Source: Candidatus Saganbacteria bacterium
Lineage (GTDB): Bacteria > Margulisbacteria > WOR-1 > XYC2-FULL-46-14 > WPAF01
DNA: 64,000 nucleotides
Assembly (NCBI GenBank): GCA_016223205.1
Contig: JACRPM010000014.1
Coordinates: 1-64,000, forward strand
Reading direction: 5' to 3'
The notes under the pieces were generated by a model. It was given only the letters and a program-made list of their open reading frames with translations, did not search any database and was not told the origin of the DNA. A program made the position numbers and the translations under genes. Below, one piece after another: positions 1 to 64,000 of the stretch (position 1 is the first letter of the stretch; every line of letters starts with the position of its first letter).

Positions 1-65
1 CCTTCCCTAAGTGCCTCAAGCGCCACCCGGGACTTAAAATCCGCGTCAAATTTCTTGCGCATCAT
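1..65 (-). CDS. IS3-family transposase OrfA, N-terminal fragment
   Basis: Reading leftward from ATG at 65, the translation is MMRKKFDADFKSRVALEALR, which matches the N-terminal helix-turn-helix opening of IS3-family OrfA proteins (the K-x-x-F-K-x-x-V-A-L-E-A-L pattern). A strong ribosome site, AGGAGGG, lies about 7 bases upstream. Only the first 21 or so codons are inside the window; the rest lies to the left. OrfA normally supplies DNA binding and is joined to the OrfB catalytic domain by programmed frameshifting. Family assignment is good despite the short length, because the pattern and the IS-like terminus agree. Confidence 0.75.
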   Translation of the reverse strand, partial: MMRKKFDADFKSRVALEALRE

Positions 66-134
66 AACTGTTCCCTCCTGATTAAAATTGTAGCAGTTTT
101 TACATCTTAACCAGTGGTCCAGTTTTTGGGGTCA
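1..134 (-). mobile_element. End of an IS3-family insertion sequence (cut by window edge)
   Basis: The minus strand starts with TGACCCCAAAAACTGGACCA at 134 and proceeds inward. This is a TG-initiated, AC-rich terminus of the type found at IS3-family inverted repeats. It is followed by a short leader and a ribosome site before an OrfA-like start at 65. The element continues beyond the left edge, so its other end, the target duplication and OrfB are not visible. The boundary at 134 is inferred from the terminal TG/CA and from where 4HB coding similarity resumes. Confidence 0.7.
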
Positions 135-147
135 ATTATATATATTG

Positions 148-471
148 ATGCTGGAAATCCACCAAATATGTCGGACTCTTCCATTAGGCGAACGCTTTAA
201 GTTGAAAGATCAAGCGGAGAGGTCATCGTCCTCTGTGCCAGACAATATTGCGGAAGGGCATACCAGCTATTATTATCAGGATAAGATTAAGGGTTTTAAT
301 GTTGCGAGGAAAGAGGCGGGAGAGACCCAGAATCATATTCGGGCAATGGAAGGGAAAAGATATATAACAAAAGTTAAAGCAGAGGAATTGATGATACGCT
401 ACGAAGAAATTATTCGCGGTATAAATGGGTATATCAATTGGGTGAGGGAGAAACGGGGGTCAAAAAAGTAA
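148..471 (+). CDS. Four-helix bundle protein (S23/IVP family), 5' end cut off by the IS3 element
   Basis: The translation carries the signature of the 23S rRNA intervening-sequence (S23, four-helix bundle) family: ERFKLKDQAERSSSSVPDNIAEG followed by a long amphipathic C-terminal half ending YINWVREKRGSKK. Compared with the second family member at 51342, about 20 N-terminal residues (the K-x-x-x-VWQ-x-A-x-x-L helix) are missing. The frame stays open upstream but changes at the IS boundary at 134, so the true start was separated by the insertion. A TTG at 145 or ATG at 148 could restart a shortened protein; function is doubtful. The stop codon lies at the first unit of an 'atcag' word-repeat array. 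Family function is unknown, though members occur in rRNA intervening sequences. Confidence 0.75.
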   Translation: MLEIHQICRTLPLGERFKLKDQAERSSSSVPDNIAEGHTSYYYQDKIKGFNVARKEAGETQNHIRAMEGKRYITKVKAEELMIRYEEIIRGINGYINWVREKRGSKK

Positions 472-590
472 AAGGATATCAGGGTGTCAGGATATCAGTT
501 AGATGCATATCGGCAACCGGAACATCTGGGCCTGATTCCCTGATTTTCTGATCCTCTTCCCACTGATCCGCTGATATCCTGATCCGCTTT
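472..590. repeat. Word-repeat array with inverted arms ('atcag' family, copy 1)
   Basis: The 3' flank of the 4HB gene repeats words built on GGATATCAG in the first arm (473-499). Their complements (CTGATTCC, CTGATCC, CTGATATCC) fill the second arm (532-587). TCAGGATATCAG at 487-498 is exactly complementary to 571-582, so the transcript can fold into a long degenerate hairpin. Related sequence occurs inside mutL (11002-11080) and comEA (49161-49240). The rest of the gap up to rplU contains only the rplU promoter. Confidence 0.8.
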
Positions 591-597
591 AGCTGAA

Positions 598-626
598 TTG
601 ACGCCAGATATGATTTATAGTATAAT
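598..626 (+). promoter_or_regulatory. Sigma-70 promoter of rplU-rpmA
   Basis: TTGACG at 598-603 and TATAAT at 621-626 are separated by exactly 17 bp. The rplU ATG begins only 9 bases after the -10 box, leaving a leader of a few nucleotides at most and no room for a Shine-Dalgarno site. Confidence 0.8.
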
Positions 627-635
627 AACAAAATC

Positions 636-947
636 ATGTACGCAGTGATCGAGACCGGCAGCAAGCAATACAAGGTGAACCAGGGGGATATCATCGAGGT
701 GGAGCTTTTGGGTGAGGCGCCCGAGGCGACCGTCAAATTCGATAAGGTCCTGCTGGTGGCCTCGGACGACAAGATCGAGGTCGGCACGCCCTATGTGGCG
801 GGCGCCAAGGTCTCGGGCAAAGTGCTCAAGGACTTCCAATCCGACAAAGTGACCACCTTCAAATACAAGAACAAGATCAATTACCACCGCACCAAGGGAC
901 ACAGGCAGCCCTTAACCCAGGTTGAGATCCAGGAGGTAAGCTTCTAA
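636..947 (+). CDS. rplU: 50S ribosomal protein L21
   Basis: The 103-residue length and the opening [20 protein letters not shown] are characteristic of bacterial L21, which binds 23S rRNA in the large subunit. The C-terminal half has the usual lysine-rich stretch and the conserved [12 protein letters not shown] ending. It is followed with a one-base overlap (TAATG) by rpmA, the standard rplU-rpmA pair. The start lies 9 bases from a consensus -10 box, so translation probably initiates on a nearly leaderless mRNA. No gene for the YsxB/Prp protease is present between the two, consistent with the plain N-terminus of L27. Confidence 0.97.
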
Positions 948-1192
948 TGGCTCATAAGAAGGCCGGAGGGACGTCGCGCAACGGGCGGGACAGCAACTCC
1001 CAGAGGTTGGGGGTCAAGGCCTTTGCCGGTCAATTGATCAAGGCGGGCTCCATCATAATCCGCCAAAAGGGCACGCATTTTTATCCGGGGGCTAATGTGG
1101 GTATGGGTAAGGATTATACTATTTTTGCCACCGCTACCGGCCAAGTTGAGTTCGGCCCCGGCCACAAAGTATCCATTTTACCTTCCGCCTAG
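947..1192 (+). CDS. rpmA: 50S ribosomal protein L27
   Basis: The 81-residue protein starts [20 protein letters not shown], the classic L27 N-terminus that reaches toward the peptidyl-transferase centre. The N-terminus begins directly at MAHKKAGG, so it lacks the cleavable extension seen in Firmicutes. It overlaps rplU by one base and shares its promoter. The core [19 protein letters not shown] and the [10 protein letters not shown] loop are intact. Identification is certain from length, motifs and neighbour. Confidence 0.97.
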
Positions 1193-1213
1193 TTTCTGCT
1201 AAAATAGCCCCAA

Positions 1214-2014
1214 ATGTCTAAATACGGCACCATCGTCATTAAGATCGGCTCCTCGACTTTAACCACCAAAGAAGGCAAACTGGATATCGCCAACCTCACC
1301 CGCCTGGCCTCCGAGATGGCCGAACAGTTAAAAGACAACGGCAAGAAAATAGTCATTACCACTTCCGGCGCCATCGTTACCGGAGCGGAAAAATTGGGGA
1401 TCCGGGGGAAACTTAAATCCATTCCCGAAAAGCAGGCCGCGGCGGCCGTGGGCCAATCGGCGCTCATGCGCCAGTACGAAAAGGCCTTTGAGATCTTCGG
1501 CCTTCCCGTGGCGCAGGTGTTACTCACCCGCGAAGAAGTGAGCGACGAGCAAAAGCGCATCAATGCCTACCATACCTTCAAGACCCTGCTCGAGTTGAAT
1601 GTGGTCCCCGTCGTTAATGAGAACGATACCGTAGCGGTGGAGGAGATCAAGGTGGGGGACAACGACCGGCTTTCTGCCTATGTGGCGGAACTCATCAAGG
1701 CCGATCTTTTGATATTGCTTTCAGATATCGACGGCTTTTATCTCAAAAGCCAAAGCGATATACCCTTTAAAGTGGAAGAAGTCACCGAGATCACCGAAGA
1801 GATCCGGACGGCGGCGGGGCATCCTTCGACCCAATTAGGCACCGGCGGGATGATCACCAAGCTCCAGGCGGTTGAGATCTGCTCTCCGGCCGGCATCACT
1901 GTCGTGATCGCCGATGGGCGTGAAAAAGGTGCGCTTGCCAAGATCTTGGTGGGAGACAAAGTAGGTACTATTTTTCATCCGCAGGGAAAGAAGCAAAAAG
2001 GCGGGAAGGTATGA
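1214..2014 (+). CDS. proB: Glutamate 5-kinase (no PUA domain)
   Basis: This enzyme phosphorylates glutamate to gamma-glutamyl phosphate, the first step of proline synthesis. The amino acid kinase fold is visible: VIKIGSSTL near residue 8, the SGAIVTGAEKLG loop near 51, NENDTVAVEEI near 135 and a glycine-rich GTGGM segment near 215. At 266 residues it lacks the C-terminal PUA domain of the longer enterobacterial enzyme (about 367 residues), as in many bacteria. It overlaps proA by four bases (ATGA). A TAAAAT -10 box at 1200-1205 ends 8 bases before the ATG, suggesting its own short-leader transcript. Confidence 0.95.
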   Translation: MSKYGTIVIKIGSSTLTTKEGKLDIANLTRLASEMAEQLKDNGKKIVITTSGAIVTGAEKLGIRGKLKSIPEKQAAAAVGQSALMRQYEKAFEIFGLPVAQVLLTREEVSDEQKRINAYHTFKTLLELNVVPVVNENDTVAVEEIKVGDNDRLSAYVAELIKADLLILLSDIDGFYLKSQSDIPFKVEEVTEITEEIRTAAGHPSTQLGTGGMITKLQAVEICSPAGITVVIADGREKGALAKILVGDKVGTIFHPQGKKQKGGKV

Positions 2015-3258
2015 ACGAAGTCATTGAAAAAGCCAAAGCCGCCAAGCTGGCCTCGCGTCGGCTGGCCTTAATTCCATCCAAAGTGAAAAATTACGCTTTG
2101 GAGAGAATGGCGGAGGCATTGGAGAAGGATGCCAAAGCTATCCTGGATGCCAATTCGGTGGACCTTGAAGCCGCGGAGAAAAAAGACCTGTCCAGATCGA
2201 TCATCGACCGGCTATCGCTTGACGGACAGCGCATCAAGGGGATGATCGACGGCCTCTATCTGGTCAGGAACCTGGCCGATCCTGTCGGTGAGACCCTGGC
2301 CGAGTGGAGAAGGCCCAGCGGGCTTAAGATCAAGAAAGTTCGCGTTCCTCTGGGGGTCATTGGAATCATCTATGAAGCCCGGCCCAATGTGACGGTGGAT
2401 TCGGCGGCGCTCTGCTTAAAGTCGGGTAACGCGGTGATCCTGCGGGGCGGGTCCGATGCCATCAACTCCAATATCATGCTCACCAAAGTTGTAAGGGAAG
2501 CGGCTTATAACGCGGGGATCCCGGACGGCTCAATTCAATTGATAGAAGATACCTCCCGCATCGCGGCGGAAGATCTGATGGGTTTGCGGGAATATCTGGA
2601 CGTTCTAATTCCTCGCGGAGGGAAGGGTTTGATCCAGACCGTGGTGCAGAAGTCCAAAGTCCCCACTATCGAGACCGGGGAAGGTAACTGCCACGCCTAT
2701 GTGGAAAAGACCGCCGATCTAAAAATGGCAGTGGAAGTGGTCATGAACTCTAAATGCCAGCGGCCTTCGGTCTGCAATGCTATTGAAACTTTATTAGTAG
2801 ATGAGGCCATTGCGGAAAAATTCCTGCCGGTCGTCTTTAAACGATTGGTGGATGCTGGGGTGGAACTGCGCGGCGACCAAAAGGTGCGCGCCATCGATCC
2901 TTCCGTCAAATTGGCTACCGAAGAGGATTGGAAGACCGAATTCCTCTCGTTGATCCTGGCGGTCAAGATCGTATCCAACGTGGAAGAGGCGGTGGAGCAT
3001 ATCAATAAGTATGGCACCAAGCATTCCGAGACCATAATTACCAAAGATAAAAAAGCTGCCCAATATTTCACGGATAATGTGGATGCGGCGGCGGTGTATA
3101 CCAACGCTTCCACCCGCTTTACCGACGGGGGAGAGTTCGGTTTCGGCGCCGAGATCGGCATCTCCACCCAGAAACTGCACGCCCGAGGGCCAATGGGACT
3201 GGCGGAATTAACTTCTTATAAATATATAGTTCAAGGATCTGGACAGATAAGAAAATAG
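2011..3258 (+). CDS. proA: Gamma-glutamyl phosphate reductase
   Basis: ProA reduces gamma-glutamyl phosphate to glutamate semialdehyde with NADPH, the second step of proline synthesis. The 415 residues match the family length. The catalytic cysteine is residue 255 in QRPSVCNAIETLL; the segment GVIGIIYEARPNVTVD binds the cofactor, and TRFTDGGEFGFGAEIGIST near the C-terminus is diagnostic. It is translationally coupled to proB by a four-base overlap. A repeat-rich, hairpin-forming stretch follows the stop and may end transcription. No proC is in the window. Confidence 0.96.
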   Translation: MNEVIEKAKAAKLASRRLALIPSKVKNYALERMAEALEKDAKAILDANSVDLEAAEKKDLSRSIIDRLSLDGQRIKGMIDGLYLVRNLADPVGETLAEWRRPSGLKIKKVRVPLGVIGIIYEARPNVTVDSAALCLKSGNAVILRGGSDAINSNIMLTKVVREAAYNAGIPDGSIQLIEDTSRIAAEDLMGLREYLDVLIPRGGKGLIQTVVQKSKVPTIETGEGNCHAYVEKTADLKMAVEVVMNSKCQRPSVCNAIETLLVDEAIAEKFLPVVFKRLVDAGVELRGDQKVRAIDPSVKLATEEDWKTEFLSLILAVKIVSNVEEAVEHINKYGTKHSETIITKDKKAAQYFTDNVDAAAVYTNASTRFTDGGEFGFGAEIGISTQKLHARGPMGLAELTSYKYIVQGSGQIRK

Positions 3259-3261
3259 TGA

Positions 3262-3352
3262 AGGAAAGAGCACGGAACACGGAGCATAGAGCTTAGAACA
3301 TAGGGAAATTACCCTGTGCTCTGTGTTCGGTGTTCCGTGTTCAGTGTTCTAA
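3262..3352. repeat. Word-repeat hairpin ('gaacac' family)
   Basis: The stretch after proA repeats variants of GAACACGG and GAACATAG on one side (GCACGGAACACGGAGCATAG). The complementary words (CTGTGTTCGGTGTTCCGTGT) lie on the other, meeting at TAGGGAAATTACCCT. The result is a long imperfect inverted repeat of about 90 bases that could act as a terminator for proBA. The remaining bases to 3434 hold nothing I can identify. Confidence 0.75.
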
Positions 3353-3434
3353 AGTCACTCTTCACTCATCTCTCCCTTCTTTCCCCAGCTCCCCGGTTTC
3401 ATTTAGAATAAGTTAAGAGGTCAAATATAAGGAG

Positions 3435-4196
3435 TCAAGAATAACAGGTTAATGGCTCCATATGAGAAAATAATGGTCTACCAAAAAGTTGCTGCACTAA
3501 TAGATTGAACCAAGAACCAGAAGAAACCAAACCGGGCATTTTAAAAGTTAGATTGGAAAATGGGGGCCCCTTTATAAAATTGCTTTGCCATAAGGAGGAG
3601 TTTAATATTCGCAACCTCAAAGTTACTAGTCTTTGGCTTTCATCTTCAGGATAAAAATCCAATATTCCAATTACAGTATTTGTTGGGAAAGGAAATAAAT
3701 TATGAGGAGACCCCCGCAAGGATACCTCCCTGCCTTCTCCCATTAACAATTCAACTTGCGGCGCTTCTTTTGCAACATCAATAACAGCATCCCTATCAAG
3801 TAAAACCAAAGAATTTGCCACGCTTCTTGCCACGGGGCTTAGGCCATCCATTCTTATTGGAAAGATGCTACCCGCCTGTTGAAGATTAATATTGAAACGA
3901 CGACACCAATTATTGACAACTTGTAAATCATTATCCCTGATATATTCAATTTGATACGAGGCGAAGGTTGCCGCTTGTAGCGGATCTGAACTAGTTGATA
4001 AACGTGATAGTTTCGGACGATTATTTATTAAATAATTCATGATCGGTTCAGCGGTGCCGTGGAAAAGAACGGGTGGCAGATCTACGAGTACGTCTTGTTT
4101 TATTTCCTTACATATTAGACCCATCCTCATACGAACCACAGGTTTTTTATACGTACTGCATAATGGTGTGCTTTCCGCAAAAACAGTTCCCATCAT
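3435..4196 (-). CDS. Unknown protein, possible ADP-ribosyltransferase-like fold
   Basis: A 253-residue orphan on the minus strand, more AT-rich than its neighbours. I do not recognise the family. Residues around 43-80 read LFHGTAEPIMNYL, then LSRLSTSSDPLQAATFAS. That order (an aromatic-HGT strand, a Ser-Thr-Ser strand, then an Ala-x-x-Phe-Ala helix) is reminiscent of ADP-ribosyltransferase/KptA-like folds, but this is inference from pattern only. No signal peptide or membrane segment is obvious. No convincing Shine-Dalgarno site precedes the ATG pair at 4196/4193. Composition and isolation suggest lateral acquisition. Confidence 0.5.
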   Translation of the reverse strand: MMGTVFAESTPLCSTYKKPVVRMRMGLICKEIKQDVLVDLPPVLFHGTAEPIMNYLINNRPKLSRLSTSSDPLQAATFASYQIEYIRDNDLQVVNNWCRRFNINLQQAGSIFPIRMDGLSPVARSVANSLVLLDRDAVIDVAKEAPQVELLMGEGREVSLRGSPHNLFPFPTNTVIGILDFYPEDESQRLVTLRLRILNSSLWQSNFIKGPPFSNLTFKMPGLVSSGSWFNLLVQQLFGRPLFSHMEPLTCYS

Positions 4197-4273
4197 ATAT
4201 TATTATCGTCTATTTCTTCGAATAATTTCATCTTAAGGAATGCGACACTAGAGCATCCTCAACCCCCTTGATC

Positions 4274-4319
4274 CCTGCCTGCCGGCAGGCAGGCCCCTTC
4301 TCCTTCAAAGGAGAAGGGG
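4274..4319. repeat. Palindromic repeat plus adjacent hairpin
   Basis: CCTGCCTGCCGGCAGGCAGG at 4274-4293 is a perfect 20-base palindrome. It abuts CCCCTTCTCCTT (4294-4305), which pairs perfectly with 4308-4319 across a two-base loop. A shortened copy of the first palindrome recurs at 62670-62685 inside a coding frame, so it belongs to a dispersed family. The surrounding 4237-4540 contains no supportable gene. Confidence 0.8.
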
Positions 4320-4550
4320 GAAGAAAAAGAGAAGATGACGCGGAGCCATGGGGATGAGGATAATAAAGATGTGGAATGGCGATTTCGTATTACATTAAAA
4401 GAGGGGAGGTCGGGCCGGTTGCGACCGTCAACCTATCAGATTAATTCCAATAATGATAGATCCTTCTTTTGTTTTGGGTCGGGAGCTGGGGGGCGCGCTG
4501 GGTTGGTCGGGAGTGGCGGAGGGCTTTACGAAATCGCCTAGCTTTTTTTG

Positions 4551-4580
4551 TTACTTTTTTGGGCAATGCCAAAAAAGTAA
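4551..4580 (+). terminator. Hairpin upstream of nadD, terminator-like repeat
   Basis: TTACTTTTTTGG (4551-4562) pairs perfectly with CCAAAAAAGTAA (4569-4580) around a GCAATG loop. The palindrome is flanked by T-rich and A-rich runs, so it could terminate transcription in either direction. Elements of this form occur as repeats in many bacteria; the role here is inferred. Confidence 0.5.
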
Positions 4581-4636
4581 AAAAGGAATATTCGGGGTGA
4601 TTCGGAGGGGATGTTTATTTGAGCTCTGATTTCAGG

Positions 4637-4642
4637 TATAAT
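4637..4642 (+). promoter_or_regulatory. -10 box of nadD
   Basis: TATAAT ends 9 bases before the nadD ATG at 4652. The best -35 at 17 bp is only TTATTT. The leader would be about 3 nucleotides, with no Shine-Dalgarno site. Confidence 0.55.
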
Positions 4643-4651
4643 CAGCAGACC

Positions 4652-5257
4652 ATGAAGCGCATCGGCATCCTGGGAGGAACTTTTAATCCCGTACATAAAG
4701 GACATTTAGCGCTGGCGGCGGCTGCCAGGGAGCAGTTCATCCTCAATGAGATCGTCTTTGTCCCCTCCGGCAAACCTCCCCACAAGCAGCCGGGAGAGGT
4801 GGTTGAAGGCGAACACCGCTTTGAGATGCTGCGCCTGGCCATCAAGGGCTTTCCCAAATATTTTATCTCCCGCGTGGAGCTGGACCGCGAGGGTTATTCC
4901 TACGCCATAGATACCTTCACCATATTAAGGAAGGAATTCGGGCCGCGCTCCAAGATGTTCTATATCATGGGATTGGATTCCATAAACGAACTGCTTTCCT
5001 GGAAAAAACCCTTGGAGCTTTTCAAGCTCTGCGAATTCATAGTGGGGACCCGGCCGGGAAGCCGGATCCGCACCTTCAAACGGCTGGTCAAGTTCCCGCC
5101 TTTGCAAAAAGAAGTGGATAAGATCCACCTGATGGAGATCCGGGAAGATATCTCCGCCTCGGAGATCAGGAAGAGATTAAAAGAGGGCAAGCCGGTCAAG
5201 CACTGGCTGCCGCCCGCCGTCTTTAAATACATCAAGGAACACGCTCTTTACCAATGA
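4652..5257 (+). CDS. nadD: Nicotinate-nucleotide adenylyltransferase
   Basis: NadD adenylates nicotinate mononucleotide in NAD synthesis. The nucleotidyltransferase signature GGTFNPVHKGHL is at residues 7-18, the family SSGKPPHK-like loop reads VPSGKPPHKQ, and the C-terminal ISASEIRKRLKEGKP contains the second nucleotide-binding motif. I start at ATG 4652 because the signature strand MKRIGILGG begins there; the reading frame is open from 4619, but that stretch contains the promoter. Length of 201 residues is normal. It overlaps the M16 peptidase gene by four bases. Confidence 0.95.
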   Translation: MKRIGILGGTFNPVHKGHLALAAAAREQFILNEIVFVPSGKPPHKQPGEVVEGEHRFEMLRLAIKGFPKYFISRVELDREGYSYAIDTFTILRKEFGPRSKMFYIMGLDSINELLSWKKPLELFKLCEFIVGTRPGSRIRTFKRLVKFPPLQKEVDKIHLMEIREDISASEIRKRLKEGKPVKHWLPPAVFKYIKEHALYQ

Positions 5258-6513
5258 TACCGCAAGCCGAGATCACGACACTTCCCAACGGATCAAAGGT
5301 CATAACCGAGAACATTCCCTCCCTGCGTTCCGCGGCGCTGGGGGTGATGGTGGGGGCGGGGTCGGGGGATGAACTGCCGGATGAAGCCGGACTTACCCAT
5401 TTTATCGAGCATATGGCCTTTAAAGGCACCGATAAACGCACCGCTTTCCAGATCGCGGAGACCATCGACGCGGTAGGCGGCAAGATCAACGCCTATACCG
5501 GCAAGGAATACACGGTTTACTATTCGGTGGTACTGGATAAGCATCTGGACGTGGCGGCGGATGTCATCTCCGATATTTTCCTCAACCCCCTGCTGCGCAC
5601 AGAGGATATCGAAATGGAGAAAGGCGTGGTGCTTGAAGAGATCAACATGTACGAGGATACCCCTGACGAGCTCATCCACGATCTTTTCGCCGAGACCATC
5701 CTGCATAACCATCCTTTGGGCAAACCTACCCTCGGTTCTAAAGCCAGCGTAGGCGGTTTTAAGCGTGAATCATTCACCAAGTATCGTTCGCGACTCTATA
5801 AGCCCGACAATGTGATCGTGGCGGCGGCGGGGAATCTCGAGCATAAACAAGTGCTGGATTTCTGCCAATCTTTCTTTGCGGGATTTTCCGGTGCGGTAAG
5901 CAAACCGCCACTGCCGGAACCGATAATAAAATCCGAGATAAAGCTCAAGACCAAAAAGACCGAACAGACCCACCTCTGTTTGGGGGTCAGGGGACCTTCC
6001 CAAACTTCGGAGGACCGCTATTCTTTTACCGTGATGGACACTATTTTGGGCGGTTCCATGAGCTCGCGGCTTTTCCAGGAGGTCAGGGAAAAGCGGGGAT
6101 TGGCTTACTCGATCTTTTCGACCGGGATGCCTTTCCGCGATTTCGGCATCTTTTACGCTTACTCCGGCTGTGACAAGAAGAACCTGGGACAGGTGGTGGA
6201 GCTTATCCTTGAGCAATTCCGGCTCATGAGATCGGAAGGCATCACCGAAAAAGAAATGGAAAGGGGCAAGGAGCACCTCAAAGGCAATTTAGTGTTAGGC
6301 ATGGAATCGTCCCCCTCCCGCATGAACTGGCTGGCCAAGTCCCAATTTTATTACGGCCGGGTAATGACGGTAGAGGAAGTGTTCGAGAAGATCGACCAGG
6401 TCAGCCAAACAGATATCATCCAGCTGGCCAACAACTATTTGAAGAATGAATATCTCACCCTCACGGTGATCGGCGACCTCGACAAATTACCCCTCGACCG
6501 GTTTGTGCTATAG
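5254..6513 (+). CDS. M16-family zinc metallopeptidase (pitrilysin/processing peptidase type)
   Basis: The inverted zinc motif HxxEH is present at residues 49-53 (HFIEHMAF), with the distal glutamate in the EKGVVLEEINMYED segment near residue 128. The C-terminal half carries the inactive-domain signature GGSMSSRLFQEVREKRGLAYSI. At 419 residues it matches the short single-chain bacterial family (YmxG/PqqL-like) that acts as a dimer. No signal peptide is seen, so it is probably cytoplasmic. It is translationally coupled to nadD. The substrate cannot be told from sequence; family members degrade short peptides. Confidence 0.9.
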   Translation: MIPQAEITTLPNGSKVITENIPSLRSAALGVMVGAGSGDELPDEAGLTHFIEHMAFKGTDKRTAFQIAETIDAVGGKINAYTGKEYTVYYSVVLDKHLDVAADVISDIFLNPLLRTEDIEMEKGVVLEEINMYEDTPDELIHDLFAETILHNHPLGKPTLGSKASVGGFKRESFTKYRSRLYKPDNVIVAAAGNLEHKQVLDFCQSFFAGFSGAVSKPPLPEPIIKSEIKLKTKKTEQTHLCLGVRGPSQTSEDRYSFTVMDTILGGSMSSRLFQEVREKRGLAYSIFSTGMPFRDFGIFYAYSGCDKKNLGQVVELILEQFRLMRSEGITEKEMERGKEHLKGNLVLGMESSPSRMNWLAKSQFYYGRVMTVEEVFEKIDQVSQTDIIQLANNYLKNEYLTLTVIGDLDKLPLDRFVL

Positions 6514-6541
6514 GTTTGAAAAGTAGTAATTATCAATTCCG

Positions 6542-7423
6542 ATGAGCATGAAATTACTGATTGATACAAGTATTATCGATGATAATAAGATTTCCCAATT
6601 AAAAAGTACGGCACTTAACGATTTGCTTAAAAAGAGATCGCTAATTATATATGGCAATCCAACTTTATTACAGGAGACTTTTGATTTGTGGTTAAAGGGG
6701 AGCAAAGAGAAAGCAAAAAGCTATTTAGAATATATAATTAATATTAGTAATGGAAGATGGTTTAGGTCGTTAGATGAGATTACAAAATTAGAATTAGAAG
6801 GGCATAATTTAGGCAGGCAATATTACTTCATGACAGAACATGAAACGACTGTTGTAAAAGAAAAGATTTATGATCAAATATTGAAAGGTAATATGTCAAG
6901 TAAAGATGAGATGGGGTTAAAAGCAGAAAACGACAAATCTATTAAACGAAAGGAGATGCTTAAGGCATCGTGTGTAAACATGAGGGACAACATGTCGAAA
7001 ACATTAAAGGATAAAGGGCTTAAGTTCCCAAGCCCAGAGGCAGCAAGCTCAATGTTCCTTTCTTTTTGCGATAGCCACATTGATTCTTTTGCTGAAACAG
7101 AAATTATGACAAAAATGGAAACCAGCCAAGATAGGAAAATAATGTTCAATAAATGGAAAGCAAATAAGGGTGCGTACCCTTATTTTACTTTTTGGATAAA
7201 AGCGGCATTATTTATTGCCTTTAATGCGTTAATAAAACCAAGTGATCCAATTGATCCAAATGCCAGTGAAGATATAATACATTTGACTCAGATGAAAACG
7301 CTTGACATATTTATTTCGGATGACATTAAGTTTCAAAAGAACGGTTTTACACAATTATATGGAGACAGTAAGAAGTATTGGTCATTTGATGAGTTTATTA
7401 AATATATTAAAGCAGCTAAATAA
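6542..7423 (+). CDS. PIN-like domain protein
   Basis: A 293-residue AT-rich gene. The N-terminus MKLLIDTSII supplies the first acidic residue of a PIN-type nuclease. QETFDLWL near residue 45 could give a second acidic position. Near the C-terminus, NASEDIIHLTQMKTLDIFISDDIKFQ has the D-x(n)-hydrophobic-SDD arrangement typical of the end of PIN domains. The middle is a lysine-rich helical insertion. PIN proteins are usually single-strand RNases, often toxins or defence effectors, but the family call is from pattern only. Codon use differs sharply from nadD and dut on either side, and the gene starts an accessory island reaching 8557. Confidence 0.6.
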   Translation: MSMKLLIDTSIIDDNKISQLKSTALNDLLKKRSLIIYGNPTLLQETFDLWLKGSKEKAKSYLEYIINISNGRWFRSLDEITKLELEGHNLGRQYYFMTEHETTVVKEKIYDQILKGNMSSKDEMGLKAENDKSIKRKEMLKASCVNMRDNMSKTLKDKGLKFPSPEAASSMFLSFCDSHIDSFAETEIMTKMETSQDRKIMFNKWKANKGAYPYFTFWIKAALFIAFNALIKPSDPIDPNASEDIIHLTQMKTLDIFISDDIKFQKNGFTQLYGDSKKYWSFDEFIKYIKAAK

Positions 7424-7448
7424 TATACGTTTTACATCATATGATGAC

Positions 7449-7477
7449 TTTATTTCATGATAGGAAAGTGGTATAAT
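7449..7477 (+). promoter_or_regulatory. Probable promoter of the small-ORF/HARE operon
   Basis: TTTATT at 7449-7454 and TATAAT at 7472-7477 lie 17 bp apart. The first ORF begins 18 bases downstream with an AAGGG ribosome-site-like run between them. Confidence 0.55.
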
Positions 7478-7495
7478 TTTCACAAAGGGTAAAAT

Positions 7496-7678
7496 ATGAC
7501 TGGACCTATAAAATCATTTAATTCCAAAGAAACTATTGCGGCATTAGTACGCACAGCCGTTGAATCGTTCACCCAAGGGTTTCAGGCAAGACACGAGACC
7601 GAAGTTGATAATCACTATGGAATTATCAACATGAAAATATACAATAAATTGGGGAGAAATAATGATTTGGGTTATTAA
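7496..7678 (+). CDS. Small unknown protein (60 aa) in the accessory island
   Basis: This short ORF follows a TATAAT promoter and an AAGGG ribosome site, which supports real expression. The product begins MTGPIKSFNSKETIAALVRT and contains one predicted amphipathic helix. I do not recognise it. It overlaps the next, 57-codon ORF by 17 bases, and that in turn overlaps the HARE-HTH gene, so the three look translationally coupled. It might be the N-terminal remnant of a longer nuclease or regulatory protein broken by a frameshift; no similarity search could be run. Confidence 0.45.
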   Translation: MTGPIKSFNSKETIAALVRTAVESFTQGFQARHETEVDNHYGIINMKIYNKLGRNNDLGY

Positions 7679-7835
7679 GGCAAAAAGGAGAAAAAGTAAG
7701 GAAGTTGTTATTTTGAGTCGGTTATTTGATGATTTTATTTTTGCAAAAACCGCTTTTTCCGCACTGAAAGCAGGCTTTGGAATGAAATATATCAATAAAA
7801 CCTTCACTTATTTTCAAATCGAAAAACTATGCTAA
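7662..7835 (+). CDS. Tiny basic ORF (57 aa) coupled to the HARE-HTH gene
   Basis: ATG at 7662 follows GGGGAG seven bases upstream, a good ribosome site. The product opens MIWVIKAKRRKSKEVVILSR and is basic, with the hydrophobic run FDDFIFAKTAFSALKAGFG after it. Its stop at 7833-7835 overlaps the start of the next gene (ATG at 7829), the spacing expected of coupled genes. I recognise no family. It may be the continuation of the 60-residue ORF after a frameshift, or an independent small component of the island. Confidence 0.4.
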   Translation: MIWVIKAKRRKSKEVVILSRLFDDFIFAKTAFSALKAGFGMKYINKTFTYFQIEKLC

Positions 7836-8557
7836 CAAAAGTTCAAGCAATCAAAAAAGTAATGGAAGACAATAGCGGAACCGCCACCTGGGATATTATT
7901 TACGATAATATTGATAAATATTACCCCGCAGCAAAAGAAACAAAAGAATGGCAGGCTAGCATAAGAGGTACTTTATACCGCGAAATAAAGAATAATCAAA
8001 ACTTTAAAAAGATAGGTTTTGGCATCTTTGCATTGATTGAATACGAAGAAGAAAAAACAAAATCAATTATAGAGAAAAGTCCTATTAGAACACACTCTTT
8101 TATTGAGGGTGTTTGTTTAGAGCTGGGGAATTTTGAGGAATATGATACTTATACCCCTGATCCAACAGCGGTTTTTAAAGATAACATTGTATTGAGCAAT
8201 CTAAGGACGATAAGTTCATTGCCCCCATTTACTTACCAGGAAATATTAAACACTGTAAAAAGAATAGATGTATTGTGGCTTAATAAGGCGGGTTTTAAAT
8301 TTCCAAAGAGAGCATTTGAAGTGGTCGATAGTATTGGAACTTTAGGCGAAGCACTTTCTAGGACGTATCAATTGATAGAATTTGACCTTGATTTCCATAT
8401 TATCGGAAGCAAAGAGAACAAGGGCAAATTTCAAGATAAGATATCTAAGGAACCTTATAATAGGGTTGCCAATCGTTATAAATACCAAAGCTACGAAGAA
8501 ATCATTGATTACTATAACAAAAGATTAGAACTGGAAAATATGTCATTGTTTAAATAA
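7829..8557 (+). CDS. HARE-HTH domain protein, possible restriction or defence component
   Basis: Residues 1-72 ([20 protein letters not shown], then [37 protein letters not shown]) have the layout of the HARE-HTH winged-helix domain, known from restriction endonucleases, ASXL proteins and RNA polymerase delta. Residues 90-225 form a second domain of unknown type; the IDVLWLNK and [11 protein letters not shown] segments contain acidic positions that could belong to a nuclease-like core, but no catalytic motif is certain. AT-rich like its upstream partners. The island context (PIN-like protein, tiny ORFs) hints at defence or a restriction-like role; this is inference. Confidence 0.55.
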
Positions 8558-8564
8558 TATTATT

Positions 8565-9032
8565 ATGAGTAATAACACAATTGTAAATGTCCAGGTTAAA
8601 AGCTTGCCGCACGGGGAAGGTTTGCCCCTGCCCAAATACATGTCCGAGCATGCCGCCGGCATGGACCTCTATGCCGCGGTGAACCCGGAAGTTGTGATCC
8701 CGCCGGGGGAGTGGAAGCTGGTGCCCACCGGGATCGCGATCGCCCTGCCGGTGGGATACGAGGCCCAGGTTCGCCCGCGCTCCGGATTGGCTCTCAAGCA
8801 GGGGGTCTCGGTGCTCAATACGCCGGGGACCATCGATGCCGATTACCGCGGGGAGGTGGGGGTCATTCTCATGAACCACAGCAAGCAAGACCTTATCATA
8901 AAACGCGGGGACCGCATCGCGCAGATGATCATCAACGAAGTGGTCAGGATCGATTTTGAGCAGGTCGCCGAACTTTCCGAGACCGTCCGCGGGGCGGGAG
9001 GTTTCGGCCACACAGGAGTTAAACATGGCTAA
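8565..9032 (+). CDS. dut: dUTP diphosphatase
   Basis: Dut hydrolyses dUTP to dUMP, protecting DNA from uracil and feeding thymidylate synthesis. All five trimeric dUTPase motifs are visible in order: [10 protein letters not shown] (1), [12 protein letters not shown] (2), [19 protein letters not shown] (3, with the catalytic Asp and Tyr), GDRIAQMII (4) and the C-terminal [10 protein letters not shown] arm (5). The 155-residue length is typical. GC content jumps back to the chromosomal level at this gene, marking the end of the AT-rich island. It overlaps dapB by eight bases. Confidence 0.96.
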
Positions 9033-9705
9033 AATAAGAGTGATCGTGAACGGAGCCAAAGGAAAAATGGGGCAGGAGGTTGTCAAAGCCGTACAAAGGG
9101 AATCCGACCTGATATTGGCGGCGCAGACCGACCTGGGGGACAATTTGGCGGAGGCAATAAAAAAGAACAAAGCCGAAGTGGTGGTGGACTTTACCCAGCC
9201 GGACTGTGTGATCGACAACCTGCATGCCATTTTGGAATCGGGAGCGCATGCGGTGGTGGGTACCACCGGTATCACCAAGGACGATCTGCTGATCATCGAG
9301 AAGCTTTGCGAGAAAAACAAAGTTAATTGCCTGGTAGCGCCTAACTTCGCGATCGGCGCGGTACTGATGATGCAGTTCGCCAAAGAGGCCGCCAAACACC
9401 TGCCCAAGGCCGAGATCATCGAGATGCACAATCCGCAGAAAAAAGACCAGCCCTCGGGCACCTCGCTTAAAACCGCCGAGATGATGCGGGAGTCCATGGG
9501 GGAGAACGCCGACATTCCCATCCACTCGGTCCGGCTTCCGGGGCTGGTGGCCCATCAGGAAGTGATCTTGGGCGGGGTGGGGCAGACCTTGACGATCCGA
9601 CACGATTCCCTCTCTCGGGAATCTTTCATGCCGGGAGTGGTGCTGGCTATCCGCAAGATCAAAAAGATCAAAGGCCTGGTGTACGGGCTAGAAAATATCC
9701 TGTGA
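9025..9705 (+). CDS. dapB: 4-hydroxy-tetrahydrodipicolinate reductase
   Basis: DapB reduces the product of DapA in the lysine/diaminopimelate pathway, supplying peptidoglycan precursors. The Rossmann nucleotide site [12 protein letters not shown] is at the N-terminus, GTTGI follows in the middle, and the active-site segment reads [17 protein letters not shown] near residue 130. The usual HH pair of E-x-H-H-x-x-K-x-D-x-PSGT is HN here, a small deviation. ATG 9025 is chosen because AGGAG lies nine bases upstream. At 226 residues it is slightly short for the family. dapA is elsewhere in the window (60625). Confidence 0.94.
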
Positions 9706-10115
9706 AGTCCACGTTCCTGGCGCGCCCCCTTTATCGCGATACCGATGCCGAGGGCGTGGTCTACTATGCCAATTACCTGGGCTATTTCGAGCAGGGACGC
9801 ACCGAGTTCATCCGCGGGCTGGGGATCTCGCTTAAGGAATATAAACAAAAGGGGATCGCCTTCGCGGTCGAACACGTGGATTGCAATTATAACGCCCCCG
9901 CTTTCTACGATGACGAGCTGATCGTCGAGACCGAAGTGGAAAAAGTCACCGGAGCAAGGATGGTCTTTGCCCAAAGGGTCTTGCGGGACAATAAGCCCCT
10001 GGTCACCGCCCGCATCACCTTGTTCGCGCTCGACATCAAGACCTTCCGTCCCCTGCGCATCCCTTCCGAACTGCTGGACAAATTAAATGCCAAAGATACA
10101 AATCCTCCCCAATGA
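9702..10115 (+). CDS. Acyl-CoA thioesterase, 4HBT (YbgC/FadM-like) family
   Basis: The hotdog-fold signature YRDTDAEGVVYYANYLGYFE lies at residues 8-27, with the conserved Asp of the D-x-D-x-x-G-x-V-x-x-x-x-Y pattern used for thioester hydrolysis. At 137 residues it has the family length. It begins with GTG overlapping the dapB stop and overlaps mutL by 29 bases, so it belongs to the dut-dapB-mutL transcript. Substrate is unknown: YbgC relatives act on short- to medium-chain acyl-CoA or acyl-ACP. Identification of the family is firm, the exact activity is not. Confidence 0.88.
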   Translation: MKSTFLARPLYRDTDAEGVVYYANYLGYFEQGRTEFIRGLGISLKEYKQKGIAFAVEHVDCNYNAPAFYDDELIVETEVEKVTGARMVFAQRVLRDNKPLVTARITLFALDIKTFRPLRIPSELLDKLNAKDTNPPQ

Positions 10116-11682
10116 CCTGATCGATAAGATCGCCGCGGGAGAAGTGGTGGAGCGGCCGGCCTCGGTGGTCAAGGAACTCGTGGAGAACTCGATCGATGCC
10201 GGATCCCGCCACATTTCGATCGAAGTGAAAGGAGCGGGTAAAAAGCTTATCCAGGTGGCCGATGACGGGCAGGGAATGGCGGAAGACGAAATTCAACTGG
10301 CTTTGCTAAGGCATTCCACCTCCAAGATATCGTCGCTTGATGATCTTTTCAATATCCGGACGCTAGGTTTTCGCGGAGAGGCCCTGCCTTCGATCGCGAG
10401 CGTCTCCAAAATGAAGATAGAGCGGAACAGTAGCGGCCGGGGCGTCACGGTAACCGTTGCCGATCTTTTCCAAAATATCCCCGCGCGCTTAAAGTTCCTA
10501 AAAAGCGATATTACCGAGGTCGGGCATATCACCGACCTGGTCAGCCGCTTTATACTTTCGCACCCCGAGATCGCGTTTAAGCTTATGATCGACGACCGCG
10601 AGATATTCTCTTCCCCGGGCAGCGGTAAGTTGGAGGATGCGGCGCTGACGGTTTACGGGCTGGATCTGACCAAGAACCTTCTGCCGGTTAAGAACGAGAT
10701 GGTCACGGGCCTGGTTTCCCGGCCCAATATCAGCCGGGTGGACCGGAATATGGAATCGTTTTTCGTTAACGGCCGCTACGTTAAGAATTTCCTATTAGGA
10801 CGGGCGGTCGAGGACGCCTACCGGACCCTTATTCCCTCGAGCCGCTATCCCGTTGCCGTAATTTTCCTCTCTGTTCCGCCAGCGGAGGTGGATGTCAATG
10901 TTCATCCCACCAAACGGGAGGTAAAGTTCTTAAAGACGCAGCAGGTCACGGGGGCGGTGTATCAGGCCGTAAAACAGGCGCTGGCGAATGCGCTGGAAGT
11001 TAAAGGATATCAGAGCAGCGGAGTATCAGAAAGAGAAGATCAGGAAATCAGAATATCAGAAGGAACAGAGAGAAAGGCAGAGCAGTATGAAGAAGTTGAG
11101 TTGGTGGTCTCCGAAGTTCAGCCGCTGATCCCGGTCCAGCAATTCAAGGATACTTATATTATTACGACCGACGGAGTTGACTTGATACTCGTGGACCAGC
11201 ACGCGGCGCATGAGAGGATACTTTTTGACCGCCTGCAATCCCGGCCGGCAGGGGAAACGCATTCCCAGAGTTTGCTTATTCCCGAAAATATCAAGTTTAC
11301 CCGGGAGGAAGCTTTGCATTTGAAAAACCAGCTAAGTTTTCTATCAGGCCTGGGATTCGAGATCGAAGAATTCGGCGGAAATTCTTTTCTCATCCGCTCG
11401 GTACCGCAGGTATTGACCAAAGTTGCCCCTCGAGAAGTACTTTCCGATATCCTGGCTGAACTTTCAGATAAAACCCTGGAAGACAAACAAGCGGCCATCT
11501 TAAAACTTATGGCCTGTCATGCGGCGGTGAAGGCCGGCGACCGGCTCTCAAGCGATGAGATGAACGGCCTGCTGCGCGACCTGTATAAGACCGCCAATCC
11601 CTTGACCTGTCCCCATGGACGGCCGACTATGGTAAAATTGACCGTGGCCGAGTTGGAGAAGATGTTCGGAAGGAGAAAATAA
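10087..11682 (+). CDS. mutL: DNA mismatch repair protein MutL
   Basis: MutL couples mismatch recognition to strand incision. The GHKL ATPase motifs are present: ENSIDAG near residue 35, DDGQGM near 60, and the TLGFRGEALPSIASVS loop near 95. The C-terminal domain keeps DQHAAHERILFD, close to the endonuclease motif DQHA-x2-E-x4-E with the last Glu replaced by Asp, plus MACHAAVKAGD and CPHGRPTM. It is therefore probably of the endonuclease-bearing type, in line with organisms lacking MutH. The linker between the domains (residues 306-331) is made of an 'atcag' word repeat. No mutS is visible. Confidence 0.95.
   Translation: MPKIQILPNDLIDKIAAGEVVERPASVVKELVENSIDAGSRHISIEVKGAGKKLIQVADDGQGMAEDEIQLALLRHSTSKISSLDDLFNIRTLGFRGEALPSIASVSKMKIERNSSGRGVTVTVADLFQNIPARLKFLKSDITEVGHITDLVSRFILSHPEIAFKLMIDDREIFSSPGSGKLEDAALTVYGLDLTKNLLPVKNEMVTGLVSRPNISRVDRNMESFFVNGRYVKNFLLGRAVEDAYRTLIPSSRYPVAVIFLSVPPAEVDVNVHPTKREVKFLKTQQVTGAVYQAVKQALANALEVKGYQSSGVSEREDQEIRISEGTERKAEQYEEVELVVSEVQPLIPVQQFKDTYIITTDGVDLILVDQHAAHERILFDRLQSRPAGETHSQSLLIPENIKFTREEALHLKNQLSFLSGLGFEIEEFGGNSFLIRSVPQVLTKVAPREVLSDILAELSDKTLEDKQAAILKLMACHAAVKAGDRLSSDEMNGLLRDLYKTANPLTCPHGRPTMVKLTVAELEKMFGRRK
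11002..11080 (+). repeat. In-frame word repeat in the MutL linker ('atcag' family, copy 2)
   Basis: Variants of ATATCAGA are repeated between the conserved N- and C-terminal domains of MutL, beginning TTAAAGGATATCAGAGCAG. The same opening words follow the 4HB gene at 468-482 and occur in comEA at 49161. The first 30 bases match the comEA copy at 24 positions in the same reading phase. Confidence 0.8.
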
Positions 11683-12887
11683 TGGAAGATCCCCAGAGCG
11701 TAAAAAAGAACGTCGTATGGCTGGGCTTGACCAGCCTTCTGAACGATGCTTCCTCCGAGATGATCATGGCCCTGCTTCCGCTTTTTTTGGTGGACCTGGG
11801 AGCCAGCCGTTCGCTGGTAGGGCTGATCGAAGGCGTGGCCGAGGCCACCGCCAGCATTTTTAAGGTGGTCTCCGGCTGGATCTCCGATCGCCTGCAGGCC
11901 CGCAAAGGCCTGGTGGTAGTCGGCTATACCTTATCCACGGCGATCAAGCCCTTTATCGCCCTGGCCAATACCTGGTATCAGGTGCTGGCGGTGCGCTTTT
12001 TCGATCGGATAGGGAAGGGCGTGCGCAACGCGCCCCGCGACGCCCTGGTGGCCGACTCGGTCGAAGAAAATGAGCGGGGCCGCTCTTTCGGCCTGCAAAG
12101 GGGAATGGATACCGCGGGAGCGGTGATCGGGACGCTTTTGGCCTCGGGCTTTCTATACCTTTTTACCACTTATACCAAAATGCCGGTATTGGACCAATAC
12201 CGCACCATCTTCTGGATATCGGTGATCCCGGGGATCTTGGCGGTTTTGACCGTAGCGGTTTTGGTAAAGGACGTAGCGGCCAAGCCCGCCTTCGTTAAAA
12301 CTACGGCGGGTATCTCCTTTAAAAATTTAGATTCAGGATTCCGCGCTTTTCTCATCGCTTCGGCGGTATTTGAGCTGTCCAATTTCAGCTACGCGATCTT
12401 TATCCTGCGCGCCGCCGACCTGGGAGTGATGGTGGCGCTCATACCCATAATTTATCTGGTTTATAACCTGATCTACGCCGGATTGTCCCAGCCCCTGGGC
12501 GTGATGGCGGATATTATGGGGAAAAAGCTGGTCCTGTTTATGGGCTATTTGCTTTCCGCACTGATGCTATTAGGATTTGCTTTTGCCGCTCATCCCCTGC
12601 ACGCCTGGATCTTATTCATTATATATGGGGTGGCCATGGCCATTACCCAGACGACTCCCCGCGCGCTTTTGGCCGACCTGGTCCCGGCCCAGATGCGGGG
12701 CACTTCTTACGGCATTTATTACACGCTTATCGGGTTGATCGCCCTGCCGGCTTCCGCGATCGCCGGGCTGTTGTGGGATCGTTTCACTCCGGCTTTGGCT
12801 TTTTCTTACGGCGCGGCCCTGGCGGCGGCGGCTGCGGTATTGGTGATGGTCATCATACCTTCCCGTAAATTGACAAAGGGCGCATAA
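11682..12887 (+). CDS. MFS transporter
   Basis: A 401-residue polytopic membrane protein with about twelve hydrophobic segments. The N-terminal half has the major facilitator opening WLGLTSLLNDASSEMI and the loop FFDRIGKGVRNAPRDALVAD, which resembles the loop 2-3/4-5 signatures of a sugar- or drug-type bacterial MFS subgroup. The second half repeats the six-helix layout (YNLIYAGLSQPLGVMADIMG, with the D-x-x-G-K loop). It starts with a one-base overlap to mutL and ends before a strong promoter. The substrate cannot be deduced; export of small molecules is most common in this subgroup. Confidence 0.88.
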   Translation: MEDPQSVKKNVVWLGLTSLLNDASSEMIMALLPLFLVDLGASRSLVGLIEGVAEATASIFKVVSGWISDRLQARKGLVVVGYTLSTAIKPFIALANTWYQVLAVRFFDRIGKGVRNAPRDALVADSVEENERGRSFGLQRGMDTAGAVIGTLLASGFLYLFTTYTKMPVLDQYRTIFWISVIPGILAVLTVAVLVKDVAAKPAFVKTTAGISFKNLDSGFRAFLIASAVFELSNFSYAIFILRAADLGVMVALIPIIYLVYNLIYAGLSQPLGVMADIMGKKLVLFMGYLLSALMLLGFAFAAHPLHAWILFIIYGVAMAITQTTPRALLADLVPAQMRGTSYGIYYTLIGLIALPASAIAGLLWDRFTPALAFSYGAALAAAAAVLVMVIIPSRKLTKGA

Positions 12888-12898
12888 AACGATATAAT
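12870..12898 (+). promoter_or_regulatory. Consensus promoter of the lipid-synthesis operon
   Basis: TTGACA (12870-12875) and TATAAT (12893-12898) are both perfect consensus and 17 bp apart, inside the end of the MFS gene and its 3' flank. The first gene starts with GTG 11 bases after the -10 box, giving a leader of about 5 bases at most. Confidence 0.88.
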
Positions 12899-12909
12899 TT
12901 TTCACTGTT

Positions 12910-13323
12910 GTGTCCTTCAAAATCGATATTACCCCGCTGTTGAAAAATGTGGGGCTGGCGATAGCAGTTGATGAGACGGAAAAGATTTCCTTCCCGGAGG
13001 ACAACCTGGTCCTGGTGGCTCCGGTAAAGGTTAAAGGGGAGATCACCAATACCGGATCTAGTTTGCTGTTTTTAGGGAAGATCGCTTCCCGGGCCCGGCT
13101 CAATTGCGGCCGCTGCGGGAAGGAATTCGATCTTCCCCTCGGAGTTAAAATAGAGGAAGAATATTCCCGCGACCGGTCCAAGGATGGAACAACGTTTCGG
13201 GTGGCGGGGGACAATACCATAGATCTTACCGAGATCGTCCGACAGGATCTATTGACCGAGATCCCCATCCAGCCGCTGTGCGATAAAAAATGTAAGGGGG
13301 TAAGTAAAGATGCCAGTTCCTAA
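12910..13323 (+). CDS. yceD: YceD/DUF177 family protein
   Basis: Its position directly upstream of rpmF, with a 14-base overlap, is the conserved context of the YceD (DUF177) family, which is implicated in 23S rRNA/ribosome accumulation. The translation shows the family's cysteine pairs, LNCGRCGKEFDLPL near residue 60 and the C-terminal LCDKKCKG, which may bind zinc. The start is GTG 12910; no Shine-Dalgarno site can fit because the consensus -10 box lies 11 bases upstream. Length of 137 residues is within the family range. Confidence 0.85.
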   Translation: MSFKIDITPLLKNVGLAIAVDETEKISFPEDNLVLVAPVKVKGEITNTGSSLLFLGKIASRARLNCGRCGKEFDLPLGVKIEEEYSRDRSKDGTTFRVAGDNTIDLTEIVRQDLLTEIPIQPLCDKKCKGVSKDASS

Positions 13324-13513
13324 AAAAAGACATACCCGGGCCAGGCAGGGTCCCGCCCGCCGGAGGTTCGAACGCCTGGCCGAGAAGGGCTTAAGCAAGT
13401 GTCCCAGCTGCGGCAGCTACATCCGTCCCCATCATGCCTGTCTCTCTTGCGGTTCCTACAAGGGCCGCGCGGTCATCAAGATCAAACCGCTTAAAAAGAA
13501 AAGCTCTAAGTGA
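13310..13513 (+). CDS. rpmF: 50S ribosomal protein L32 (zinc-ribbon form)
   Basis: The 67-residue basic protein begins MPVPKKRHTRARQGPARRR, the L32 opening. It contains CPSCG and, after HHACLS, a second C-x-x-x-C-type pair (ACLSCG), so it is the cysteine-containing, zinc-binding form. It sits between yceD and plsX with overlaps on both sides, the classic yceD-rpmF-plsX-fabH order. The overlap with plsX is the four-base GTGA. Confidence 0.96.
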   Translation: MPVPKKRHTRARQGPARRRFERLAEKGLSKCPSCGSYIRPHHACLSCGSYKGRAVIKIKPLKKKSSK

Positions 13514-14475
13514 TCAGGATCGCTTTGGATGCGATGGGCGGAGATTTTGCACCTTTTGAGATCATCAAGGGCGCCCAACAAGCCGTGGCCGAAAATCCGG
13601 AGCTTGAATTAATACTGGTCGGCCGGACGGAAAAGATCAAATCTTCCCGTTTTTCGATAATTGACGCGCGCCAAACCATCGGCATGGATGAATCCCCGGT
13701 GGCGGCGGTCAGGGAAAAGAAAGACGCCTCCATTAATGTGGCTCTGGAGGCAGTTAAGATGGGAAAAGCCGACGCCGTGGTCTCGGCGGGCAATACCGGG
13801 GCCTTTATGGCGGCGGCGCTTTTTAAGCTGGGCCGCATTCCCGGAGTGGAGAGACCGGCCATTGCCACGATCTTTCCCACCCGCTCCGGGCGCGTGCTGT
13901 GCCTCGATATGGGAGCCAATTCCGACAACCGGCCCCAGCACCTCAAGCAATTTGCCGAAATGGGCTCGCTCTATGCCGAACATGTCCTGCATGTCAAATC
14001 CCCCCGGGTAGGATTGCTCAACATCGGGGAAGAGCCGGAAAAGGGCAACGAGCTCACCTTGGCCGCTTACCCGTTGCTTAAAGGATCCCCTATAAACTTT
14101 ATCGGCATGATCGAAGCCAAAGAGATCATCAGCGGCAAAGTAGACGTGGTGGTCTGCGACGGCTTCACCGGCAACCTGATACTCAAGTTCGGCGAATCGG
14201 TGAGCGGCTTCATCATCGACCTGCTCAAGGCGGAGCTCCTCAAGAATCCCATTACCTGGCTGGCTTCCATCCTGCTTCTGCCCTCGATCCTGGGCATCAA
14301 GAAAAAAGTGGATTCCGATGAATTCGGCGGCGCTCCGATACTGGGCATCAACGGCGTCTGCATCAAGGCCCATGGGCGGGCCAAAGCCAAAGCCATTAAG
14401 AACGCGATCCGGGTGGCGGCGGAAGCGGTCCGCGAAAAGATGATCGAGAACATCCAGGCGGTGGAGCAAAGGTGA
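13510..14475 (+). CDS. plsX: Phosphate acyltransferase PlsX
   Basis: PlsX converts acyl-ACP to acyl-phosphate for phosphatidic acid synthesis by PlsY/PlsC. The N-terminal IALDAMGGDFAPFEIIKG is diagnostic, followed by the conserved SAGNTGAFMA segment near residue 93 and the VVCDGFTGNLILK segment near residue 213. The 321-residue length is normal. It starts with GTG overlapping the rpmF stop and ends overlapping fabH by four bases, so translation is coupled through the operon. The protein is peripheral and cytoplasmic. plsY and plsC are not in the window. Confidence 0.96.
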   Translation: MIRIALDAMGGDFAPFEIIKGAQQAVAENPELELILVGRTEKIKSSRFSIIDARQTIGMDESPVAAVREKKDASINVALEAVKMGKADAVVSAGNTGAFMAAALFKLGRIPGVERPAIATIFPTRSGRVLCLDMGANSDNRPQHLKQFAEMGSLYAEHVLHVKSPRVGLLNIGEEPEKGNELTLAAYPLLKGSPINFIGMIEAKEIISGKVDVVVCDGFTGNLILKFGESVSGFIIDLLKAELLKNPITWLASILLLPSILGIKKKVDSDEFGGAPILGINGVCIKAHGRAKAKAIKNAIRVAAEAVREKMIENIQAVEQR

Positions 14476-15434
14476 GGGCCCAAATAATCGGCACCGGCTC
14501 TTTCGTTCCGCCCAAAGTCGTCACCAATGATGACCTGGCCAAGATAGTGGATACTTCCGACGAGTGGATACGCACCCGTACCGGGATCAGGGAAAGACGC
14601 GTAACCGACGAGAACACGGCGGCCTCCGACCTGGCTTTTTTGGCGGCGGAGAAAGCCCTTAAAGCTTCCGGGCTGGACCCAAATGATCTCGAGCTCATCC
14701 TGGTGGCCACTTGTTCTCCCGATACCCTTTTCCCCTCGGTCGGCTGCATATTACAAGATAGATTGGGAGCCAAGCATGCGGCGGCCTTTGATGTTTCCGC
14801 GGCCTGCTCCGGCTTTAATTTCGCCCTTTCTGCGGCTGCGGCCTATATCGAAGCCGGCAAATATAAAAATGTCCTGGTGGTGGGGGCGGACACCCTGACC
14901 AAATATCTGGATTGGACCGACCGCAACACCTGCGTGCTTTTTGGCGACGGGGCGGGGGCGGTGGTGCTTAAAGCGACCGATGAAGAGCGGGGAGTGCTCT
15001 CGAGCTTTATCTCCTCCAGGGGAGAAGGCGGCAAATACCTGGTGATGCCCGGCGGCGGCTCGCGCGACCCGGAGGAGAAGATGGGACGGTTCATCCGCAT
15101 GGACGGGAAAGAGGTCTTTAAGTTCGCGGTCAAGGCGCTGGAAGATTCGATCCTCAAAGTTTTGGCCCTGGCCAATATTTCCCTTGCCGAGGTGGATCTT
15201 TTTATCCCGCACCAGGCCAACATCCGCATCATCGATCATGTGACGAAAAAATTCAACTTGCCGGAAGAAAAGGTTTATGTTAACTTAATGCGATACGGCA
15301 ATACTTCTGCGGCTTCAGTCCCCCTGGCGCTGGATGAAGCGGTTGCCGAAAATAAGGTCAAAAAAGACAGCCTCATAGTTTTATCCGGCTTCGGCGCCGG
15401 GTTAACCTATGGGGCTAATGTTGTCCGGTGGTGA
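14472..15434 (+). CDS. fabH: 3-oxoacyl-ACP synthase III (KAS III)
   Basis: FabH starts fatty acid chains by condensing acetyl-CoA with malonyl-ACP. The catalytic triad is complete: Cys112 in DVSAACSGFNFAL, His247 in PHQANIRII and Asn277 in YGNTSAAS, close to the E. coli numbering (112/244/274). Length 320 matches. The start is GTG within the plsX stop. Directly after the stop a GC-rich hairpin repeat precedes acd, a small gap in an otherwise tight operon. Confidence 0.96.
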   Translation: MRAQIIGTGSFVPPKVVTNDDLAKIVDTSDEWIRTRTGIRERRVTDENTAASDLAFLAAEKALKASGLDPNDLELILVATCSPDTLFPSVGCILQDRLGAKHAAAFDVSAACSGFNFALSAAAAYIEAGKYKNVLVVGADTLTKYLDWTDRNTCVLFGDGAGAVVLKATDEERGVLSSFISSRGEGGKYLVMPGGGSRDPEEKMGRFIRMDGKEVFKFAVKALEDSILKVLALANISLAEVDLFIPHQANIRIIDHVTKKFNLPEEKVYVNLMRYGNTSAASVPLALDEAVAENKVKKDSLIVLSGFGAGLTYGANVVRW

Positions 15435-15439
15435 TTGCT

Positions 15440-15489
15440 GGAACCTGCGGCTAAACGCCGCGGTTCCGAACCGCGAGGTTTACTCGCGG
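15440..15489. repeat. Two adjacent hairpin repeats between fabH and acd
   Basis: GGAACC-T-GCGGC (from 15440) pairs with GCCGC-GGTTCC (to 15467) around TAAAC, with one bulge. CCGCGAG (15471-15477) pairs with CTCGCGG (15483-15489). The first motif recurs, interrupted by another palindrome, at 62650-62697. The acd ribosome site GGAGGA follows immediately. Confidence 0.75.
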
Positions 15490-15506
15490 GAGGAGGAAAA
15501 AATAAA

Positions 15507-16664
15507 ATGGACTATCTATTGACCGAAGAACAGGTGATGGTGAGGGATCTGGCGCGCAAGGTGGCGCGGGAGAAAATACTCCCGGCGAGGGCGGAGCTCG
15601 ATGAAAAGGAAGAATTTCCCTGGGAGATCATGAAGGTTTTGGGAGAATCGGACCTGTGCGGCCTGTGGATACCCGAAAAATTCGGCGGCTTCGGCCAATC
15701 GGTGATGGCTTTTTGCCTGGCGACCGAAGAGATCAGCCGGGTCTGCGGCGGGGTGGGGGTCACCTTTGCGGCCACCGGCCTGGGCGGAGCGCCGATCCTG
15801 CTTTTCGGCACCGATGAACAGAAACAAAAATACCTTCCCGCCTTGGCGGCGGGAAAAAAGTTGGCGGCTTTCGGGCTTACCGAGGCCAATGCCGGGTCCG
15901 ATGCGGCCGGCATGGAGACCACCGCCCGCAAAGAAGGCGACTATTTTATCATCAACGGCACCAAGCAGTGGATCACCAACGGCGGCGAGGCCGAGACCTA
16001 CTCGGTGATCGCCATAACCGACAAGACCAAGGGGCCGCGCGGCGCCACCGCTTTCATTATAGAGAAGGGGACGCCCGGCTTCACCTTCGGCAAGAAAGAA
16101 AAGAAAATGGGCATCCGCGCCTCCGCCACCCGCGAGCTGGTCTTTACCGACTGCAAGGTGCACAAGAGCCAGATCCTGGGACGCGAAGGCATGGGATTTA
16201 TCGTAGCCATGAGGACGCTGGATATGACGCGGCCGGGGATCGCCGCGCAGGCGGTGGGTATCGCCCAGGGAGCCCTCGATGAAGCCGTAAAATACACCAA
16301 GCAGAGAATCCAATTCGGCAAACCCATCATCACCATCCAAGCCGTACAGCACATGCTGGCCAACATGGCCACCGAGGTCGAGGCCGCCCGGGCCTTGACC
16401 TATGCTTTGGCGCGTTCGATCGACGCGGGAGGCAAGGATTACACCAAGGAATCCAGCATGGCCAAGCTCTTTGCTTCGGATGTGGCCATGCGGGTAACAG
16501 TGGACGCCGTCCAGCTTTTGGGCGGCTACGGCTACATGCGCGAATATCCGGTGGAGAAGATGATGCGCGACGCCAAGATCACCCAGATCTACGAAGGCAC
16601 CAACCAGATCCAGCGCAACCAGATCGGTCTCTCCCTTGTCAAGGAAAGCAACCAGAAAGAATAA
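15507..16664 (+). CDS. Acyl-CoA dehydrogenase
   Basis: A flavoenzyme of 385 residues that oxidises acyl-CoA to enoyl-CoA and passes electrons to ETF. Family marks are FGLTEANAGSDAAG near residue 128, the WITNGGEA loop near 160, and YEGTNQIQRNQIG near the C-terminus, with the probable catalytic base Glu363. These resemble short-chain (butyryl-CoA type) dehydrogenases, but chain length is not certain. ATG 15507 is chosen for the GGAGGA ribosome site and the standard MDYLLTEEQ start. It is followed immediately by etfB and etfA, its electron acceptor. The location inside a fatty acid synthesis operon is unusual. Confidence 0.93.
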   Translation: MDYLLTEEQVMVRDLARKVAREKILPARAELDEKEEFPWEIMKVLGESDLCGLWIPEKFGGFGQSVMAFCLATEEISRVCGGVGVTFAATGLGGAPILLFGTDEQKQKYLPALAAGKKLAAFGLTEANAGSDAAGMETTARKEGDYFIINGTKQWITNGGEAETYSVIAITDKTKGPRGATAFIIEKGTPGFTFGKKEKKMGIRASATRELVFTDCKVHKSQILGREGMGFIVAMRTLDMTRPGIAAQAVGIAQGALDEAVKYTKQRIQFGKPIITIQAVQHMLANMATEVEAARALTYALARSIDAGGKDYTKESSMAKLFASDVAMRVTVDAVQLLGGYGYMREYPVEKMMRDAKITQIYEGTNQIQRNQIGLSLVKESNQKE

Positions 16665-17447
16665 ATGGAAATAGCGGTTTGCATAAAACAGGTCCCCGAT
16701 ACCACCGAAGTTAGGATCAATCCCGAGACCAACACCCTTATCCGCGAAGGCGTGCCCTCGATCGTCAATCCGTTTGACGAGAACGCGGTGGAAGAGGCCC
16801 TGCGCCTGCGCGAAAAACACGGAGGCAAGGTCACGGTCGTCACCATGGGGCCCCCGCAGGCGGTCGAAGCTCTTAAACAATGTCTCGCTATGGGTGTGGA
16901 TGAGGCCTATCTGGTCTCCGACCGCGCTTTTGCCGGCTCCGATACCTGGGCTACCTCTTACACCCTGGCGCAAACCTTAAAGAAACTGGGCAAATTCGAT
17001 ATCATCTTTTGCGGCAAGCAGGCCATCGATGGGGATACCGCCCAGGTGGGTCCCGGCATCGCCGAATGGCTCAACCTTCCCCAGGCCACCTTCGCGGTGA
17101 AGGTCGAAGTGGAGGGGGCTAAAGCCAAGGTGGAAAGAATGCTGGAAGAAGCCAATGAAGTGGTGGAATTGCCCACTCCCTGCGTGATCACGGTGGTCAA
17201 GCAGTTGAACGAGCCGCGTCTGCCCTCACTCAAAGGATTGATGAAAGCCAAGAAAGCGGAGATCAAGACGCTTTCCGCGGCCGATATTATGGCCGACCCC
17301 GCGGTATGCGGGCTTAAGGGTTCGCCCACCCGGGTCAAAAAGATCTTCGCCCCGCCGCAAAAGGGCGGAGGCGAGATGCTGTCCGGCTCGGTTGATGAAA
17401 TGGTGACCGCTCTGGTCGGCAAATTGAAGGAGCAAAAAGTGATCTAA
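16665..17447 (+). CDS. etfB: Electron transfer flavoprotein beta subunit
   Basis: EtfB pairs with EtfA to carry electrons from acyl-CoA dehydrogenase. The start MEIAVCIKQVPDTTEVRINP and the conserved VNPFDENAVEEAL are typical. FCGKQAIDGDTAQVGPGIAEWL matches the form seen in clostridial Bcd-associated EtfB rather than the mitochondrial form, so NAD binding and electron bifurcation are possible but unproven. 260 residues is normal. It abuts acd with no gap and overlaps etfA by one base (TAATG). Confidence 0.95.
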   Translation: MEIAVCIKQVPDTTEVRINPETNTLIREGVPSIVNPFDENAVEEALRLREKHGGKVTVVTMGPPQAVEALKQCLAMGVDEAYLVSDRAFAGSDTWATSYTLAQTLKKLGKFDIIFCGKQAIDGDTAQVGPGIAEWLNLPQATFAVKVEVEGAKAKVERMLEEANEVVELPTPCVITVVKQLNEPRLPSLKGLMKAKKAEIKTLSAADIMADPAVCGLKGSPTRVKKIFAPPQKGGGEMLSGSVDEMVTALVGKLKEQKVI

Positions 17448-18454
17448 TGGCCGATATTGCAGCACATAAAGGTATCTGGGTTTTTGCCGAACAGCGGGAC
17501 GGCCGAGTGCAATCGGTGGCGCTGGAACTCTTGTCCGAAGCGCAAAAACTGGCGGCGGACCTGGGATCCGAGGTTTCGGCCGTTTTGGCCGGCGATGAGG
17601 CGATCGAAAGCCAGGTCCAAATGCTTTTCGATCACGGTGCCGTTAATGTATATCTGGTGACCCATCCCGAACTTAAAGAATACCGCACCGCGCCCTATAC
17701 CCGGGCGGTAGTGGAGCTCATCAAACAATATAAGCCGGAGATCATGCTGATCGGAGCCTCAACCCAGGGGAGGGATCTGGCGGCGCGCATGGCCATCCGC
17801 CTCAACGCGGGGCTTACGGCGGACTGCACGGGGCTGGCTATCGATCCGGAGAAGAAGATATTGCTCCAGACGCGTCCGGCTTTTGGCGGCAATATCATGG
17901 CCACCATCATCACGCCCAACCATCGTCCGCAAATGGCTACCGTAAGACCGAAGGTCTTCCGGAAGTCAAAAGTTAAAAATCAAAATTCAAAAGTTATTAA
18001 ATTCAAGCCGACTATCAATGCGGAAGATCTGTTGGTAAAGATCTTGCAGATCGTCAAGGACGAGTCGGTGAAGGTCAACTTACAAGAGGCGGAGATCATT
18101 ATTTCGGGCGGACGGGGGATAGGGGACCCCAAGAATTTTAAGATAGTGGAAGAGCTGGCGGCGGTTTTGAACGGAGCGGTGGGCGCCTCGCGCGCCACGG
18201 TGGATGCGGGCTGGATCTCGGCCCACCATCAGGTAGGGCAGACGGGGAAAACGGTAGCTCCCAAGCTTTATATCGCCTGCGGGATCGCCGGCAAGATCCA
18301 GCACCTGGTGGGCATGCAGGACTCGGACAACATCGTAGCTATCAACAAAGATCCCGACGCGCCGATCTTTAAAGTGGCCACTTACGGCATCGTGGGCGAT
18401 TGCCTGGAAGTGGTGCCGGCTTTGACCCGGAAAATAAAGGAACTGCGGGGTTGA
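17447..18454 (+). CDS. etfA: Electron transfer flavoprotein alpha subunit
   Basis: The FAD-binding C-terminal domain is intact: SGGRGIGDPKNF near residue 223, GASRATVDAGW near 247, HQVGQTGKTVAPKLYIACGI near 264 and VAINKDPDAPIF near 302. The N-terminal domain pairs with EtfB. At residues 173-185 the linker between the domains (KSKVKNQNSKVIKFK) is encoded by an A/T-rich word repeat. A 4Fe-4S ferredoxin-like N-terminal extension, found in some bifurcating EtfA, is absent. It ends in an overlapping TTGA with fabD. Confidence 0.95.
   Translation: MADIAAHKGIWVFAEQRDGRVQSVALELLSEAQKLAADLGSEVSAVLAGDEAIESQVQMLFDHGAVNVYLVTHPELKEYRTAPYTRAVVELIKQYKPEIMLIGASTQGRDLAARMAIRLNAGLTADCTGLAIDPEKKILLQTRPAFGGNIMATIITPNHRPQMATVRPKVFRKSKVKNQNSKVIKFKPTINAEDLLVKILQIVKDESVKVNLQEAEIIISGGRGIGDPKNFKIVEELAAVLNGAVGASRATVDAGWISAHHQVGQTGKTVAPKLYIACGIAGKIQHLVGMQDSDNIVAINKDPDAPIFKVATYGIVGDCLEVVPALTRKIKELRG
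17963..18000 (+). repeat. In-frame A-rich word repeat in the EtfA linker
   Basis: Words of the form AAGTCAAAAGT, TAAAAATC and AAAATTCAAAAG follow each other from 17963 to 18000, in a region of otherwise GC-balanced codons. The stretch codes for a Lys/Asn/Ser-rich segment exactly between the two EtfA domains. Confidence 0.7.
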
Positions 18455-19311
18455 AGACCGCGTTCGTTTTTCCCGGACAGGGGTCGCAGTTTTTAGGGAT
18501 GGGGAAGGGATTGGCGGAAGGCCGGTTAGATGAGGCCAACGCGATCTTGGGTTTTGATATCAAAAAGATTTGTTTGGAGGGGCCGGAGGAAGAGTTGAAG
18601 AAGACCGAGATCACTCAACCGGCCATTTTAACGGTAAGCGTAGCCGCTTATGAACATTTGAAAAGGAAACCGGATGCGGTAGCCGGACATTCGCTGGGGG
18701 AATATTCGGCGCTGGTGGCGGCGGGATCTTTGGCTTTCAGGGATGCGGTGAAGATCGTCTATCTGCGGGGCAAGTTCATGCAGGAGGCGGTACCCTTGGG
18801 ACAAGGGGCTATGTCGGCCGTTTTGGGCGCATCCCGTGATAAAATAGTGGAAATTTGCCGGCAAGTCGGAGGAGTACAGCCGGCCAATTTCAACAGCCCG
18901 GGCCAGGTGGTCATTTCTGGGAAAGCGGAAGCGGTCCAGCTGGCCGGGCAGAAGCTTAAAGAGGCCGGAGCCAAAAAAGTGATCCCGCTTATGGTTTCCG
19001 CGCCGTTCCACAGCCGGCTGATGGAGCCGGCGGCAGTAAAGCTGGCAGGTGAACTGGACCAGATCGAGATCAAGGATGCTTCAATTCCGGTAATGGATAA
19101 TGTGACCGCAGAATATGTGACCGAGGGAAGAAAGATCCGGGATCTTCTGATAAGACAGGTGACCGGCTCGGTCTTATGGGAAGATTCGGTCAAGAAAATG
19201 ATCGCGGAAGGGATAGGGGAGTTCGTCGAGGTCGGGCCCGGAAAAGTTCTTTCGGGTTTGATCAAAAAGATCGACCCCCAGGTGGGAGTTAAAACATATG
19301 ACGAAGCTTAA
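18451..19311 (+). CDS. fabD: Malonyl-CoA:ACP transacylase
   Basis: FabD loads malonate on ACP for chain elongation. The acyltransferase signature VFPGQGSQFLGMG lies at residues 5-17, the nucleophile is Ser81 in GHSLGEY, and the catalytic His is in SAPFHSRLM near residue 189. I place the start at TTG 18451, which overlaps the etfA stop (TTGA), since the fold begins there; upstream in-frame codons lie within etfA. The product is 286 residues, a usual length. It overlaps fabG by 14 bases. Confidence 0.94.
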   Translation: MKTAFVFPGQGSQFLGMGKGLAEGRLDEANAILGFDIKKICLEGPEEELKKTEITQPAILTVSVAAYEHLKRKPDAVAGHSLGEYSALVAAGSLAFRDAVKIVYLRGKFMQEAVPLGQGAMSAVLGASRDKIVEICRQVGGVQPANFNSPGQVVISGKAEAVQLAGQKLKEAGAKKVIPLMVSAPFHSRLMEPAAVKLAGELDQIEIKDASIPVMDNVTAEYVTEGRKIRDLLIRQVTGSVLWEDSVKKMIAEGIGEFVEVGPGKVLSGLIKKIDPQVGVKTYDEA

Positions 19312-20047
19312 GGGAAAAACGGCCCTGGTGACCGGAGCCGCGCAGGGGATCGGCAAGGCCATAGCCCTGGCTTTGGCCAATGAAGGCGCCGATATCGTGG
19401 TCTCGGATATTAATTTGGAATTAGCCAACCAGACCGCCGAGGAGATCAAATCCCTGGGGGTCAAGACCCTGGCGTTAAAGACCAACGTGGCGGACCTGTG
19501 CGATGTGGAGCAGGGCGTGAGCCAGGCCGTAACCGCGATGGGGAAGATCGATATTTTGGTCAATAACGCCGGCATCACCAAGGATGGATTGCTGCTGCGC
19601 ATGAAGAAAGAAGACTGGGATGCGGTGCTGGCGGTGAACCTGACCGGGGTCTTTAACTGCACCAAAGTAATTTCCGCTTTAATGATGAAGCAAAGGTCTG
19701 GTAAAATAATCAATATCGCCTCGATCGTAGGGGAGATGGGGAATTTCGGCCAGGCCAATTATGCGGCCAGCAAGGGAGGGGTGATCGCCTTCACCAAGAC
19801 CATGGCCCGCGAGCTGGCGGGCCGCAAGGTGTGCGTCAACGCGGTGGCTCCCGGATTCATCGCTACCGCCATGACCGATAAGTTGTCCGAAGAGGTGAAA
19901 AAAGCGATGCTGGCCCAGATACCTTTGGGCAAGATGGGGACCCCGGAAGATATTGCGCAGGCCGTGTTATTTTTAGCTTGTCCGGCGGCGGATTACATTA
20001 CCGGGCAGGTCTTAAACGTTAACGGCGGAATGTTAATGAATACCTAG
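19298..20047 (+). CDS. fabG: 3-oxoacyl-ACP reductase
   Basis: FabG reduces beta-ketoacyl-ACP with NADPH. It is a classical short-chain dehydrogenase: [12 protein letters not shown] near residue 13, NNAGIT near 88, catalytic Ser in [10 protein letters not shown], then Tyr155 and Lys159 in YAASKGG, the canonical positions. The C-terminal [14 protein letters not shown] is standard. The 249-residue length is typical. It overlaps fabD and is followed by acpP after 11 bases containing a strong ribosome site. Confidence 0.95.
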
Positions 20048-20058
20048 GAGGTGAAACG

Positions 20059-20304
20059 ATGGACGAGAACCAAGTTTTTGAACAGGTAAAAAAAGTGGTG
20101 GTGGAGCAGTTGGGGGTCTCTGAATCCGAGATCAAGAGAGAATCCTCATTCGTGGACGATCTGGGCGCCGACTCTTTGGATACGGTTGAGCTGGTAATGG
20201 CGCTCGAAGAGGCCTTTAGCACCGAGATCCCGGATGAAGACGCGGAAAAGATCAAGAGCGTGGGCGACACGGTGAGTTACGTGATGGCCCACAGCAAGAA
20301 ATAG
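20059..20304 (+). CDS. acpP: Acyl carrier protein
   Basis: A small acidic four-helix protein of 81 residues. The phosphopantetheine attachment site is Ser39 in [19 protein letters not shown], the universal ACP motif. A strong AGGAGGTG ribosome site lies just upstream, in line with the high synthesis rate ACP needs within an otherwise tightly coupled operon. Position between fabG and the enoyl-reductase-like gene is conventional. Confidence 0.97.
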
Positions 20305-20311
20305 GCAAAAC

Positions 20312-21274
20312 ATGAAGCTTCCGAATTTAAATATCGGCGGATTATCCGCCCAGATACCCATCGTGCAGGGAGGCATGGCCGTGCGCATCTCGACCGGGCG
20401 CCTGGCCGGGGCGGTGGCGGCCTGCGGCGCGGTGGGCGTGATCGGCGCCTCGGGGCTGGCTTTTGATGAATTGACCCGCGAGATCCGCCTGGCCCGGGAG
20501 CTCTCGGGTGGGATGGGTTTGCTGGGCATTAACATCATGTTCGCGGCGCGGGAATTTTTGGGGATCGTGCAGACCGCGGTCGCCGAGAAGATCGACCTCA
20601 TCTTCACCGGCGCCGGTTTTTCACGGGATATCTTCAAGATCGGCCGGGAAAACAACGTCCCGATCGTTCCCATCGTTTCCACCGGACGTTTGGCCGCGAT
20701 CGCGGAAAAATTCGGGGCGGCAGCGGTGGTGGTGGAGAGCGGAGAAGCGGGAGGGCATTTGGGCACCGACCGGCCGCTTTCCGATATCCTGCCCGAAGTC
20801 GTTCAAACGGTTAAGATCCCCATCATTGCCGGCGGGGGAATATACGACGGCGCGGGCATGGCGGAAGTTTTTAAAATGGGGGCTTCCGCCGCGCAGATCG
20901 CCACCCGGTTCGTCTTGACCGATGAATGCAACGCCGCGCCGGAATATAAACACCGTTACCAGACCGCCAAAGAGGAGGATATCGTCCTGATAACCTCCCC
21001 GGTGGGGATGCCGGGGCGCGCCATCAAGACCGCCTTTGTGGAAAAGATCCTCAAAAAGCAGGCGCCCAAGCCGGTGGGTTGTGATTTTTGCCTTAAGAGC
21101 TGTTCGTTGGAATACTGCATCATCAAGGCCTTGATCAATTCCCAGCAGGGCGATATCGAGAACGGCATAGTTTTTTCCGGCGCTAATGTCGCCAAGATAA
21201 AAGACCGCTCTATCAAGCCGGCCCGTAAGATCATCGAAGAATTGGTAAAAGAGGCGGAGGAAGCGAATGCCTAA
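20312..21274 (+). CDS. FabK-like enoyl-ACP reductase / nitronate monooxygenase family flavoprotein
   Basis: A 320-residue FMN TIM-barrel enzyme. [13 protein letters not shown] at the N-terminus and [17 protein letters not shown] near residue 147, with the family His, place it in the 2-nitropropane dioxygenase/FabK group; FMN phosphate binding is at [20 protein letters not shown]. Its place between acpP and fabF, and the absence of fabI, fabL or fabV here, argue for the FabK role as enoyl-ACP reductase. A cysteine cluster [13 protein letters not shown] near residue 263 is unusual and could bind a metal or Fe-S cluster. Exact activity is inferred. Confidence 0.8.
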
Positions 21275-22508
21275 CCGGGTGGTAATGACCGGCCTGGGAG
21301 CAGCGACCCCTATAGGCATCGGCCATAAAATATTCTTTGATAATCTGGTCGCCGGGAAAAACGGCGCCGGCCGCATCACCCGTTTCGATCCCGCGGGCTA
21401 TACCTGCCAGGTCGCGGCGGAAATAACCGATTTCGAGCCCGGAAAATTCATGGATAAAAAAGAAGCCCTTAAGCTGGTGCGTTTTATCCAGTTGGCCGTA
21501 GCGGCCGCAAAATTAGCGGTGGAAGACGCCGGTCTCAAGATCGACGGAGGAAATGCCGATCGGATCGGGGTTTTAATAGGTTCCGGCATCGGGGGGATCG
21601 ATTTTCTGGAACAGCAGGCTTATATATTGAAAGAAAAGGGTCCCAGCCGTCTTTCACCTTTTACGGTTCCCTATGACATCACCAACATGGCGGCGGGTAT
21701 CACTTCTATTCATCTGGGGGCCAAAGGGCCCAACTCGTGCGTTTCCACCGCCTGCGCCACCGGGACCCATTCGATCGGCGACGCCTTTAGGATATTGGAA
21801 CGCGGGGATGCGGAAGCGATGGTTTGCGGCGGAGCCGAAGCCGCTATTTGTCCTTTGGGTATCGGCAGTTTCTGCGCCGCGCGGGCGCTGACCACCGGGT
21901 TTAACGATTCGCCGCTTAGGGCCTCTCGGCCCTTTGACGGCAAACGGGACGGCTTTTTGATGGGCGAAGGAGCAGGGGTAGTGATACTCGAAACCCTTGA
22001 GCATGCCCAAGCCCGGGGAGCCAAGATCTATGCGGAAATGGCCGGATACGGGATGAGCGGGGATGCTCATCATATTACCGCGCCGGCGCCGGGAGGAGAG
22101 GGAGCGGTGAGGGCCATTCGAGCGGCGCTTAAGGATGCCAAATTAAAGCCCGAGGAGATCGATTACATCAATGCTCACGGCACCTCGACGGATTTAAACG
22201 ACAAATACGAGACCATGGCCATCAAGGCCGCCTTTGGCGACCACGCCAAAAAGTTAGCCATCAGCTCCAACAAATCCATGATCGGGCATCTTTTGGGGGC
22301 GGCGGGCGCGGTGGAGCTGATCGCCACGGCCTTAACTATCGTGAACGGGATCATCCCTCCCACCATCAACCAAGAAGTTCCCGATCCATTCTGCGATCTG
22401 GATTACGTCCCCAATAAAGCCCGACAACTGAAAGTGAACGCCGCCATCTCCAACTCGTTCGGTTTCGGCGGGCATAATGCGGTCCTGGCAATAAAGAAAT
22501 TCTCCTAG
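21267..22508 (+). CDS. fabF: 3-oxoacyl-ACP synthase II (KAS II)
   Basis: FabF elongates acyl-ACP chains. The Cys-His-His triad is complete: Cys163 in [12 protein letters not shown], His304 in [11 protein letters not shown] and His341 in [17 protein letters not shown], matching canonical positions. The 413 residues fit the family. It overlaps the FabK-like gene by eight bases and ends the lipid operon; a new promoter for the giant envelope protein starts ten bases after its stop. No fabZ dehydratase is in this operon. Confidence 0.96.
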
Positions 22509-22517
22509 TTTTTTCCT

Positions 22518-22546
22518 TTGACATCCCACTTTTGGTTTGTTAATAT
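22518..22546 (+). promoter_or_regulatory. Promoter of the giant envelope protein
   Basis: TTGACA (22518-22523) and TAATAT (22541-22546) are 17 bp apart. The chosen ATG at 22555 lies 8 bases after the -10 box, so the message should be almost leaderless. This decides the start in favour of 22555 over an upstream in-frame codon at 22537, which lies within the promoter spacer. Confidence 0.75.
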
Positions 22547-22554
22547 CGCAAGCG

Positions 22555-25500
22555 ATGGTCCGACGACTTGGCGCCTTGTTGCTGCTGATATTATTAGGAT
22601 CGATCGCCTTTGGAGAAACCTATCCCAAAATAGATGTCACCGGCTTTAAAAAGTGGGAATACCGCGACGCCAAGGTCGATCCGCAGTCCAACTATTTTTT
22701 AGGGGTCACCCACCTGGGAGGGTTCTCCCCCAACGTTACCGGCGGCCCCTGGCAAGAGAGGTTGCAGCTTAAGATACTGGCCCAGCTCAATGAAAAGCTT
22801 TCGGTCTCCTACGACGTGCAGCAGCAGCCCGAATCCCCCGACCTTTACGACGTTAAAGTAAATTACGACAACAAGCACGAGCTGACCTTCGGGGATTTTA
22901 CCGCCAATTTTTCGGGCAACGAGTTCACCACGGTGAGCAAATACCTAAACGGCATGATGATCACGAGCAAAGATGAGGGATATGATTTCATCGCGGTGCC
23001 TTCCGCCAAGCTTAAAAGCCAGGTGCAGGGGTTGACCAAGCAGGTCGGCAACAACACCAAGGGGCCTTATAGTTTGGGCCACGGCTCGATCGTAGAAGGA
23101 TCGGAACGACTCGAATTGAACCGGGTGCTTTTGGTGCGCGGGGTGGACTACCTCATTGATTATCTTGAGGGCAAAGTCACTTTTACCCGCATCCTAACCA
23201 CGGCGGACGAGTTCACCTACAGTTTTGAGTACACCAATCTATTAGACCTGTTCTTCCCGGCGCTTTCCAAGAAGGACTTTTTCGGGGTGCAGGGAAGATT
23301 TAAGGTGGATCCCACTTCGTGGGGCAAAAAGGCGCCCGAACCCACAGAAGTGATCGCCTCCACCTCTGAAAGCTTCCCCACCGGTGGAGCCGGACTGCCT
23401 TTGAGCGGGCAGATGATAACCGGTACGGTGGAAAAGATCGAGATCACTCCGGCCGAGCAGGAGCGGCTGAATGAATTGGAGTTCAAGTCCGAACAGTTGA
23501 AAAACAACATCCGTTACCTGTATTCCAAGGTCCCCTCGGCCCAAAAGGATCAAAAACGGCTGATCAACCTGAAAAAACTGATCGCGGAGGCGCGCAAAGA
23601 TTATGACGCGACCCAGAAAGAGATCAAGAAGATCGCCGGAAAGCTGGAGATCCTGGCCACGATGGAAGCGGTAACCCAGCCGCGGCCTGCGGCAACCCCC
23701 GAAGCCGTGATGATATCGCAGACCCAGGAGGAGATACTGGAAGAAGAAAGCAGCGGGCGCTATCGCCTGCGCCACATCCCCGTGAATATCTTTTCAGAAA
23801 CCCTGACTTTCCGGGGACAGGTCCTGCGCAAGAACGAAGAATATACCATCAAATACGACGAGGGACTCATTACTCTGCTGCTGCCGGTAATGCCCACCGC
23901 TTCCGACCCACTGACCGTCTCTTATACCTACCCCCGGACCGAATCGACGGCGGATATTATTTCGGGGATGGGCAGTCGCGGCCCTTACTCCCTGTCCAAC
24001 CAGAACCTGATCCTGCGCTCCGAGAAGGTCTACGTCAACGACCGCCTGGTAATACGTGATTTTGATTATTATATTGATTATGATTCGGGACGCCTGATGT
24101 TTAACTACAACGTTTCAAATACTTCCTTTATCAAAGCCCGCTACCGGCGCCGCATCTTCGAATTGCCGCCGCCGCCCCCTCCGCCCAAATACAAGCCGGA
24201 GCTGACGGTGGGCGCGACCTACCTGCGGGAATCGGCTAAGAAAAGCGTGGGAGCCGCCACCGCGGATCTGGTGGAGGCCTTTACCCAATCCCAGCTGGCC
24301 GCCAACGATAACACCATTTATTTGAGCCACCTCCCCATGCTAAACCAGGATGAGCTCACCCAGCAGGCCAAGTCGCTGATCTTGACCAGGGCAGGGGTGA
24401 CACTGGTTGAGGGCGTGGACTACGCGGTGCCCTCGGCCGAAGTGAACCCCATCACCGGATTGGTGGACGTGAGCCCGCCCGCCCTGCTGGCCTTTATCAA
24501 CGATCGGGCGGACCGCTCCGACGGCTACGCCACCAGCACCATTAAAATGCTGACCGCCGGGTCCGGCGAGGTCACGGTTCTCTATACTTATAAGAAAGCC
24601 ATCGTGGGCCGATATACTGCCGCCGGCGACGGGGGACGCGGGCCATACTATATAAAAAATTATGTGAACCTGGTGCCGGGCGCCGAGGTGGTAGAGGTCT
24701 GGGATGCCGGCTCCCCCATCACCACCAAATATGTGCGCAACAGCTCGTTCGAGGCCAATGCCTTGGATCTGGGCTATTCCATCAATTATTACAAGGATAC
24801 TCCGTACATAACTTTCAACAAGGAACTGCCGGCCAATAAGAATTTTTCGGTGACCTTCCAGTATGTGCCGCCCACCGCGCCCACCGGGGGAGATATGGCG
24901 CAGGATGTCACCGGTTTTGACGCGGACTTCAAGTATGGAGAGCTTCTGGGATTTTCGGGAAATTTCGCCCGGTCCCGCACCGATCAGGTGATCCCGCAGA
25001 TCTCAACTATCGAAGCGGTGGTAATCACCGCGCCCACCACCCGGATCACCTTGAACAGCCCCGGCACCCCCACCAAGGTGGTGGAAGGATCGGAAAAAAT
25101 ATATGTGAACCAGTATCTGCGCAACCGCGATATCGATTACATCATCGATTATACCCAGGGTGTGGTGAGCTTTTATTACATCACCGTGACCTCGGCGGAC
25201 GCGGTGCGCGCCGAATACAGCTATCCCGATCCCTCTGGTGCGGCGTTCGGCCAGACGGAGAAAGCGGACTCCGCCTACAAATACAGCGTGGTGAGCAAGG
25301 TAGGAGATATTTCCGTGGCCCACAACGCCAAGCGCATCGGCTTCGACTTCAATCCGCTGGGGGGGACCGCTATCGGCGTGGGGTCTAATTACCAAGATTT
25401 TTCCGCCAACCTGGCGCCGCAGAAATTATGGAATTTCAAGACCTCCCTGGCTTACCGGGAAACCAACAATCCTTTCGGCACCACCCAGAAGACCTTTACC

Positions 25501-26895
25501 CATAATTACGACCGGGATTATAACGTGGGCATGAACCCGCTGGACCTGGTCGCTTTGGATTTTAACATGAGGAATTCCGAAGTATTGGGCGATCGGGCCG
25601 ATCCCACCTCGACCACCGGCCCTTATACCGCCGATTCGACCCTTAATAATTACTCGCTTTCGGCCGCGCCGGCCGGCTATAAACGCGGCATCTTTACTTA
25701 CGACCAAAAATACGACGGCCGCCGTTCCCTTTCCGAAAACCGCCTGACCTTGACCAAGAACAATTCCGATTATTTCCATACCAATCAAGGTATGGGGATC
25801 ACCGAACGAGTGAAACTGGGATGGGATTACGCTATTTCGGAGCCGGTCACCATAGTCAAAGCCACCACCGAAGCCGAGACCGCGCACTCACTTACCCGGG
25901 ACAATTCCTACGACCTTTCGGTCGATCTAACCTTCCCGCGGGTGCAGAAATGGGTCACCTATGTCAAATTAATAGACCATGTGGCCGAGACCCGCCTGCC
26001 CACGCCCAATTTCCTCAACACCAAGAACACCACCTATCACATGGACCTGACACCCATGGAACGCTTCTCGACTTCGGCCGATTATAACCGCCAAGAAACC
26101 CCCAGCGTGGTCACCGGCGGCAAGAATCCTTTGACCGAGCGCACCGCCACCAATGTCCGGGCCACGCCCATCGGCACGATCAACACCGGCTGGGCTTATT
26201 CGGAAGACCATACCGTTTCCGATACCGGCCGGGAGAGCAAGGGACGATCCAATAACTACACCGCCGACTGGGCGCCTATCCAGGCCGAAAAGGTGAAATT
26301 CAACACGAATTTTTCTTACTTCTACCGCACCGCCACCACACCGCTGGGAACTTTGGAATCGAATACCGACACCAATACTCTCACCCAGAATTATGATTTA
26401 ACTCTCACCCCATTATCCCAGGTGAGCTTGACGCCCGGTTTTACCCAGGAAAATTATTTAAACGTTACCGACGGGGCGAAGCTTGAATCTACCGCCCAGA
26501 CCAGCAAGCTCCGCGTTACTTTCTCTCCTTACTCCTACCTGTCCTCGACCGGCGATTATAATCTCAAGGTGACCAGCAGCGCCGGCCAGAACCGGCCCAA
26601 ATCGACGATCGGGGTGCGCACCGGGTGGCGGGTGGATTGGGGAGAGCTTGTGTGGAACCTGGACGAGGAAGATAATAAGGGCGAGGTGCAGGCCGGCGGG
26701 GTGATCCCTTCGATCGACTATAAAAAGACCACCAACACTTTTAGTTTGAATTTCAACATTCCGCAAGATAATCCCGTCTTGAGCGGGGTACTGCTCACCG
26801 CCTCCTACAAATTGGTGAACTTCATAAATAATTTAAGGGCGCTGGATAATTTCAAAGCCAACCTGTTAAGTTTCGAGGGCACGCTAAACTTCTAG
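22555..26895 (+). CDS. Giant outer-membrane protein with repeated 'DY-IDY' modules and a barrel-like C-terminus
   Basis: A 1446-residue exported protein. The signal peptide is RRLGALLLLILLGSIAFGE. At least four diverged modules contain the pattern GPY-x-L, (S)E-x-[VL]-x-[VL]-N, R-x-x-DY-x-IDY, G-x-[VL]-x-F: near residues 170, 475, 680 (degenerate) and 840. The first and last are clearest (VLLVRGVDYLIDYLEGKVTF; RDIDYIIDYTQGVVSFYYIT). A helical, charged stretch (about 295-365) and a proline run (PPPPPPPK) separate modules. From about residue 910 the sequence becomes alternating aromatic/polar strands and ends in LSFEGTLNF, the terminal Phe of an outer-membrane beta-barrel. Related large proteins occur in Bacteroidetes and other diderms; function is unknown. 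Confidence 0.75.
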   Translation: MVRRLGALLLLILLGSIAFGETYPKIDVTGFKKWEYRDAKVDPQSNYFLGVTHLGGFSPNVTGGPWQERLQLKILAQLNEKLSVSYDVQQQPESPDLYDVKVNYDNKHELTFGDFTANFSGNEFTTVSKYLNGMMITSKDEGYDFIAVPSAKLKSQVQGLTKQVGNNTKGPYSLGHGSIVEGSERLELNRVLLVRGVDYLIDYLEGKVTFTRILTTADEFTYSFEYTNLLDLFFPALSKKDFFGVQGRFKVDPTSWGKKAPEPTEVIASTSESFPTGGAGLPLSGQMITGTVEKIEITPAEQERLNELEFKSEQLKNNIRYLYSKVPSAQKDQKRLINLKKLIAEARKDYDATQKEIKKIAGKLEILATMEAVTQPRPAATPEAVMISQTQEEILEEESSGRYRLRHIPVNIFSETLTFRGQVLRKNEEYTIKYDEGLITLLLPVMPTASDPLTVSYTYPRTESTADIISGMGSRGPYSLSNQNLILRSEKVYVNDRLVIRDFDYYIDYDSGRLMFNYNVSNTSFIKARYRRRIFELPPPPPPPKYKPELTVGATYLRESAKKSVGAATADLVEAFTQSQLAANDNTIYLSHLPMLNQDELTQQAKSLILTRAGVTLVEGVDYAVPSAEVNPITGLVDVSPPALLAFINDRADRSDGYATSTIKMLTAGSGEVTVLYTYKKAIVGRYTAAGDGGRGPYYIKNYVNLVPGAEVVEVWDAGSPITTKYVRNSSFEANALDLGYSINYYKDTPYITFNKELPANKNFSVTFQYVPPTAPTGGDMAQDVTGFDADFKYGELLGFSGNFARSRTDQVIPQISTIEAVVITAPTTRITLNSPGTPTKVVEGSEKIYVNQYLRNRDIDYIIDYTQGVVSFYYITVTSADAVRAEYSYPDPSGAAFGQTEKADSAYKYSVVSKVGDISVAHNAKRIGFDFNPLGGTAIGVGSNYQDFSANLAPQKLWNFKTSLAYRETNNPFGTTQKTFTHNYDRDYNVGMNPLDLVALDFNMRNSEVLGDRADPTSTTGPYTADSTLNNYSLSAAPAGYKRGIFTYDQKYDGRRSLSENRLTLTKNNSDYFHTNQGMGITERVKLGWDYAISEPVTIVKATTEAETAHSLTRDNSYDLSVDLTFPRVQKWVTYVKLIDHVAETRLPTPNFLNTKNTTYHMDLTPMERFSTSADYNRQETPSVVTGGKNPLTERTATNVRATPIGTINTGWAYSEDHTVSDTGRESKGRSNNYTADWAPIQAEKVKFNTNFSYFYRTATTPLGTLESNTDTNTLTQNYDLTLTPLSQVSLTPGFTQENYLNVTDGAKLESTAQTSKLRVTFSPYSYLSSTGDYNLKVTSSAGQNRPKSTIGVRTGWRVDWGELVWNLDEEDNKGEVQAGGVIPSIDYKKTTNTFSLNFNIPQDNPVLSGVLLTASYKLVNFINNLRALDNFKANLLSFEGTLNF

Positions 26896-27041
26896 CCTCA
26901 CCCCTTCCTTCGCCTTCGGCGAATTCCTTCCCCTCTCCATCAGAGATGGAGAGGGGCAATCAATAAAAGGAGATTGGTCAGCAAAATGTATTACCCCTTC
27001 TCCACGAAGTGGAGAAGGGTGCCCGAAGGGCGGGATGAGGA
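26896..27041. terminator. Hairpin cluster between convergent genes
   Basis: Three hairpins fill the 146-bp gap between two convergent genes: TTCGCC-TTC-GGCGAA, CCCCTCTCCAT pairing with ATGGAGAGGGG, and CCCTTCTCCAC pairing with GTGGAGAAGGG. Outer words CCTCACCCC and GGGATGAGG are also roughly complementary. The cluster probably terminates transcription from both sides. The words match a hairpin-repeat class that also occurs at 4294-4319. Confidence 0.65.
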
Positions 27042-29177
27042 CTAGCGCAGGATGATGATCTTCCCCGAGCCGATGACTTTCTTGCTCCCGCCGCTTTGGG
27101 CCACGATCTTAAAAAGATAAACCCCGCCCTCTACCATTTCCCCGAAGAGGTTCAAGCCGTTCCAGGGTGCCAGGTTAGCTCCGGCTTTCCCTCCCTGCTC
27201 GCCCGCCCCGAAGCTTTTTTGCCAGACCAAATTTCCGCTTAGGTTAAAAAGATAAATGGTGGTGGAGTAATTGTCCTCCAGGTTGTAGGCAAAATAGGCG
27301 GTGCTCTGGGCGGCCGGGTTGAAAGGGTTGGGAGAGGCCGCCGGGCGATTGGTGACCACCGCCTGGGCCTCGGACGTGCCCGCGCCGACAATAAGATTGC
27401 GCGTAACAATGGCGGTGTTGCCGGCAAGGTCGGCGACCGTAAGGCGGAGCGCATAATTTCCGGTAAGCCCGGTGGTGTTCCAGTTCCCCAGGGTGTTTGC
27501 GGTTACTGCCGTTCCCGAAGAAGAAATGCGGATAAAGGAGGTTTCCGAAGTTTTTTTATACTCCAGCATATAATATGAAAAAACCGCATCCGAAGCGGTG
27601 CCGTTGATCGGGATATTTCCCGAAACCGCCGCGCCCTCGGCGGGGGAGGCGACCTCGGCGGTGGGGGCCGTATTGTCGATATGGAAATCAACCGTGGCCT
27701 CGGTAGTTTGGCTGCCGGTGCTCACCGCTTCGAGCTTTAACCGATAAAAGCCGTCCGCGTAAGAGGTGGAATTCAATTGGTAAAGAGTCCCGGCGGTTAC
27801 CGCGGTAGCGCCGGTGAAAATATTTTCCAGAGTGCCGGCGGTGGTAAGCCCCAGTGACAGGATATAATGGTCGAATTCGCTGCCGGCCGCGGTGCCGCTG
27901 ATCGTTACCGTCCCAGCGTGGTAGCTGCCGGAGGCAGGCGCGGTCAAACCGGCTAAAGGTTTTCCCAGCGCTTTGGCTACATTAATGCGTCCCGCGCCCA
28001 AAAGCCCCGCATATCCCGGATTGAGCGCGTCGATGTTGTCGCAGTTGTTGATGATACGGCTGCGGATCTGGGTTGAGGAAAACGCGGGATTGCGGGCCAA
28101 AACCAAAGCGGCCAGTCCCGCCACATGCGGGGAGGCCATGGAGGTGCCGTTCTTATTGAGATAAAAATTGGAAAGATAGGTGCTCAAGATAGTAGTTCCC
28201 GGGGCGCAGACGTCCACCGTAGTGCCGTAATTGCTGGCTGAACCCGTTCCCCAGACCGAACGCAGGTCGTTCTGGTCGGTTGCGGCCACCGAGATAATAT
28301 AATCATAGGCCGCGGGATAAAAGGGCTCGCTGCTGTCGTTGTTGCCCGCGGCGGCGACCAGCAATATTCCGGCCGCATTGGCGTTATCGGTAGCGGCCTT
28401 AATGGTCGAGCTGGACATCGAATCCCCAAAGCTCATGTTGATGATCTGCACGCCCCGACCCAGGCAGTAATTGAGACCGTTGGCGATGCCTAAAGATGTG
28501 CCCCCCCCGCCGGAATCGAGCACCTTTACCGCCAGCAGGCGCGCCGACCAGCTGGTCCCGGCCACACCGATCCCGTTGTTGGTGACGGCGGAGGCGATGC
28601 CGGAAACATGGGTGCCGTGGCCGTTATCGTCTATGGGATTATTATCGTCGTTCACGAAATCATATCCCAGGTCGACCTTGGAGCCCAGGTCTTCGTGGGT
28701 GTAATCGATGCCGGTATCGAGGATGGCGATCTTTACGGATGATCCTTCGCCGGTGGTAATATCCCAACCGGCGGGGGCGTCGATCTTGGGGAAATTCCAT
28801 TGGCTCCCATAACGCGGGTCGTTCGGCTCTACCTGGGCCCGGTAGATGTAATTGGGCTCGGCGAACTCGATCGCGGGATCCTTCTGATATTCCCTAACGG
28901 CCTGCTCAACGTCAACATCGGCCGGGAATTTGATCTGGTAGATCCGGGAAAGATCGTGAGGGCGGGCTTTTTCTGCGGCGGAGACCGGTAATATATCTTT
29001 TATCCCGCGCTCGATCTTTTCGATCTTGAATTTCCGATGTAAATTCTCTATCGAGGGGGAAACCTCCGCGGCGCGGATGCCTTCCTTGAACTTAACGACT
29101 ATTTCGCCGGGCACGAAGTCCGCATTGGCCGAAACCGAAAATAATAAAACCGCCAGTAGAACCGGGACGAATCTCAT
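27042..29177 (-). CDS. Secreted S8 (subtilisin-like) serine protease with C-terminal Ig/FlgD-like sorting domain
   Basis: The 711-residue product starts with signal peptide MRFVPVLLAVLLFSVSANA, then an I9-type propeptide (to about residue 105). The S8 catalytic triad is clear: Asp in AILDTGIDYTHEDL, His in DNGHGTHVSGIA, Ser in NGTSMASPHVAGLAAL, with the oxyanion Asn in AAAGNND. Ig-like domains follow. The C-terminal ~95 residues contain the PNPFNP motif and a FlgD-like fold, also found in the minus-strand protein at 53963. ATG 29177 is chosen over upstream in-frame codons because the signal peptide begins there and a TATACT box ends 6 bases upstream. Probably acts at the cell surface or outside. 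Confidence 0.92.
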   Translation of the reverse strand: MRFVPVLLAVLLFSVSANADFVPGEIVVKFKEGIRAAEVSPSIENLHRKFKIEKIERGIKDILPVSAAEKARPHDLSRIYQIKFPADVDVEQAVREYQKDPAIEFAEPNYIYRAQVEPNDPRYGSQWNFPKIDAPAGWDITTGEGSSVKIAILDTGIDYTHEDLGSKVDLGYDFVNDDNNPIDDNGHGTHVSGIASAVTNNGIGVAGTSWSARLLAVKVLDSGGGGTSLGIANGLNYCLGRGVQIINMSFGDSMSSSTIKAATDNANAAGILLVAAAGNNDSSEPFYPAAYDYIISVAATDQNDLRSVWGTGSASNYGTTVDVCAPGTTILSTYLSNFYLNKNGTSMASPHVAGLAALVLARNPAFSSTQIRSRIINNCDNIDALNPGYAGLLGAGRINVAKALGKPLAGLTAPASGSYHAGTVTISGTAAGSEFDHYILSLGLTTAGTLENIFTGATAVTAGTLYQLNSTSYADGFYRLKLEAVSTGSQTTEATVDFHIDNTAPTAEVASPAEGAAVSGNIPINGTASDAVFSYYMLEYKKTSETSFIRISSSGTAVTANTLGNWNTTGLTGNYALRLTVADLAGNTAIVTRNLIVGAGTSEAQAVVTNRPAASPNPFNPAAQSTAYFAYNLEDNYSTTIYLFNLSGNLVWQKSFGAGEQGGKAGANLAPWNGLNLFGEMVEGGVYLFKIVAQSGGSKKVIGSGKIIILR

Positions 29178-29214
29178 GTAAGAAGTATAACAATAATTGA
29201 TGTATAATAAAAGC
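29178..29214. promoter_or_regulatory. Divergent leaderless promoters (protease / aminotransferase)
   Basis: Two divergent genes are only 37 bases apart. On the plus strand TATAAT (29203-29208) ends 6 bases before ATG 29215. On the minus strand TATACT (complement of 29184-29189) ends 6 bases before ATG 29177. With normal spacing both transcripts would begin at or next to the start codon. Clear -35 boxes are not seen. Confidence 0.65.
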
Positions 29215-30411
29215 ATGAGCGAAATGTTGGAACGATTTAAAACTGTTCTTTCTCCGGTCCTGGGCCGGTACTTTGCGGATTTCGGCGTGGTATCGGGAAA
29301 GGGCTGTTATTTGACGGGGACCGACGGCCGGCAATACCTGGATTTTTCTTCGGGCATTGCCGCCGCCTCTACCGGCCATTGCCATCCCAAAGTGGTCAAA
29401 GCCGCAGCCGAACAATTAAAAAAGCTGATCCACATCTGCATCGGGGTGGCGCTTTACGAACCCTATATAAAATTGGGGGAAGAGCTTAAAAAGATCGCAC
29501 CTTTCGAGAACGCCAAGATATTCTGCTGTCAGAGCGGGTCCGAGGCGGTAGAAGCCGCGATCAAGCTGGCCAAATACACCCAAAACAAACCCGGGATCAT
29601 CGCCTTTGAAGGGGCATTCCACGGGCGGACGCTGGGAGCGCTTTCTATAACCACTTCCAAGATGAAGTACCGGGACGGATATGAACCGCTCCTGCCGGAA
29701 GTATATATTTCACCTTTCGATCTGGTTCGGGTGGAGGAATTATTAAAAACCAAAGCCATTGCCGGGGTCATTGTGGAGCCCATTTTGGGTGAGGGCGGTT
29801 ATAAGATGGTAGGGATTGATTTCCTTAAAGCCCTGCGCAAGCTTTGCGATCAATACTCGGCCCTTTTGATATTGGACGAAGTGCAGACCGGGGTGGGGCG
29901 CACCGGCAAATGGTTCGCGGCCGAGCATTTTGGGGTGGTTCCCGACATCGTGGCCCTGGCCAAGGGGGTTGCTTCCGGTTTTCCCCTGGGAGTCTGCCTG
30001 GCCAAAGGCGAGATCATGGACAAATGGTCCCCCGGGGCGCACGGCTCCACGTTTGGCGGAAATCCGGTCTCCTGCGCGGCGGCGGTGGCCACTATCCAGG
30101 TGATCGAAGAAAAAAAATTGGTTGAAAAATCCGCCAAGCTGGGCAAGTATCTTATTAAGAAACTAAAAGATCTGCAAAAGAAATATCCGGTCATCAAGGA
30201 AGTGCGCGGGCTGGGATTGATGGTGGGCGTGGATTTCGGGGATTCCGACTATGTCAAGAAAGCGGTCAATTATTGTTTGACCAAACAATTGGTGCTCATC
30301 TCTACCGGAGCGGACGGCACGGTGATCCGCTTTATTCCGCCGCTTATAGTAAAGAAAGCCGAGATCGACCAGGCCCTGGGCATCTTTGAAGAAGCCCTGA
30401 TAAATGTCTGA
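29215..30411 (+). CDS. Class III aminotransferase (acetylornithine / 4-aminobutyrate type)
   Basis: A PLP-dependent enzyme of 398 residues. The N-terminal GTDGRQYLDFSSGIAAASTGH, the ILDEVQTGVGRTGKWFA segment near residue 222 and the PLP lysine Lys250 in ALAKGVASGFPLG define class III. AFHGRTLGALSITTSKMKYR near 140 resembles GabT-like enzymes more than ArgD, but the substrate (GABA, acetylornithine, other) cannot be fixed without phylogeny. It overlaps the next gene by eight bases. The start is supported by a TATAAT box six bases upstream. Confidence 0.88.
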   Translation: MSEMLERFKTVLSPVLGRYFADFGVVSGKGCYLTGTDGRQYLDFSSGIAAASTGHCHPKVVKAAAEQLKKLIHICIGVALYEPYIKLGEELKKIAPFENAKIFCCQSGSEAVEAAIKLAKYTQNKPGIIAFEGAFHGRTLGALSITTSKMKYRDGYEPLLPEVYISPFDLVRVEELLKTKAIAGVIVEPILGEGGYKMVGIDFLKALRKLCDQYSALLILDEVQTGVGRTGKWFAAEHFGVVPDIVALAKGVASGFPLGVCLAKGEIMDKWSPGAHGSTFGGNPVSCAAAVATIQVIEEKKLVEKSAKLGKYLIKKLKDLQKKYPVIKEVRGLGLMVGVDFGDSDYVKKAVNYCLTKQLVLISTGADGTVIRFIPPLIVKKAEIDQALGIFEEALINV

Positions 30412-30961
30412 TCTTTGGGCGGAGCTTTTTCAAGTCGAGCCTCTGCTTCCCCGCACGGTGAACAATATTACCGGCCCGCTGCTCAATGGGAACCCGGTAA
30501 TTATCATCATTTATCTCCTGGTCGGCCTGTTCATCGCGGGTTACGCTTACGTGCTATGGTTCAAATATAAGCTAAATTGGGAAAAAGTCGGCCGAGCGGG
30601 CATTATGGCGTTATTGCTGTTCTGGATAATTCTCGAAATAATCCGCTCCTTTTCTTATCTCGCATATTTTTCCGAAGACCGGGATAAATTCGGCGGAAAG
30701 ACCCTGGCGCAAAAACGCAGCCAGGTACCACCGGTCGGTTTTTATTCGTTCGTTGAGTTCGTACATAGCCAGGTTCCCAGGTCGGCTCCGGTCTCGGTAA
30801 GGATGGATCTCGACCAATATTCCGGTATGATGTGGAATTATTATGCGGCGCCGCTAAATCAAACCGCAGAGGCCGACGCCGAATATATCATAGGCATTAA
30901 TGTCGAGCCGATCGCGGGGGCCGAATTGTTCGTGCAGACCTATTGGGTGGCCAAACGATGA
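30404..30961 (+). CDS. Unknown membrane protein (185 aa)
   Basis: Two hydrophobic segments are visible: PVIIIIYLLVGLFIAGYAYVLWF near residue 31 and AGIMALLLFWIILEIIRSFSYL near 65. The remaining ~95 residues are soluble, probably outside the cytoplasmic membrane. I know no family. The gene overlaps both neighbours (8 and 4 bases), and the next gene encodes a glycosyltransferase-like membrane protein, so the pair may work together in surface glycan or lipid modification. This functional link is inference from context. Confidence 0.6.
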   Translation: MSDLWAELFQVEPLLPRTVNNITGPLLNGNPVIIIIYLLVGLFIAGYAYVLWFKYKLNWEKVGRAGIMALLLFWIILEIIRSFSYLAYFSEDRDKFGGKTLAQKRSQVPPVGFYSFVEFVHSQVPRSAPVSVRMDLDQYSGMMWNYYAAPLNQTAEADAEYIIGINVEPIAGAELFVQTYWVAKR

Positions 30962-32319
30962 AACTATTGGAAAAATTGGCGATAGGATACCTGATCGGCA
31001 CGGGCTTGCTGACCCTGCAGATGTTCTTGTATTCGTTGTTAGGGATCAAATTCAACCTTTGGGGGATAATTTTGCCGTGGGTGGTGGTGTTAGTCGGGTT
31101 TGTAGGGGCGCCCTTTATGGGCGCCCGAATTCGGGCAGTAGGGACACCCCTCGTGGGTGTCCGAAATCTACGGACAGGGACAAGCCCTGTCCCTACATTC
31201 CTTCTGACCGCAGCGATCGGCCTCAAAGTCCTCTACGTCTTCTACGAAGCCCTGGTCAAGCCGGTGGTGGGGTGGGATGCCTTATGGAACTTCTCGCTAA
31301 GGGCCAAAATATTTTATTTTCTAGGCGGGATACCGCTCGATCGCGCGCACCCCTATTTTCTGGGCGGAGGCATGAAACAATATCCCTTGCATCTTCCCCT
31401 GCTCGAGACCTTTACTTACATCCTCCAGGGAGGCTGGAATGACGCGTTGATGAAAGTCATCTTCCCGCTTTATTTTCTGTCCATGTTGATCGTCTTTTAT
31501 TACGCTCTGCGGCGGGAACAAAGCCGACTGACTTCTCTATTCTTTACTTTTCTGCTTTCAACTCTTCCACTTTTGGTCTATCACGCCACGATAGAATACG
31601 CCGATTTTGTAGTGGGGGCATATTTTCTGGCGGCGGTGGTCTACCTTTATCAATTCATCAAAACAAAGGACACAAAAATGCTGATCCTATCGGCCGTGCT
31701 GGCCGCTTTAAGTGCTTGGGTAAAGGATGAGGGGATGGTATTTTATTTTATTGGTTTATTTTTACTGGTCATTCCCATCCTATCCGCGAATAAATACGCG
31801 GTTAAATTTAAACGAGAATTCATTCTTGTTCTTTATTACTTGGCTCCCTTCCTTGTCCTCATCGGCCCCTGGATAATATTTAAGCAAGTTTTCGGATTAT
31901 CGGTCGGCAATGAACCGACTTTTTCTTTGGCGGGAATGATCAGCGGCTTTACCTTCCATCCGGAAACCATCCCGAAAGTCCTTGAAAAGATGTTTCTTTC
32001 CGGAAACTGGCATCTGCTGTTCGGCCTGTGGGCGCTGGTTATAATATTCTATTATAAGCAGATCTTTACCACGGAGAAGAAATACCTATTTTGGTCGACT
32101 GCTCTGGCGATATTGTTCTTCTCATTCCTTTACGTTTTCACCTACAATTGGACCATGGTCTTTTCGGGGATAATCGTGAACCGGAACTTTCTAACCCTGG
32201 TCCCCCAGGTCCTGCTGCTTTGCGGTCTGGTTTATAAGGAGGGTAAAACCGATGTCGGAAATGCTGATCGGGCGCCAACCGGTGCTCGAAGCGCTAAAAG
32301 CAAAAAAGCCCATAAATAG
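30958..32319 (+). CDS. Polytopic membrane protein, glycosyltransferase-39-like, with repeat insertion
   Basis: A 453-residue protein with about ten membrane segments. The loop after the second segment contains KPVVGWDALWNFSLRAKIFYF and HPYFLGGGMKQYPLHLPLLET, resembling the first periplasmic loop of GT-C (ArnT/PMT-like) transferases, where an Asp acts in catalysis. Residues 49-80 are encoded by 32 codons of hairpin repeats (31102-31197). The C-terminal tail KTDVGNADRAPTGARSAKSK runs 68 bases into rlmB in another frame, suggesting a lost original stop. ATG 30958 overlaps the preceding stop (ATGA). The enzymatic role is inferred. Confidence 0.65.
   Translation: MKLLEKLAIGYLIGTGLLTLQMFLYSLLGIKFNLWGIILPWVVVLVGFVGAPFMGARIRAVGTPLVGVRNLRTGTSPVPTFLLTAAIGLKVLYVFYEALVKPVVGWDALWNFSLRAKIFYFLGGIPLDRAHPYFLGGGMKQYPLHLPLLETFTYILQGGWNDALMKVIFPLYFLSMLIVFYYALRREQSRLTSLFFTFLLSTLPLLVYHATIEYADFVVGAYFLAAVVYLYQFIKTKDTKMLILSAVLAALSAWVKDEGMVFYFIGLFLLVIPILSANKYAVKFKREFILVLYYLAPFLVLIGPWIIFKQVFGLSVGNEPTFSLAGMISGFTFHPETIPKVLEKMFLSGNWHLLFGLWALVIIFYYKQIFTTEKKYLFWSTALAILFFSFLYVFTYNWTMVFSGIIVNRNFLTLVPQVLLLCGLVYKEGKTDVGNADRAPTGARSAKSKKAHK
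31102..31197 (+). repeat. 96-bp in-frame hairpin-repeat insertion
   Basis: Three consecutive hairpins: GGGCGCCC with its copy after TTTAT, GGACACCC-CTC-GTGGGTGTCC, and GGACAGGG-ACAAG-CCCTGTCC. The block starts GTAGGGG and ends CCCTACA. Its length is exactly 96 bases (32 codons), so the reading frame of the membrane protein is preserved. Confidence 0.8.
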
Positions 32320-32980
32320 GATCCTGCTATCCAAAGCCGCCGGAGGGCTTACCGAGATCATCGATCTGGCCAAGCAGGCCAGGGTGATCTTTGAATTCGT
32401 CGACAAGAAAGCCTTGGACCGCATCAGCCAATCTTCAAAAAACCAGGGAGTGGTCGCTTTTGCCTCTGCCCACGAATACGTTGAGGTGGAGGATATTTTG
32501 GCTGCCGCCCAGGCCCGGGACCAGCTACCTTTCATTGTATTGCTGGACCAAATAGAAGACCCCCATAACCTGGGCGCCATCATCCGTTCCGCGGAGGCGG
32601 CGGGAGCGCACGGGGTGGTGACGCTAAAAAGAAGAGCGGTGGGCCTCACCGAGACCGTAGCCAAAACCTCGGCCGGAGCGCTGATGCACCTGCCGGTGGC
32701 GCGGGTCAATAATTTGAACGATGTCATACTTAAATTGAAAGAGCAGAGGATCTGGGTTTTTGGCCTGGACGAGGAAGGGGAAGCGGTCTTTGATAAGGCG
32801 GATTTTAAATTGCCGCTGGCCTTGGTGGTGGGTGGGGAGGGCCAGGGGCTGTCGCGGCTGGTCCGCGAACGGTGCGATTTTCTGGTCAAGATCCCCATGC
32901 ACGGCAAGGTCAATTCCCTCAATGCCTCGGTAGCGGCGGCCATCGTGATGTTCGAGGTAGCCAGGCAGAGGCAGAAATAG
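32252..32980 (+). CDS. rlmB: 23S rRNA (guanosine-2'-O)-methyltransferase RlmB-like (SPOUT)
   Basis: TrmH/RlmB-family methyltransferase of 242 residues. The N-terminal substrate-binding domain opens EMLIGRQPVLEALK. The three SPOUT knot motifs are present: NLGAIIRSAEAAGAHGVV (motif 1), ALVVGGEGQGLSRLV (motif 2) and KVNSLNASVAAAIVMFE (motif 3). It likely methylates G2251 of 23S rRNA, although related enzymes with other targets exist. GGAGGG lies 13 bases before ATG 32252, inside the preceding gene. It precedes hisS. Confidence 0.92.
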   Translation: MSEMLIGRQPVLEALKAKKPINRILLSKAAGGLTEIIDLAKQARVIFEFVDKKALDRISQSSKNQGVVAFASAHEYVEVEDILAAAQARDQLPFIVLLDQIEDPHNLGAIIRSAEAAGAHGVVTLKRRAVGLTETVAKTSAGALMHLPVARVNNLNDVILKLKEQRIWVFGLDEEGEAVFDKADFKLPLALVVGGEGQGLSRLVRERCDFLVKIPMHGKVNSLNASVAAAIVMFEVARQRQK

Positions 32981-32986
32981 TATAAT
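32981..32986 (+). promoter_or_regulatory. -10 box of hisS
   Basis: TATAAT ends 6 bases before the GTG start of hisS at 32993, so transcription would begin at the start codon. No good -35 is seen at 17 bp. Confidence 0.55.
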
Positions 32987-32992
32987 TCTTTC

Positions 32993-34264
32993 GTGAAATA
33001 TCAAAGACCACGCGGAACCCGTGATATTTTGCCAAGTGAGATTGATATCTGGCAAAAGATAGAAAAAACCTGCCGGGAGATATTTGAGCTTTTTAACTAT
33101 CGCGAAATTCGTCCCCCCATCTTTGAATCTACCGACCTTTTTTCTCGTTCAATAGGCAAAGAAACTGATATTGTTTCAAAAGAGATGTACACATTTCATG
33201 ATCGAAGCAATCGTTCCCTAACCCTTCGTCCGGAAGCAACCGCTCCCGTTGTAAGAGCAATAATTGAAGATAATCTGTTACAACAGAATCAACAGTTAAA
33301 ATTGTATTATCAAGGGCCAATGTTTCGTTATGAAAGACAACAGGCAGGTCGTTATAGGCAATTTCATCAAATTGGAGTAGAAATATTCGGATCGAATAAT
33401 CCTTTAGTTGACGCAGAAATTATCTATATGGCCTCGAAAATATTTAACAAGCTCAACCTTAACGATTTGGTGATAAATATCAATTCAGTAGGGGACAAGA
33501 ATTGTCGACCAAACTACATAAATGAATTAAAAAGATATTTTGAGAAAAATCAGCGTCAGGTCTGCCATGATTGCACGAAAAGATTAGAGACAAATCCCTT
33601 GAGAATACTAGATTGCAAAAATCCGACTTGTCAAAATGTTGTAAAGTTGGCCCCCAAATTAAAAGATTCATTATGCAATGAGTGTAAAATGCATTTTAAC
33701 AGGGTGATATCTTCGCTATCAAAATTAAATGTAAATTATCAAATTAACGATCAATTGGTAAGAGGATTGGACTATTATACGCGAACAACGTTTGAGGTTG
33801 TTTCAAATCAACTCGGTGCCCAAAATGCAGTGTGCGGGGGGGGGCGTTATGACGATTTGGTTGAAGAATTGGGAGGTAAATCAACTCCGGCAACGGGATT
33901 TGCAATTGGTCTAGAGAGGGTGGTAGAGGTGATGCAAAAAATGTCTTTACAAAGAGGAGAAGACCAAGGGGTCAAAGAAATTGATTTATTCATTGCCGCA
34001 ATGGGTGAAGAAGCGCAAATGATCGGTTTTGAGCTTTTAACCAAGATCCGGGAGAAAGGGCTGACAGCTGATCAGGATTATCTTGGGAAATCCCTAAAGG
34101 CGCAGATGAAAGCCGCCGACCATTTGGCGGCAAAATATGTTTATATTATCGGCGAAGAAGAATTGGTCAAAAAAACAGCCATACTTAGAAACATGAAAAC
34201 TGCCGAACAAAAAGAAGTTGCCTTCGATAAATTGTCGGAAGAACTGCATGGCTTGGCGAATTAA
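32993..34264 (+). CDS. hisS: Histidyl-tRNA synthetase, compositionally mosaic
   Basis: The class II synthetase motifs are intact: RPRGTRDILP at the N-terminus, LTLRPEATAPVVRA near residue 78, motif 2 in GPMFRYERQQAGRYRQFHQIGVE near 111, the HisA segment GLDYYTRTTFEVV near 257, and motif 3 GGGRYDDLVEELGG followed by GFAIGLERV. The C-terminal anticodon-binding domain reaches residue 423. The first ~1,000 bases are AT-rich with codons unlike its neighbours, whereas the last ~230 bases look chromosomal, so the gene may be a recombinant. The GTG start sits 6 bases after TATAAT. The 3' end overlaps the next small gene by 17 bases. Confidence 0.95.
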   Translation: MKYQRPRGTRDILPSEIDIWQKIEKTCREIFELFNYREIRPPIFESTDLFSRSIGKETDIVSKEMYTFHDRSNRSLTLRPEATAPVVRAIIEDNLLQQNQQLKLYYQGPMFRYERQQAGRYRQFHQIGVEIFGSNNPLVDAEIIYMASKIFNKLNLNDLVININSVGDKNCRPNYINELKRYFEKNQRQVCHDCTKRLETNPLRILDCKNPTCQNVVKLAPKLKDSLCNECKMHFNRVISSLSKLNVNYQINDQLVRGLDYYTRTTFEVVSNQLGAQNAVCGGGRYDDLVEELGGKSTPATGFAIGLERVVEVMQKMSLQRGEDQGVKEIDLFIAAMGEEAQMIGFELLTKIREKGLTADQDYLGKSLKAQMKAADHLAAKYVYIIGEEELVKKTAILRNMKTAEQKEVAFDKLSEELHGLAN

Positions 34265-34541
34265 ATATTCAAATCACCTTAGGGAACGGGTTAAAATCAG
34301 GGAATTGCCTTATGATCTGGCAAAAGATATTTTAATCTTTGCCGTGGAACGCTATTATGATACAATTACTCATTATCTGATCGCTCTGGGGCGCGGTAAA
34401 TACAAAGGAAAAACCCGCGTGTTTGCCGTGACTTATAAAGAAGATTGGGAGAATAAAGTGGTCGAGGTGATTACCATCCATCCCTTAAAGACCGGACAAA
34501 AAGATAATCGAATTAAAAGCGGGAGGTGGGTTGAGAAATGA
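34248..34541 (+). CDS. Small toxin-like protein (DUF4258/BrnT-like)
   Basis: A 97-residue basic protein beginning MAWRIKYSNHLRERVKIREL. The pattern of an R-rich helix, then TRVFAVTYKEDWENKVVEVITIHPLK, where paired beta strands end in V-x-T-x-H, resembles DUF4258/BrnT-like RelE-fold toxins. It is followed with a four-base overlap by a DUF2283-like gene, a pairing found in toxin-antitoxin-like modules. Activity is unproven. I chose ATG 34248 because the conserved fold starts there; it lies inside the 3' end of hisS. Confidence 0.6.
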   Translation: MAWRIKYSNHLRERVKIRELPYDLAKDILIFAVERYYDTITHYLIALGRGKYKGKTRVFAVTYKEDWENKVVEVITIHPLKTGQKDNRIKSGRWVEK

Positions 34542-34744
34542 AAAAACCCAAAGTGCATTTTGATCTGGACAGCGACGTGCTTTATATTGTAACCAAGAAA
34601 GGGCCGGAAGAGGGATTCGTTGAGGTGGCGGAAGGCGTAAATGTCGAGTTGGATAAGAACAAAAAGGTTGTTGGGATCGAAATTCTTAACGCCTCAAGAT
34701 TTTTAAACCCCTTTATTAAAAAGCTTCACTTGAGAAGGGTCTAA
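34538..34744 (+). CDS. DUF2283 family protein, likely antitoxin partner
   Basis: The 68-residue sequence has the DUF2283 layout: a strand V-H-F-D-x-D-x-D-V-L-Y-I, then EVAEGVNVELDKNKKVVGIEILNAS, ending in basic residues. It overlaps the preceding toxin-like gene by four bases (ATGA) and directly abuts aspS. DUF2283 proteins are often next to DUF4258/RelE-like genes and are taken as antitoxins; binding and regulation have not been shown here. Confidence 0.72.
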   Translation: MKKPKVHFDLDSDVLYIVTKKGPEEGFVEVAEGVNVELDKNKKVVGIEILNASRFLNPFIKKLHLRRV

Positions 34745-36541
34745 GTGCGCAGAACCCACAATTGCGGCGAAGTTACAGCAGCCGAAGTAGACAAAGAGGT
34801 CTACCTTTTGGGCTGGGTGCACAGGAGGCGCGATCACGGCGGGCTGATCTTTATCGACTTGCGCGACCGGTCGGGGCTGGTGCAGGTGGTCATAAAAAGC
34901 GAGGATAAAAAGCTCCACGCCGAGGCCGAGCATCTCCGCAGCGAATTCGTGATCCAGGTGCAGGGCAAAGTATTAAAACGAACGCCTGAAACGGTAAATA
35001 AAGCGCTCAAGACCGGGGAGATCGAGGTGGCCGCCAATCATCTGGAGATCTTAAATACCAGCAAGACCCCGCCCATCGAGATCGCCGATCCCTCGACCGA
35101 ACCCGATGAGATGGTGCGCCTCAAATACCGTTATATCGACCTGCGCAAGGACAAGATGCGCGAAAACCTGATCTTCCGCCACAAGGTGACCAAGGCCGTC
35201 TCCGATTATCTGGATGAGCTCGGCTTTTTAGAGATAGAGACGCCATTCTTGACCAAGTCCACCCCCGAAGGGGCGCGGGACTTTCTGGTGCCCAGCCGGC
35301 TTAATCCCGGCAAGTTTTATGCCCTGCCGCAATCGCCCCAGCTTTTCAAACAGCTCCTCATGGTAGCCGGCATGGAGAAGTATTATCAAGTGGTGCGCTG
35401 TTTTCGGGACGAGGACCTGCGCGCCGACCGCCAGCCGGAATTCACCCAGCTCGACCTCGAAATGTCCTTTGTTTCCCGCGAGGAGATCATCAATGTTATA
35501 GAGGGCTTGATGCAGTTCACTCTCAAGGAGCTCGAAAAATACATCGACCTGTACCGCGGCATCACCATTCCGCTCATCAATGTTCCTTTCCCCCGCATGA
35601 CCTGGGATGACGCCATGAACCGCTTCGGCACCGATAAACCGGATATGAGATTCGGCCTGGAGCTTATCGATATTTCCGACTTAGTTCGCGATTCAGGGTT
35701 AGGTATTTTCAGCAAGACCGTGGCGGCGGGGGGAGTGGTCAAGTGCATCAACGTGAAAGGCGGGGAGCGGAAGCTTTCCCGCACCGAACTCGATAAATTG
35801 GAAGCTTTCGCTAAAGGGATGGGAGCCAAGGGATTGGCCTGGATGGTCATAACGGCGGAAGGCCCCAGATCGCCCATTGCCAAATTCTTCAAAGAAGATG
35901 AGCTTAACCTGATATTTACCCGCGCCAAGGCCGAAGCCGGCGACGTATTGCTGTTTGCCGCGGACACCCTGGATATGGCCAATCTCATTTTGGGCGCGGT
36001 GCGCACCGATCTGGGCCGCAAACTCGAGCTTATCGATAAGAACAGTTTTCATTTTCTCTGGGTGGTGGATTTTCCGCTTTTCGAGTATTCCGATACCGAA
36101 AAGCGCTGGGTTTCGCGTCACCATCCCTTTACCGCGCCGCAAGGCGAGTGGGACGATATCGAAGAACGCTTTGCCAAAGACCCGGCCAAGATCAAGGCCC
36201 AGGCCTATGACTTTGTCTTGAACGGGGAGGAGATCGGCGGGGGAAGTATCCGTATCCATCGCCGGGATATCCAGAATAAGATCTTCAAGATCCTGGGGCT
36301 CAAGGAAGAAGAGGTCAATCTACGGTTCAGTTTTCTGCTCGATGCTTTGGATTACGGCGCGCCGCCGCACGGCGGGGTGGCGTTGGGGCTGGATCGATTA
36401 GTGATGCTTTTGGCAGGGATGGAAAGTATCCGCGATGTGATCGCCTTCCCCAAGACCCAATCGGCGCTCTGTCCTTTGACCGGCGGGCCGGATACGGTGG
36501 ATCCGCATCAATTAAAAGAGCTCCATATAAAGGTGGTATAA
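34745..36541 (+). CDS. aspS: Aspartyl-tRNA synthetase (bacterial type)
   Basis: The 598-residue length and the GAD insertion domain mark the bacterial type. The OB-fold anticodon domain opens [20 protein letters not shown] and contains [20 protein letters not shown]. Class II motifs follow: [20 protein letters not shown] (motif 1), [18 protein letters not shown] (motif 2) and [19 protein letters not shown] (motif 3). It begins with GTG immediately after the DUF2283 stop and precedes purA by four bases. Whether it also charges tRNA-Asn cannot be judged from this window. Confidence 0.97.
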
Positions 36542-36545
36542 AAAC

Positions 36546-37823
36546 ATGTCAGTGATGGTGGTATTAGGGACCCAGTGGGGCGACGAAGGCAAGGGGAAGA
36601 TAACCGATCTTTTGGCCCGGGATGTGGACCTGGTGGTGCGCTACCAGGGCGGCAACAACGCCGGGCATACCGTAGTGATCAAGGAGACCACCTTTAAACT
36701 TCATCTCATCCCTTCCGGTATTTTTTATCCCAATGTAATGTGCCTGATCGGCAACGGGGTGGTGGTGGATCCCGCGGTCTTGCTGCAAGAGATCGAATCC
36801 CTCCGAACCCAAGGCCATTCCGGCGACAATTTGCGCATTTCCGGCCAGGCGCACGTGATCTTCCCGTACCATAAAGATCTGGATTCCGCCCAGGAAAAAA
36901 AGGCGGAGGCCGGACGCATCGGCACCACTTCCCGGGGCATCGGGCCCTGCTATGTCGACAAATACAACCGCCGCGGCATCCGCATCTCTGACCTTTTCAA
37001 CCAGGAGGTTTTTAAGGCCAAGCTCAAATGGAACCTGGACGAAAAATCGTGGATACTGAACAATTATTACGGCATGAAGGTTTCCTACGACCTGGATAGT
37101 ATCCTCAATGAATACCTGGGTTACGCTCATGCCATAAAAAAACAGGTAGTGGACGAATCAACCTCGCTGGTGCAGGAAGCCATCATTCAGCGCAAACATA
37201 TTCTGATGGAAGGCGCCCAGGGCACCATGCTCGATGTCGACCACGGCACTTATCCTTATGTCACCTCCTCCAATCCCATCTCGGGCGGGGCCTGCGTGGG
37301 GGCGGGTTTCTCTCCGCGGGCGATAGACGAGATCATCGGCGTCACCAAGGCCTATGTGACGCGGGTGGGGGGAGGGCCTTTCCCTACCGAGATCGACGGA
37401 AAGGGGGGCGAAGAGTTGAGAGAAAAGGGACACGAATACGGCGCCACCACCGGGCGGCCCCGCCGCTGCGGTTGGTTCGATGGCGTAGTAATGAGGCATG
37501 CCAGCAAGATCAACGGTTTGACTTCGTTGGCGGTAACCAAGCTGGACGTTTTGGACTCCTTCGAGAAGATCGATGTTTGTACGGCCTATCGTCTAAACGG
37601 CAAAGAGATCAAGCACTTCCCGACCGATATGGCCAAACTGGAGAAGTGCGAGCCCGTCTATACGGAGCTTTCCGGCTGGAGGGAAACGCTCGGCAAGATA
37701 ACCGATTACAAACATCTCCCGGCCAACGCCAAAAAGTACCTGGATAAACTGGCGGAACTGGCCGGCTGCAAGATCTCCCTGGTCTCGGTGGGCGCGGAAC
37801 GGGGACAGATCATAAAACTTTAG
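36546..37823 (+). CDS. purA: Adenylosuccinate synthetase
   Basis: PurA joins IMP and aspartate with GTP on the way to AMP. Key segments are present: GTQWGDEGKGKITDLLA (catalytic Asp and P-loop-like turn, residues 8-24), GGNNAGHTVV near 35 with the catalytic His, TTSRGIGPCYVDK near 128, and GPFPTEI near 278. At 425 residues it is full-length. It follows aspS by four bases. Next to it is an unknown gene behind a possible ribosome-site hairpin. Confidence 0.97.
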   Translation: MSVMVVLGTQWGDEGKGKITDLLARDVDLVVRYQGGNNAGHTVVIKETTFKLHLIPSGIFYPNVMCLIGNGVVVDPAVLLQEIESLRTQGHSGDNLRISGQAHVIFPYHKDLDSAQEKKAEAGRIGTTSRGIGPCYVDKYNRRGIRISDLFNQEVFKAKLKWNLDEKSWILNNYYGMKVSYDLDSILNEYLGYAHAIKKQVVDESTSLVQEAIIQRKHILMEGAQGTMLDVDHGTYPYVTSSNPISGGACVGAGFSPRAIDEIIGVTKAYVTRVGGGPFPTEIDGKGGEELREKGHEYGATTGRPRRCGWFDGVVMRHASKINGLTSLAVTKLDVLDSFEKIDVCTAYRLNGKEIKHFPTDMAKLEKCEPVYTELSGWRETLGKITDYKHLPANAKKYLDKLAELAGCKISLVSVGAERGQIIKL

Positions 37824-37842
37824 CTGAAATTTTCACACCATC

Positions 37843-37863
37843 CCTCCGATAACTACCCGGAGG
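37843..37863 (+). promoter_or_regulatory. Hairpin covering the ribosome site of the next gene
   Basis: CCTCCG (37843-37848) can pair with CGGAGG (37858-37863), which contains the Shine-Dalgarno site for the ATG at 37870. The stem could reduce translation unless opened. The 6-bp stem could also be chance. Confidence 0.4.
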
Positions 37864-37869
37864 ATTTTT

Positions 37870-38595
37870 ATGGCTATAACACCAAATGAGCGTATCGGCG
37901 GACCAAGAGGACGTCATGACATCGGAGGCGGAACATCGACGCGGGCGATCAGCTTTATCCCCTTGGCTTCGGTTTCGAGAGTCGGCCATACGATTTTTAA
38001 AAGCGCCGCCCCGAAAGCGGCCTGGCCATTGCCGCAAGCTTTAATAGTTATGCGGACGCCACAGCTTAGAGAATGGGGGATAATAAAATTGGAACGCTTG
38101 ACCTTTAACGGCGATCGTGGAACGGGTTTTGTTACTGTCCAAGAGGCCGAAGCGCTGCGGCTTCATCTTCAATTCGCGAACAGGGAAGAGCTGTCGCGCG
38201 CCCAGATCGTTGCAGTGAGGAACGGCTGTACTCTCTGGAGCGCGATCGGCCGTAGGACAGCATCTGAGGACACCGAATCACCGATAAATGAAAGGAAAGC
38301 ATGGTTAAATCAAGGACGAGCTTTTCTTGAGGGCAGAGGTGAGGATCCGGGTTCAATTTTAGTACGGGTCAATGCCAACGGCGAAGTTCATCTTTTTTCT
38401 AGTGTATTTCCCCTCAGTTCCGTTAAGAATATCCTGGTGAGGGTTAGTTTAGAAAGGGAAGAAGACGGACAGGGATTCCTGATCGTTAAACATCAAAACG
38501 GAAAGCCGGTCAGCGACAGGCAAGGCAATAAACTAGGAAAGATACTTTTTGCCCTAAACGGGATGATGATCCCCTTGCGGCACTTCTGGTATTGA
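37870..38595 (+). CDS. Unknown protein (241 aa)
   Basis: Not recognised. The N-terminal ~40 residues are low-complexity (GGPRGRHDIGGGTST), then two beta-rich segments: RTPQLREWGIIKLERLTFNG and GSILVRVNANGEVHLFSSVF. No signal peptide, membrane segment or cysteine motif is seen. GGAGG lies seven bases before the ATG, within a hairpin. The gene's 3' end overlaps the -35 region of the glutaredoxin promoter. The N-terminal style, a short disordered Gly/Arg/Pro stretch then a small domain, resembles the truncated ORF at the right edge only in general terms. Confidence 0.55.
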   Translation: MAITPNERIGGPRGRHDIGGGTSTRAISFIPLASVSRVGHTIFKSAAPKAAWPLPQALIVMRTPQLREWGIIKLERLTFNGDRGTGFVTVQEAEALRLHLQFANREELSRAQIVAVRNGCTLWSAIGRRTASEDTESPINERKAWLNQGRAFLEGRGEDPGSILVRVNANGEVHLFSSVFPLSSVKNILVRVSLEREEDGQGFLIVKHQNGKPVSDRQGNKLGKILFALNGMMIPLRHFWY

Positions 38596-38603
38596 TCTAT
38601 AAT
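38575..38603 (+). promoter_or_regulatory. Promoter of the glutaredoxin-FTR operon
   Basis: TTGCGG (38575-38580) and TATAAT (38598-38603) are 17 bp apart and lie over the end of the preceding gene. GTG 38610 starts 6 bases after the -10 box, giving a leaderless mRNA. Confidence 0.75.
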
Positions 38604-38609
38604 TTCCGG

Positions 38610-38894
38610 GTGATCAAATTTACCCACATTGACGGCGACTCCACTAAAAAAGTCATCCTTTACGCCTTATCTACCTGCGGTTGGTGCAAACGCGCCAAAG
38701 AGCATTTGAACAAGCTGGGCGTGGCCTACGATTACGTGGATGCCGACCTGGTGGACGACGCCCAAAGCAAGGAGATCGAGAGCGAAGTCATCAAGTGGGT
38801 AAAAAAAGAGATGTATCCCACGGTTGTGATCGACAATAAAGAGGCCCTCATCGCCACCGACCTTGATCATTTGAAAAAAGCGTTGGGCAAGTGA
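38610..38894 (+). CDS. Glutaredoxin family protein
   Basis: A 94-residue thioredoxin-fold protein with the active-site CGWC in [18 protein letters not shown] and the cis-proline in MYPTVVIDN near residue 71. The C-terminal [14 protein letters not shown] is like NrdH/small glutaredoxins. The adjacent gene encodes a ferredoxin:thioredoxin reductase catalytic subunit, so this protein is probably the disulfide partner it reduces. GTG 38610 is chosen because the -10 box occupies the preceding codons (the frame is open from 38592). Its cellular target is not known. Confidence 0.85.
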
Positions 38895-39397
38895 TGGCAG
38901 AAATACCGACCACAGAGATAGATAATTTATACGATCGGCTGAACCGGGAGGCGGAGGGGGGCGGCTATCACCTCAATCCGGATGTGGAGTTCACCAAGGG
39001 ATTGGTCCGGGGCTTGCTTACTAACGAAGGCCGCTACGGTTACTGGGCCTGTCCCTGCCGCCGCGCTTCGGGAGTTAAAGCCGAAGACCTGGACATCATC
39101 TGCCCCTGCGATTACCGCGACCCCGACCTTAACGAATTCGGCGCCTGTTACTGCGCGCTGTATGTGGTGGATGAGATCAAGCAGGGAAAGCGGGCGGCCC
39201 AGCCCGTTCCGGAGCGCCGGCCTCCCAAAGAAGAAAGAGATAAGATAAAGCGACAGGCGCTGGCCGAAACGGCGGCCAGGCTCTCTAAACCGGTTTGGAG
39301 ATGCAGGGTCTGCGGTTATCTGTGCGCCCGGGATAATCCTCCCGAGATCTGCCCCATCTGCAAAGCCCATCAGGACCGCTTCGAAAAATTCATGTGA
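38894..39397 (+). CDS. Ferredoxin:thioredoxin reductase catalytic subunit fused to a rubredoxin-like domain
   Basis: Residues 1-105 hold the FTR catalytic chain: [10 protein letters not shown], then [24 protein letters not shown]. These CPC/CPC/CYC cysteines bind a 4Fe-4S cluster beside a redox disulfide. After a linker rich in charged residues, the last 35 residues ([24 protein letters not shown]) form a C-x2-C, C-x2-C rubredoxin-like iron site. The start is ATG 38894 (or GTG 38891, three bases earlier) overlapping the glutaredoxin stop. The fused rubredoxin could supply electrons directly to the cluster; that is inference. No separate variable FTR subunit is seen. Confidence 0.9.
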
Positions 39398-40050
39398 AGA
39401 AAGCCGTTGTTCTCCTATCCGGCGGGTTGGATTCCTCAACTGTCCTTTATTACGCCAAAGCCAAGGGATATAAATGTCACGCTTTGATATTTGATTACGG
39501 GCAGAGGCATAAGAGGGAGCTGCGTTCTGCGGTAGCGGTTACCCTTCGACTTCGCTCAGGGCAAGCGAGGCGCGTTTCGGTTGCGTACAGCGTTTTGCGG
39601 ATAAAATTTCCCTGGAAAGGGAGCGCACTGCTGGATAAGAAAATGAAAGTGCCGGTTAAAGGGAAATTTTCCGGCATACCGGCTACTTATGTTCCGGCCA
39701 GAAATACGATCTTCTTGAGTTTCGCTTTGTCTTACGCCGAAGCGATCGGGGCGAAGGCGATCTTTATCGGCGCCAACGCCATCGATTATTCCGGCTATCC
39801 CGACTGCCGTCCGGAGTTTTTCAGGGCTTTCCAGAAGGTCATTGAGACCGGCACTAAGGCCAAAAAGATCAAGATCGTTGCTCCTCTTTTGCGCTTAACC
39901 AAAGAGCAGATCGTTCGGCTGGCGATGAATCTTAAAGTCCCGATCGAGCTCACCTGGTCCTGCTATCAGGGCGGAGCCAAACCCTGCGGGGTATGCGACT
40001 CCTGCCGGTTGAGGCAGAAGGGCTTTTCATTATATAATAGGGCCGCATGA
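39394..40050 (+). CDS. queC: 7-cyano-7-deazaguanine synthase (with repeat insertion)
   Basis: QueC makes preQ0 for queuosine. The ATP PP-loop is [17 protein letters not shown] at residues 5-21, and the zinc-binding C-terminus is [16 protein letters not shown]. Between residues 50 and 58 the sequence TLRLRSGQA is encoded by a dispersed hairpin repeat (39541-39567) inserted in frame. The 218 residues are otherwise of family length. It overlaps both neighbours by four bases. queH, a later queuosine step, is at 61509. Confidence 0.93.
39541..39567 (+). repeat. In-frame hairpin repeat in queC
   Basis: The words CCCTTCGACTTCGCTCAGGG and the following CAAGC match a dispersed palindromic repeat type common in bacterial intergenic DNA (CCCT...AGGG arms). 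Here it lies inside queC and is read as TLRLRSGQA without breaking the frame. Confidence 0.75.
40009..40038 (+). promoter_or_regulatory. Promoter of the amj gene
   Basis: TTGAGG (40009-40014) and TATAAT (40033-40038) are 18 bp apart inside the end of queC. The next ATG at 40047 lies 8 bases after the -10 box. Confidence 0.6.
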
Positions 40051-40865
40051 GCCCACTTGTCGTTATCTGCATATTTACCGGGATTATCCACTTTGCCGAA
40101 TGTACGGCTTCTTCCTTGAGATTGGCGGGGGTACGCACGAAGCAGATCGCCACTTCGCTCTCGTTCGTGAACGCGACCCTGCTGGTTACCCGATTGTCCA
40201 ACATGCTGCAGGCGCCCTTTCTGGGGGGCATGGTGGATTATGCGATTAATAAAGGGGATATCGCGCATTTGGCTGCTGATTTCCGCTTTGTTATCTTTGC
40301 GGCTTTTATCGGCAACTCGGTTGCGGCCGTATTAACTCCCTTTTCGGTCTCGATCTTCACCAAGGCCATCGAGCGGTTCGAGATCGGGGGATCGGTGCCG
40401 CGGTTGATCGTTTCGGCCTTCCGCCCCAAAAACTTAAAGGCCATTATTAAAAGATTCCGCCTTCCCAGCCGGGAATCCTTATCCGGCTTATCGCTAAAAG
40501 GCATGCCGCAGGGTTTTCTCTGGCTTAATCTAGTAATGGTCTCGATCTACGCCATCGGCGTGCTGGCCGCCCTTTACGCGGGGGCCATGGTGCCGGAATA
40601 CCGGGTGACGGCTACCCAGCTTTCCGCCATCGTCAACGGCCTGGCCACTATTCTCTTGACCCTGATGGTCGACCCCACCTGCGCCTATATCACCGACCAG
40701 GCGGTGAGGGGCAAGAGGAAGGAAGGGGATGTGCGAACCATGGTCTTCTACATTATATTAGGCCGCGTCGTTGGGACCCTGGTCCTTTCCCAGCTGCTTT
40801 TCCTGCCTTCCGCGGAATATATCAAGTCCGTGACCCTTATGGTCAAGACCATGTTCGGACATTAA
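40047..40865 (+). CDS. amj: Lipid II flippase Amj family protein
   Basis: Amj (YdaH, DUF2837) is an alternative to MurJ for moving lipid II across the membrane. The 272-residue protein has the family opening: a hydrophobic helix with IIHFAECTASSLRLAGVRT, then LVTRLSNMLQAPFLGGMVD. About six membrane segments can be seen, including FVIFAAFIGNSVAAVLTPF and VVGTLVLSQLLFLP near the C-terminus. The gene has its own short-leader promoter and is next to ribF with one base between. Transport function is inferred from the family. Whether a MurJ exists elsewhere is unknown. Confidence 0.85.
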   Translation: MSPLVVICIFTGIIHFAECTASSLRLAGVRTKQIATSLSFVNATLLVTRLSNMLQAPFLGGMVDYAINKGDIAHLAADFRFVIFAAFIGNSVAAVLTPFSVSIFTKAIERFEIGGSVPRLIVSAFRPKNLKAIIKRFRLPSRESLSGLSLKGMPQGFLWLNLVMVSIYAIGVLAALYAGAMVPEYRVTATQLSAIVNGLATILLTLMVDPTCAYITDQAVRGKRKEGDVRTMVFYIILGRVVGTLVLSQLLFLPSAEYIKSVTLMVKTMFGH

Positions 40866-40866
40866 A

Positions 40867-41730
40867 ATGAGAGCCATCGTCGCCCTGGGCACTTTTGACG
40901 GCGTGCACCGCGGGCACCAGAGGATCATAAAGGACACGGTCTCCCTGGCGCGCCGGATGAAATTGCCCTCGATCGTCACCACCTTCGATCCTCATCCCCA
41001 GCAATTCATCTGTCCGGAACGGGGATTGAAGCTTTTAACCACCCTTACGGAACGCAAAGCCCTGCTGAAAGAACAAGGGGTCGATCGGGTGGTGGTCTTT
41101 AAATTCACCGAGAGGTTGCGGCGGATGAGCCACGAAAGGTTCGTCGTTAAATACCTGGTTGAAAAATTAAAAGCGGCGCAGGTTTTGGTCGGGTATGATT
41201 ATGCTTTCGGGCTCGATCGCCGGGGAGATGTGCGCGAGCTTCGCAGATTAGGTGAAAAATACGGCTTTACCGTCAAAATGGTGCGTCCGGTAAAAGAAGG
41301 CGGCCACATCATCAAGTCCAAACTGATCCGCGACCTTTTAAGCCGCGGGAAATTCGATCACGCGGTCCATCTTTTGGGGCATCCTTATAGAGTTACGGGA
41401 AAAGTGGTAAGGGGAACGGGAAGGGGAGGGGAGATCGGTTTTCCTACCGCCAATCTTTTCGTTGATCCGCATAAACTGATCCCGCATCATGGAGTTTATG
41501 CCGGGCGGTGGGGCAAGAAAAAATGCGCGGTCAATATTGGGGCGCGTCCGACCTTTGGGGTGGGGGGAGTGGCGGTGGAGGTCCATATCCTCAAGTTCCA
41601 TAAAAAACTCTATGACCGGACCTTGGCCGTGGATCTTTATAAAATGGTCAGGGAAGAGCGGCAATTCGCGGATGTCAAGAGATTGCGGGCGCAGATCGGC
41701 AAAGATGTTGCAATTGCCGAACGGGCCTGA
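40867..41730 (+). CDS. ribF: Bifunctional riboflavin kinase / FAD synthetase
   Basis: RibF makes FMN and FAD. The N-terminal adenylyltransferase domain has TFDGVHRGHQRII near residue 10 and TFDPHPQQF near 40. The C-terminal kinase domain opens YRVTGKVVRGTGRGGEIGFPTANL near residue 176, with GVYAG and the NIGARPTFG segment after it. The 287-residue length is a little shorter than the E. coli protein (313). It lies one base after amj and is followed by the rpsO promoter, as in many bacteria (ribF-rpsO-pnp). Confidence 0.95.
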   Translation: MRAIVALGTFDGVHRGHQRIIKDTVSLARRMKLPSIVTTFDPHPQQFICPERGLKLLTTLTERKALLKEQGVDRVVVFKFTERLRRMSHERFVVKYLVEKLKAAQVLVGYDYAFGLDRRGDVRELRRLGEKYGFTVKMVRPVKEGGHIIKSKLIRDLLSRGKFDHAVHLLGHPYRVTGKVVRGTGRGGEIGFPTANLFVDPHKLIPHHGVYAGRWGKKKCAVNIGARPTFGVGGVAVEVHILKFHKKLYDRTLAVDLYKMVREERQFADVKRLRAQIGKDVAIAERA

Positions 41731-41736
41731 TATAAT
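41708..41736 (+). promoter_or_regulatory. Promoter of rpsO-pnp
   Basis: TTGCAA (41708-41713) and TATAAT (41731-41736) are 17 bp apart, and TGA before the -10 gives an extended -10 (TG-A-TATAAT). Unlike most promoters here, it leaves a leader of about 10 bases with GGAG at 41740-41743. Confidence 0.75.
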
Positions 41737-41753
41737 TACGGAGTAATTAATCA

Positions 41754-42011
41754 ATGGTAGAAAAGAAAACCGCAGTAATAGAAGAGAATAGAAGACACGA
41801 AGGGGACACGGGATCTCCGGAGGTCCAGGTAGCGCTGCTCACCGAGCGCATCGGGCAGTTGGTCGAACACCTCAAAAAGCACAAGAAAGACCATTCCAGC
41901 CGCAGGGGACTGCTGATACTGGTGGGTCAGAGAAAACGGCTTATGAATTACCTGGAACGAACCGATATCAAACGATTCGAAACCCTCTGCGATCACCTCA
42001 AATTAAAATGA
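41754..42011 (+). CDS. rpsO: 30S ribosomal protein S15
   Basis: S15 binds 16S rRNA in the platform. The core GDTGSPEVQVALLTERIGQLVEHLKKH and SRRGLLILVGQRKRLMNYL are unmistakable. The 85-residue length is normal. It overlaps pnp by four bases, the conserved rpsO-pnp pair. The leader has a GGAG ribosome site. No S15 autoregulatory fold could be identified in the short leader. Confidence 0.97.
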   Translation: MVEKKTAVIEENRRHEGDTGSPEVQVALLTERIGQLVEHLKKHKKDHSSRRGLLILVGQRKRLMNYLERTDIKRFETLCDHLKLK

Positions 42012-44131
42012 TAAAAACCGTAGAATTCAAGCTCGCCGATGGGCGGGTGCTTTCGCTTGAGACCGGGCGCGTGGCCCGGGAGGCCGGGGGATCCGTGATC
42101 GTGCGCCTGGGAGACACCATGGTCTTGGCTACCGCCACCATGGCGACCACCCCGCGCGAAGGCATCGACTTTTTCCCCCTGCTGGTGGATTTCGAAGAAA
42201 AGCTTTATGCCGTGGGCCGCATCCCCGGCGGATTTTTCAGGAGAGAAGGCCGGCCCACCGAAAAGGCGATACTTAACGCCCGCAAGGTGGACCGTCCCAT
42301 CCGTCCGCTGTTCCCCGAGGGTTTTATTAACGATGTGCAGATCGTAGTGACCCCGCTTTCGTATGATCAGGAAAACCCGGCCGATGTTTTGGCCATCTTC
42401 GGCGCCTCGGCCGCTTTATCGATCTCCGAGATCCCTTTCCACGGCCCGATAGCCGGAGTGAGGGTGGCCAAGGTGGAGGGCCAATTCATTGTCAACCCCA
42501 CCACTTCACAAATGAAGAATTCGGACCTGGACCTGGTGATAGCCGGGACCAAAGATGAGATCTTGATGATCGAGGCGGGAGCCGAGGAGATCTCGGAAGA
42601 AGAAGTTTTCGAAGCCATCCAAGCCGGGCATATGGTCATCAAGCAGTTGATAGGGCTACAAGAGACGCTCATCTCCCAGGTGGGCCAGCCCAAATTCAAG
42701 TTCGAGCCCCGCAAGATAGACGAGCGGATCGAAAAGATGGTCCGCGACCTGGCCGGCCCCAAGATCGAATCCGCTTTAAAGATAACCGATAAAGATAAAC
42801 AGACCGAAGAAGTGGCCAAGATCCAGGCAGAGGTCACCGAAAAGATCAAACAAAACGAGGAACTGGCCAAGATCATCGAAAAACATCGCGGCGATGTCAA
42901 GACCATCATCGAGGAGCTAGAGTACGAGGGCATGCGCCGCCGGGTGATCCAAGAAGGCAAGCGGCTGGACGGCCGAGGACCCAAGGATATCCGCAACATC
43001 AGCTGTGAGCTCGGGGTTTTGCCCCGCACGCACGGCTCCGCCATCTTTACCCGCGGACAAACCCAGGTCTTGACGGTCGCGACCTTGGGATCGGCCGGTG
43101 AAGAGCAGAGGCTCGAAGGATTGGACATCGAGGAGACCGGCAAACGCTACATGCACCATTACAACTTCCCGGCCTATTCGGTCGGGGAGGTCAGGCCGCT
43201 GCGCGGCCCCGGACGCCGCGAGATCGGCCACGGAGCTTTGGCGGAGAGGGCTTTACTTCCGGTTATTCCTCCCGAAGACAAATTCCCCTATACCATAAGA
43301 TTGGTCTCCGAGGTTTTGGGCTCCAATGGCTCAACTTCGATGGCCTCCACCTGCGGCTCGACCCTGGCTCTGATGGACGCGGGGGTGCAGATCGACGCGC
43401 CGGTAGCGGGTATTTCGATCGGCCTGATCTCGGAAGGGGACAAGCACGTCACCATCACCGACATTCAGGGGCTCGAAGATCACCTGGGCGATATGGATTT
43501 TAAGGTGACCGGCACCCGCAAGGGCATCACTGCCATTCAGGTTGATATCAAGCTCAAGGGATTGTCCTTTGACATCATTAAGCAAGCCCTGGCGCAGGCC
43601 AAAGAAGGGCGGCTGTTCATTTTGGACAAGATCGAAGCGGCCATCGCCAAGCCCCGCGCCGAACTTTCGCCCTACGCCCCGCGGGTGATCAGCTTCAAGA
43701 TCAATCCCGAAAAGATCGGCGCCGTGATCGGCCCGGGCGGCAAAATGATCCGTTCTATCACGGAAGAGACCGGCGTGCAGATCGATATCGAGGACGACGG
43801 CACGATTCTAATTACCACCGCCGACGCCGAAGCCGCCAAGGTCGCCAAAAAGAAGATAGATGATCTCACCTTTGAGCCCCAAGTGGGCGATGTTTTTTCC
43901 GGCAGAGTAGTGCGCATCATGAACTTCGGCGCTTTTGTGGAACTTCCCGGCGGCAAAGACGGCCTGATCCATATTTCCCAGCTTGATGAAAAACGCGTGG
44001 CCAAAGTGGAGGATGTGGTGAAGGTGGGAGATGAAGTGATCGTTAAGGTCGTCGAGAAAGACGACATGGGCCGCATCAACCTCACCAAAAAAGGCGTCAC
44101 CGAAGAAGACCGCAAGCGGATCCACCCTTAA
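42008..44131 (+). CDS. pnp: Polyribonucleotide nucleotidyltransferase (PNPase)
   Basis: PNPase degrades RNA 3' to 5' using phosphate. Two RNase PH domains are present (first from residue 10, second from about 315 starting RRRVIQEGKRLDGRGPKDIR), the second with GSNGSTSMASTCGSTLALMDAGV. The KH domain has GAVIGPGGKMIRSITEE near residue 575, and the S1 domain has GDVFSGRVVRIMNFGAFVEL near 628, followed by the end at residue 707. It overlaps rpsO by four bases and is convergent with the ORF6N gene by four bases. Confidence 0.97.
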   Translation: MIKTVEFKLADGRVLSLETGRVAREAGGSVIVRLGDTMVLATATMATTPREGIDFFPLLVDFEEKLYAVGRIPGGFFRREGRPTEKAILNARKVDRPIRPLFPEGFINDVQIVVTPLSYDQENPADVLAIFGASAALSISEIPFHGPIAGVRVAKVEGQFIVNPTTSQMKNSDLDLVIAGTKDEILMIEAGAEEISEEEVFEAIQAGHMVIKQLIGLQETLISQVGQPKFKFEPRKIDERIEKMVRDLAGPKIESALKITDKDKQTEEVAKIQAEVTEKIKQNEELAKIIEKHRGDVKTIIEELEYEGMRRRVIQEGKRLDGRGPKDIRNISCELGVLPRTHGSAIFTRGQTQVLTVATLGSAGEEQRLEGLDIEETGKRYMHHYNFPAYSVGEVRPLRGPGRREIGHGALAERALLPVIPPEDKFPYTIRLVSEVLGSNGSTSMASTCGSTLALMDAGVQIDAPVAGISIGLISEGDKHVTITDIQGLEDHLGDMDFKVTGTRKGITAIQVDIKLKGLSFDIIKQALAQAKEGRLFILDKIEAAIAKPRAELSPYAPRVISFKINPEKIGAVIGPGGKMIRSITEETGVQIDIEDDGTILITTADAEAAKVAKKKIDDLTFEPQVGDVFSGRVVRIMNFGAFVELPGGKDGLIHISQLDEKRVAKVEDVVKVGDEVIVKVVEKDDMGRINLTKKGVTEEDRKRIHP

Positions 44132-44640
44132 ACCTGAAAGCCAAACTTCCGTTTCGGTTTTTCTTCTTCTTTGAGCATCATGCGAATAGCGCGAAAAATC
44201 GCTTTAATGTCAGAATCGTGGCCAGCTACCCGACTTTCGAGTTCCCTAAACTTTTGGGCAAGATCTTTATGGGTAGCCAATACCTGACGAAGCTTTACAA
44301 AAGCTCGCATAATTAGGATGTTAACATCGATAGCGCGTTCGCTATTGAGGACGGAAGATAACATGGCTATTCCTTGTTCGGTAAAAGCAAGAGGTAGGTA
44401 TTTTATATGCTGGCCCGGTTTTAAGGTCGCAAAATGCGACCTTAACAATTTAGCTTCTTCCCAGGATAATTGAAACATAAAGTCCTCTGGAAATCTCCTT
44501 TTATTCCTTTTTACCTGTTCATTTAGCCTTTTTGTAGGCACCCCGTATAATGCCGCTAGGTCCTTATCAAGCATCACCTTTTGGCCTCGAATAAGAAATA
44601 TTCTGCTTCCCACCCTTTCTAATGGGATCAATTCAATCAT
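44128..44640 (-). CDS. ORF6N domain protein
   Basis: A 170-residue protein on the minus strand. The N-terminal ~90 residues (FLIRGQKVMLDKDLAALYGV, RLNEQVKRNKRRFPEDFMFQL, YLPLAFTEQGIAMLSSVL) form the ORF6N DNA-binding domain found in phage and mobile-element regulators. The C-terminal part is a helical segment (RELESRVAGHDSDIKAIFRAI), possibly dimerising. An AGGAGG ribosome site lies nine bases before the ATG. It stands alone, convergent with pnp, and is probably a remnant or cargo of a mobile element. Confidence 0.88.
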   Translation of the reverse strand: MIELIPLERVGSRIFLIRGQKVMLDKDLAALYGVPTKRLNEQVKRNKRRFPEDFMFQLSWEEAKLLRSHFATLKPGQHIKYLPLAFTEQGIAMLSSVLNSERAIDVNILIMRAFVKLRQVLATHKDLAQKFRELESRVAGHDSDIKAIFRAIRMMLKEEEKPKRKFGFQV

Positions 44641-44863
44641 GATAAATTGCCTCCTGACCTGGTTTCAGCAATTGCGATACCAGGCAGAATCCATCAAAAC
44701 AAGAGGGAAATGACCATTTCCACTACATGACTGACAAAAATCACTACATGGTCCCTTTGCCCAACTCTTAACCTAAATCCCTCATTCCCGAATTGCCCTG
44801 AAATAATTCCTCAATTAACCTGAAATTACCAATCATTATGACGATACATAAACAGGTGAAATA
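44641..44863. other. Non-coding gap between divergent genes
   Basis: The 223 bases between the ORF6N and FHA-like genes are AT-rich with no ORF I can support. AGGAGG for the minus-strand gene is at the left edge, and AGGTGA lies seven bases before the plus-strand ATG. CACTACATG occurs twice (44717-44760 region) as a short direct repeat. No clear sigma-70 promoter pair was found. Confidence 0.5.
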
Positions 44864-45907
44864 ATGAGATTATCTGGGCATTGGGTTGAAAGGACCAAAA
44901 CACTTATCCCTTTGGTTCATGGTGGGGGACTAACTAAAGTAATAGTCCCACGTAAACTTCTCAAACCTGCCGGAAAAGAGATATTCGGCATACTCCACAT
45001 AAACGGGACACCCGTATATATTCCCAAAGACAGACAGATTTGCATCGGAAGCGCTAGATCCTGCGACGTCCGTATTGTTGATAATTTAATTGAAGGCCTT
45101 CACATATTAATGACGCCCCATGAACAGGGCATTGATGTCACCAACTTTTCTCATCGGAGGCTGGCAGTTAAAATGGAAGGGTCGAAAGATATTACGACTT
45201 TTACCTTCGAGGAAGGAGCCGATCTCCAGGTATCCGAAAATGCGGATATGTTTTTGGAATTAAGCGGGATCGGATCGGCAAAACAAAAACGATTGTTAGA
45301 AATAAAAATAGAGATCCCGAAAAGGGATGTTACCGAAGCCGTCCAGAAACTCTTCGAAGCCAAACCGGAAATCGTGAGAATTGAACCCGATCAAGCTATT
45401 GCCAAGCTTGAACCAGGTCACTTTATCATGGAGACAATTGCATTGAACGAAAGTTTAGTGGCAGAAACGGAATTACGCGAAGCGACGAACTTGGAGAATG
45501 CTTTCCAAATATGTTTTCAAAAAATCGCCGACAATAAACGCCAAACAATTGTTAAGCTTTCACTTTTTGGAATATTATCGACTATCGGCATGGTCTGTGG
45601 CGCGATGGTCGGTTCAATATTTCTTATTGAAGCCGGTCTGATATCGATCATTGCATCCGCCATAAGGTATACGATATGGTCCAAAAAAGACAAAATAGCA
45701 GGGCAGGTCATGGATCTGATGAAATACTTCAATGCCAAGGAAATAGCCAAAGCATTACCTAGGCGAAGCCAAAGGGAAATAAAAGAGATCTGTCTCTGGC
45801 TGGAGTGGGGAAGCAATCATCTAAAGGCCATGGAAATCAGGGAAGAACTCAAGAAAATGTATGATCGAATCGACGTCGCGCCGCAATTAGAGCCGCGTAA
45901 ACCCTAG
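44864..45907 (+). CDS. FHA-like domain protein with membrane anchor
   Basis: The 347-residue product has a possible FHA domain at about residues 55-105 (QICIGSARSCDVRIVDNL, then LHILMTPHEQGIDVTNFSHR), a pattern like G-R-x(n)-D-[IV] ... H-x-x-[IL] of phosphothreonine readers. The middle has an alpha/beta segment; two hydrophobic helices follow near residues 228-266 (LFGILSTIGMVCGAMVGSIFL, GLISIIASAIRY), and a cytosolic tail. The family is not certain. The gene stands alone before purL and is less GC-rich than its neighbours. A signalling role is inferred only from the FHA-like pattern. Confidence 0.5.
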   Translation: MRLSGHWVERTKTLIPLVHGGGLTKVIVPRKLLKPAGKEIFGILHINGTPVYIPKDRQICIGSARSCDVRIVDNLIEGLHILMTPHEQGIDVTNFSHRRLAVKMEGSKDITTFTFEEGADLQVSENADMFLELSGIGSAKQKRLLEIKIEIPKRDVTEAVQKLFEAKPEIVRIEPDQAIAKLEPGHFIMETIALNESLVAETELREATNLENAFQICFQKIADNKRQTIVKLSLFGILSTIGMVCGAMVGSIFLIEAGLISIIASAIRYTIWSKKDKIAGQVMDLMKYFNAKEIAKALPRRSQREIKEICLWLEWGSNHLKAMEIREELKKMYDRIDVAPQLEPRKP

Positions 45908-45927
45908 CTCAATTACATCAGAAATGA

Positions 45928-45933
45928 TAGAAT
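45928..45933 (+). promoter_or_regulatory. -10 box of purL
   Basis: TAGAAT ends 6 bases before the purL ATG at 45940. AATAAT overlaps it as an alternative. No good -35 was found. Confidence 0.45.
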
Positions 45934-45939
45934 AATTCC

Positions 45940-48114
45940 ATGACTGAACCTCAAGTCTATCGTGAACTGGGACTTACCGACGCCGAATACCAGAGGATAC
46001 TGGGTATTTTGGGCCGGGAGCCGTCGTCAACGGAGCTTGCCATGTTCTCGGTGGAATGGTCGGAGCACTGCGGCTATCCGCGCTCGCGCAAATATCTAAA
46101 ACTTTTCCCCCAAACCGGCAAATATCAAGCTTTAGTGGGCGAGGATGCCGGCGGCATCGTTTACGACGACACCGCTATCATCTTCAAGATGGAATCCCAC
46201 AACCACCCCTCCCAGGTGGAGCCCCGGGAAGGCGCGGCTACCGGCGTTGGCGGCATCATCCGCGATATTTTTACTTCCGGCGCCCGTCCCATCGCCTGCC
46301 TCGATTCCCTGCGCTTCGGCGATATCAGCAATCCCTTCAATAAATTCATCATGAACGGCGTGATCGACGGCATCCAGTTTTACGGCAACTGCGTAGGAGT
46401 GCCCACTGTGGGCGGCGAGATCTATTTCAATAACGCTTATGCCGGCAACTGCCTGGTGAACGTGATGTGCGTGGGGATCTGCAAAAAAGATGAACTGGTC
46501 CGGGCGCGGGCAGAAGGCATTGGCAATTCCATCATCTACGCCGGCTCCCGCACCGGGCGCGACGGCATCGGGGGCTGTTCGGTTCTGGCTTCGGCGGAAT
46601 TCAAGTGCACTGATGAAGAAAAAAGGCCCACGGTGCAGGTGGGCGATCCTTTCACCGAAAAATGCCTGATCGAGGCGACGCTCGAATCGCTCAAGACCGG
46701 CGTGGTCACGGGCATCAAGGATATGGGTGCGGCCGGGCTTACTTGTTCGAGTTCCGAGATGGCGGCGGCGGGCGGGGTGGGGATCGAGTTCGATCTTAAG
46801 GACATCCCGCTTCGGGAAGAGGGCATGGAGCCCTACGAGATCATGATGTCCGAATCGCAGGAAAGGATGCTGCTTTGCGTAAAAGCCGGGCAGGAGAAAA
46901 AGATCATCGATATTTACACCAAATGGGGACTGGAAGCGGTGAAGATCGGCGCCGTCATCGAGGGCGGGCTCATCAAGATCGCGAATAACGGGGAGCCCAT
47001 TTGCGAGGTTCCCGTAAAAGAGCTGGCCAACGCTCCTTTGTATGATCTTCCTTGGGAAGAAAATAGAAAATCGAAAATAGATAATAGAAAATTGGATAAA
47101 CCTAAAGATTTGAATAAGGTTTTATTGAAACTGCTCGCTTCTCCCAACATCGCCAGCAAAAAGGCGGTATTTGAGCAGTACGATCACATGGTGCAAACCA
47201 ATACCTCGGTGTATCCGGGCGGGGACGCCACGGTCTTGCGCATCAAAGGCAAACCCTGGGGATTGGCAGTGACATCCGACTGCAACGGCCGTTATGTCCA
47301 GCTTGATCCCTACTTGGGAGCGCAGATCGCGGTGGTCGAGGCCTGCCGTAATCTGGTGGCCAGCGGAGCCGATCCCGCCGGCGTCACGGATTGTTTGAAC
47401 TTCGGCAATCCCGAAAAGCCCGACCGCTATTTCTATTTCAAACGCGCAGTGGAGGGCATTGCCGACATCTGCCGGCAAATGGAACTGCCGGTGGTCTCCG
47501 GCAATGTTTCTTTCTATAACGAAAGCCCCCAGGGGGCGATCTTTCCCACTCCGACCATAGGCATGGTGGGGATCGTCAAAGACATCAAAAAGCGCTGTTC
47601 GGTCCCCTTTAAGGACCGGGGAGATCTCATTGTCCTGCTGGGAAAGAACAAGGAAGAACTGGGAGGATCGGAATATCTATCCGTCATCCATGGGCAAGAA
47701 GCCGGCTCTCCTCCGGAATTGGACCTGGAACTTGAAAAGAGAGTACAGTCGGTGTGCCTTACCGCTATCGAAGTGGGGATCGTCAAATCCGCGCACGATC
47801 TTTCTGAAGGCGGATTGGCGGCGGCGCTGGCGGAATGCGCCATTTTAGGAAAAATGGGCGCCTCGATCCGCTTGAAGGATACGTTTCGCGAGGATGCCCT
47901 GCTTTTCGGCGAATCACAATCGCGCATAATCTTGACCATTGCTCCCCAGGATATCTTTGCCCTAACCGACATTGCTATGCTTTTTGCCCTGCCATTTGAG
48001 ATAATCGGGAAGGTGGGCGGCAAAAAGCTCGCTGTTGAAGGGCCAAAAAAGAAATTGCTGGATCTGCCGGTCGCCAAACTTGCGGATGCATATTTTAGCG
48101 CATTGAGGAGATGA
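45940..48114 (+). CDS. purL: Phosphoribosylformylglycinamidine synthase II
   Basis: PurL makes FGAM in purine synthesis, using ammonia delivered by PurQ with PurS. The 724 residues are the small, separate-subunit form. MESHNHPSQVEPREGAATGV near residue 84 binds ATP/Mg, and GGCSVLASAEF and AAGLTCSSSEMAAAGGVG mark the first AIRS-like half; the second half starts near residue 385 with DHMVQTNTSVYPGGDATVLR. Residues 373-386 (EENRKSKIDNRKLD) between the halves are coded by a word repeat. PurQ and PurS are not in the window. Confidence 0.96.
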   Translation: MTEPQVYRELGLTDAEYQRILGILGREPSSTELAMFSVEWSEHCGYPRSRKYLKLFPQTGKYQALVGEDAGGIVYDDTAIIFKMESHNHPSQVEPREGAATGVGGIIRDIFTSGARPIACLDSLRFGDISNPFNKFIMNGVIDGIQFYGNCVGVPTVGGEIYFNNAYAGNCLVNVMCVGICKKDELVRARAEGIGNSIIYAGSRTGRDGIGGCSVLASAEFKCTDEEKRPTVQVGDPFTEKCLIEATLESLKTGVVTGIKDMGAAGLTCSSSEMAAAGGVGIEFDLKDIPLREEGMEPYEIMMSESQERMLLCVKAGQEKKIIDIYTKWGLEAVKIGAVIEGGLIKIANNGEPICEVPVKELANAPLYDLPWEENRKSKIDNRKLDKPKDLNKVLLKLLASPNIASKKAVFEQYDHMVQTNTSVYPGGDATVLRIKGKPWGLAVTSDCNGRYVQLDPYLGAQIAVVEACRNLVASGADPAGVTDCLNFGNPEKPDRYFYFKRAVEGIADICRQMELPVVSGNVSFYNESPQGAIFPTPTIGMVGIVKDIKKRCSVPFKDRGDLIVLLGKNKEELGGSEYLSVIHGQEAGSPPELDLELEKRVQSVCLTAIEVGIVKSAHDLSEGGLAAALAECAILGKMGASIRLKDTFREDALLFGESQSRIILTIAPQDIFALTDIAMLFALPFEIIGKVGGKKLAVEGPKKKLLDLPVAKLADAYFSALRR
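47057..47100 (+). repeat. In-frame word repeat in the PurL linker ('aaaatag' family)
   Basis: AGAAAATAG, AAAATCG, AAAATAG, ATAATAG and AAAATTGG follow each other between the two halves of purL. The same words occur in coaE at 57185-57230, where they again encode an ENRK-x-KI peptide. Confidence 0.78.
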
Positions 48115-48115
48115 A

Positions 48116-48769
48116 ATGGACGGAACAGTAGCTACCGCCGTCATATTGATCTTCGTCTTTTCGATCCTGGGCGGGGTCACGGGAAAATCCCCCCGGGTAA
48201 GTAAGCCCAGCACCCCGGACTACACGGTATCAACTCCCGCTTATCCCACCGGCACGCTCCACAATGAAGTCACTGCCGGCGAGGTTCCCAGCCCATTTTT
48301 TTCTGCCGGATACGCCGCCGATTCGGTCAATGTCTTGACTTCTTTCATCGGTAAATACGCTAAAAAGATCGACAACTGGGAGGCGCAGTCAATATCCGAG
48401 AACCTCGTCAAGTATGCGCAGATGTATGACGTAAATCCCAAGCTGATGTGCGCGCTCATTGCCCGCGAATCGCGCTTTAACCGTTTTGCCATCTCCTCAT
48501 CCGGCGCCCAGGGATTGGGCCAGCTTCTGCCTTCCACTTCTTCGGGGCTGGGCATCTCCGATCCTTTTGACATCGAGCAGAACGTGATGGGTACCACCCG
48601 GTACATGAGATCGTTGCTGGACCGTTTCAAGGACCGGCCCGATAAACAGGTAATTTTTTCCATCGGCGGGTACCTCGAGGGCCCCAATGCTTTAAAGCGC
48701 AACGGCGGCTTCACTTCCGCCACGCGCGGGTATATAGAAGATATCCTCAAGCTCTACTACAAGATATAG
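48116..48769 (+). CDS. Lytic transglycosylase (SLT family)
   Basis: The 217-residue protein has an N-terminal membrane anchor (VATAVILIFVFSILGGVTG). Its catalytic SLT domain spans about residues 95-215. The catalytic Glu is in ALIARESRFNRFA, followed by SSSGAQGLGQLLPSTSSGLG, the goose-lysozyme-like consensus E-S-x-F, GxxGLxQxxP. DIEQNVMGTTRYMRSLLDRF completes the fold. It cleaves peptidoglycan glycan strands with anhydro-MurNAc formation. The anchor places it at the outer face of the inner membrane. It follows purL with one base between, possibly by read-through. Confidence 0.92.
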   Translation: MDGTVATAVILIFVFSILGGVTGKSPRVSKPSTPDYTVSTPAYPTGTLHNEVTAGEVPSPFFSAGYAADSVNVLTSFIGKYAKKIDNWEAQSISENLVKYAQMYDVNPKLMCALIARESRFNRFAISSSGAQGLGQLLPSTSSGLGISDPFDIEQNVMGTTRYMRSLLDRFKDRPDKQVIFSIGGYLEGPNALKRNGGFTSATRGYIEDILKLYYKI

Positions 48770-48771
48770 TT

Positions 48772-48797
48772 TAACCGCGCACTTAAGTGCGCGGTTA
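48772..48797. repeat. Perfect 26-base palindrome
   Basis: TAACCGCGCACTTAAGTGCGCGGTTA is perfectly self-complementary and lies just after the transglycosylase stop and 25 bases before comEA. It could terminate transcription or be a small dispersed repeat. No T-run follows, so a plain intrinsic terminator is less likely. Confidence 0.7.
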
Positions 48798-48822
48798 GCA
48801 TGATAATTGCTGGCTTCCGGGC

Positions 48823-49416
48823 ATGAAGCTCACGGATGAGCATAAATTAACCATTATCGGCCTGCTGGCCGCGGTCATTGTCGGCTCGCTGGTCTACGCT
48901 TATAATCACTTCCTGGTGCCGTCAACCCCTTCAGAAATCCTTGATAAACCTGAAAAAATCTTTGAGAAGCGTCCGCATTCCGGCGGTTTAAAGATCCACA
49001 TCAGCGGAGCAGTGAGAAGAGAAGGGGTATATGTAGCGAAAATTGGCGACCGTGTCGTGGATTTGGTCACTTTGGCGGGAGGTTCACTGCCTAACGCGGA
49101 CCTGTCGGCTCTCAATTTGGCTGAAGAGGTTAAAGACGGACAGAAGGTCGTCATACCTGTAAAAGAATATCAGAGTATCGGCGCATCAGAGGGTAGAGGA
49201 TCAGGAGATCAGAAGAGCAGAAAAGCAGAGATAGGAAAGAAAATAAATATAAATACGGCATCATTGAGCGAGTTGGACGAACTGCCGGGGGTGGGGCCGG
49301 CAACCGCGCAGAAGATAATCGACGCCCGGCCGTTCTCAAAGCCCGAGGATATCACAAAGATCCCGCGCTTCAGCAAGAACAAGTTCGATAAACTGAAAGA
49401 CAGGATCTGCCTGTGA
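48823..49416 (+). CDS. comEA: ComEA-like DNA-binding competence protein
   Basis: ComEA binds incoming DNA in natural transformation. It has an N-terminal membrane helix (LTIIGLLAAVIVGSLVYAYN), an SLBB domain (IHISGAVRREGVYVAKIGDR ... NLAEEVKDGQKVVIPVK) and a C-terminal helix-hairpin-helix (INTASLSELDELPGVGPATA, AQKIIDARPFSKPEDITKIP). The linker between them (residues 114-139) is encoded by an 'atcag' word repeat also present in MutL. It is followed by comEC with a GTGA overlap. The 197 residues match family length. Confidence 0.94.
   Translation: MKLTDEHKLTIIGLLAAVIVGSLVYAYNHFLVPSTPSEILDKPEKIFEKRPHSGGLKIHISGAVRREGVYVAKIGDRVVDLVTLAGGSLPNADLSALNLAEEVKDGQKVVIPVKEYQSIGASEGRGSGDQKSRKAEIGKKININTASLSELDELPGVGPATAQKIIDARPFSKPEDITKIPRFSKNKFDKLKDRICL
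49161..49240 (+). repeat. In-frame word repeat in the ComEA linker ('atcag' family, copy 3)
   Basis: From 49161 the words AAAAGAATATCAGAGTAT, CGCATCAGAG, GGATCAGG and AGATCAGA follow in series, separating the SLBB and HhH domains. The encoded VKEYQSIGASEG closely matches VKGYQSSGVSER in the MutL linker, although the proteins are unrelated. Confidence 0.8.
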
Positions 49417-51266
49417 TATTCAAGCGCCCGATCGTAGCGATCGCGCTGTTTTATGCATTAGTCGTCATTCTCCTGCGTCCTCTTCTTCCTTTGCCTGCCG
49501 AAATTAAACCCCACGAACAGGAACCTTTCCCCTTGAATGTCCGTTTTATGGAAGTCATACAAAAAACCACCCCGGCTCCTTATGACGCCCTGCTGGGCAG
49601 TATCGTTTTTGGCACCTCGGTCTCGCCGCTCGATCCCGACCTCAAGGATAGCTATAAGAAAGTCGGGCTGGCCCATCTTCTGGTGGCTTCGGGGACGCAG
49701 GTTTCCATCTTGATCGGGGTGTGCCTGATGATCATTCGAACTTTCAAGCTGCCGATAGGATTGGGGGTGGTTGCGGCCTCAATGATAAACGTTTTGTTCG
49801 CTGTCATGACCGGCCTGGGGCCTTCTATTTTACGTGCGGCCATGATGGGGGAGATCACCCTTTTTGGAATATGGTTAAATCGGGAAGGCGAGATCTATAA
49901 TTCACTGGGGTTGGCCGCATTGATACTGATGATCTTTGATCCTCTGGTGATCTTCGGTTTAAGCTTCCAGCTTACCTTTGCCGCCACCTGGGCGCTGGTC
50001 TATCTGGCGCCGGTTTTAGAGAAGAAGTATCGATTGCCTTCGCCCCTGGCTATTTCTCTGGCCCCGATCCTGGCTACCATTCCCATAACGCTTTATAACT
50101 TCAACCAATTCTCCGTGGCGGCCCTTTTGGTCAATGTGATAGTTATGCCCTGGGTGGAGATCTTGACGGTTTTGGGGTTTGCCTCGACGGTGCTGGGTGC
50201 GGTTTTTCTTCCCATCGCCGCCGTCTTGAACGGGACGCTTCTGCTGATACTTAAGCTCTTTAACGAAATAGTGTATACTTTTTCGGCGATACCCGGCGCT
50301 TGCCTGTATTTTCCCGCGCCGCCGTTTTTTTTCATCCTGGCGTATTACGCCGGATTGGTCATGTGGGTCGAAGGATTTATGAATAAAAGAAATCTATTAA
50401 AATATTCCCTGCTATGTCTGGCGCTGTTCATCTGGGCGGCGGCTTTCTCGCCTTCGGTCGCCATCAAGGGGCTCACGATCTCGGTAATAGATGTGGGGCA
50501 GGGGGATTCCATTCTGGTCGAGAGCCCATCCGGCAAGACCATGCTCATCGACGGCGGACCGAAATACAAGCGGGGCGATGCGGGACGCCGCTTTGTTCTG
50601 CCGTTCCTGCATAAAAAGGGAATTAACAAGCTCGACCTCGTGGTCTTGACCCATCCGCATGACGACCATGTAGGCGGATTACCTTCGGTACTAAAAGACC
50701 TGCCGGTCGGCCTAATATTTGATTCCGGCCAACCCCACACCAGCCGTGCCTATCTGGATTTTATCAATTTGGTAGCCCAGAAAAAGATCGCTTATAAGGT
50801 GGCCCGGGCGGGACAGATGATCGATCTGGGCGGAGGAGTGAAAGGAGAGATATTGAATCCGCAGGAGCCGTTCATCGAGGAATCGGCGCTGAATAATAAT
50901 TCGGTCGTTATCAGATTGGTTTTCGGCAAGATAGCGATTATGCTGACCGGTGATATGGAAAAGGAAGGGGAACAAAGGGTTTTGGCCATGGGATATGAAT
51001 TAAGATCCCAGATCCTGAAAGCCGGGCATCATGGCAGTCGGACCTCGAGTTCACTTGAGTTTCTCGAAGCCGTCCAGCCCGAAGCCGCCTTGATCTCGGT
51101 TGGGGTGAAAAACAGTTACCATCATCCCCATCCTTCCACTTTGAAGAAGTTTGAGGAGATGGGGATAAGAGTTTATCGGACCGATCTTGACGGTAATCTT
51201 TCGGTCTCAACCGATGGGGAGAAGTACATAATCTCTCAAGGCTACAAAGGCAAACAGGGCAGATAA
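49413..51266 (+). CDS. comEC: ComEC/Rec2 competence membrane protein
   Basis: ComEC is the inner-membrane channel for transforming DNA. About ten membrane helices occupy residues 1-350; the competence signature includes LLVASGTQVSILIGV near 90. The C-terminal metallo-beta-lactamase-like domain has LVVLTHPHDDHVGGLP near residue 410 and AGHHGSRTSSSLEFLEAV near 535. The final residues SQGYKGKQGR come from the 74-bp repeat that borders the next gene. At 617 residues it is shorter than the B. subtilis protein (776) and lacks the first OB-like domain. GTG start overlaps the comEA stop. Confidence 0.93.
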   Translation: MIFKRPIVAIALFYALVVILLRPLLPLPAEIKPHEQEPFPLNVRFMEVIQKTTPAPYDALLGSIVFGTSVSPLDPDLKDSYKKVGLAHLLVASGTQVSILIGVCLMIIRTFKLPIGLGVVAASMINVLFAVMTGLGPSILRAAMMGEITLFGIWLNREGEIYNSLGLAALILMIFDPLVIFGLSFQLTFAATWALVYLAPVLEKKYRLPSPLAISLAPILATIPITLYNFNQFSVAALLVNVIVMPWVEILTVLGFASTVLGAVFLPIAAVLNGTLLLILKLFNEIVYTFSAIPGACLYFPAPPFFFILAYYAGLVMWVEGFMNKRNLLKYSLLCLALFIWAAAFSPSVAIKGLTISVIDVGQGDSILVESPSGKTMLIDGGPKYKRGDAGRRFVLPFLHKKGINKLDLVVLTHPHDDHVGGLPSVLKDLPVGLIFDSGQPHTSRAYLDFINLVAQKKIAYKVARAGQMIDLGGGVKGEILNPQEPFIEESALNNNSVVIRLVFGKIAIMLTGDMEKEGEQRVLAMGYELRSQILKAGHHGSRTSSSLEFLEAVQPEAALISVGVKNSYHHPHPSTLKKFEEMGIRVYRTDLDGNLSVSTDGEKYIISQGYKGKQGR

Positions 51267-51313
51267 GGCTAGAAGGGCAACAGGGGGAAAGGGCTAAAAA
51301 GGGGACAAGGCAA
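51240..51313 (+). repeat. 74-bp direct repeat, left copy, flanking the 4HB gene
   Basis: A run of GGC-CAA-AGG words (GGCTACAAAGGCAAACAGGG ... AAGGGGACAAGGCAA) covers the comEC stop and leads to the 4HB gene. It matches 51722-51795 at 71 of 74 positions. The reverse complement, degenerate, is at 51850-51937. Confidence 0.88.
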
Positions 51314-51341
51314 AATGGGTATCTGGAAAGGAGGAATTAAG

Positions 51342-51779
51342 ATGGAGGAAAAACTTTACGGACATAAAAAAATGATCGTCTGGCAGATGGCGGATAAACT
51401 TGATGTTATGATCCAAAAAGTATGGGAAAAGATTCCAAGGACAGAATATAAGTTGCGCGAACAGCTCGATTCGGCAACAGATTCGGTTGGGTCAAATTTT
51501 GTGGAGGGATATTATTCTAATTCTCTCAACGAGTATATTAGGTTTTTGAGGTACAGCAAGCGGTCGCTGGGTGAGGTTCAGCAGAGGATGAGAAGGATTT
51601 TGAGAAAAAGGTATATTACTGAAAGCGAGTATAAAGAAGTTGATAGTAATGCCGGGCGAACGATGTATCTTTTTGATAGATTGATCGAAGCGCTTGAGCG
51701 CAAGCGGGCCAATATCGAAATGGCTACAAAGGCAAACAGGGCAGATAGGGCTAGAGGGGCGACAGGGGGAAAGGGCTAA
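51342..51779 (+). CDS. Four-helix bundle protein (S23/IVP family), complete copy
   Basis: A full-length member of the S23/IVP four-helix bundle family, 145 residues. It opens MEEKLYGHKKMIVWQMADKL, where the VWQ-x-A-x-x-L helix is diagnostic, then REQLDSATDSVGSNFVEGYY, the conserved helix 2 block, and RFLRYSKRSLGEVQQRMRRI. Helix 4 contains MYLFDRLIEALERKR. The last 19 residues (MATKANRADRARGATGGKG) are encoded by the right copy of the flanking direct repeat. GGAGGA lies six bases before ATG 51342. Such proteins are known from 23S rRNA intervening sequences and resemble the Avd accessory proteins of diversity-generating retroelements; no reverse transcriptase is nearby. Confidence 0.9.
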   Translation: MEEKLYGHKKMIVWQMADKLDVMIQKVWEKIPRTEYKLREQLDSATDSVGSNFVEGYYSNSLNEYIRFLRYSKRSLGEVQQRMRRILRKRYITESEYKEVDSNAGRTMYLFDRLIEALERKRANIEMATKANRADRARGATGGKG

Positions 51780-51795
51780 AAAGGGGACAAGGCAA
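51722..51795 (+). repeat. 74-bp direct repeat, right copy
   Basis: Same words and order as 51240-51313 with three differences. It overlaps the 3' end of the 4HB reading frame, supplies its stop codon, and continues with more of the same words (CAACAGGGCAACAAAGGC) to about 51812. Confidence 0.88.
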
Positions 51796-51849
51796 CAGGG
51801 CAACAAAGGCACACAAATGAATCCCATGATAGCCTTTTCGTCCCATTAG

Positions 51850-51937
51850 ACCTGTTGCCCTTTCGCCTTGCTAGCCCTGCTTGCCTTGAATGCCTTTGTA
51901 GCCTTGTTTGCCTTGTATGCCCTTATAGCCTTGAAAA
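51850..51937 (-). repeat. Inverted, degenerate arm of the same word repeat
   Basis: Words CCTGTTGCCC, TTTCGCCTTG, CTAGCCCTG, TTGCCTTG, AATGCC, TTTGTAGCC run from 51850 to 51937. They are reverse complements of the words in 51722-51812, so the 4HB gene's downstream flank can fold into a long imperfect hairpin. There is no other gene between 51780 and 51942. Confidence 0.8.
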
Positions 51938-51942
51938 GAGGA

Positions 51943-53952
51943 TCATCTCGACTCAAAAGTTGGCACGCCGGTGATGCTCAATGGGGGAGGAACGACTTCG
52001 GGCGGGATCTTGCCCAGGTTCCAGAAATCATCCACTTTTCTCTGGATAGAGGGAACGCGATAGAGGACTTCTGCGGCTTCGGCCCGGGTAAAGGGCCGGT
52101 TGGGCTCAAAATCCTTACCTTCGAGGTATTTCAGCATGCCGATCTTTTTGGCGGAGCTGATGTGCTTATTTGCCCAGAAGTCGGGTTTAAGATCGGGGAA
52201 GGACACGCCGGGTTCTTCCACCAGATTAGCGAAGCGCGCCAAAACCGTGATGCCTTCGGCCCGCGACAGGGTCTTGTTGGGTTTAAAGGTCTTATCCGGA
52301 TAACCTTCAACCAATCCCAAGTCCACGCCCATGTTGACGAAAGGCCGGTACCACTGGTTCGGCTTGATGTCGGTGAATTTGTTCTCCTGCTCGGTAATGG
52401 CCCAGCGGGAAGGATCGATGGTCGAGGTCCTGACCAACACCGCGGTCAGCTCCGCGCGGGTTATGCCTTTATCCGGCCGGAAGGTCATGTCCGGATAGCC
52501 CTTGATGAGACCCAATGTCGAGGAGAGATAGATCGGGTCCGCGGCCCAATATTCGAGCGTGGCATCAACATAGGGAGTAACTCTCAATATCCGGGCTTCT
52601 GCCGTAATATTGATATATTCCGGCGTGGCCAGGCCGGTGACCCGGATAACGTTACGGCCGATATTAAGGTCGGCCAGGGTCTCAACCGAACCGGCCGCGG
52701 TCTTAACCGGATATCCTCCCACCCGAACGTCGATCAGGTTAGCTAGTTTTGAGATCTCACGCACTTCTTGGGTGGCCGAAAGTATCGGCACCGTCCAGAC
52801 GGTCTTCTGATCATAAACTTCGCTGTAGCGGGCGGTAAAGACCAGCGGCAGGGAACGGCTTTCGGTTATGGTGCGGTCTTTAGGTGAAATGAATTTGATG
52901 GCCGAGATCTTACTCTTGGGCTTTAAAAAAGTTTCCAGCACGCGATCTCCCACGTATGACATCGAGAAATAGTGGGGCGAATCTCCCGCTATAGCGGGAC
53001 GCGGGGCGTAGGCATAATCAAAACGGAAAGCGGTGTTCTTGAATCCCACCCCGAAGGTTAGTCCGGTGCCGCCTTGCTCCTGATTTAAACCGGTCCTCAA
53101 TATAATATCCCGGATGGGGGTCCACTCCAAGCCCAGATGGAAGAGGGTGCTGGATTGCAAGACGTTGCGCGGGATATCCAAATCCAGAGAGGCCACCAGG
53201 GGTGAGGAATATTTGTAGAGAGCTTCGGCGGTGGAACCTAGAACATTTACCGCCACACCCAGTTTGTTGAAGCCGCCCAGCTTTTCCGTTGCATTGTTCC
53301 AATTTAAGCTGCCGCCCAGGATATTCTGCAGATTGCCCGCTACGGTCAGGTAGTGCAGGGGCCGGTATTGGGCCGAGAGGTCCAAGCTCATGCCGGTGCC
53401 GCGGGCCAGCTCGCCTCCACCCACGATCGATTGATTGAAGAACTTAAGATTTCCCCCGATCGATATCTTCTGCCAGGGCAATTCGCGGGCGTAAGTTATC
53501 AGGAGGACGCTGTTCTCGTAGCCGACAGCTTCCAAACTGGGATTGACTATTATTCGGCTGGTGCCCGGGTCGCGGGTGGTGGGGTAGGAGCCGCCCACCG
53601 CGGCGCCGGTGTATCCCAGGCCGAAAGTTCCCCAGGGGGTGGGGAAAGCAACGCTTAAAAGCGAATAAGTGGTTTCTTCAAGAAAAAGTTTACGGGAAAG
53701 AACGGTGGCGGTGGGGAAATTGAGCTTGCTTAATCCCGCGGGATTGAGGAACAGGCCTTCGCCGTCATTTATCAATGCCATCCCGGCTCCGCCCATACCC
53801 AGCGTGCGGCCGGCATAAATGGTTCTACTGGGATCTATTGTTGTTCCGGTGTCTGCCTGTGCGGCAAATCCCAAGCACCAAGCACCAAATAACAAACAAA
53901 TTCCAATTATCAATTTGGTTTTGGCGCTTTGATATTGTTTGATATTTGTCAT
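51943..53952 (-). CDS. Porin-like beta-barrel protein with three C-terminal SLH domains
   Basis: The 669-residue exported protein has the signal peptide LIIGICLLFGAWCLGFAAQA. Residues 40-350 resemble the PorV/OmpP1-like barrel (RTLGMGGAGMALINDGEGLFLNPAGLSKL; repeated beta-hairpins with aromatic ends). After an Ig-like segment (~350-450) come three SLH domains: GLIKGYPDMTFRPDKGITRAELTA near 490, GLVEGYPDKTFKPNKTLSRAEG near 560 and GMLKYLEGKDFEPNRPFTRAEAAE near 620. In diderms, SLH domains bind peptidoglycan-linked polymers, here on the periplasmic side, so this protein could tether the outer membrane. The signal peptide region is encoded by a word repeat. Last gene of a minus-strand operon. 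Confidence 0.85.
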   Translation of the reverse strand: MTNIKQYQSAKTKLIIGICLLFGAWCLGFAAQADTGTTIDPSRTIYAGRTLGMGGAGMALINDGEGLFLNPAGLSKLNFPTATVLSRKLFLEETTYSLLSVAFPTPWGTFGLGYTGAAVGGSYPTTRDPGTSRIIVNPSLEAVGYENSVLLITYARELPWQKISIGGNLKFFNQSIVGGGELARGTGMSLDLSAQYRPLHYLTVAGNLQNILGGSLNWNNATEKLGGFNKLGVAVNVLGSTAEALYKYSSPLVASLDLDIPRNVLQSSTLFHLGLEWTPIRDIILRTGLNQEQGGTGLTFGVGFKNTAFRFDYAYAPRPAIAGDSPHYFSMSYVGDRVLETFLKPKSKISAIKFISPKDRTITESRSLPLVFTARYSEVYDQKTVWTVPILSATQEVREISKLANLIDVRVGGYPVKTAAGSVETLADLNIGRNVIRVTGLATPEYINITAEARILRVTPYVDATLEYWAADPIYLSSTLGLIKGYPDMTFRPDKGITRAELTAVLVRTSTIDPSRWAITEQENKFTDIKPNQWYRPFVNMGVDLGLVEGYPDKTFKPNKTLSRAEGITVLARFANLVEEPGVSFPDLKPDFWANKHISSAKKIGMLKYLEGKDFEPNRPFTRAEAAEVLYRVPSIQRKVDDFWNLGKIPPEVVPPPLSITGVPTFESR

Positions 53953-53966
53953 TTGATATTTGTCAT
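53865..53966 (-). repeat. Word repeat encoding the signal peptide of the SLH porin
   Basis: In coding orientation the first ~100 bases read as words: ATGACAAATATCAA (repeated with 14-base spacing across the start), AATTGATAATTGG, AATTTGTTTG, TTATTTGG, TGCTTGG and GGGATTTG. A second ATG in the repeat upstream opens a 5-codon frame. The words also occur, in another mix, in the signal peptide at 54911-54973. Confidence 0.7.
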
Positions 53967-54973
53967 TTCTTAAGAACTGTCAGTTTTCCTCTGCCTATCA
54001 GCCGTCCGTCAGCGATTATGAGATAAATGTAGATGCCGTTGCCCACCATGTCTCCCGAATCGGACCGTCCGTTCCAGGTGACCTCGTTGTAGCCCACGCG
54101 GCCGCCGTTGGCATTGGCAAAATAGGTCTGCTTGACCAATTGATTTCCCATCAGGTCATGGATGGTAAGGTTGATATTGCCGGCCTTGGAAAGAGTGTAG
54201 GCGATGCTGGTCGAGCCGGTTTCGGGATTGAAAGGATTGGGGAAATTGAGCGCCAGGCCCTGGACCGAGATTTCCACCGCGGATTGCACGATCAGGTTGT
54301 TGGCTTCGAGCGAGCTGACCGAGCCATTGCTGTCCACCGCCTCGTATACTATCTTATGCAATCCGTCGCTAAGCTGGGGGCTTAAAAAGGCGTAAGTGAT
54401 CTTGGCGTTGTCCGGATTGATGCCGGTGAGCGTCTGGCGGGCGCCGCCGTCGAGGGTGTAGTAAAGGGTGGCGAGAGAGCGGGTGGGGGCCACGATAACC
54501 GTTACTTCAAATGATGGGGCAGCCAGGATCGTATCGCCGTTGACCGCCGTCCGGCCGTTGATGTTCAGCCCCATCTCGGGACGATCGCCGATAATATAAA
54601 CACTATATGAGGTAAAAGTTGTATTGATGTTCCCGGCGGCGTCGGTGGCGCGGACCTCGAACAGGTGCGATGCGGTATCGCGGTCGAGCGCGGTCGATTC
54701 AAAAGTAAAAGTGGCGGTCTTCCTGTCGGCCGAAAAGCCGGAAAGGATGGCTGTCGCGAATGCGCCGCCGTCCACCCGCCATTCCACCCGGCTGATCTCG
54801 GACTCGGTATCGGTCGCTTCGCCGCTAATTATCGGCTGATTGTTGGTCGAGATGTCGAACGCCAAGTGGTTGAAAGTGCAGGTGGGAGCTGTTGTGTCCG
54901 CCTGCGCTGCAAACCCTAAGAAACAAACACTAAACCCTAAACAAATCCCAAATACTAATTTACCAATTTTCAC
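53963..54973 (-). CDS. Exported Ig-like protein with C-terminal FlgD-like sorting domain
   Basis: A 336-residue protein: signal peptide GKLVFGICLGFSVCFLGFAAQA, then Ig-like modules (CTFNHLAFDISTNNQPIISG; EVRATDAAGNINTTFTSYSV; FEVTVIVAPTRSLATLYYTL). The C-terminal ~90 residues hold LNFPNPFNPETGSTSIAYTL and IHDLMGNQLVKQTYF, the PNPFNP/FlgD-like fold also present at the end of the S8 protease. That tail may mark proteins for a type IX-like or other surface secretion route, though this is not proved. It is the middle gene of the minus-strand envelope operon, overlapping the SLH porin's leader. Confidence 0.78.
   Translation of the reverse strand: MKIGKLVFGICLGFSVCFLGFAAQADTTAPTCTFNHLAFDISTNNQPIISGEATDTESEISRVEWRVDGGAFATAILSGFSADRKTATFTFESTALDRDTASHLFEVRATDAAGNINTTFTSYSVYIIGDRPEMGLNINGRTAVNGDTILAAPSFEVTVIVAPTRSLATLYYTLDGGARQTLTGINPDNAKITYAFLSPQLSDGLHKIVYEAVDSNGSVSSLEANNLIVQSAVEISVQGLALNFPNPFNPETGSTSIAYTLSKAGNINLTIHDLMGNQLVKQTYFANANGGRVGYNEVTWNGRSDSGDMVGNGIYIYLIIADGRLIGRGKLTVLKK
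54911..54973 (-). repeat. Word repeat encoding a signal peptide
   Basis: In coding orientation the first codons repeat TTAGTATTTGGGATTTGTTT, then TTAGGGTTTAGTG, TTTGTTT and TTAGGGTTTG. These give the hydrophobic LVFGICLGFSVCFLGF. The adjacent GFAAQADT is shared with the porin next door. Confidence 0.65.
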
Positions 54974-54974
54974 A

Positions 54975-56861
54975 TTAAAACCTCACACTTATTGTCACGG
55001 TGCTGATCCATTTCGCAATAGATAGGTAATCGTTCTTGTTGGAGGCGGCCGAATAAGCGGCTCCGGTGGCCGCGGGATCCAGGGTGTTCTGATAAGTTAC
55101 CGACCAGTCCGCAGCGCTCTTAAAGAAAAGGTTATAGTAGGCCGCCCGTCCAAAATCGCTGCTTAAAGTGTCGAGCTGGATCATCGAAGTAAAGGAGGTC
55201 GCTGAAAAACCGGTCGCCCCGCCGATCTCGTATTCCCTCACTTTAAAACTGCCGCCCAGGTCCAGCTTGAGCGGCAATACCCGGAGCTTGAATGCATTAT
55301 TGAAACTATCCTGCGTCTTAGCGTCCGCGCCAGTGAGGGTGGGTTTGATCATCACCGTCAATCCGCCCCGCAGCCAGATGGGAAGCATCAAAAGCTGGGT
55401 CTCCATCCCGCCTCGCACCAGGCGGATATTGCTGATGACCAGGTTGTCCCAGGTGTTATCCTCTTTTTGGTAGCGAACGGTGATAGGATTGTTCTGCTGT
55501 TCATAATCGAGCGTTATCAGGAAGGGGCGGCGCAGGGTTGCGCCGATCTTAACGCGCTGGGGCAGGGGGATCTTGGTTTCGGTCGCCAGGCCTATTCCTT
55601 CGGTGCCGGCCATCGGCGAAAAAATGTCGGTGAACGGGCTGTAGGACTCGGCGCTGGCCGGATCGAGCAGGGCGGGGACCTCGGCGGTGCTGACCCGGGA
55701 TTGGACATAAGAGACCAATCCCGATCCTTTAAAATCCAATTCCGCGGCGGTGGCATTATCGATCGAAGCCCCGATGGAAAAAGTATCGCTGAAATCATAG
55801 ATCATTCCTACATCGATGCGCTGGGCGCTGGCGGTAAAGAATCCCTTATAACGGGCCTCCAGCACCGATTCCCCGGCCGGGATGCGGATATAGCGCTTGT
55901 TGTAACCGTTATTGATATTTTTATAGCGGCTTTCATTGGACATCCAGTCGGCGACATCGGCCTGGTTGTTGGGATCGAAATTGGGCAGGTAGAAGAACGG
56001 GTCCGCGGTATCGCTTTTAACCAGCATCCGGACGGTGTTATCGATATTGTAGGTGGCCGAAAGGGGAGTGACGTTCACTCCCACCGACAACTTTTCCCAT
56101 TTGGCGGCGCCGCTCAAGGTGAGGTTGGACTGGACGTTCAGATCGTTATGGGAGTCCGAAACGGTTTCAAAAGGGATGCGGCGGGTCTGCCGTAAAAAGT
56201 CGCTGCTGGCGGCGTTCGAACTGGTGTAAGTGTAAGACAATCCTCCCGAGTTAAATGAATAGGTCAAAAAGCCGTTGTTGTCCACCGAGATCCCCGAACC
56301 CATAAAATCGGTGATGTTGTAAAGGTCGATATCGGTCTTATACTGCAGGGGGGAGGTGCCGCTCAAATCCAGGGCGGCGCCGGTCTCGCCGCGGGAGGTT
56401 ACCCCGAAAGCGAAATTGTTCCCCACCCGGATGGCCTGCTTAAAGGTGGAACCGGTCGGGTAAGAGGCGTAATTCACGTGCCCGGTCCAGTCGCGGGTGA
56501 GCAGTGTATTGGCGGTCAGGTCACCGGTGTAGAGGATAGCGCTGGTGAAGCCCGCATTGCCCGTGCCGACATTAAAAGCAGTGTCCGTGGTTTGATATGC
56601 CGGGTTCCAAGGTTGGGGTGGCGCGGTGGTGGTGGTGCCGATATCAAATTCCGCCGAGCGGGTGCGCATCAGCCCCGCCGGGTTCCACAGCGCGGTGCTG
56701 ATGCCGTCGCTTAACGAGGCAAATCCCGTCCCCATGCCCGGGAAAGGATCTTCCTGCCCGGGAAAGCGCAGGATAATATTGCTGTAGGGAAAATCGTTCG
56801 CGGCGAGCGCAAGCGAAGAAAGAATGAGAGCGACCATCAACGCCGAAATAATAAACCGCAT
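54975..56861 (-). CDS. Outer-membrane beta-barrel protein (FadL/OmpP1-like)
   Basis: The 628-residue product (from ATG 56861) has signal peptide MRFIISALMVALILSSLALA and then GMGTGFASLSDGISTALWNPAGLMRTRSAEF, which resembles the hatch region of FadL/OmpP1 and PorV-type porins. The rest is a series of alternating aromatic/polar strands and it ends TVTISVRF, with the terminal Phe required for BAM-dependent insertion. A TIM-like or enzymatic domain is absent. It leads a three-gene minus-strand operon with an Ig-like protein and the SLH porin, so the three may assemble together. Transport substrate is unknown. Confidence 0.8.
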   Translation of the reverse strand: MRFIISALMVALILSSLALAANDFPYSNIILRFPGQEDPFPGMGTGFASLSDGISTALWNPAGLMRTRSAEFDIGTTTTAPPQPWNPAYQTTDTAFNVGTGNAGFTSAILYTGDLTANTLLTRDWTGHVNYASYPTGSTFKQAIRVGNNFAFGVTSRGETGAALDLSGTSPLQYKTDIDLYNITDFMGSGISVDNNGFLTYSFNSGGLSYTYTSSNAASSDFLRQTRRIPFETVSDSHNDLNVQSNLTLSGAAKWEKLSVGVNVTPLSATYNIDNTVRMLVKSDTADPFFYLPNFDPNNQADVADWMSNESRYKNINNGYNKRYIRIPAGESVLEARYKGFFTASAQRIDVGMIYDFSDTFSIGASIDNATAAELDFKGSGLVSYVQSRVSTAEVPALLDPASAESYSPFTDIFSPMAGTEGIGLATETKIPLPQRVKIGATLRRPFLITLDYEQQNNPITVRYQKEDNTWDNLVISNIRLVRGGMETQLLMLPIWLRGGLTVMIKPTLTGADAKTQDSFNNAFKLRVLPLKLDLGGSFKVREYEIGGATGFSATSFTSMIQLDTLSSDFGRAAYYNLFFKSAADWSVTYQNTLDPAATGAAYSAASNKNDYLSIAKWISTVTISVRF

Positions 56862-56886
56862 CGCTGGTATCATAGGAAAGTTTTGC

Positions 56887-56892
56887 TATAAT
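56887..56892 (+). promoter_or_regulatory. -10 box of coaE
   Basis: TATAAT ends 14 bases before ATG 56907. A -35 was not found at 16-18 bp. Confidence 0.45.
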
Positions 56893-56906
56893 ATCAAGCA
56901 CATATT

Positions 56907-57479
56907 ATGATAATCGGGTTAACCGGGCCAATGGGGGCGGGGAAATCGGAAGTCGCCAAGATATTGAAGCGGCGCGGATACCTCATCATCGATGCCGACC
57001 AGGTCGCGCATGAGCTTTACACTCCCCAATCTCCGGTTTGGAGCGAGCTGGTCAAGGCCTTCGGAGCGCGCATCTTGAACAGGGGAGGGGCCGTCAATCG
57101 CAGGAAGTTGGGGGAGATCGTGTTTGCGGATAAGAAGAAACTGGAGCAGTTGAATAGGATCGTTCATCCGATGCTGAAAGAGGAAATCAGAAAGTTGACA
57201 ATAGAAAATAGAAAATTGAAAATAGGAATTAATGCCGCACTTCCACAGTTATTTGAGAAACTGGCAGATAAAACCTGGGTCGTCACCGCCCCCAAAGAAA
57301 AAAGGTTGCGGCGGCTCATCAAAAGCGGGTTGACCAAGGCCCAGGCCCTAAAAAGAATGGGGTCCCAGCTAAGTCAGGCTAAATATTTAAAGCTGGCGGA
57401 TGTGGTGATAAAAAACGAGGGGACCCTCAAACAATTAGTCCAGCAAGTCAGTAATGCGGATAAAGCCGTAAAGCCTTAA
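56907..57479 (+). CDS. coaE: Dephospho-CoA kinase, with repeat in its central region
   Basis: CoaE adds the 3' phosphate in the last step of CoA synthesis. The P-loop GLTGPMGAGKSEVAKIL is at residues 4-20, DADQVAHELY at 30-39, and IVHPMLKEEIRKL near 82. In most CoaE proteins a DIPLLFE block follows; here it is GINAALPQLFEKL, after a Lys/Asn-rich peptide (TIENRKLKI) encoded by a word repeat (57185-57230). The 190-residue length is normal. The C-terminal 45 bases overlap the unknown gene on the opposite strand. Activity is probable but the altered substrate block is notable. Confidence 0.9.
   Translation: MIIGLTGPMGAGKSEVAKILKRRGYLIIDADQVAHELYTPQSPVWSELVKAFGARILNRGGAVNRRKLGEIVFADKKKLEQLNRIVHPMLKEEIRKLTIENRKLKIGINAALPQLFEKLADKTWVVTAPKEKRLRRLIKSGLTKAQALKRMGSQLSQAKYLKLADVVIKNEGTLKQLVQQVSNADKAVKP
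57185..57230 (+). repeat. In-frame word repeat in coaE ('aaaatag' family)
   Basis: The words CAATAGAAAATAG, AAAATTG and AAAATAGG repeat within the central part of coaE. They closely match the linker repeat in purL at 57-100 of the 47000 block (47057-47100), again encoding an ENRK-x-KI peptide. Confidence 0.78.
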
Positions 57480-58547
57480 AAGCGCCAGGCAATCCTCGGC
57501 CGGGGTCGGCGGCTCGGGAGCCGGTTTTGAAAACTTCATTTTCCCCCAGGATATCATTTTTTCCAATAACTCGCTGACCCTTACTTCGCCGCACAAAGAG
57601 TATGTATTGGCGAGTTCCAGCAAAGCGTGCTTTCCTCCTTCGGTCTGCAGAAGGACCAGCAGGGCGCTTTTGGCGATCGATCTCCAAATGGGCGCCGGGA
57701 TACTGCAGGCCTTCTCCAGAGCATTGGTAAAATCGGATTCCAAAAGATGGGCGGGTGTCTGCTGGTGGAATACCGCCAACCAGGCCGATACGGGGTCGTT
57801 CAGGTCGAGGCCTTCAATTTTCATCATGGGATGGTAGAGGCCTATGAGTTTTGCGGCGGCTTCAACGATCCGGAGATCCGCCCCACGGTTGACCAACCGA
57901 TCCAGAAATATCATTTTTTCATCGAGGGCTTTGGCCTCAAGTATTTCGCCGAGAGTTTGAAGATGAGGATCGGAAGCGGCCCTCAACGAACGACTTAGCT
58001 CAAGGGCTTGTCCATTTTCCAGCTGTGGCTGGCAGGAGGGGATGCTTATGCCCAGCGGCATGGTGGGACTGCGGTCCATATCGCCGTTATTTTCCTCCTC
58101 GATGTTCCTTATTTCAATAAATAGCTTGCCGGGAACAACGGCCGATCCCTGGGTTATTACGATCAAGGTGATTTTTTTGGTTCCGGGGGAAGGGGCCAAG
58201 GATACCGGGGCATGTTCCAGGATTTGAGAGTTTCGAATTAAAGGCGTTGCTCGTATTGCTTGGTTCTCAACCATCAGGATCTTCGCCTGTTCCGGAGGTC
58301 GGGACCCAAAATTGGCCCGGAATTCGCAGTAGAATTTATCTTCCACGCGGGAAATGGTGCCGCTCAAGAAAAATATCGTTCTCTCCGAAGTATCATTCAT
58401 TCCTTTTTTATATAGATATAATTTTTCCACCCTCAAGCAGGCGCCGGAACGTATGTTGCTTAATATAAGCGGTTCCACTCGGCGCTCACCTGCGCCGAGG
58501 AAAGACGATCTCAATCGCAGCACCACTTTTTTTGCCGGTTCTACCAT
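57435..58547 (-). CDS. Unknown protein (370 aa)
   Basis: Not recognised. The first ~150 residues are beta-rich (VEPLILSNIRSGACLRVEKL, TIFFLSGTISRVEDKFYCEF, KITLIVITQGSAVVPGKLFI), like a small domain of sandwich type. The last ~190 residues are helical with a HEAT- or tetratricopeptide-like feel (ALDEKMIFLDRLVNRGADLR, ALLELANTYSLCGEVRVSEL), but no repeat is certain. The 3' end overlaps coaE by 45 bases on the opposite strand. No signal peptide. Start is the first ATG of a long frame; no strong ribosome site is seen. Confidence 0.6.
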   Translation of the reverse strand: MVEPAKKVVLRLRSSFLGAGERRVEPLILSNIRSGACLRVEKLYLYKKGMNDTSERTIFFLSGTISRVEDKFYCEFRANFGSRPPEQAKILMVENQAIRATPLIRNSQILEHAPVSLAPSPGTKKITLIVITQGSAVVPGKLFIEIRNIEEENNGDMDRSPTMPLGISIPSCQPQLENGQALELSRSLRAASDPHLQTLGEILEAKALDEKMIFLDRLVNRGADLRIVEAAAKLIGLYHPMMKIEGLDLNDPVSAWLAVFHQQTPAHLLESDFTNALEKACSIPAPIWRSIAKSALLVLLQTEGGKHALLELANTYSLCGEVRVSELLEKMISWGKMKFSKPAPEPPTPAEDCLALLRLYGFIRITDLLD

Positions 58548-58592
58548 GATAAAGAGTTATCGCGAGAACCCCGAAATAATTTCACTTTGGGA

Positions 58593-58601
58593 TGATATAA
58601 T
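58593..58601 (+). promoter_or_regulatory. Extended -10 of uvrB
   Basis: TGATATAAT forms an extended -10 ending 11 bases before the uvrB ATG at 58613. No -35 is needed for such promoters, and none is clear. Confidence 0.6.
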
Positions 58602-58612
58602 TTACTCAAACA

Positions 58613-60586
58613 ATGCCAAAGTTCAAATTGGTCTCCAATTTCAAGCCCGCGGGGGATCAGCCGCAAGCCATAAAAAAGCTGGCGCAAGGGCTGGAGAAAG
58701 GTCTCGATTTCCAAACCCTGCTGGGAGTTACCGGCTCCGGTAAGACCTTTACCATGGCCAATGTGATCGAGGCGGTGAACAAGCCCACTCTGGTCATTTC
58801 CCACAACAAGACCCTGGCGGCCCAGCTCTGCCAGGAGTTCCGCTCGTATTTCCCGGAGAATGCGGTCGAATATTTTGTTTCCTACTACGATTACTATCAA
58901 CCCGAGGCCTATATGCCCACCACCGACACCTATATCGAAAAAGAAGCCACCATCAACCAGGAGATCGACCGCCTGCGGCACTCGGCCACCATGTCGCTCA
59001 TTTCCCGGCGCGATGTGCTGGTGGTCGCTTCGGTATCCTGCATTTACGGATTGGGGACGCCCAAGGATTATTTGGACGCCATGGTCGCCCTGCGGGTAGG
59101 GCAAAAATACGACCGCGATGAGATCCTCCGCAAGCTGGTGGAGATCAAATACGAGCGCAACGATTTCGAGCTTAATCGCGGAAAATTCAGGGTGAGGGGA
59201 GGGGTGATCGAGATCTGGCCGGTATACGAAAAGACGATTGTCAGGATCGAACTCGAAGAAGAAGTTTTATCCGGCATCGCCGAGCTTGACCCCACCACCC
59301 AAAGGGTCCTGTCCCGCCCCGATTTCATCTCGATCTATCCCGGCACCCACTTTGTCACTTTTCCCGAGCGGTTGGAGACGGCCCTTAAGTCCATAAAAAA
59401 AGAACTGGACGTGCGGCTGGACGAATTGAAAAAGAAGAACAAACTGCTCGAAGCCCAGCGGCTGGAACAGCGTACCCGTTATGACATGGAGATGATGCGC
59501 GAAGTGGGCTATTGCCATGGGATCGAGAATTACTCGCGCCACATGGACCAACGTCCCGTCGGCACCCCGCCCGCTACCCTGATCGACTATTTTCCGAAAG
59601 ATTACCTGCTGTTCATCGACGAATCGCATGTCACCCTTCCCCAGGTCCGCGGGATGTACGAGGGGGACAGATCGCGCAAGGACACTTTGGTCGATTTTGG
59701 TTTCCGCCTGCCTTCCGCTTACGATAACCGGCCGCTAAAATATGAGGAATTCCAGAAGAAACTCAACCAGGTGGTCTTTGTTTCGGCCACGCCGTCGCCC
59801 TACGAAATAAAATTATCCAAACAGGTGGCGGAGCAGATCATCCGGCCCACCGGCCTGATCGATCCGGAAGTGGTGGTCAAGACCGCCAAAGGGCAAGTGG
59901 AGCACCTGGAAGCAGAGATCAAAAAACGGGTGGAGAAGAAAGAAAGAGTGCTGGTCACCACCTTGACCAAGCGGATGGCGGAAGACCTGGCCGAATACCT
60001 GGACGAAAAGGGGTTCAAGGTCCGTTATCTGCATTCGGATATCGAGACCCTGGACCGCATCGAAATATTGCGGGGCCTGCGCCTGGGAGAATTCGACATT
60101 CTGGTCGGCATCAACCTTTTAAGGGAAGGGTTGGATTTGCCGGAGGTCTCGCTGGTGGCGATCTTGGACGCGGATAAGGAAGGTTTTCTCCGCTCCGAGA
60201 CCTCGCTGATCCAGACGATCGGGCGGGCGGCGCGGAACGTGGGGGGGCAGGTTTTCCTCTACGCCGAGCATGAAACCGATTCCATCAAGCGGGCCCTGCG
60301 CGAGACCAATCGCCGGAGAATTGCCCAGATGGCATACAACCAAAAAAATAACATCACCCCGCAGACGATCGTAAAAGAGATCGCCGACATTTCAGACCGC
60401 ATTCGCGAGGGCAAGCTGGCGGAGATCAAGCGCCTCAAGGATTTTGTGCCGCAAGACGAGATCCCCGACCTGATAAAGCATTTGGAAGAAGAGATGCAGG
60501 TGGCGGCCACCGAGCTTGAATTCGAAAAAGCCGCGGGGATACGGGACAAGGTCAAGGAATTGAAAAAGGCGTTCGGGTTGGGTTGA
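58613..60586 (+). CDS. uvrB: Excinuclease ABC subunit B
   Basis: UvrB is the damage-verifying helicase of nucleotide excision repair. The Walker A motif [14 protein letters not shown] is near residue 37, the beta-hairpin region [20 protein letters not shown] near 92, the [20 protein letters not shown] block near 337, and the helicase motif [14 protein letters not shown] near 535. The UVR domain near the C-terminus ([22 protein letters not shown]) binds UvrC. The 657 residues match family length. It lies 38 bases before dapA, with its own extended -10. Confidence 0.97.
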
Positions 60587-60624
60587 TCGAGCCTCCTATG
60601 TTATAATAAAACTGGAGGTGTCCA

Positions 60625-61509
60625 ATGGTTGACTTCGGCAAAGTAATGACCGCCATGGTCACGCCTTTTAAGGATGACCTGTCGGTAGATTACAAAAAAG
60701 CGGAAGAATTGGCCGTTTATCTGGCCAATAACGGCTCGGATTCCTTGGTTATCCACGGCACGACCGGCGAATCTCCCACCTTGACCCACGAGGAGGAGTA
60801 CGAGCTCTACCGCGTGGTCAAAGCCGCCTTAACCGGCGCCAAATGCAAATTGATCGCGGGAACCGGATCCAATTCCACCTCCACCACCGTCAATTCCACC
60901 AAACAGGCGGAAAAGATCGGCTGTGACGGGGCCATGGTCGTGGTGCCTTACTATAATAAACCATCAGCAGAGGGGCTCTACCAGCATTTTAAAGCGGTCG
61001 CCGAGGCGACCGGCTTGCCTCTCATTATATATAACATCCCGGGAAGGACCGGGATCAACATGCTGCCGGAAACCGTGGCCCGTGTGGCGCAGATCAAAAA
61101 CTACGTCGGGCTCAAAGACGCCGCAGGCAATCTGGATCAAACTTCGGCCACCCGCGCCGCGTGTCCGGATCGTTTCGCGATCTGGAGCGGGGACGATTCG
61201 CTCACCCTGCCGATGCTTGCGGTGGGAGCGATAGGGGTGATCTCGGTCGCTTCGCATTTAGTCGGGCCGCAGATCGCCGAGATGGTGAATGCCTATCACG
61301 CGGGGGATATCGCGCGCGCCAAAGAATTACATCTAAAACTTTTACCATTATTCAAAGTGCTGTTCATCACCGCTAATCCTACACCCGTTAAAGCGGCCCT
61401 GGCCATGGTGGGCAGGCCGGTGGGTATCCCGCGGCTACCCCTGATCGAAGCCGGCGACAAAGAGAAAGACCAGATCCGCTCTGTTTTGAAAGGGCTGAAA
61501 CTGATCTAA
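60625..61509 (+). CDS. dapA: 4-hydroxy-tetrahydrodipicolinate synthase
   Basis: DapA condenses pyruvate and aspartate semialdehyde, the first committed step to diaminopimelate and lysine. The TIM-barrel signatures are GTTGESPTLTHEEEYEL near residue 46 and, with the Schiff-base lysine, YVGLKDAAGNL near residue 159. YNIPGRTGINML near 132 supplies the Tyr. The 294-residue length is typical. TATAAT (60602-60607) and a GGAGGTG ribosome site precede the ATG, one of the few genes with both leader and SD. dapB is at 9025. Confidence 0.96.
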   Translation: MVDFGKVMTAMVTPFKDDLSVDYKKAEELAVYLANNGSDSLVIHGTTGESPTLTHEEEYELYRVVKAALTGAKCKLIAGTGSNSTSTTVNSTKQAEKIGCDGAMVVVPYYNKPSAEGLYQHFKAVAEATGLPLIIYNIPGRTGINMLPETVARVAQIKNYVGLKDAAGNLDQTSATRAACPDRFAIWSGDDSLTLPMLAVGAIGVISVASHLVGPQIAEMVNAYHAGDIARAKELHLKLLPLFKVLFITANPTPVKAALAMVGRPVGIPRLPLIEAGDKEKDQIRSVLKGLKLI

Positions 61510-62039
61510 TGACCAGGCTGTTATTGCACACCTGCTGCGCGCCCTGCACGACTTATGTCTATAAATGGTTCAAGGACAGCGAGTTCGAGGTGGAAGGCTT
61601 TTTCTATAATCCCAATATCCAGCCGGCGGAAGAATACCAAAAACGGCGGCGCTGCATGGAATATTATTCGGCGCTCTCGGGGCTGATCGTGACCTATATC
61701 GAGAACGACCGCGAGCACGAGCCGGGTAATTGTTATCTCTGCTACGAGAACCGTTTCCGCCATGCCGCCCAGTTCGCCAAGTCCAACCGCTTCGACCTTT
61801 TTACCACCACTCTGCTGGTAAGCCCCTTCCAGAAGCACGATCTCATCCGGGAGATCGGCAAGAAGATCGAGAGGGAAGAAGGGATCGGTTTCCTTTACCA
61901 TGACTTGAGAGAGGGGTATTATAAAGGGGTGGAGATGGCCAAACGTTTCAATCTTTACCGCCAGAAATACTGCGGATGTTTCGCCAGCATTCCTGCCCCG
62001 GCACCGAATGGTGCGGGGCCCGCGGAGGCGAAAAAATGA
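61509..62039 (+). CDS. queH: Epoxyqueuosine reductase QueH
   Basis: QueH (DUF208) carries out the last queuosine step, independent of cobalamin-dependent QueG. The cysteine and iron motifs are all present: LLHTCCAPCTTYVY at the N-terminus, CYLCYENRFRHAA near residue 76 and LYRQKYCGCF near 155, which bind a 4Fe-4S cluster and adjacent iron. At 176 residues it is normal. The last ~17 residues (SIPAPAPNGAGPAEAKK) are encoded by a hairpin repeat. It overlaps dapA by one base and the next gene by four. queC is at 39394. Confidence 0.93.
   Translation: MTRLLLHTCCAPCTTYVYKWFKDSEFEVEGFFYNPNIQPAEEYQKRRRCMEYYSALSGLIVTYIENDREHEPGNCYLCYENRFRHAAQFAKSNRFDLFTTTLLVSPFQKHDLIREIGKKIEREEGIGFLYHDLREGYYKGVEMAKRFNLYRQKYCGCFASIPAPAPNGAGPAEAKK
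61995..62019 (+). repeat. Hairpin repeat at the end of queH
   Basis: GCCCC-G-GCACC pairs with GGTGC-GGGGC around GAAT, with one bulged base. It is coding for the non-conserved tail of QueH and resembles hairpin repeats elsewhere in the window. Confidence 0.55.
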
Positions 62040-62644
62040 GCAAGCTTTTAAAGATACTGAAAGAGAAGCCCCTGACCCTGGTGGTGCATCTGCCGGAGAA
62101 CAAGGTGGAGCTGGCGCAGGCGGCGGAAAGAGCGGGGGCCGAAGCCCTGATGATCGACCAGGGATTCGATGAGGATAAAATTCTTAAAGCGGTCAAGATC
62201 CCGGTGGGCCTAAACGCCGCCGATAAGGTTACGGGAGAAAATAAGTATGATTTCGTCAATTTCCCGGTAGAAGCGCTTCCCGAATTCGGCAAATTAAAAA
62301 AGATCGCCCGCATCGCGGAACTTAATGAAAGCTACACCCTGGACAAGCTGATGCAGGTGGTGGAGGGGACGATCGACGCCCTGGATGCCGCCATCATACC
62401 GCTGCATCAGTTCGGCAAGGAGCTCCAGATCGGGGATCTCCAAAATTACATCGCCATCGCGCTTTCTTCGAACCTGCCGGTGATCATTCCCACCCAGCGG
62501 AACATCAAACCGTCGGAGGTGGCCATCATCTGGGATACCGGGGTGAAGGGATTGATGCTTACCCGCGTGGTGCTGGGCGAGACCGCTAAATCATTCGAGA
62601 AAGCGGTCAAGGAATACCGAATCGCAATTGATGATCTGGGATGA
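62036..62644 (+). CDS. Probable TIM-barrel-like protein of unknown function
   Basis: A 202-residue protein opening MSKLLKILKEKPLTLVVHLP. Repeated beta-alpha units can be seen: TLVVHLPENKVELAQAAERA, EALMIDQGFDEDKILKAVKI, IDALDAAIIPLHQFG, LPVIIPTQRNIKPSEVAIIW and GVKGLMLTRVVLGETAK, which suggests a TIM barrel or half-barrel. I know no family, and a possible phosphate-binding GVKGLML loop is the only motif. The ATG overlaps the queH stop (ATGA) and has GGAGG nine bases upstream. It is between queH and a secreted phosphoesterase. Confidence 0.6.
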   Translation: MSKLLKILKEKPLTLVVHLPENKVELAQAAERAGAEALMIDQGFDEDKILKAVKIPVGLNAADKVTGENKYDFVNFPVEALPEFGKLKKIARIAELNESYTLDKLMQVVEGTIDALDAAIIPLHQFGKELQIGDLQNYIAIALSSNLPVIIPTQRNIKPSEVAIIWDTGVKGLMLTRVVLGETAKSFEKAVKEYRIAIDDLG

Positions 62645-63422
62645 TGCTCGGAACCTGCGACTAAAGTCCTGCCTGCCGGCAGGCACGGCGCGGTTCCTCG
62701 CGGCGATAATACTTCTCCTCATTGTATCTCCGGCTTTGGGTTTCACCTTTGCGGTCTTTGGCGATAACCGGGACGGCGAAGAAACCTTCAAACAGATATT
62801 AAAACAACTCAATGCCGATCCGCCCGCTTTTGCGGTGAACACCGGCGATTTTGTTTCCCGCGGACAAAAGTCCGAATATGAACATTATATTAAGCTGATC
62901 AAAAGCGCCAAATTCAAGGTTTATAACGTGATGGGCAATCACGATGAGGTTTATGGGGGAGGGAAGTGGTTCGCCAAGTATTTCGGCCCCGATCATTATT
63001 CTTTCGATTATGAGAATTCCCATCTCATCATACTGAACAATGCTTTTAAGGGGGATTTCGATAAAAAACAATATACCTGGCTGGTCGCCGATCTCAAAAA
63101 GAATTACGGGAAGAACATTTTTGTTTTCTTCCACAAGCCGATCTTCGATCCTTCGGAGACCTATCCCGACTACGTGATGTCGGAGCGGAAGACAGGGCAG
63201 GACCTGATGGAGCTTTTTAAAAGATATAAGGTGCGCTATGTTTTTACCGGCCATATCCACGGTTATGCCCGGGCGGAAAGGGAAGGGGTGGTTTATATCG
63301 TAACCGCCGGCGCCGGCGCGCCATTATACTTACCCCGCTGGATGGGTGGTTTCAATCATTATGTGAAGATGACGGTGGACGGCGAGAATGTGATCGAAGA
63401 AGTCGTTAAGCTCAATAATTGA
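62628..63422 (+). CDS. Exported calcineurin-like metallophosphoesterase
   Basis: The metal-binding set of the calcineurin superfamily is complete: FAVFGDNRDG near residue 40 (Asp/Asn), NTGDFVSRG near 71, MGNHDEVYG near 102, FHKPIF near 170 and GHIHGYAR near 210. A signal peptide (FLAAIILLLIVSPALG) precedes the domain, so it acts outside the cytoplasm. The N-terminal stretch before it (LRLKSCLPAGTA) is encoded by hairpin repeats (62650-62697), and the true start is uncertain; ATG 62628, 62637 or a later codon are all possible. Substrate (cyclic or other phosphodiester) is unknown. Confidence 0.88.
   Translation: MMIWDDARNLRLKSCLPAGTARFLAAIILLLIVSPALGFTFAVFGDNRDGEETFKQILKQLNADPPAFAVNTGDFVSRGQKSEYEHYIKLIKSAKFKVYNVMGNHDEVYGGGKWFAKYFGPDHYSFDYENSHLIILNNAFKGDFDKKQYTWLVADLKKNYGKNIFVFFHKPIFDPSETYPDYVMSERKTGQDLMELFKRYKVRYVFTGHIHGYARAEREGVVYIVTAGAGAPLYLPRWMGGFNHYVKMTVDGENVIEEVVKLNN
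62650..62697. repeat. Nested hairpin repeats at the start of the phosphoesterase gene
   Basis: An outer GGAACC-T-GCGAC ... GCGC-GGTTCC element, like the one at 15440-15467, is interrupted by TGCCTGCCGGCAGGCA (62670-62685), a perfect 16-base palindrome. The inner unit is a shortened copy of the family at 4274-4293. The reading frame stays open across both. Confidence 0.75.
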
Positions 63423-63478
63423 TCTCCTTTTAAAATAAAATGATCTGAAATTTCCAAAGTATGCTTCGATAAATATGT

Positions 63479-64000
63479 ATGGGAACTCCGGCAATTACAC
63501 TAAGGTTATGCCCTCGGACGCGCGGCGCCGTTCCTAAAGAACAAACGCTTCGCACCATTGCAGGCCGAATGCTGAACGTGGGCGGCGGGTCGTTCGATTG
63601 CAGGGGAAGAAATGCCGCTTCGAACCGAGTGCCAAGACTTGGAGCTTTGATCCCTTTCGGAATTGAGGCAGTAACGGTGCATCCGGAATTTGCCATGGCC
63701 GATATCAGGAAGCAGACCTTAGCGGTTTTAATGGATATTTTTCAGATCGCTGTACAATCAACGAAAGGGTCGTTGGCTGAAAGATTATCAAAAGCGAATT
63801 TGGGCATGGATATTCATTTGGAGGGCTGTGGGGTTTGGGGGGCAAAAACGGTTCCAGCTTCAACATTAAGGCCGGCTGAAGTTCGTCCGGCCCCGGCTCT
63901 CTCTGCTGCGCCTCCTTCCCCGGCCATCAAAAAAGCAGTTGAGGCCAAAGTGCCGAAGCTTCAACCGGCAAAATTTAGATTAAAAGCTTTTGAAATACTT
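63479..64000 (+). CDS. Unknown protein, N-terminal part, open to the window's right edge
   Basis: From ATG 63479 the frame stays open for 174 codons to the last base. The product opens MGTPAITLRLCPRTRGAVPK; residues ~20-80 (TLRTIAGRMLN, ASNRVPRLGALIPFGIEAVT) resemble an alpha/beta domain, followed by a helical segment and, from residue 125, a Pro/Ala/Lys-rich linker (APALSAAPPSPAIKK). I know no family. There is no Shine-Dalgarno site; TAAATA ends a few bases before the ATG, consistent with a leaderless start. Bases 63423-63478 contain nothing else. Confidence 0.6.
   Translation, partial: MGTPAITLRLCPRTRGAVPKEQTLRTIAGRMLNVGGGSFDCRGRNAASNRVPRLGALIPFGIEAVTVHPEFAMADIRKQTLAVLMDIFQIAVQSTKGSLAERLSKANLGMDIHLEGCGVWGAKTVPASTLRPAEVRPAPALSAAPPSPAIKKAVEAKVPKLQPAKFRLKAFEIL

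What the first reader, a model, noticed from the sequence alone, without database searches (positions are those of the whole stretch)
51240..51942. Four-helix-bundle gene framed by 74-bp direct repeats and an inverted word-repeat arm: a candidate mobile unit
Seen: a complete S23/IVP-type gene (51342-51779) lies between two 74-bp copies that match at 71 of 74 positions (51240-51313, 51722-51795), followed by a degenerate inverted arm (51850-51937). The left copy forms the last codons and stop of comEC; the right copy forms the last ~19 codons of the 4HB protein. The words are not a simple tandem repeat but short GGC/CAA-based words in varied order. Family knowledge: these proteins are known from mobile 23S rRNA intervening sequences and resemble DGR Avd proteins. 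Inference: gene plus repeats form a mobile or self-expanding unit, and recombination between the copies could remove the gene and leave one repeat. Both 4HB genes in the window have such repeats at their 3' end, which is unlikely by chance. This is my best candidate for an undescribed system.
Basis: partly seen in the sequence, partly recalled or inferred. Interest (0 to 1): 0.85.

Follow-up and report, generated by a model that had tools for sequence, protein, structure and literature searches.

The report
Mobile four-helix gene with word-repeat arms
A small orphan gene family (four-helix-bundle "S23/IVP" proteins) found across many bacterial phyla almost always sits between arms made of variable 7-9-letter DNA words, each element having its own words that also occur as gene-free hairpins in the same genome, which points to a widespread, apparently undescribed kind of mobile element.

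Summary
In detail: two 74-bp copies match at 71/74, with an inverted arm behind them. The main inference (mobile unit) is supported; movement itself was not observed. The unit at 51236-51942 is absent from the syntenic comEC/SLH junction of both same-family genomes. All six PF05635 genes of this genome carry word arrays, each with different words. The same holds for most four-helix-bundle (4HB) genes in relatives and in 80 loci from over 15 phyla (scores against control genes p=8e-23 and 2.6e-12). The usual plan is word array, 4HB gene, reverse-complement array, so the transcript folds into a panhandle with the ORF in its loop, as in the 23S rRNA intervening sequence. Gene-free hairpins with the same private words are scattered in the same genome (15.6-fold richer than in other genomes). 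Word hairpins are nearly absent from 4HB-free genomes. In 30 Chryseobacterium species one site shows intact elements, decayed genes, solo hairpins and empty sites. The protein is under purifying selection (dN/dS 0.09), and related proteins at unrelated sites share words (p=5e-4). The genome has no Y1 transposase, and many 4HB-rich genomes have no reverse transcriptase. It works like REPIN-RAYT and IVS but belongs to neither. How it inserts is not shown.

The parts
51237..51318 (+). Left word array A (GGC-based, about 9-nt words); overwrites the last codons and stop of comEC
   Evidence: comEC homologues end without it
51342..51779 (+). 4HB (S23/IVP) gene, PF05635/TIGR02436, 145 aa (alternative start 51315); last ~19 codons read through the right array
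51722..51818 (+). Right word array A, 71/74 identical to the left copy
51832..51937 (-). Inverted word array A'; pairs with the left array in the RNA panhandle and with the right array as a hairpin
   Evidence: aligns with solo hairpins C5:36019 and C1:44838
51236..51942 (+). Whole inserted unit between comEC and the convergent SLH-domain gene
   Evidence: empty junction in same-family G001 and G002 and in several same-order genomes
127..590 (+). Second 4HB element of the window: gene 145-471 plus right word hairpin 470-587 (GGATATCAG words); left arm lost at the contig edge
3265..3350 (.). Solo (gene-free) hairpin with the words of the 4HB element at C11:77182 (GAACACA)
53866..53985 (.). Solo hairpin with words like those of the 4HB element at C14:52865 (CAAATAACAAACAAA)
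   Evidence: array detected; word match by eye
47058..47096 (+). Single in-frame array of TAGAAAA-type words in the purL linker (ENRKSKIDNRKLD)

Best explanation
The unit is one copy of a widespread family of small (~0.5-0.7 kb) mobile or recently mobile elements: word array, 4HB/S23 gene, reverse-complement word array. Shown: the unit is an insertion; its words are private to the element or genome and shared by both arms; gene-free hairpins with the same words are dispersed in the genome; the gene is under selection where tested and decays at some sites, leaving arms. Inferred: the 4HB protein (relatives are pentameric bundles) recognises its own words on the folded transcript or on single-stranded DNA and promotes their copying into new, mostly intergenic, co-directional sites. 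In transcribed positions the panhandle is tolerated because it is processed like a 23S rRNA intervening sequence. Recombination between direct array copies (A-gene-A-A') removes the gene and leaves a solo A-A' hairpin. So the gene is the driver and the hairpins are non-autonomous remnants or copies, the same logic as RAYT and REPIN but with an unrelated protein.
For: Insertion: empty comEC/SLH junction in G001 and G002. All six 4HB genes of G000 show arrays with different words. Association: 58 4HB genes vs 522 control genes p=8e-23; 77 vs 206 in named genomes p=2.6e-12; period 7/8/14 arrays dominate, and 81% of elements are periodic vs 14-29% of controls; arrays seen by eye at the 20 further Bacteroidota copies printed. 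Private words: 44 matches in G000 vs mostly 0-4 in 19 relatives, 12 in one; 15.6-fold own-genome enrichment. Solo A-A' hairpins align with the target's A-A'. Word hairpins 24 in 1104 kb of 4HB genomes vs 1 in 694 kb of 4HB-free genomes, p=8e-5. Full, decayed, solo and empty states at one Chryseobacterium site; dN/dS 0.088. Words go with related proteins at unrelated sites, p=5e-4. Panhandle fold z=-7.7. Never antisense between co-directional genes, 53 vs 0 (p=0.004). PDB relatives 2gsc and 2rld; 2gsc is Xcc0516, a pentamer according to PMC4990558.
Against: No movement was observed and no target-site duplication or excision product was shown. The 4HB fold has no known nuclease or transposase activity. 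No protein-word binding was tested. Uniform TAACTGA heptamer arrays in cyanobacteria had no 4HB gene within 1.5 kb in 0 of 30 loci, so heptad arrays can exist without an adjacent 4HB gene. Genomes sampled as 4HB-free are also more distant kin. Some elements (e.g. L016, L021) show weak arrays. The presence/absence pattern at the Chryseobacterium site is also compatible with vertical loss.
Confidence: 0.7

Rival explanations
1. The word hairpins come first, made by replication slippage and template switching, and 4HB genes merely land in or next to them as preferred target sites.
For: Solo hairpins, including ones with other words at the same Chryseobacterium site, exist without the gene. Heptad arrays occur without a nearby 4HB gene in cyanobacteria. 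The A-gene-A-A' arrangement could be a gene inserted into A-A' with duplication of A.
Against: Word hairpins are rare in 4HB-free genomes. Related 4HB proteins at unrelated sites in different genomes carry the same words. Words are shared by both arms but differ between elements in one genome.
Confidence: 0.2
2. The 4HB gene is a resident regulatory or RNA-processing gene; its arms are an RNA regulatory or RNase III processing structure kept by selection, and the apparent mobility is ordinary gain and loss.
For: Purifying selection, strict co-orientation with the host operon, strong panhandle fold, positions beside tRNA genes and within operons.
Against: Up to 15 copies per 1.5-Mb genome with different words, sporadic occupancy, pseudogenes and empty sites, insertion into the comEC end, dispersed solo copies including arrays inside coding linkers.
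Confidence: 0.15
3. A reverse transcriptase in trans copies the elements (DGR/Avd-like), with 4HB as its partner.
For: 4HB is homologous in fold to DGR Avd (PMC10053308). G000 has one 343-aa reverse transcriptase frame.
Against: 14 of 20 genomes have no RVT_1 match, including G005 with 11 4HB genes. The reverse transcriptase of G000 is not near any of its 4HB elements.
Confidence: 0.07
4. The hairpins are REPINs moved by a RAYT (Y1 transposase).
For: Same overall logic: dispersed hairpins plus one gene flanked by the same repeats.
Against: G000 has no Y1_Tnp match at all, while its hairpins carry the words of its 4HB elements.
Confidence: 0.03

Closest known systems
23S rRNA intervening sequences (IVS) with S23 ORF (Leptospira, Coxiella)
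   Same: Same protein family; sense-oriented ORF in the loop of a stem formed by complementary ends; sporadic distribution; mobility suspected (PMC4990558).
   Different: Here the elements lie in intergenic and operon positions, not in rRNA; the arms are arrays of variable words private to the element; many copies and gene-free hairpins per genome.
REPIN-RAYT
   Same: Dispersed hairpins tied to a gene flanked by the same repeats, a separate repeat type per gene (PMC3116915).
   Different: The protein is a 4HB, not a Y1 (HUH) transposase; the repeat is an array of variable 7-9-nt words, not a conserved 20-40-nt palindrome; G000 has no Y1 gene.
Intergenic heptanucleotide repeats (TAACTGA of Beggiatoaceae and cyanobacteria; cyanobacterial STRR from memory)
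   Same: Heptad arrays between genes, near start codons, sometimes in gene ends; a mobile repeat-binding protein was guessed at (PMC4679880).
   Different: Those are near-uniform arrays with no gene assigned; 0 of 30 sampled TAACTGA arrays had a 4HB gene within 1.5 kb.
Diversity-generating retroelement Avd
   Same: Homologous four-helix-bundle fold (PMC10053308).
   Different: No reverse transcriptase at the G000 loci; many 4HB-rich genomes lack any RVT_1.
Rickettsia palindromic elements (from memory)
   Same: Short repeats tolerated inside coding sequence in frame.
   Different: Here the in-gene copies are single direct arrays in variable linkers and there is a candidate driver gene.

Membership tests
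S23/IVP four-helix-bundle protein family (PF05635/TIGR02436) | Profile match over the curated cut-off | tested here: met
   71.9 bits vs 33.8; 63.3 vs 24
23S rRNA IVS element | Located inside a 23S (or 16S) rRNA gene | tested here: not met
   Lies between comEC and an SLH gene; no rRNA match
23S rRNA IVS element | Complementary ends forming a stem around the ORF | tested here: met
   Fold z=-7.7, left array pairs with right inverted array
23S rRNA IVS element | Removed from RNA by RNase III | not testable with these tools
   needs RNA data
REPIN-RAYT | Y1 (HUH) transposase gene of RAYT type | tested here: not met
   0 PF01797 matches in G000
REPIN-RAYT | Dispersed hairpin repeats of the same type as those beside the gene | tested here: met
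Diversity-generating retroelement | Reverse transcriptase gene at the locus | tested here: not met
   Only RVT_1 of G000 is at C4:169857, none near the unit
Insertion sequence / MITE | Presence/absence at a syntenic site | tested here: met
Insertion sequence / MITE | Known transposase or target-site duplication | tested here: inconclusive
   The only recognised gene in the unit is the 4HB gene; the left array overwrites comEC codons, so exact insertion ends and any duplication cannot be fixed

The most novel reading that the evidence does not exclude
4HB/S23 proteins are the drivers of a previously unrecognised class of bacterial mobile element found in many phyla. Each protein lineage recognises its own vocabulary of 7-9-nt words, copies word hairpins around the genome (probably through a folded RNA or single-stranded intermediate without any classical transposase), and this explains part of the scattered heptad repeats of bacterial genomes; the 23S rRNA IVS would be one specialised branch.
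Probability: 0.4. Interest if true: 0.95.

Novelty: new variant of a known kind. Interest (0 to 1): 0.84.

Why it matters
Very many genomes carry genes annotated only as "four helix bundle protein" with no known function, and many carry scattered heptad repeats with no known origin. Tying the two together makes both testable: it predicts word-specific binding, movement of word hairpins that depends on the 4HB gene, and an RNA or single-stranded step without a known transposase. It would also place the 23S rRNA intervening sequences, whose mobility has long been guessed at, in a larger family.

Tried and rejected
A first metric using ORF ends and 7-mer coverage was too weak because arrays often run into the ORF ends; replaced by domain-edge flanks and 6-mer pair scores. 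In-gene arrays as extra insertions: for purL this is not clean, since relatives have equal-length linkers, several with their own word-like peptides, so I claim only occupancy of a variable linker. RAYT as mover: rejected for this genome. Reverse transcriptase as a general mover: unlikely. Link to the published TAACTGA repeats: no 4HB within 1.5 kb in 30 cyanobacterial loci. Rfam: nothing above gathering scores. Literature searches for 4HB plus repeats found no description; the library holds open-access papers only.

Full report
CHECK OF THE OBSERVATION. The two copies at 51240-51313 and 51722-51795 match at 71 of 74 positions, extendable to 79 bp at 94%. The inverted arm spans about 51832-51937. 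The ORF between them is PF05635/TIGR02436, with solved relatives 2gsc (Xcc0516) and 2rld. The left copy makes the last codons of comEC and the right copy the C-terminus of the 4HB protein. The second 4HB gene of the window, at 145-471, also has a word hairpin behind it.

THE SAME GENOME. The genome (1.57 Mb, 16 contigs) has six PF05635 genes. Reading their flanks shows word arrays at all six, each with different words: TAGAAAA (C5), GAACACA/GGAACTT (C11), GGATATCAG (C13:127), GGC words (the target), TCGATGC/TCGAAGC (C4) and AACAAAC/ATCAAAC (C14). In several cases the array is itself a hairpin. The C4 element is the weakest by score (z 1.3).

ASSOCIATION WITH CONTROLS. Scoring repeated 6-mers on both strands against dinucleotide shuffles, 58 4HB genes from this genome and its relatives gave a median z of 5.8 against 1.06 for 522 other genes of the sampled stretches; 35 of 58 exceed the control 95th percentile; Mann-Whitney p=8e-23. 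In 80 loci with 4HB genes from genomes of more than 15 phyla the comparison with other genes of the same loci gave p=2.6e-12. Period analysis finds 7 (92 of 177 periodic flanks), 8 (39) and 14 (21); 81% of elements have a periodic array in a flank against 14-29% of controls. Elements are not independent of each other by descent, so the p-values are nominal; the printed flanks make the pattern plain.

ANATOMY. The usual order is: stop codon of the upstream gene, purine-rich word array (73 of 90 upstream arrays are more than half purine), 4HB gene, reverse-complement array, start of the next gene. The transcript of the target folds with the left array paired to the right inverted array and the ORF in the loop (MFE -240.7 against -189.8 for shuffles, z=-7.7). 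In 68 named loci the 4HB gene lay between co-directional genes 53 times in the same sense and never antisense; control genes 110 to 15; Fisher p=0.004. Several related elements sit beside tRNA genes. Some elements have direct copies as well: A-gene-A-A' in the target and L020, and hairpins or longer repeats on both sides in L001, L011 and L019.

INSERTION. In same-family G001 and G002, and in other genomes of the order, comEC ends almost directly at the convergent SLH gene. In this genome about 700 bp containing the unit separate them and the last comEC codons are replaced by array sequence. The unit is therefore an insertion in this lineage.

SOLO COPIES AND PRIVATE WORDS. A BLAST of the six own arrays against the whole genome found gene-free copies for most dialects, e.g. 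the target's words at C5:36019-36185, C1:44838-45007 and C14:24977-25074. The same query gave 0-4 matches in most of 19 relatives, 12 in one. The first two solos align along their length with the target's own A-A' part, that is, with what recombination between the two A copies would leave. Intergenic solos are hairpins; a few copies are single direct arrays in frame in coding linkers. Across 11 genomes, array words recur elsewhere in the own genome 15.6 times more often per Mb than in other genomes; one element (C4) contributes hits probably through an unrelated palindrome. A detector for periodic hairpins found 1 in 694 kb of four 4HB-free genomes and 24 (more than 1 kb from any 4HB gene) in 1104 kb of 4HB genomes, p=8e-5; the 4HB-free genomes are mostly more distant kin, so ancestry is a confounder.

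EVOLUTION AT ONE SITE. Between a MoxR gene and its downstream neighbour, 30 Chryseobacterium species show 11 apparently intact elements with one word dialect (TAGGTRRCAG), several decayed or shortened genes, three gene-free hairpins with the same words, several hairpins with other words, and empty sites. Ten intact genes have a median dN/dS of 0.088. Solo hairpins therefore can be what is left when the gene is lost, though the direction is inferred.

WORDS TRAVEL WITH PROTEINS. Among 119 pairs of 4HB proteins at least 60% identical whose neighbouring genes are unrelated, the arrays share 4.04 repeated 6-mers on average against 2.34 in GC- and group-matched permutations, p=5e-4. Examples are L025, L026, L048 and L068, in four genomes, all near tRNA genes with GTTAGTTGT-type words.

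WHAT MOVES IT. Not a RAYT: no Y1 transposase in this genome. A reverse transcriptase is present here once but absent from most 4HB genomes, including one with 11 4HB genes. The only recognised gene in the unit is the 4HB gene. My reading is that the 4HB protein binds its own words on folded RNA or single-stranded DNA and promotes copying with host enzymes; this step is inference. The rival in which word hairpins come first and 4HB genes land in them is not excluded; the published TAACTGA heptamer arrays of cyanobacteria had no 4HB gene within 1.5 kb in 30 sampled loci.

COMPARISON WITH WHAT IS KNOWN. Protein and panhandle are as in 23S rRNA intervening sequences, but the site is not rRNA and the arms are word arrays. 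The system logic is that of REPIN-RAYT with an unrelated protein. 4HB genes have been noted in rRNA insertions of CPR bacteria, in cas loci and as Avd homologues in DGRs; the passages I read do not mention word arrays. Searches of the open-access library found no description. The host is probably a Margulisiibacteriota: a relative's locus (L013) and the named locus L105 of that phylum show the same flanks.

NOVELTY. I file it as a new variant of a known kind, because gene-linked dispersed hairpins (REPIN-RAYT) and S23-ORF insertions (IVS) are known kinds, while this combination, with private word vocabularies and an unrelated protein, was found in neither. The stronger claim, a separate class of mobile element, is kept as the novel case.

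Noticed in passing
window 47058-47096; L185, L190, L193: The variable linker of PurL contains word-like peptides that differ from genome to genome (ENRKSKIDNRKL here, KVQSANIKVQSIK in G005, SEIRSSKFEVK in G013) at similar length, as if words were rewritten in place.
   Followed up: partly
L002 about 1328-1352, L005 about 1902-1922, L050 near 8881: A perfect palindrome around CTGCCTGCCGGCAGGCAG recurs inside or near several hairpins, in more than one genome; seems a separate repeat.
   Followed up: no
L025, L026, L028, L032, L033, L037, L043, L048, L068: 4HB genes of one kind sit next to or between tRNA genes in different genera.
   Followed up: partly
L028:1447-2441: Two 4HB genes in opposite orientation on either side of a tRNA-Val gene and a word hairpin.
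   Followed up: no
G000:C4:169857-170438: A single reverse transcriptase gene with an open frame of 343 aa, the size of a DGR reverse transcriptase, not near any of the 4HB elements found.
   Followed up: no
L333-L362: TAACTGA heptamer arrays are very abundant in some cyanobacterial genomes (up to 401 overlapping matches) and the reversed word is abundant in others, with no 4HB gene within 1.5 kb of the 30 loci checked.
   Followed up: partly
window 1-127: The contig begins inside or at a 4HB element, suggesting that these repeats may break assemblies.
   Followed up: no
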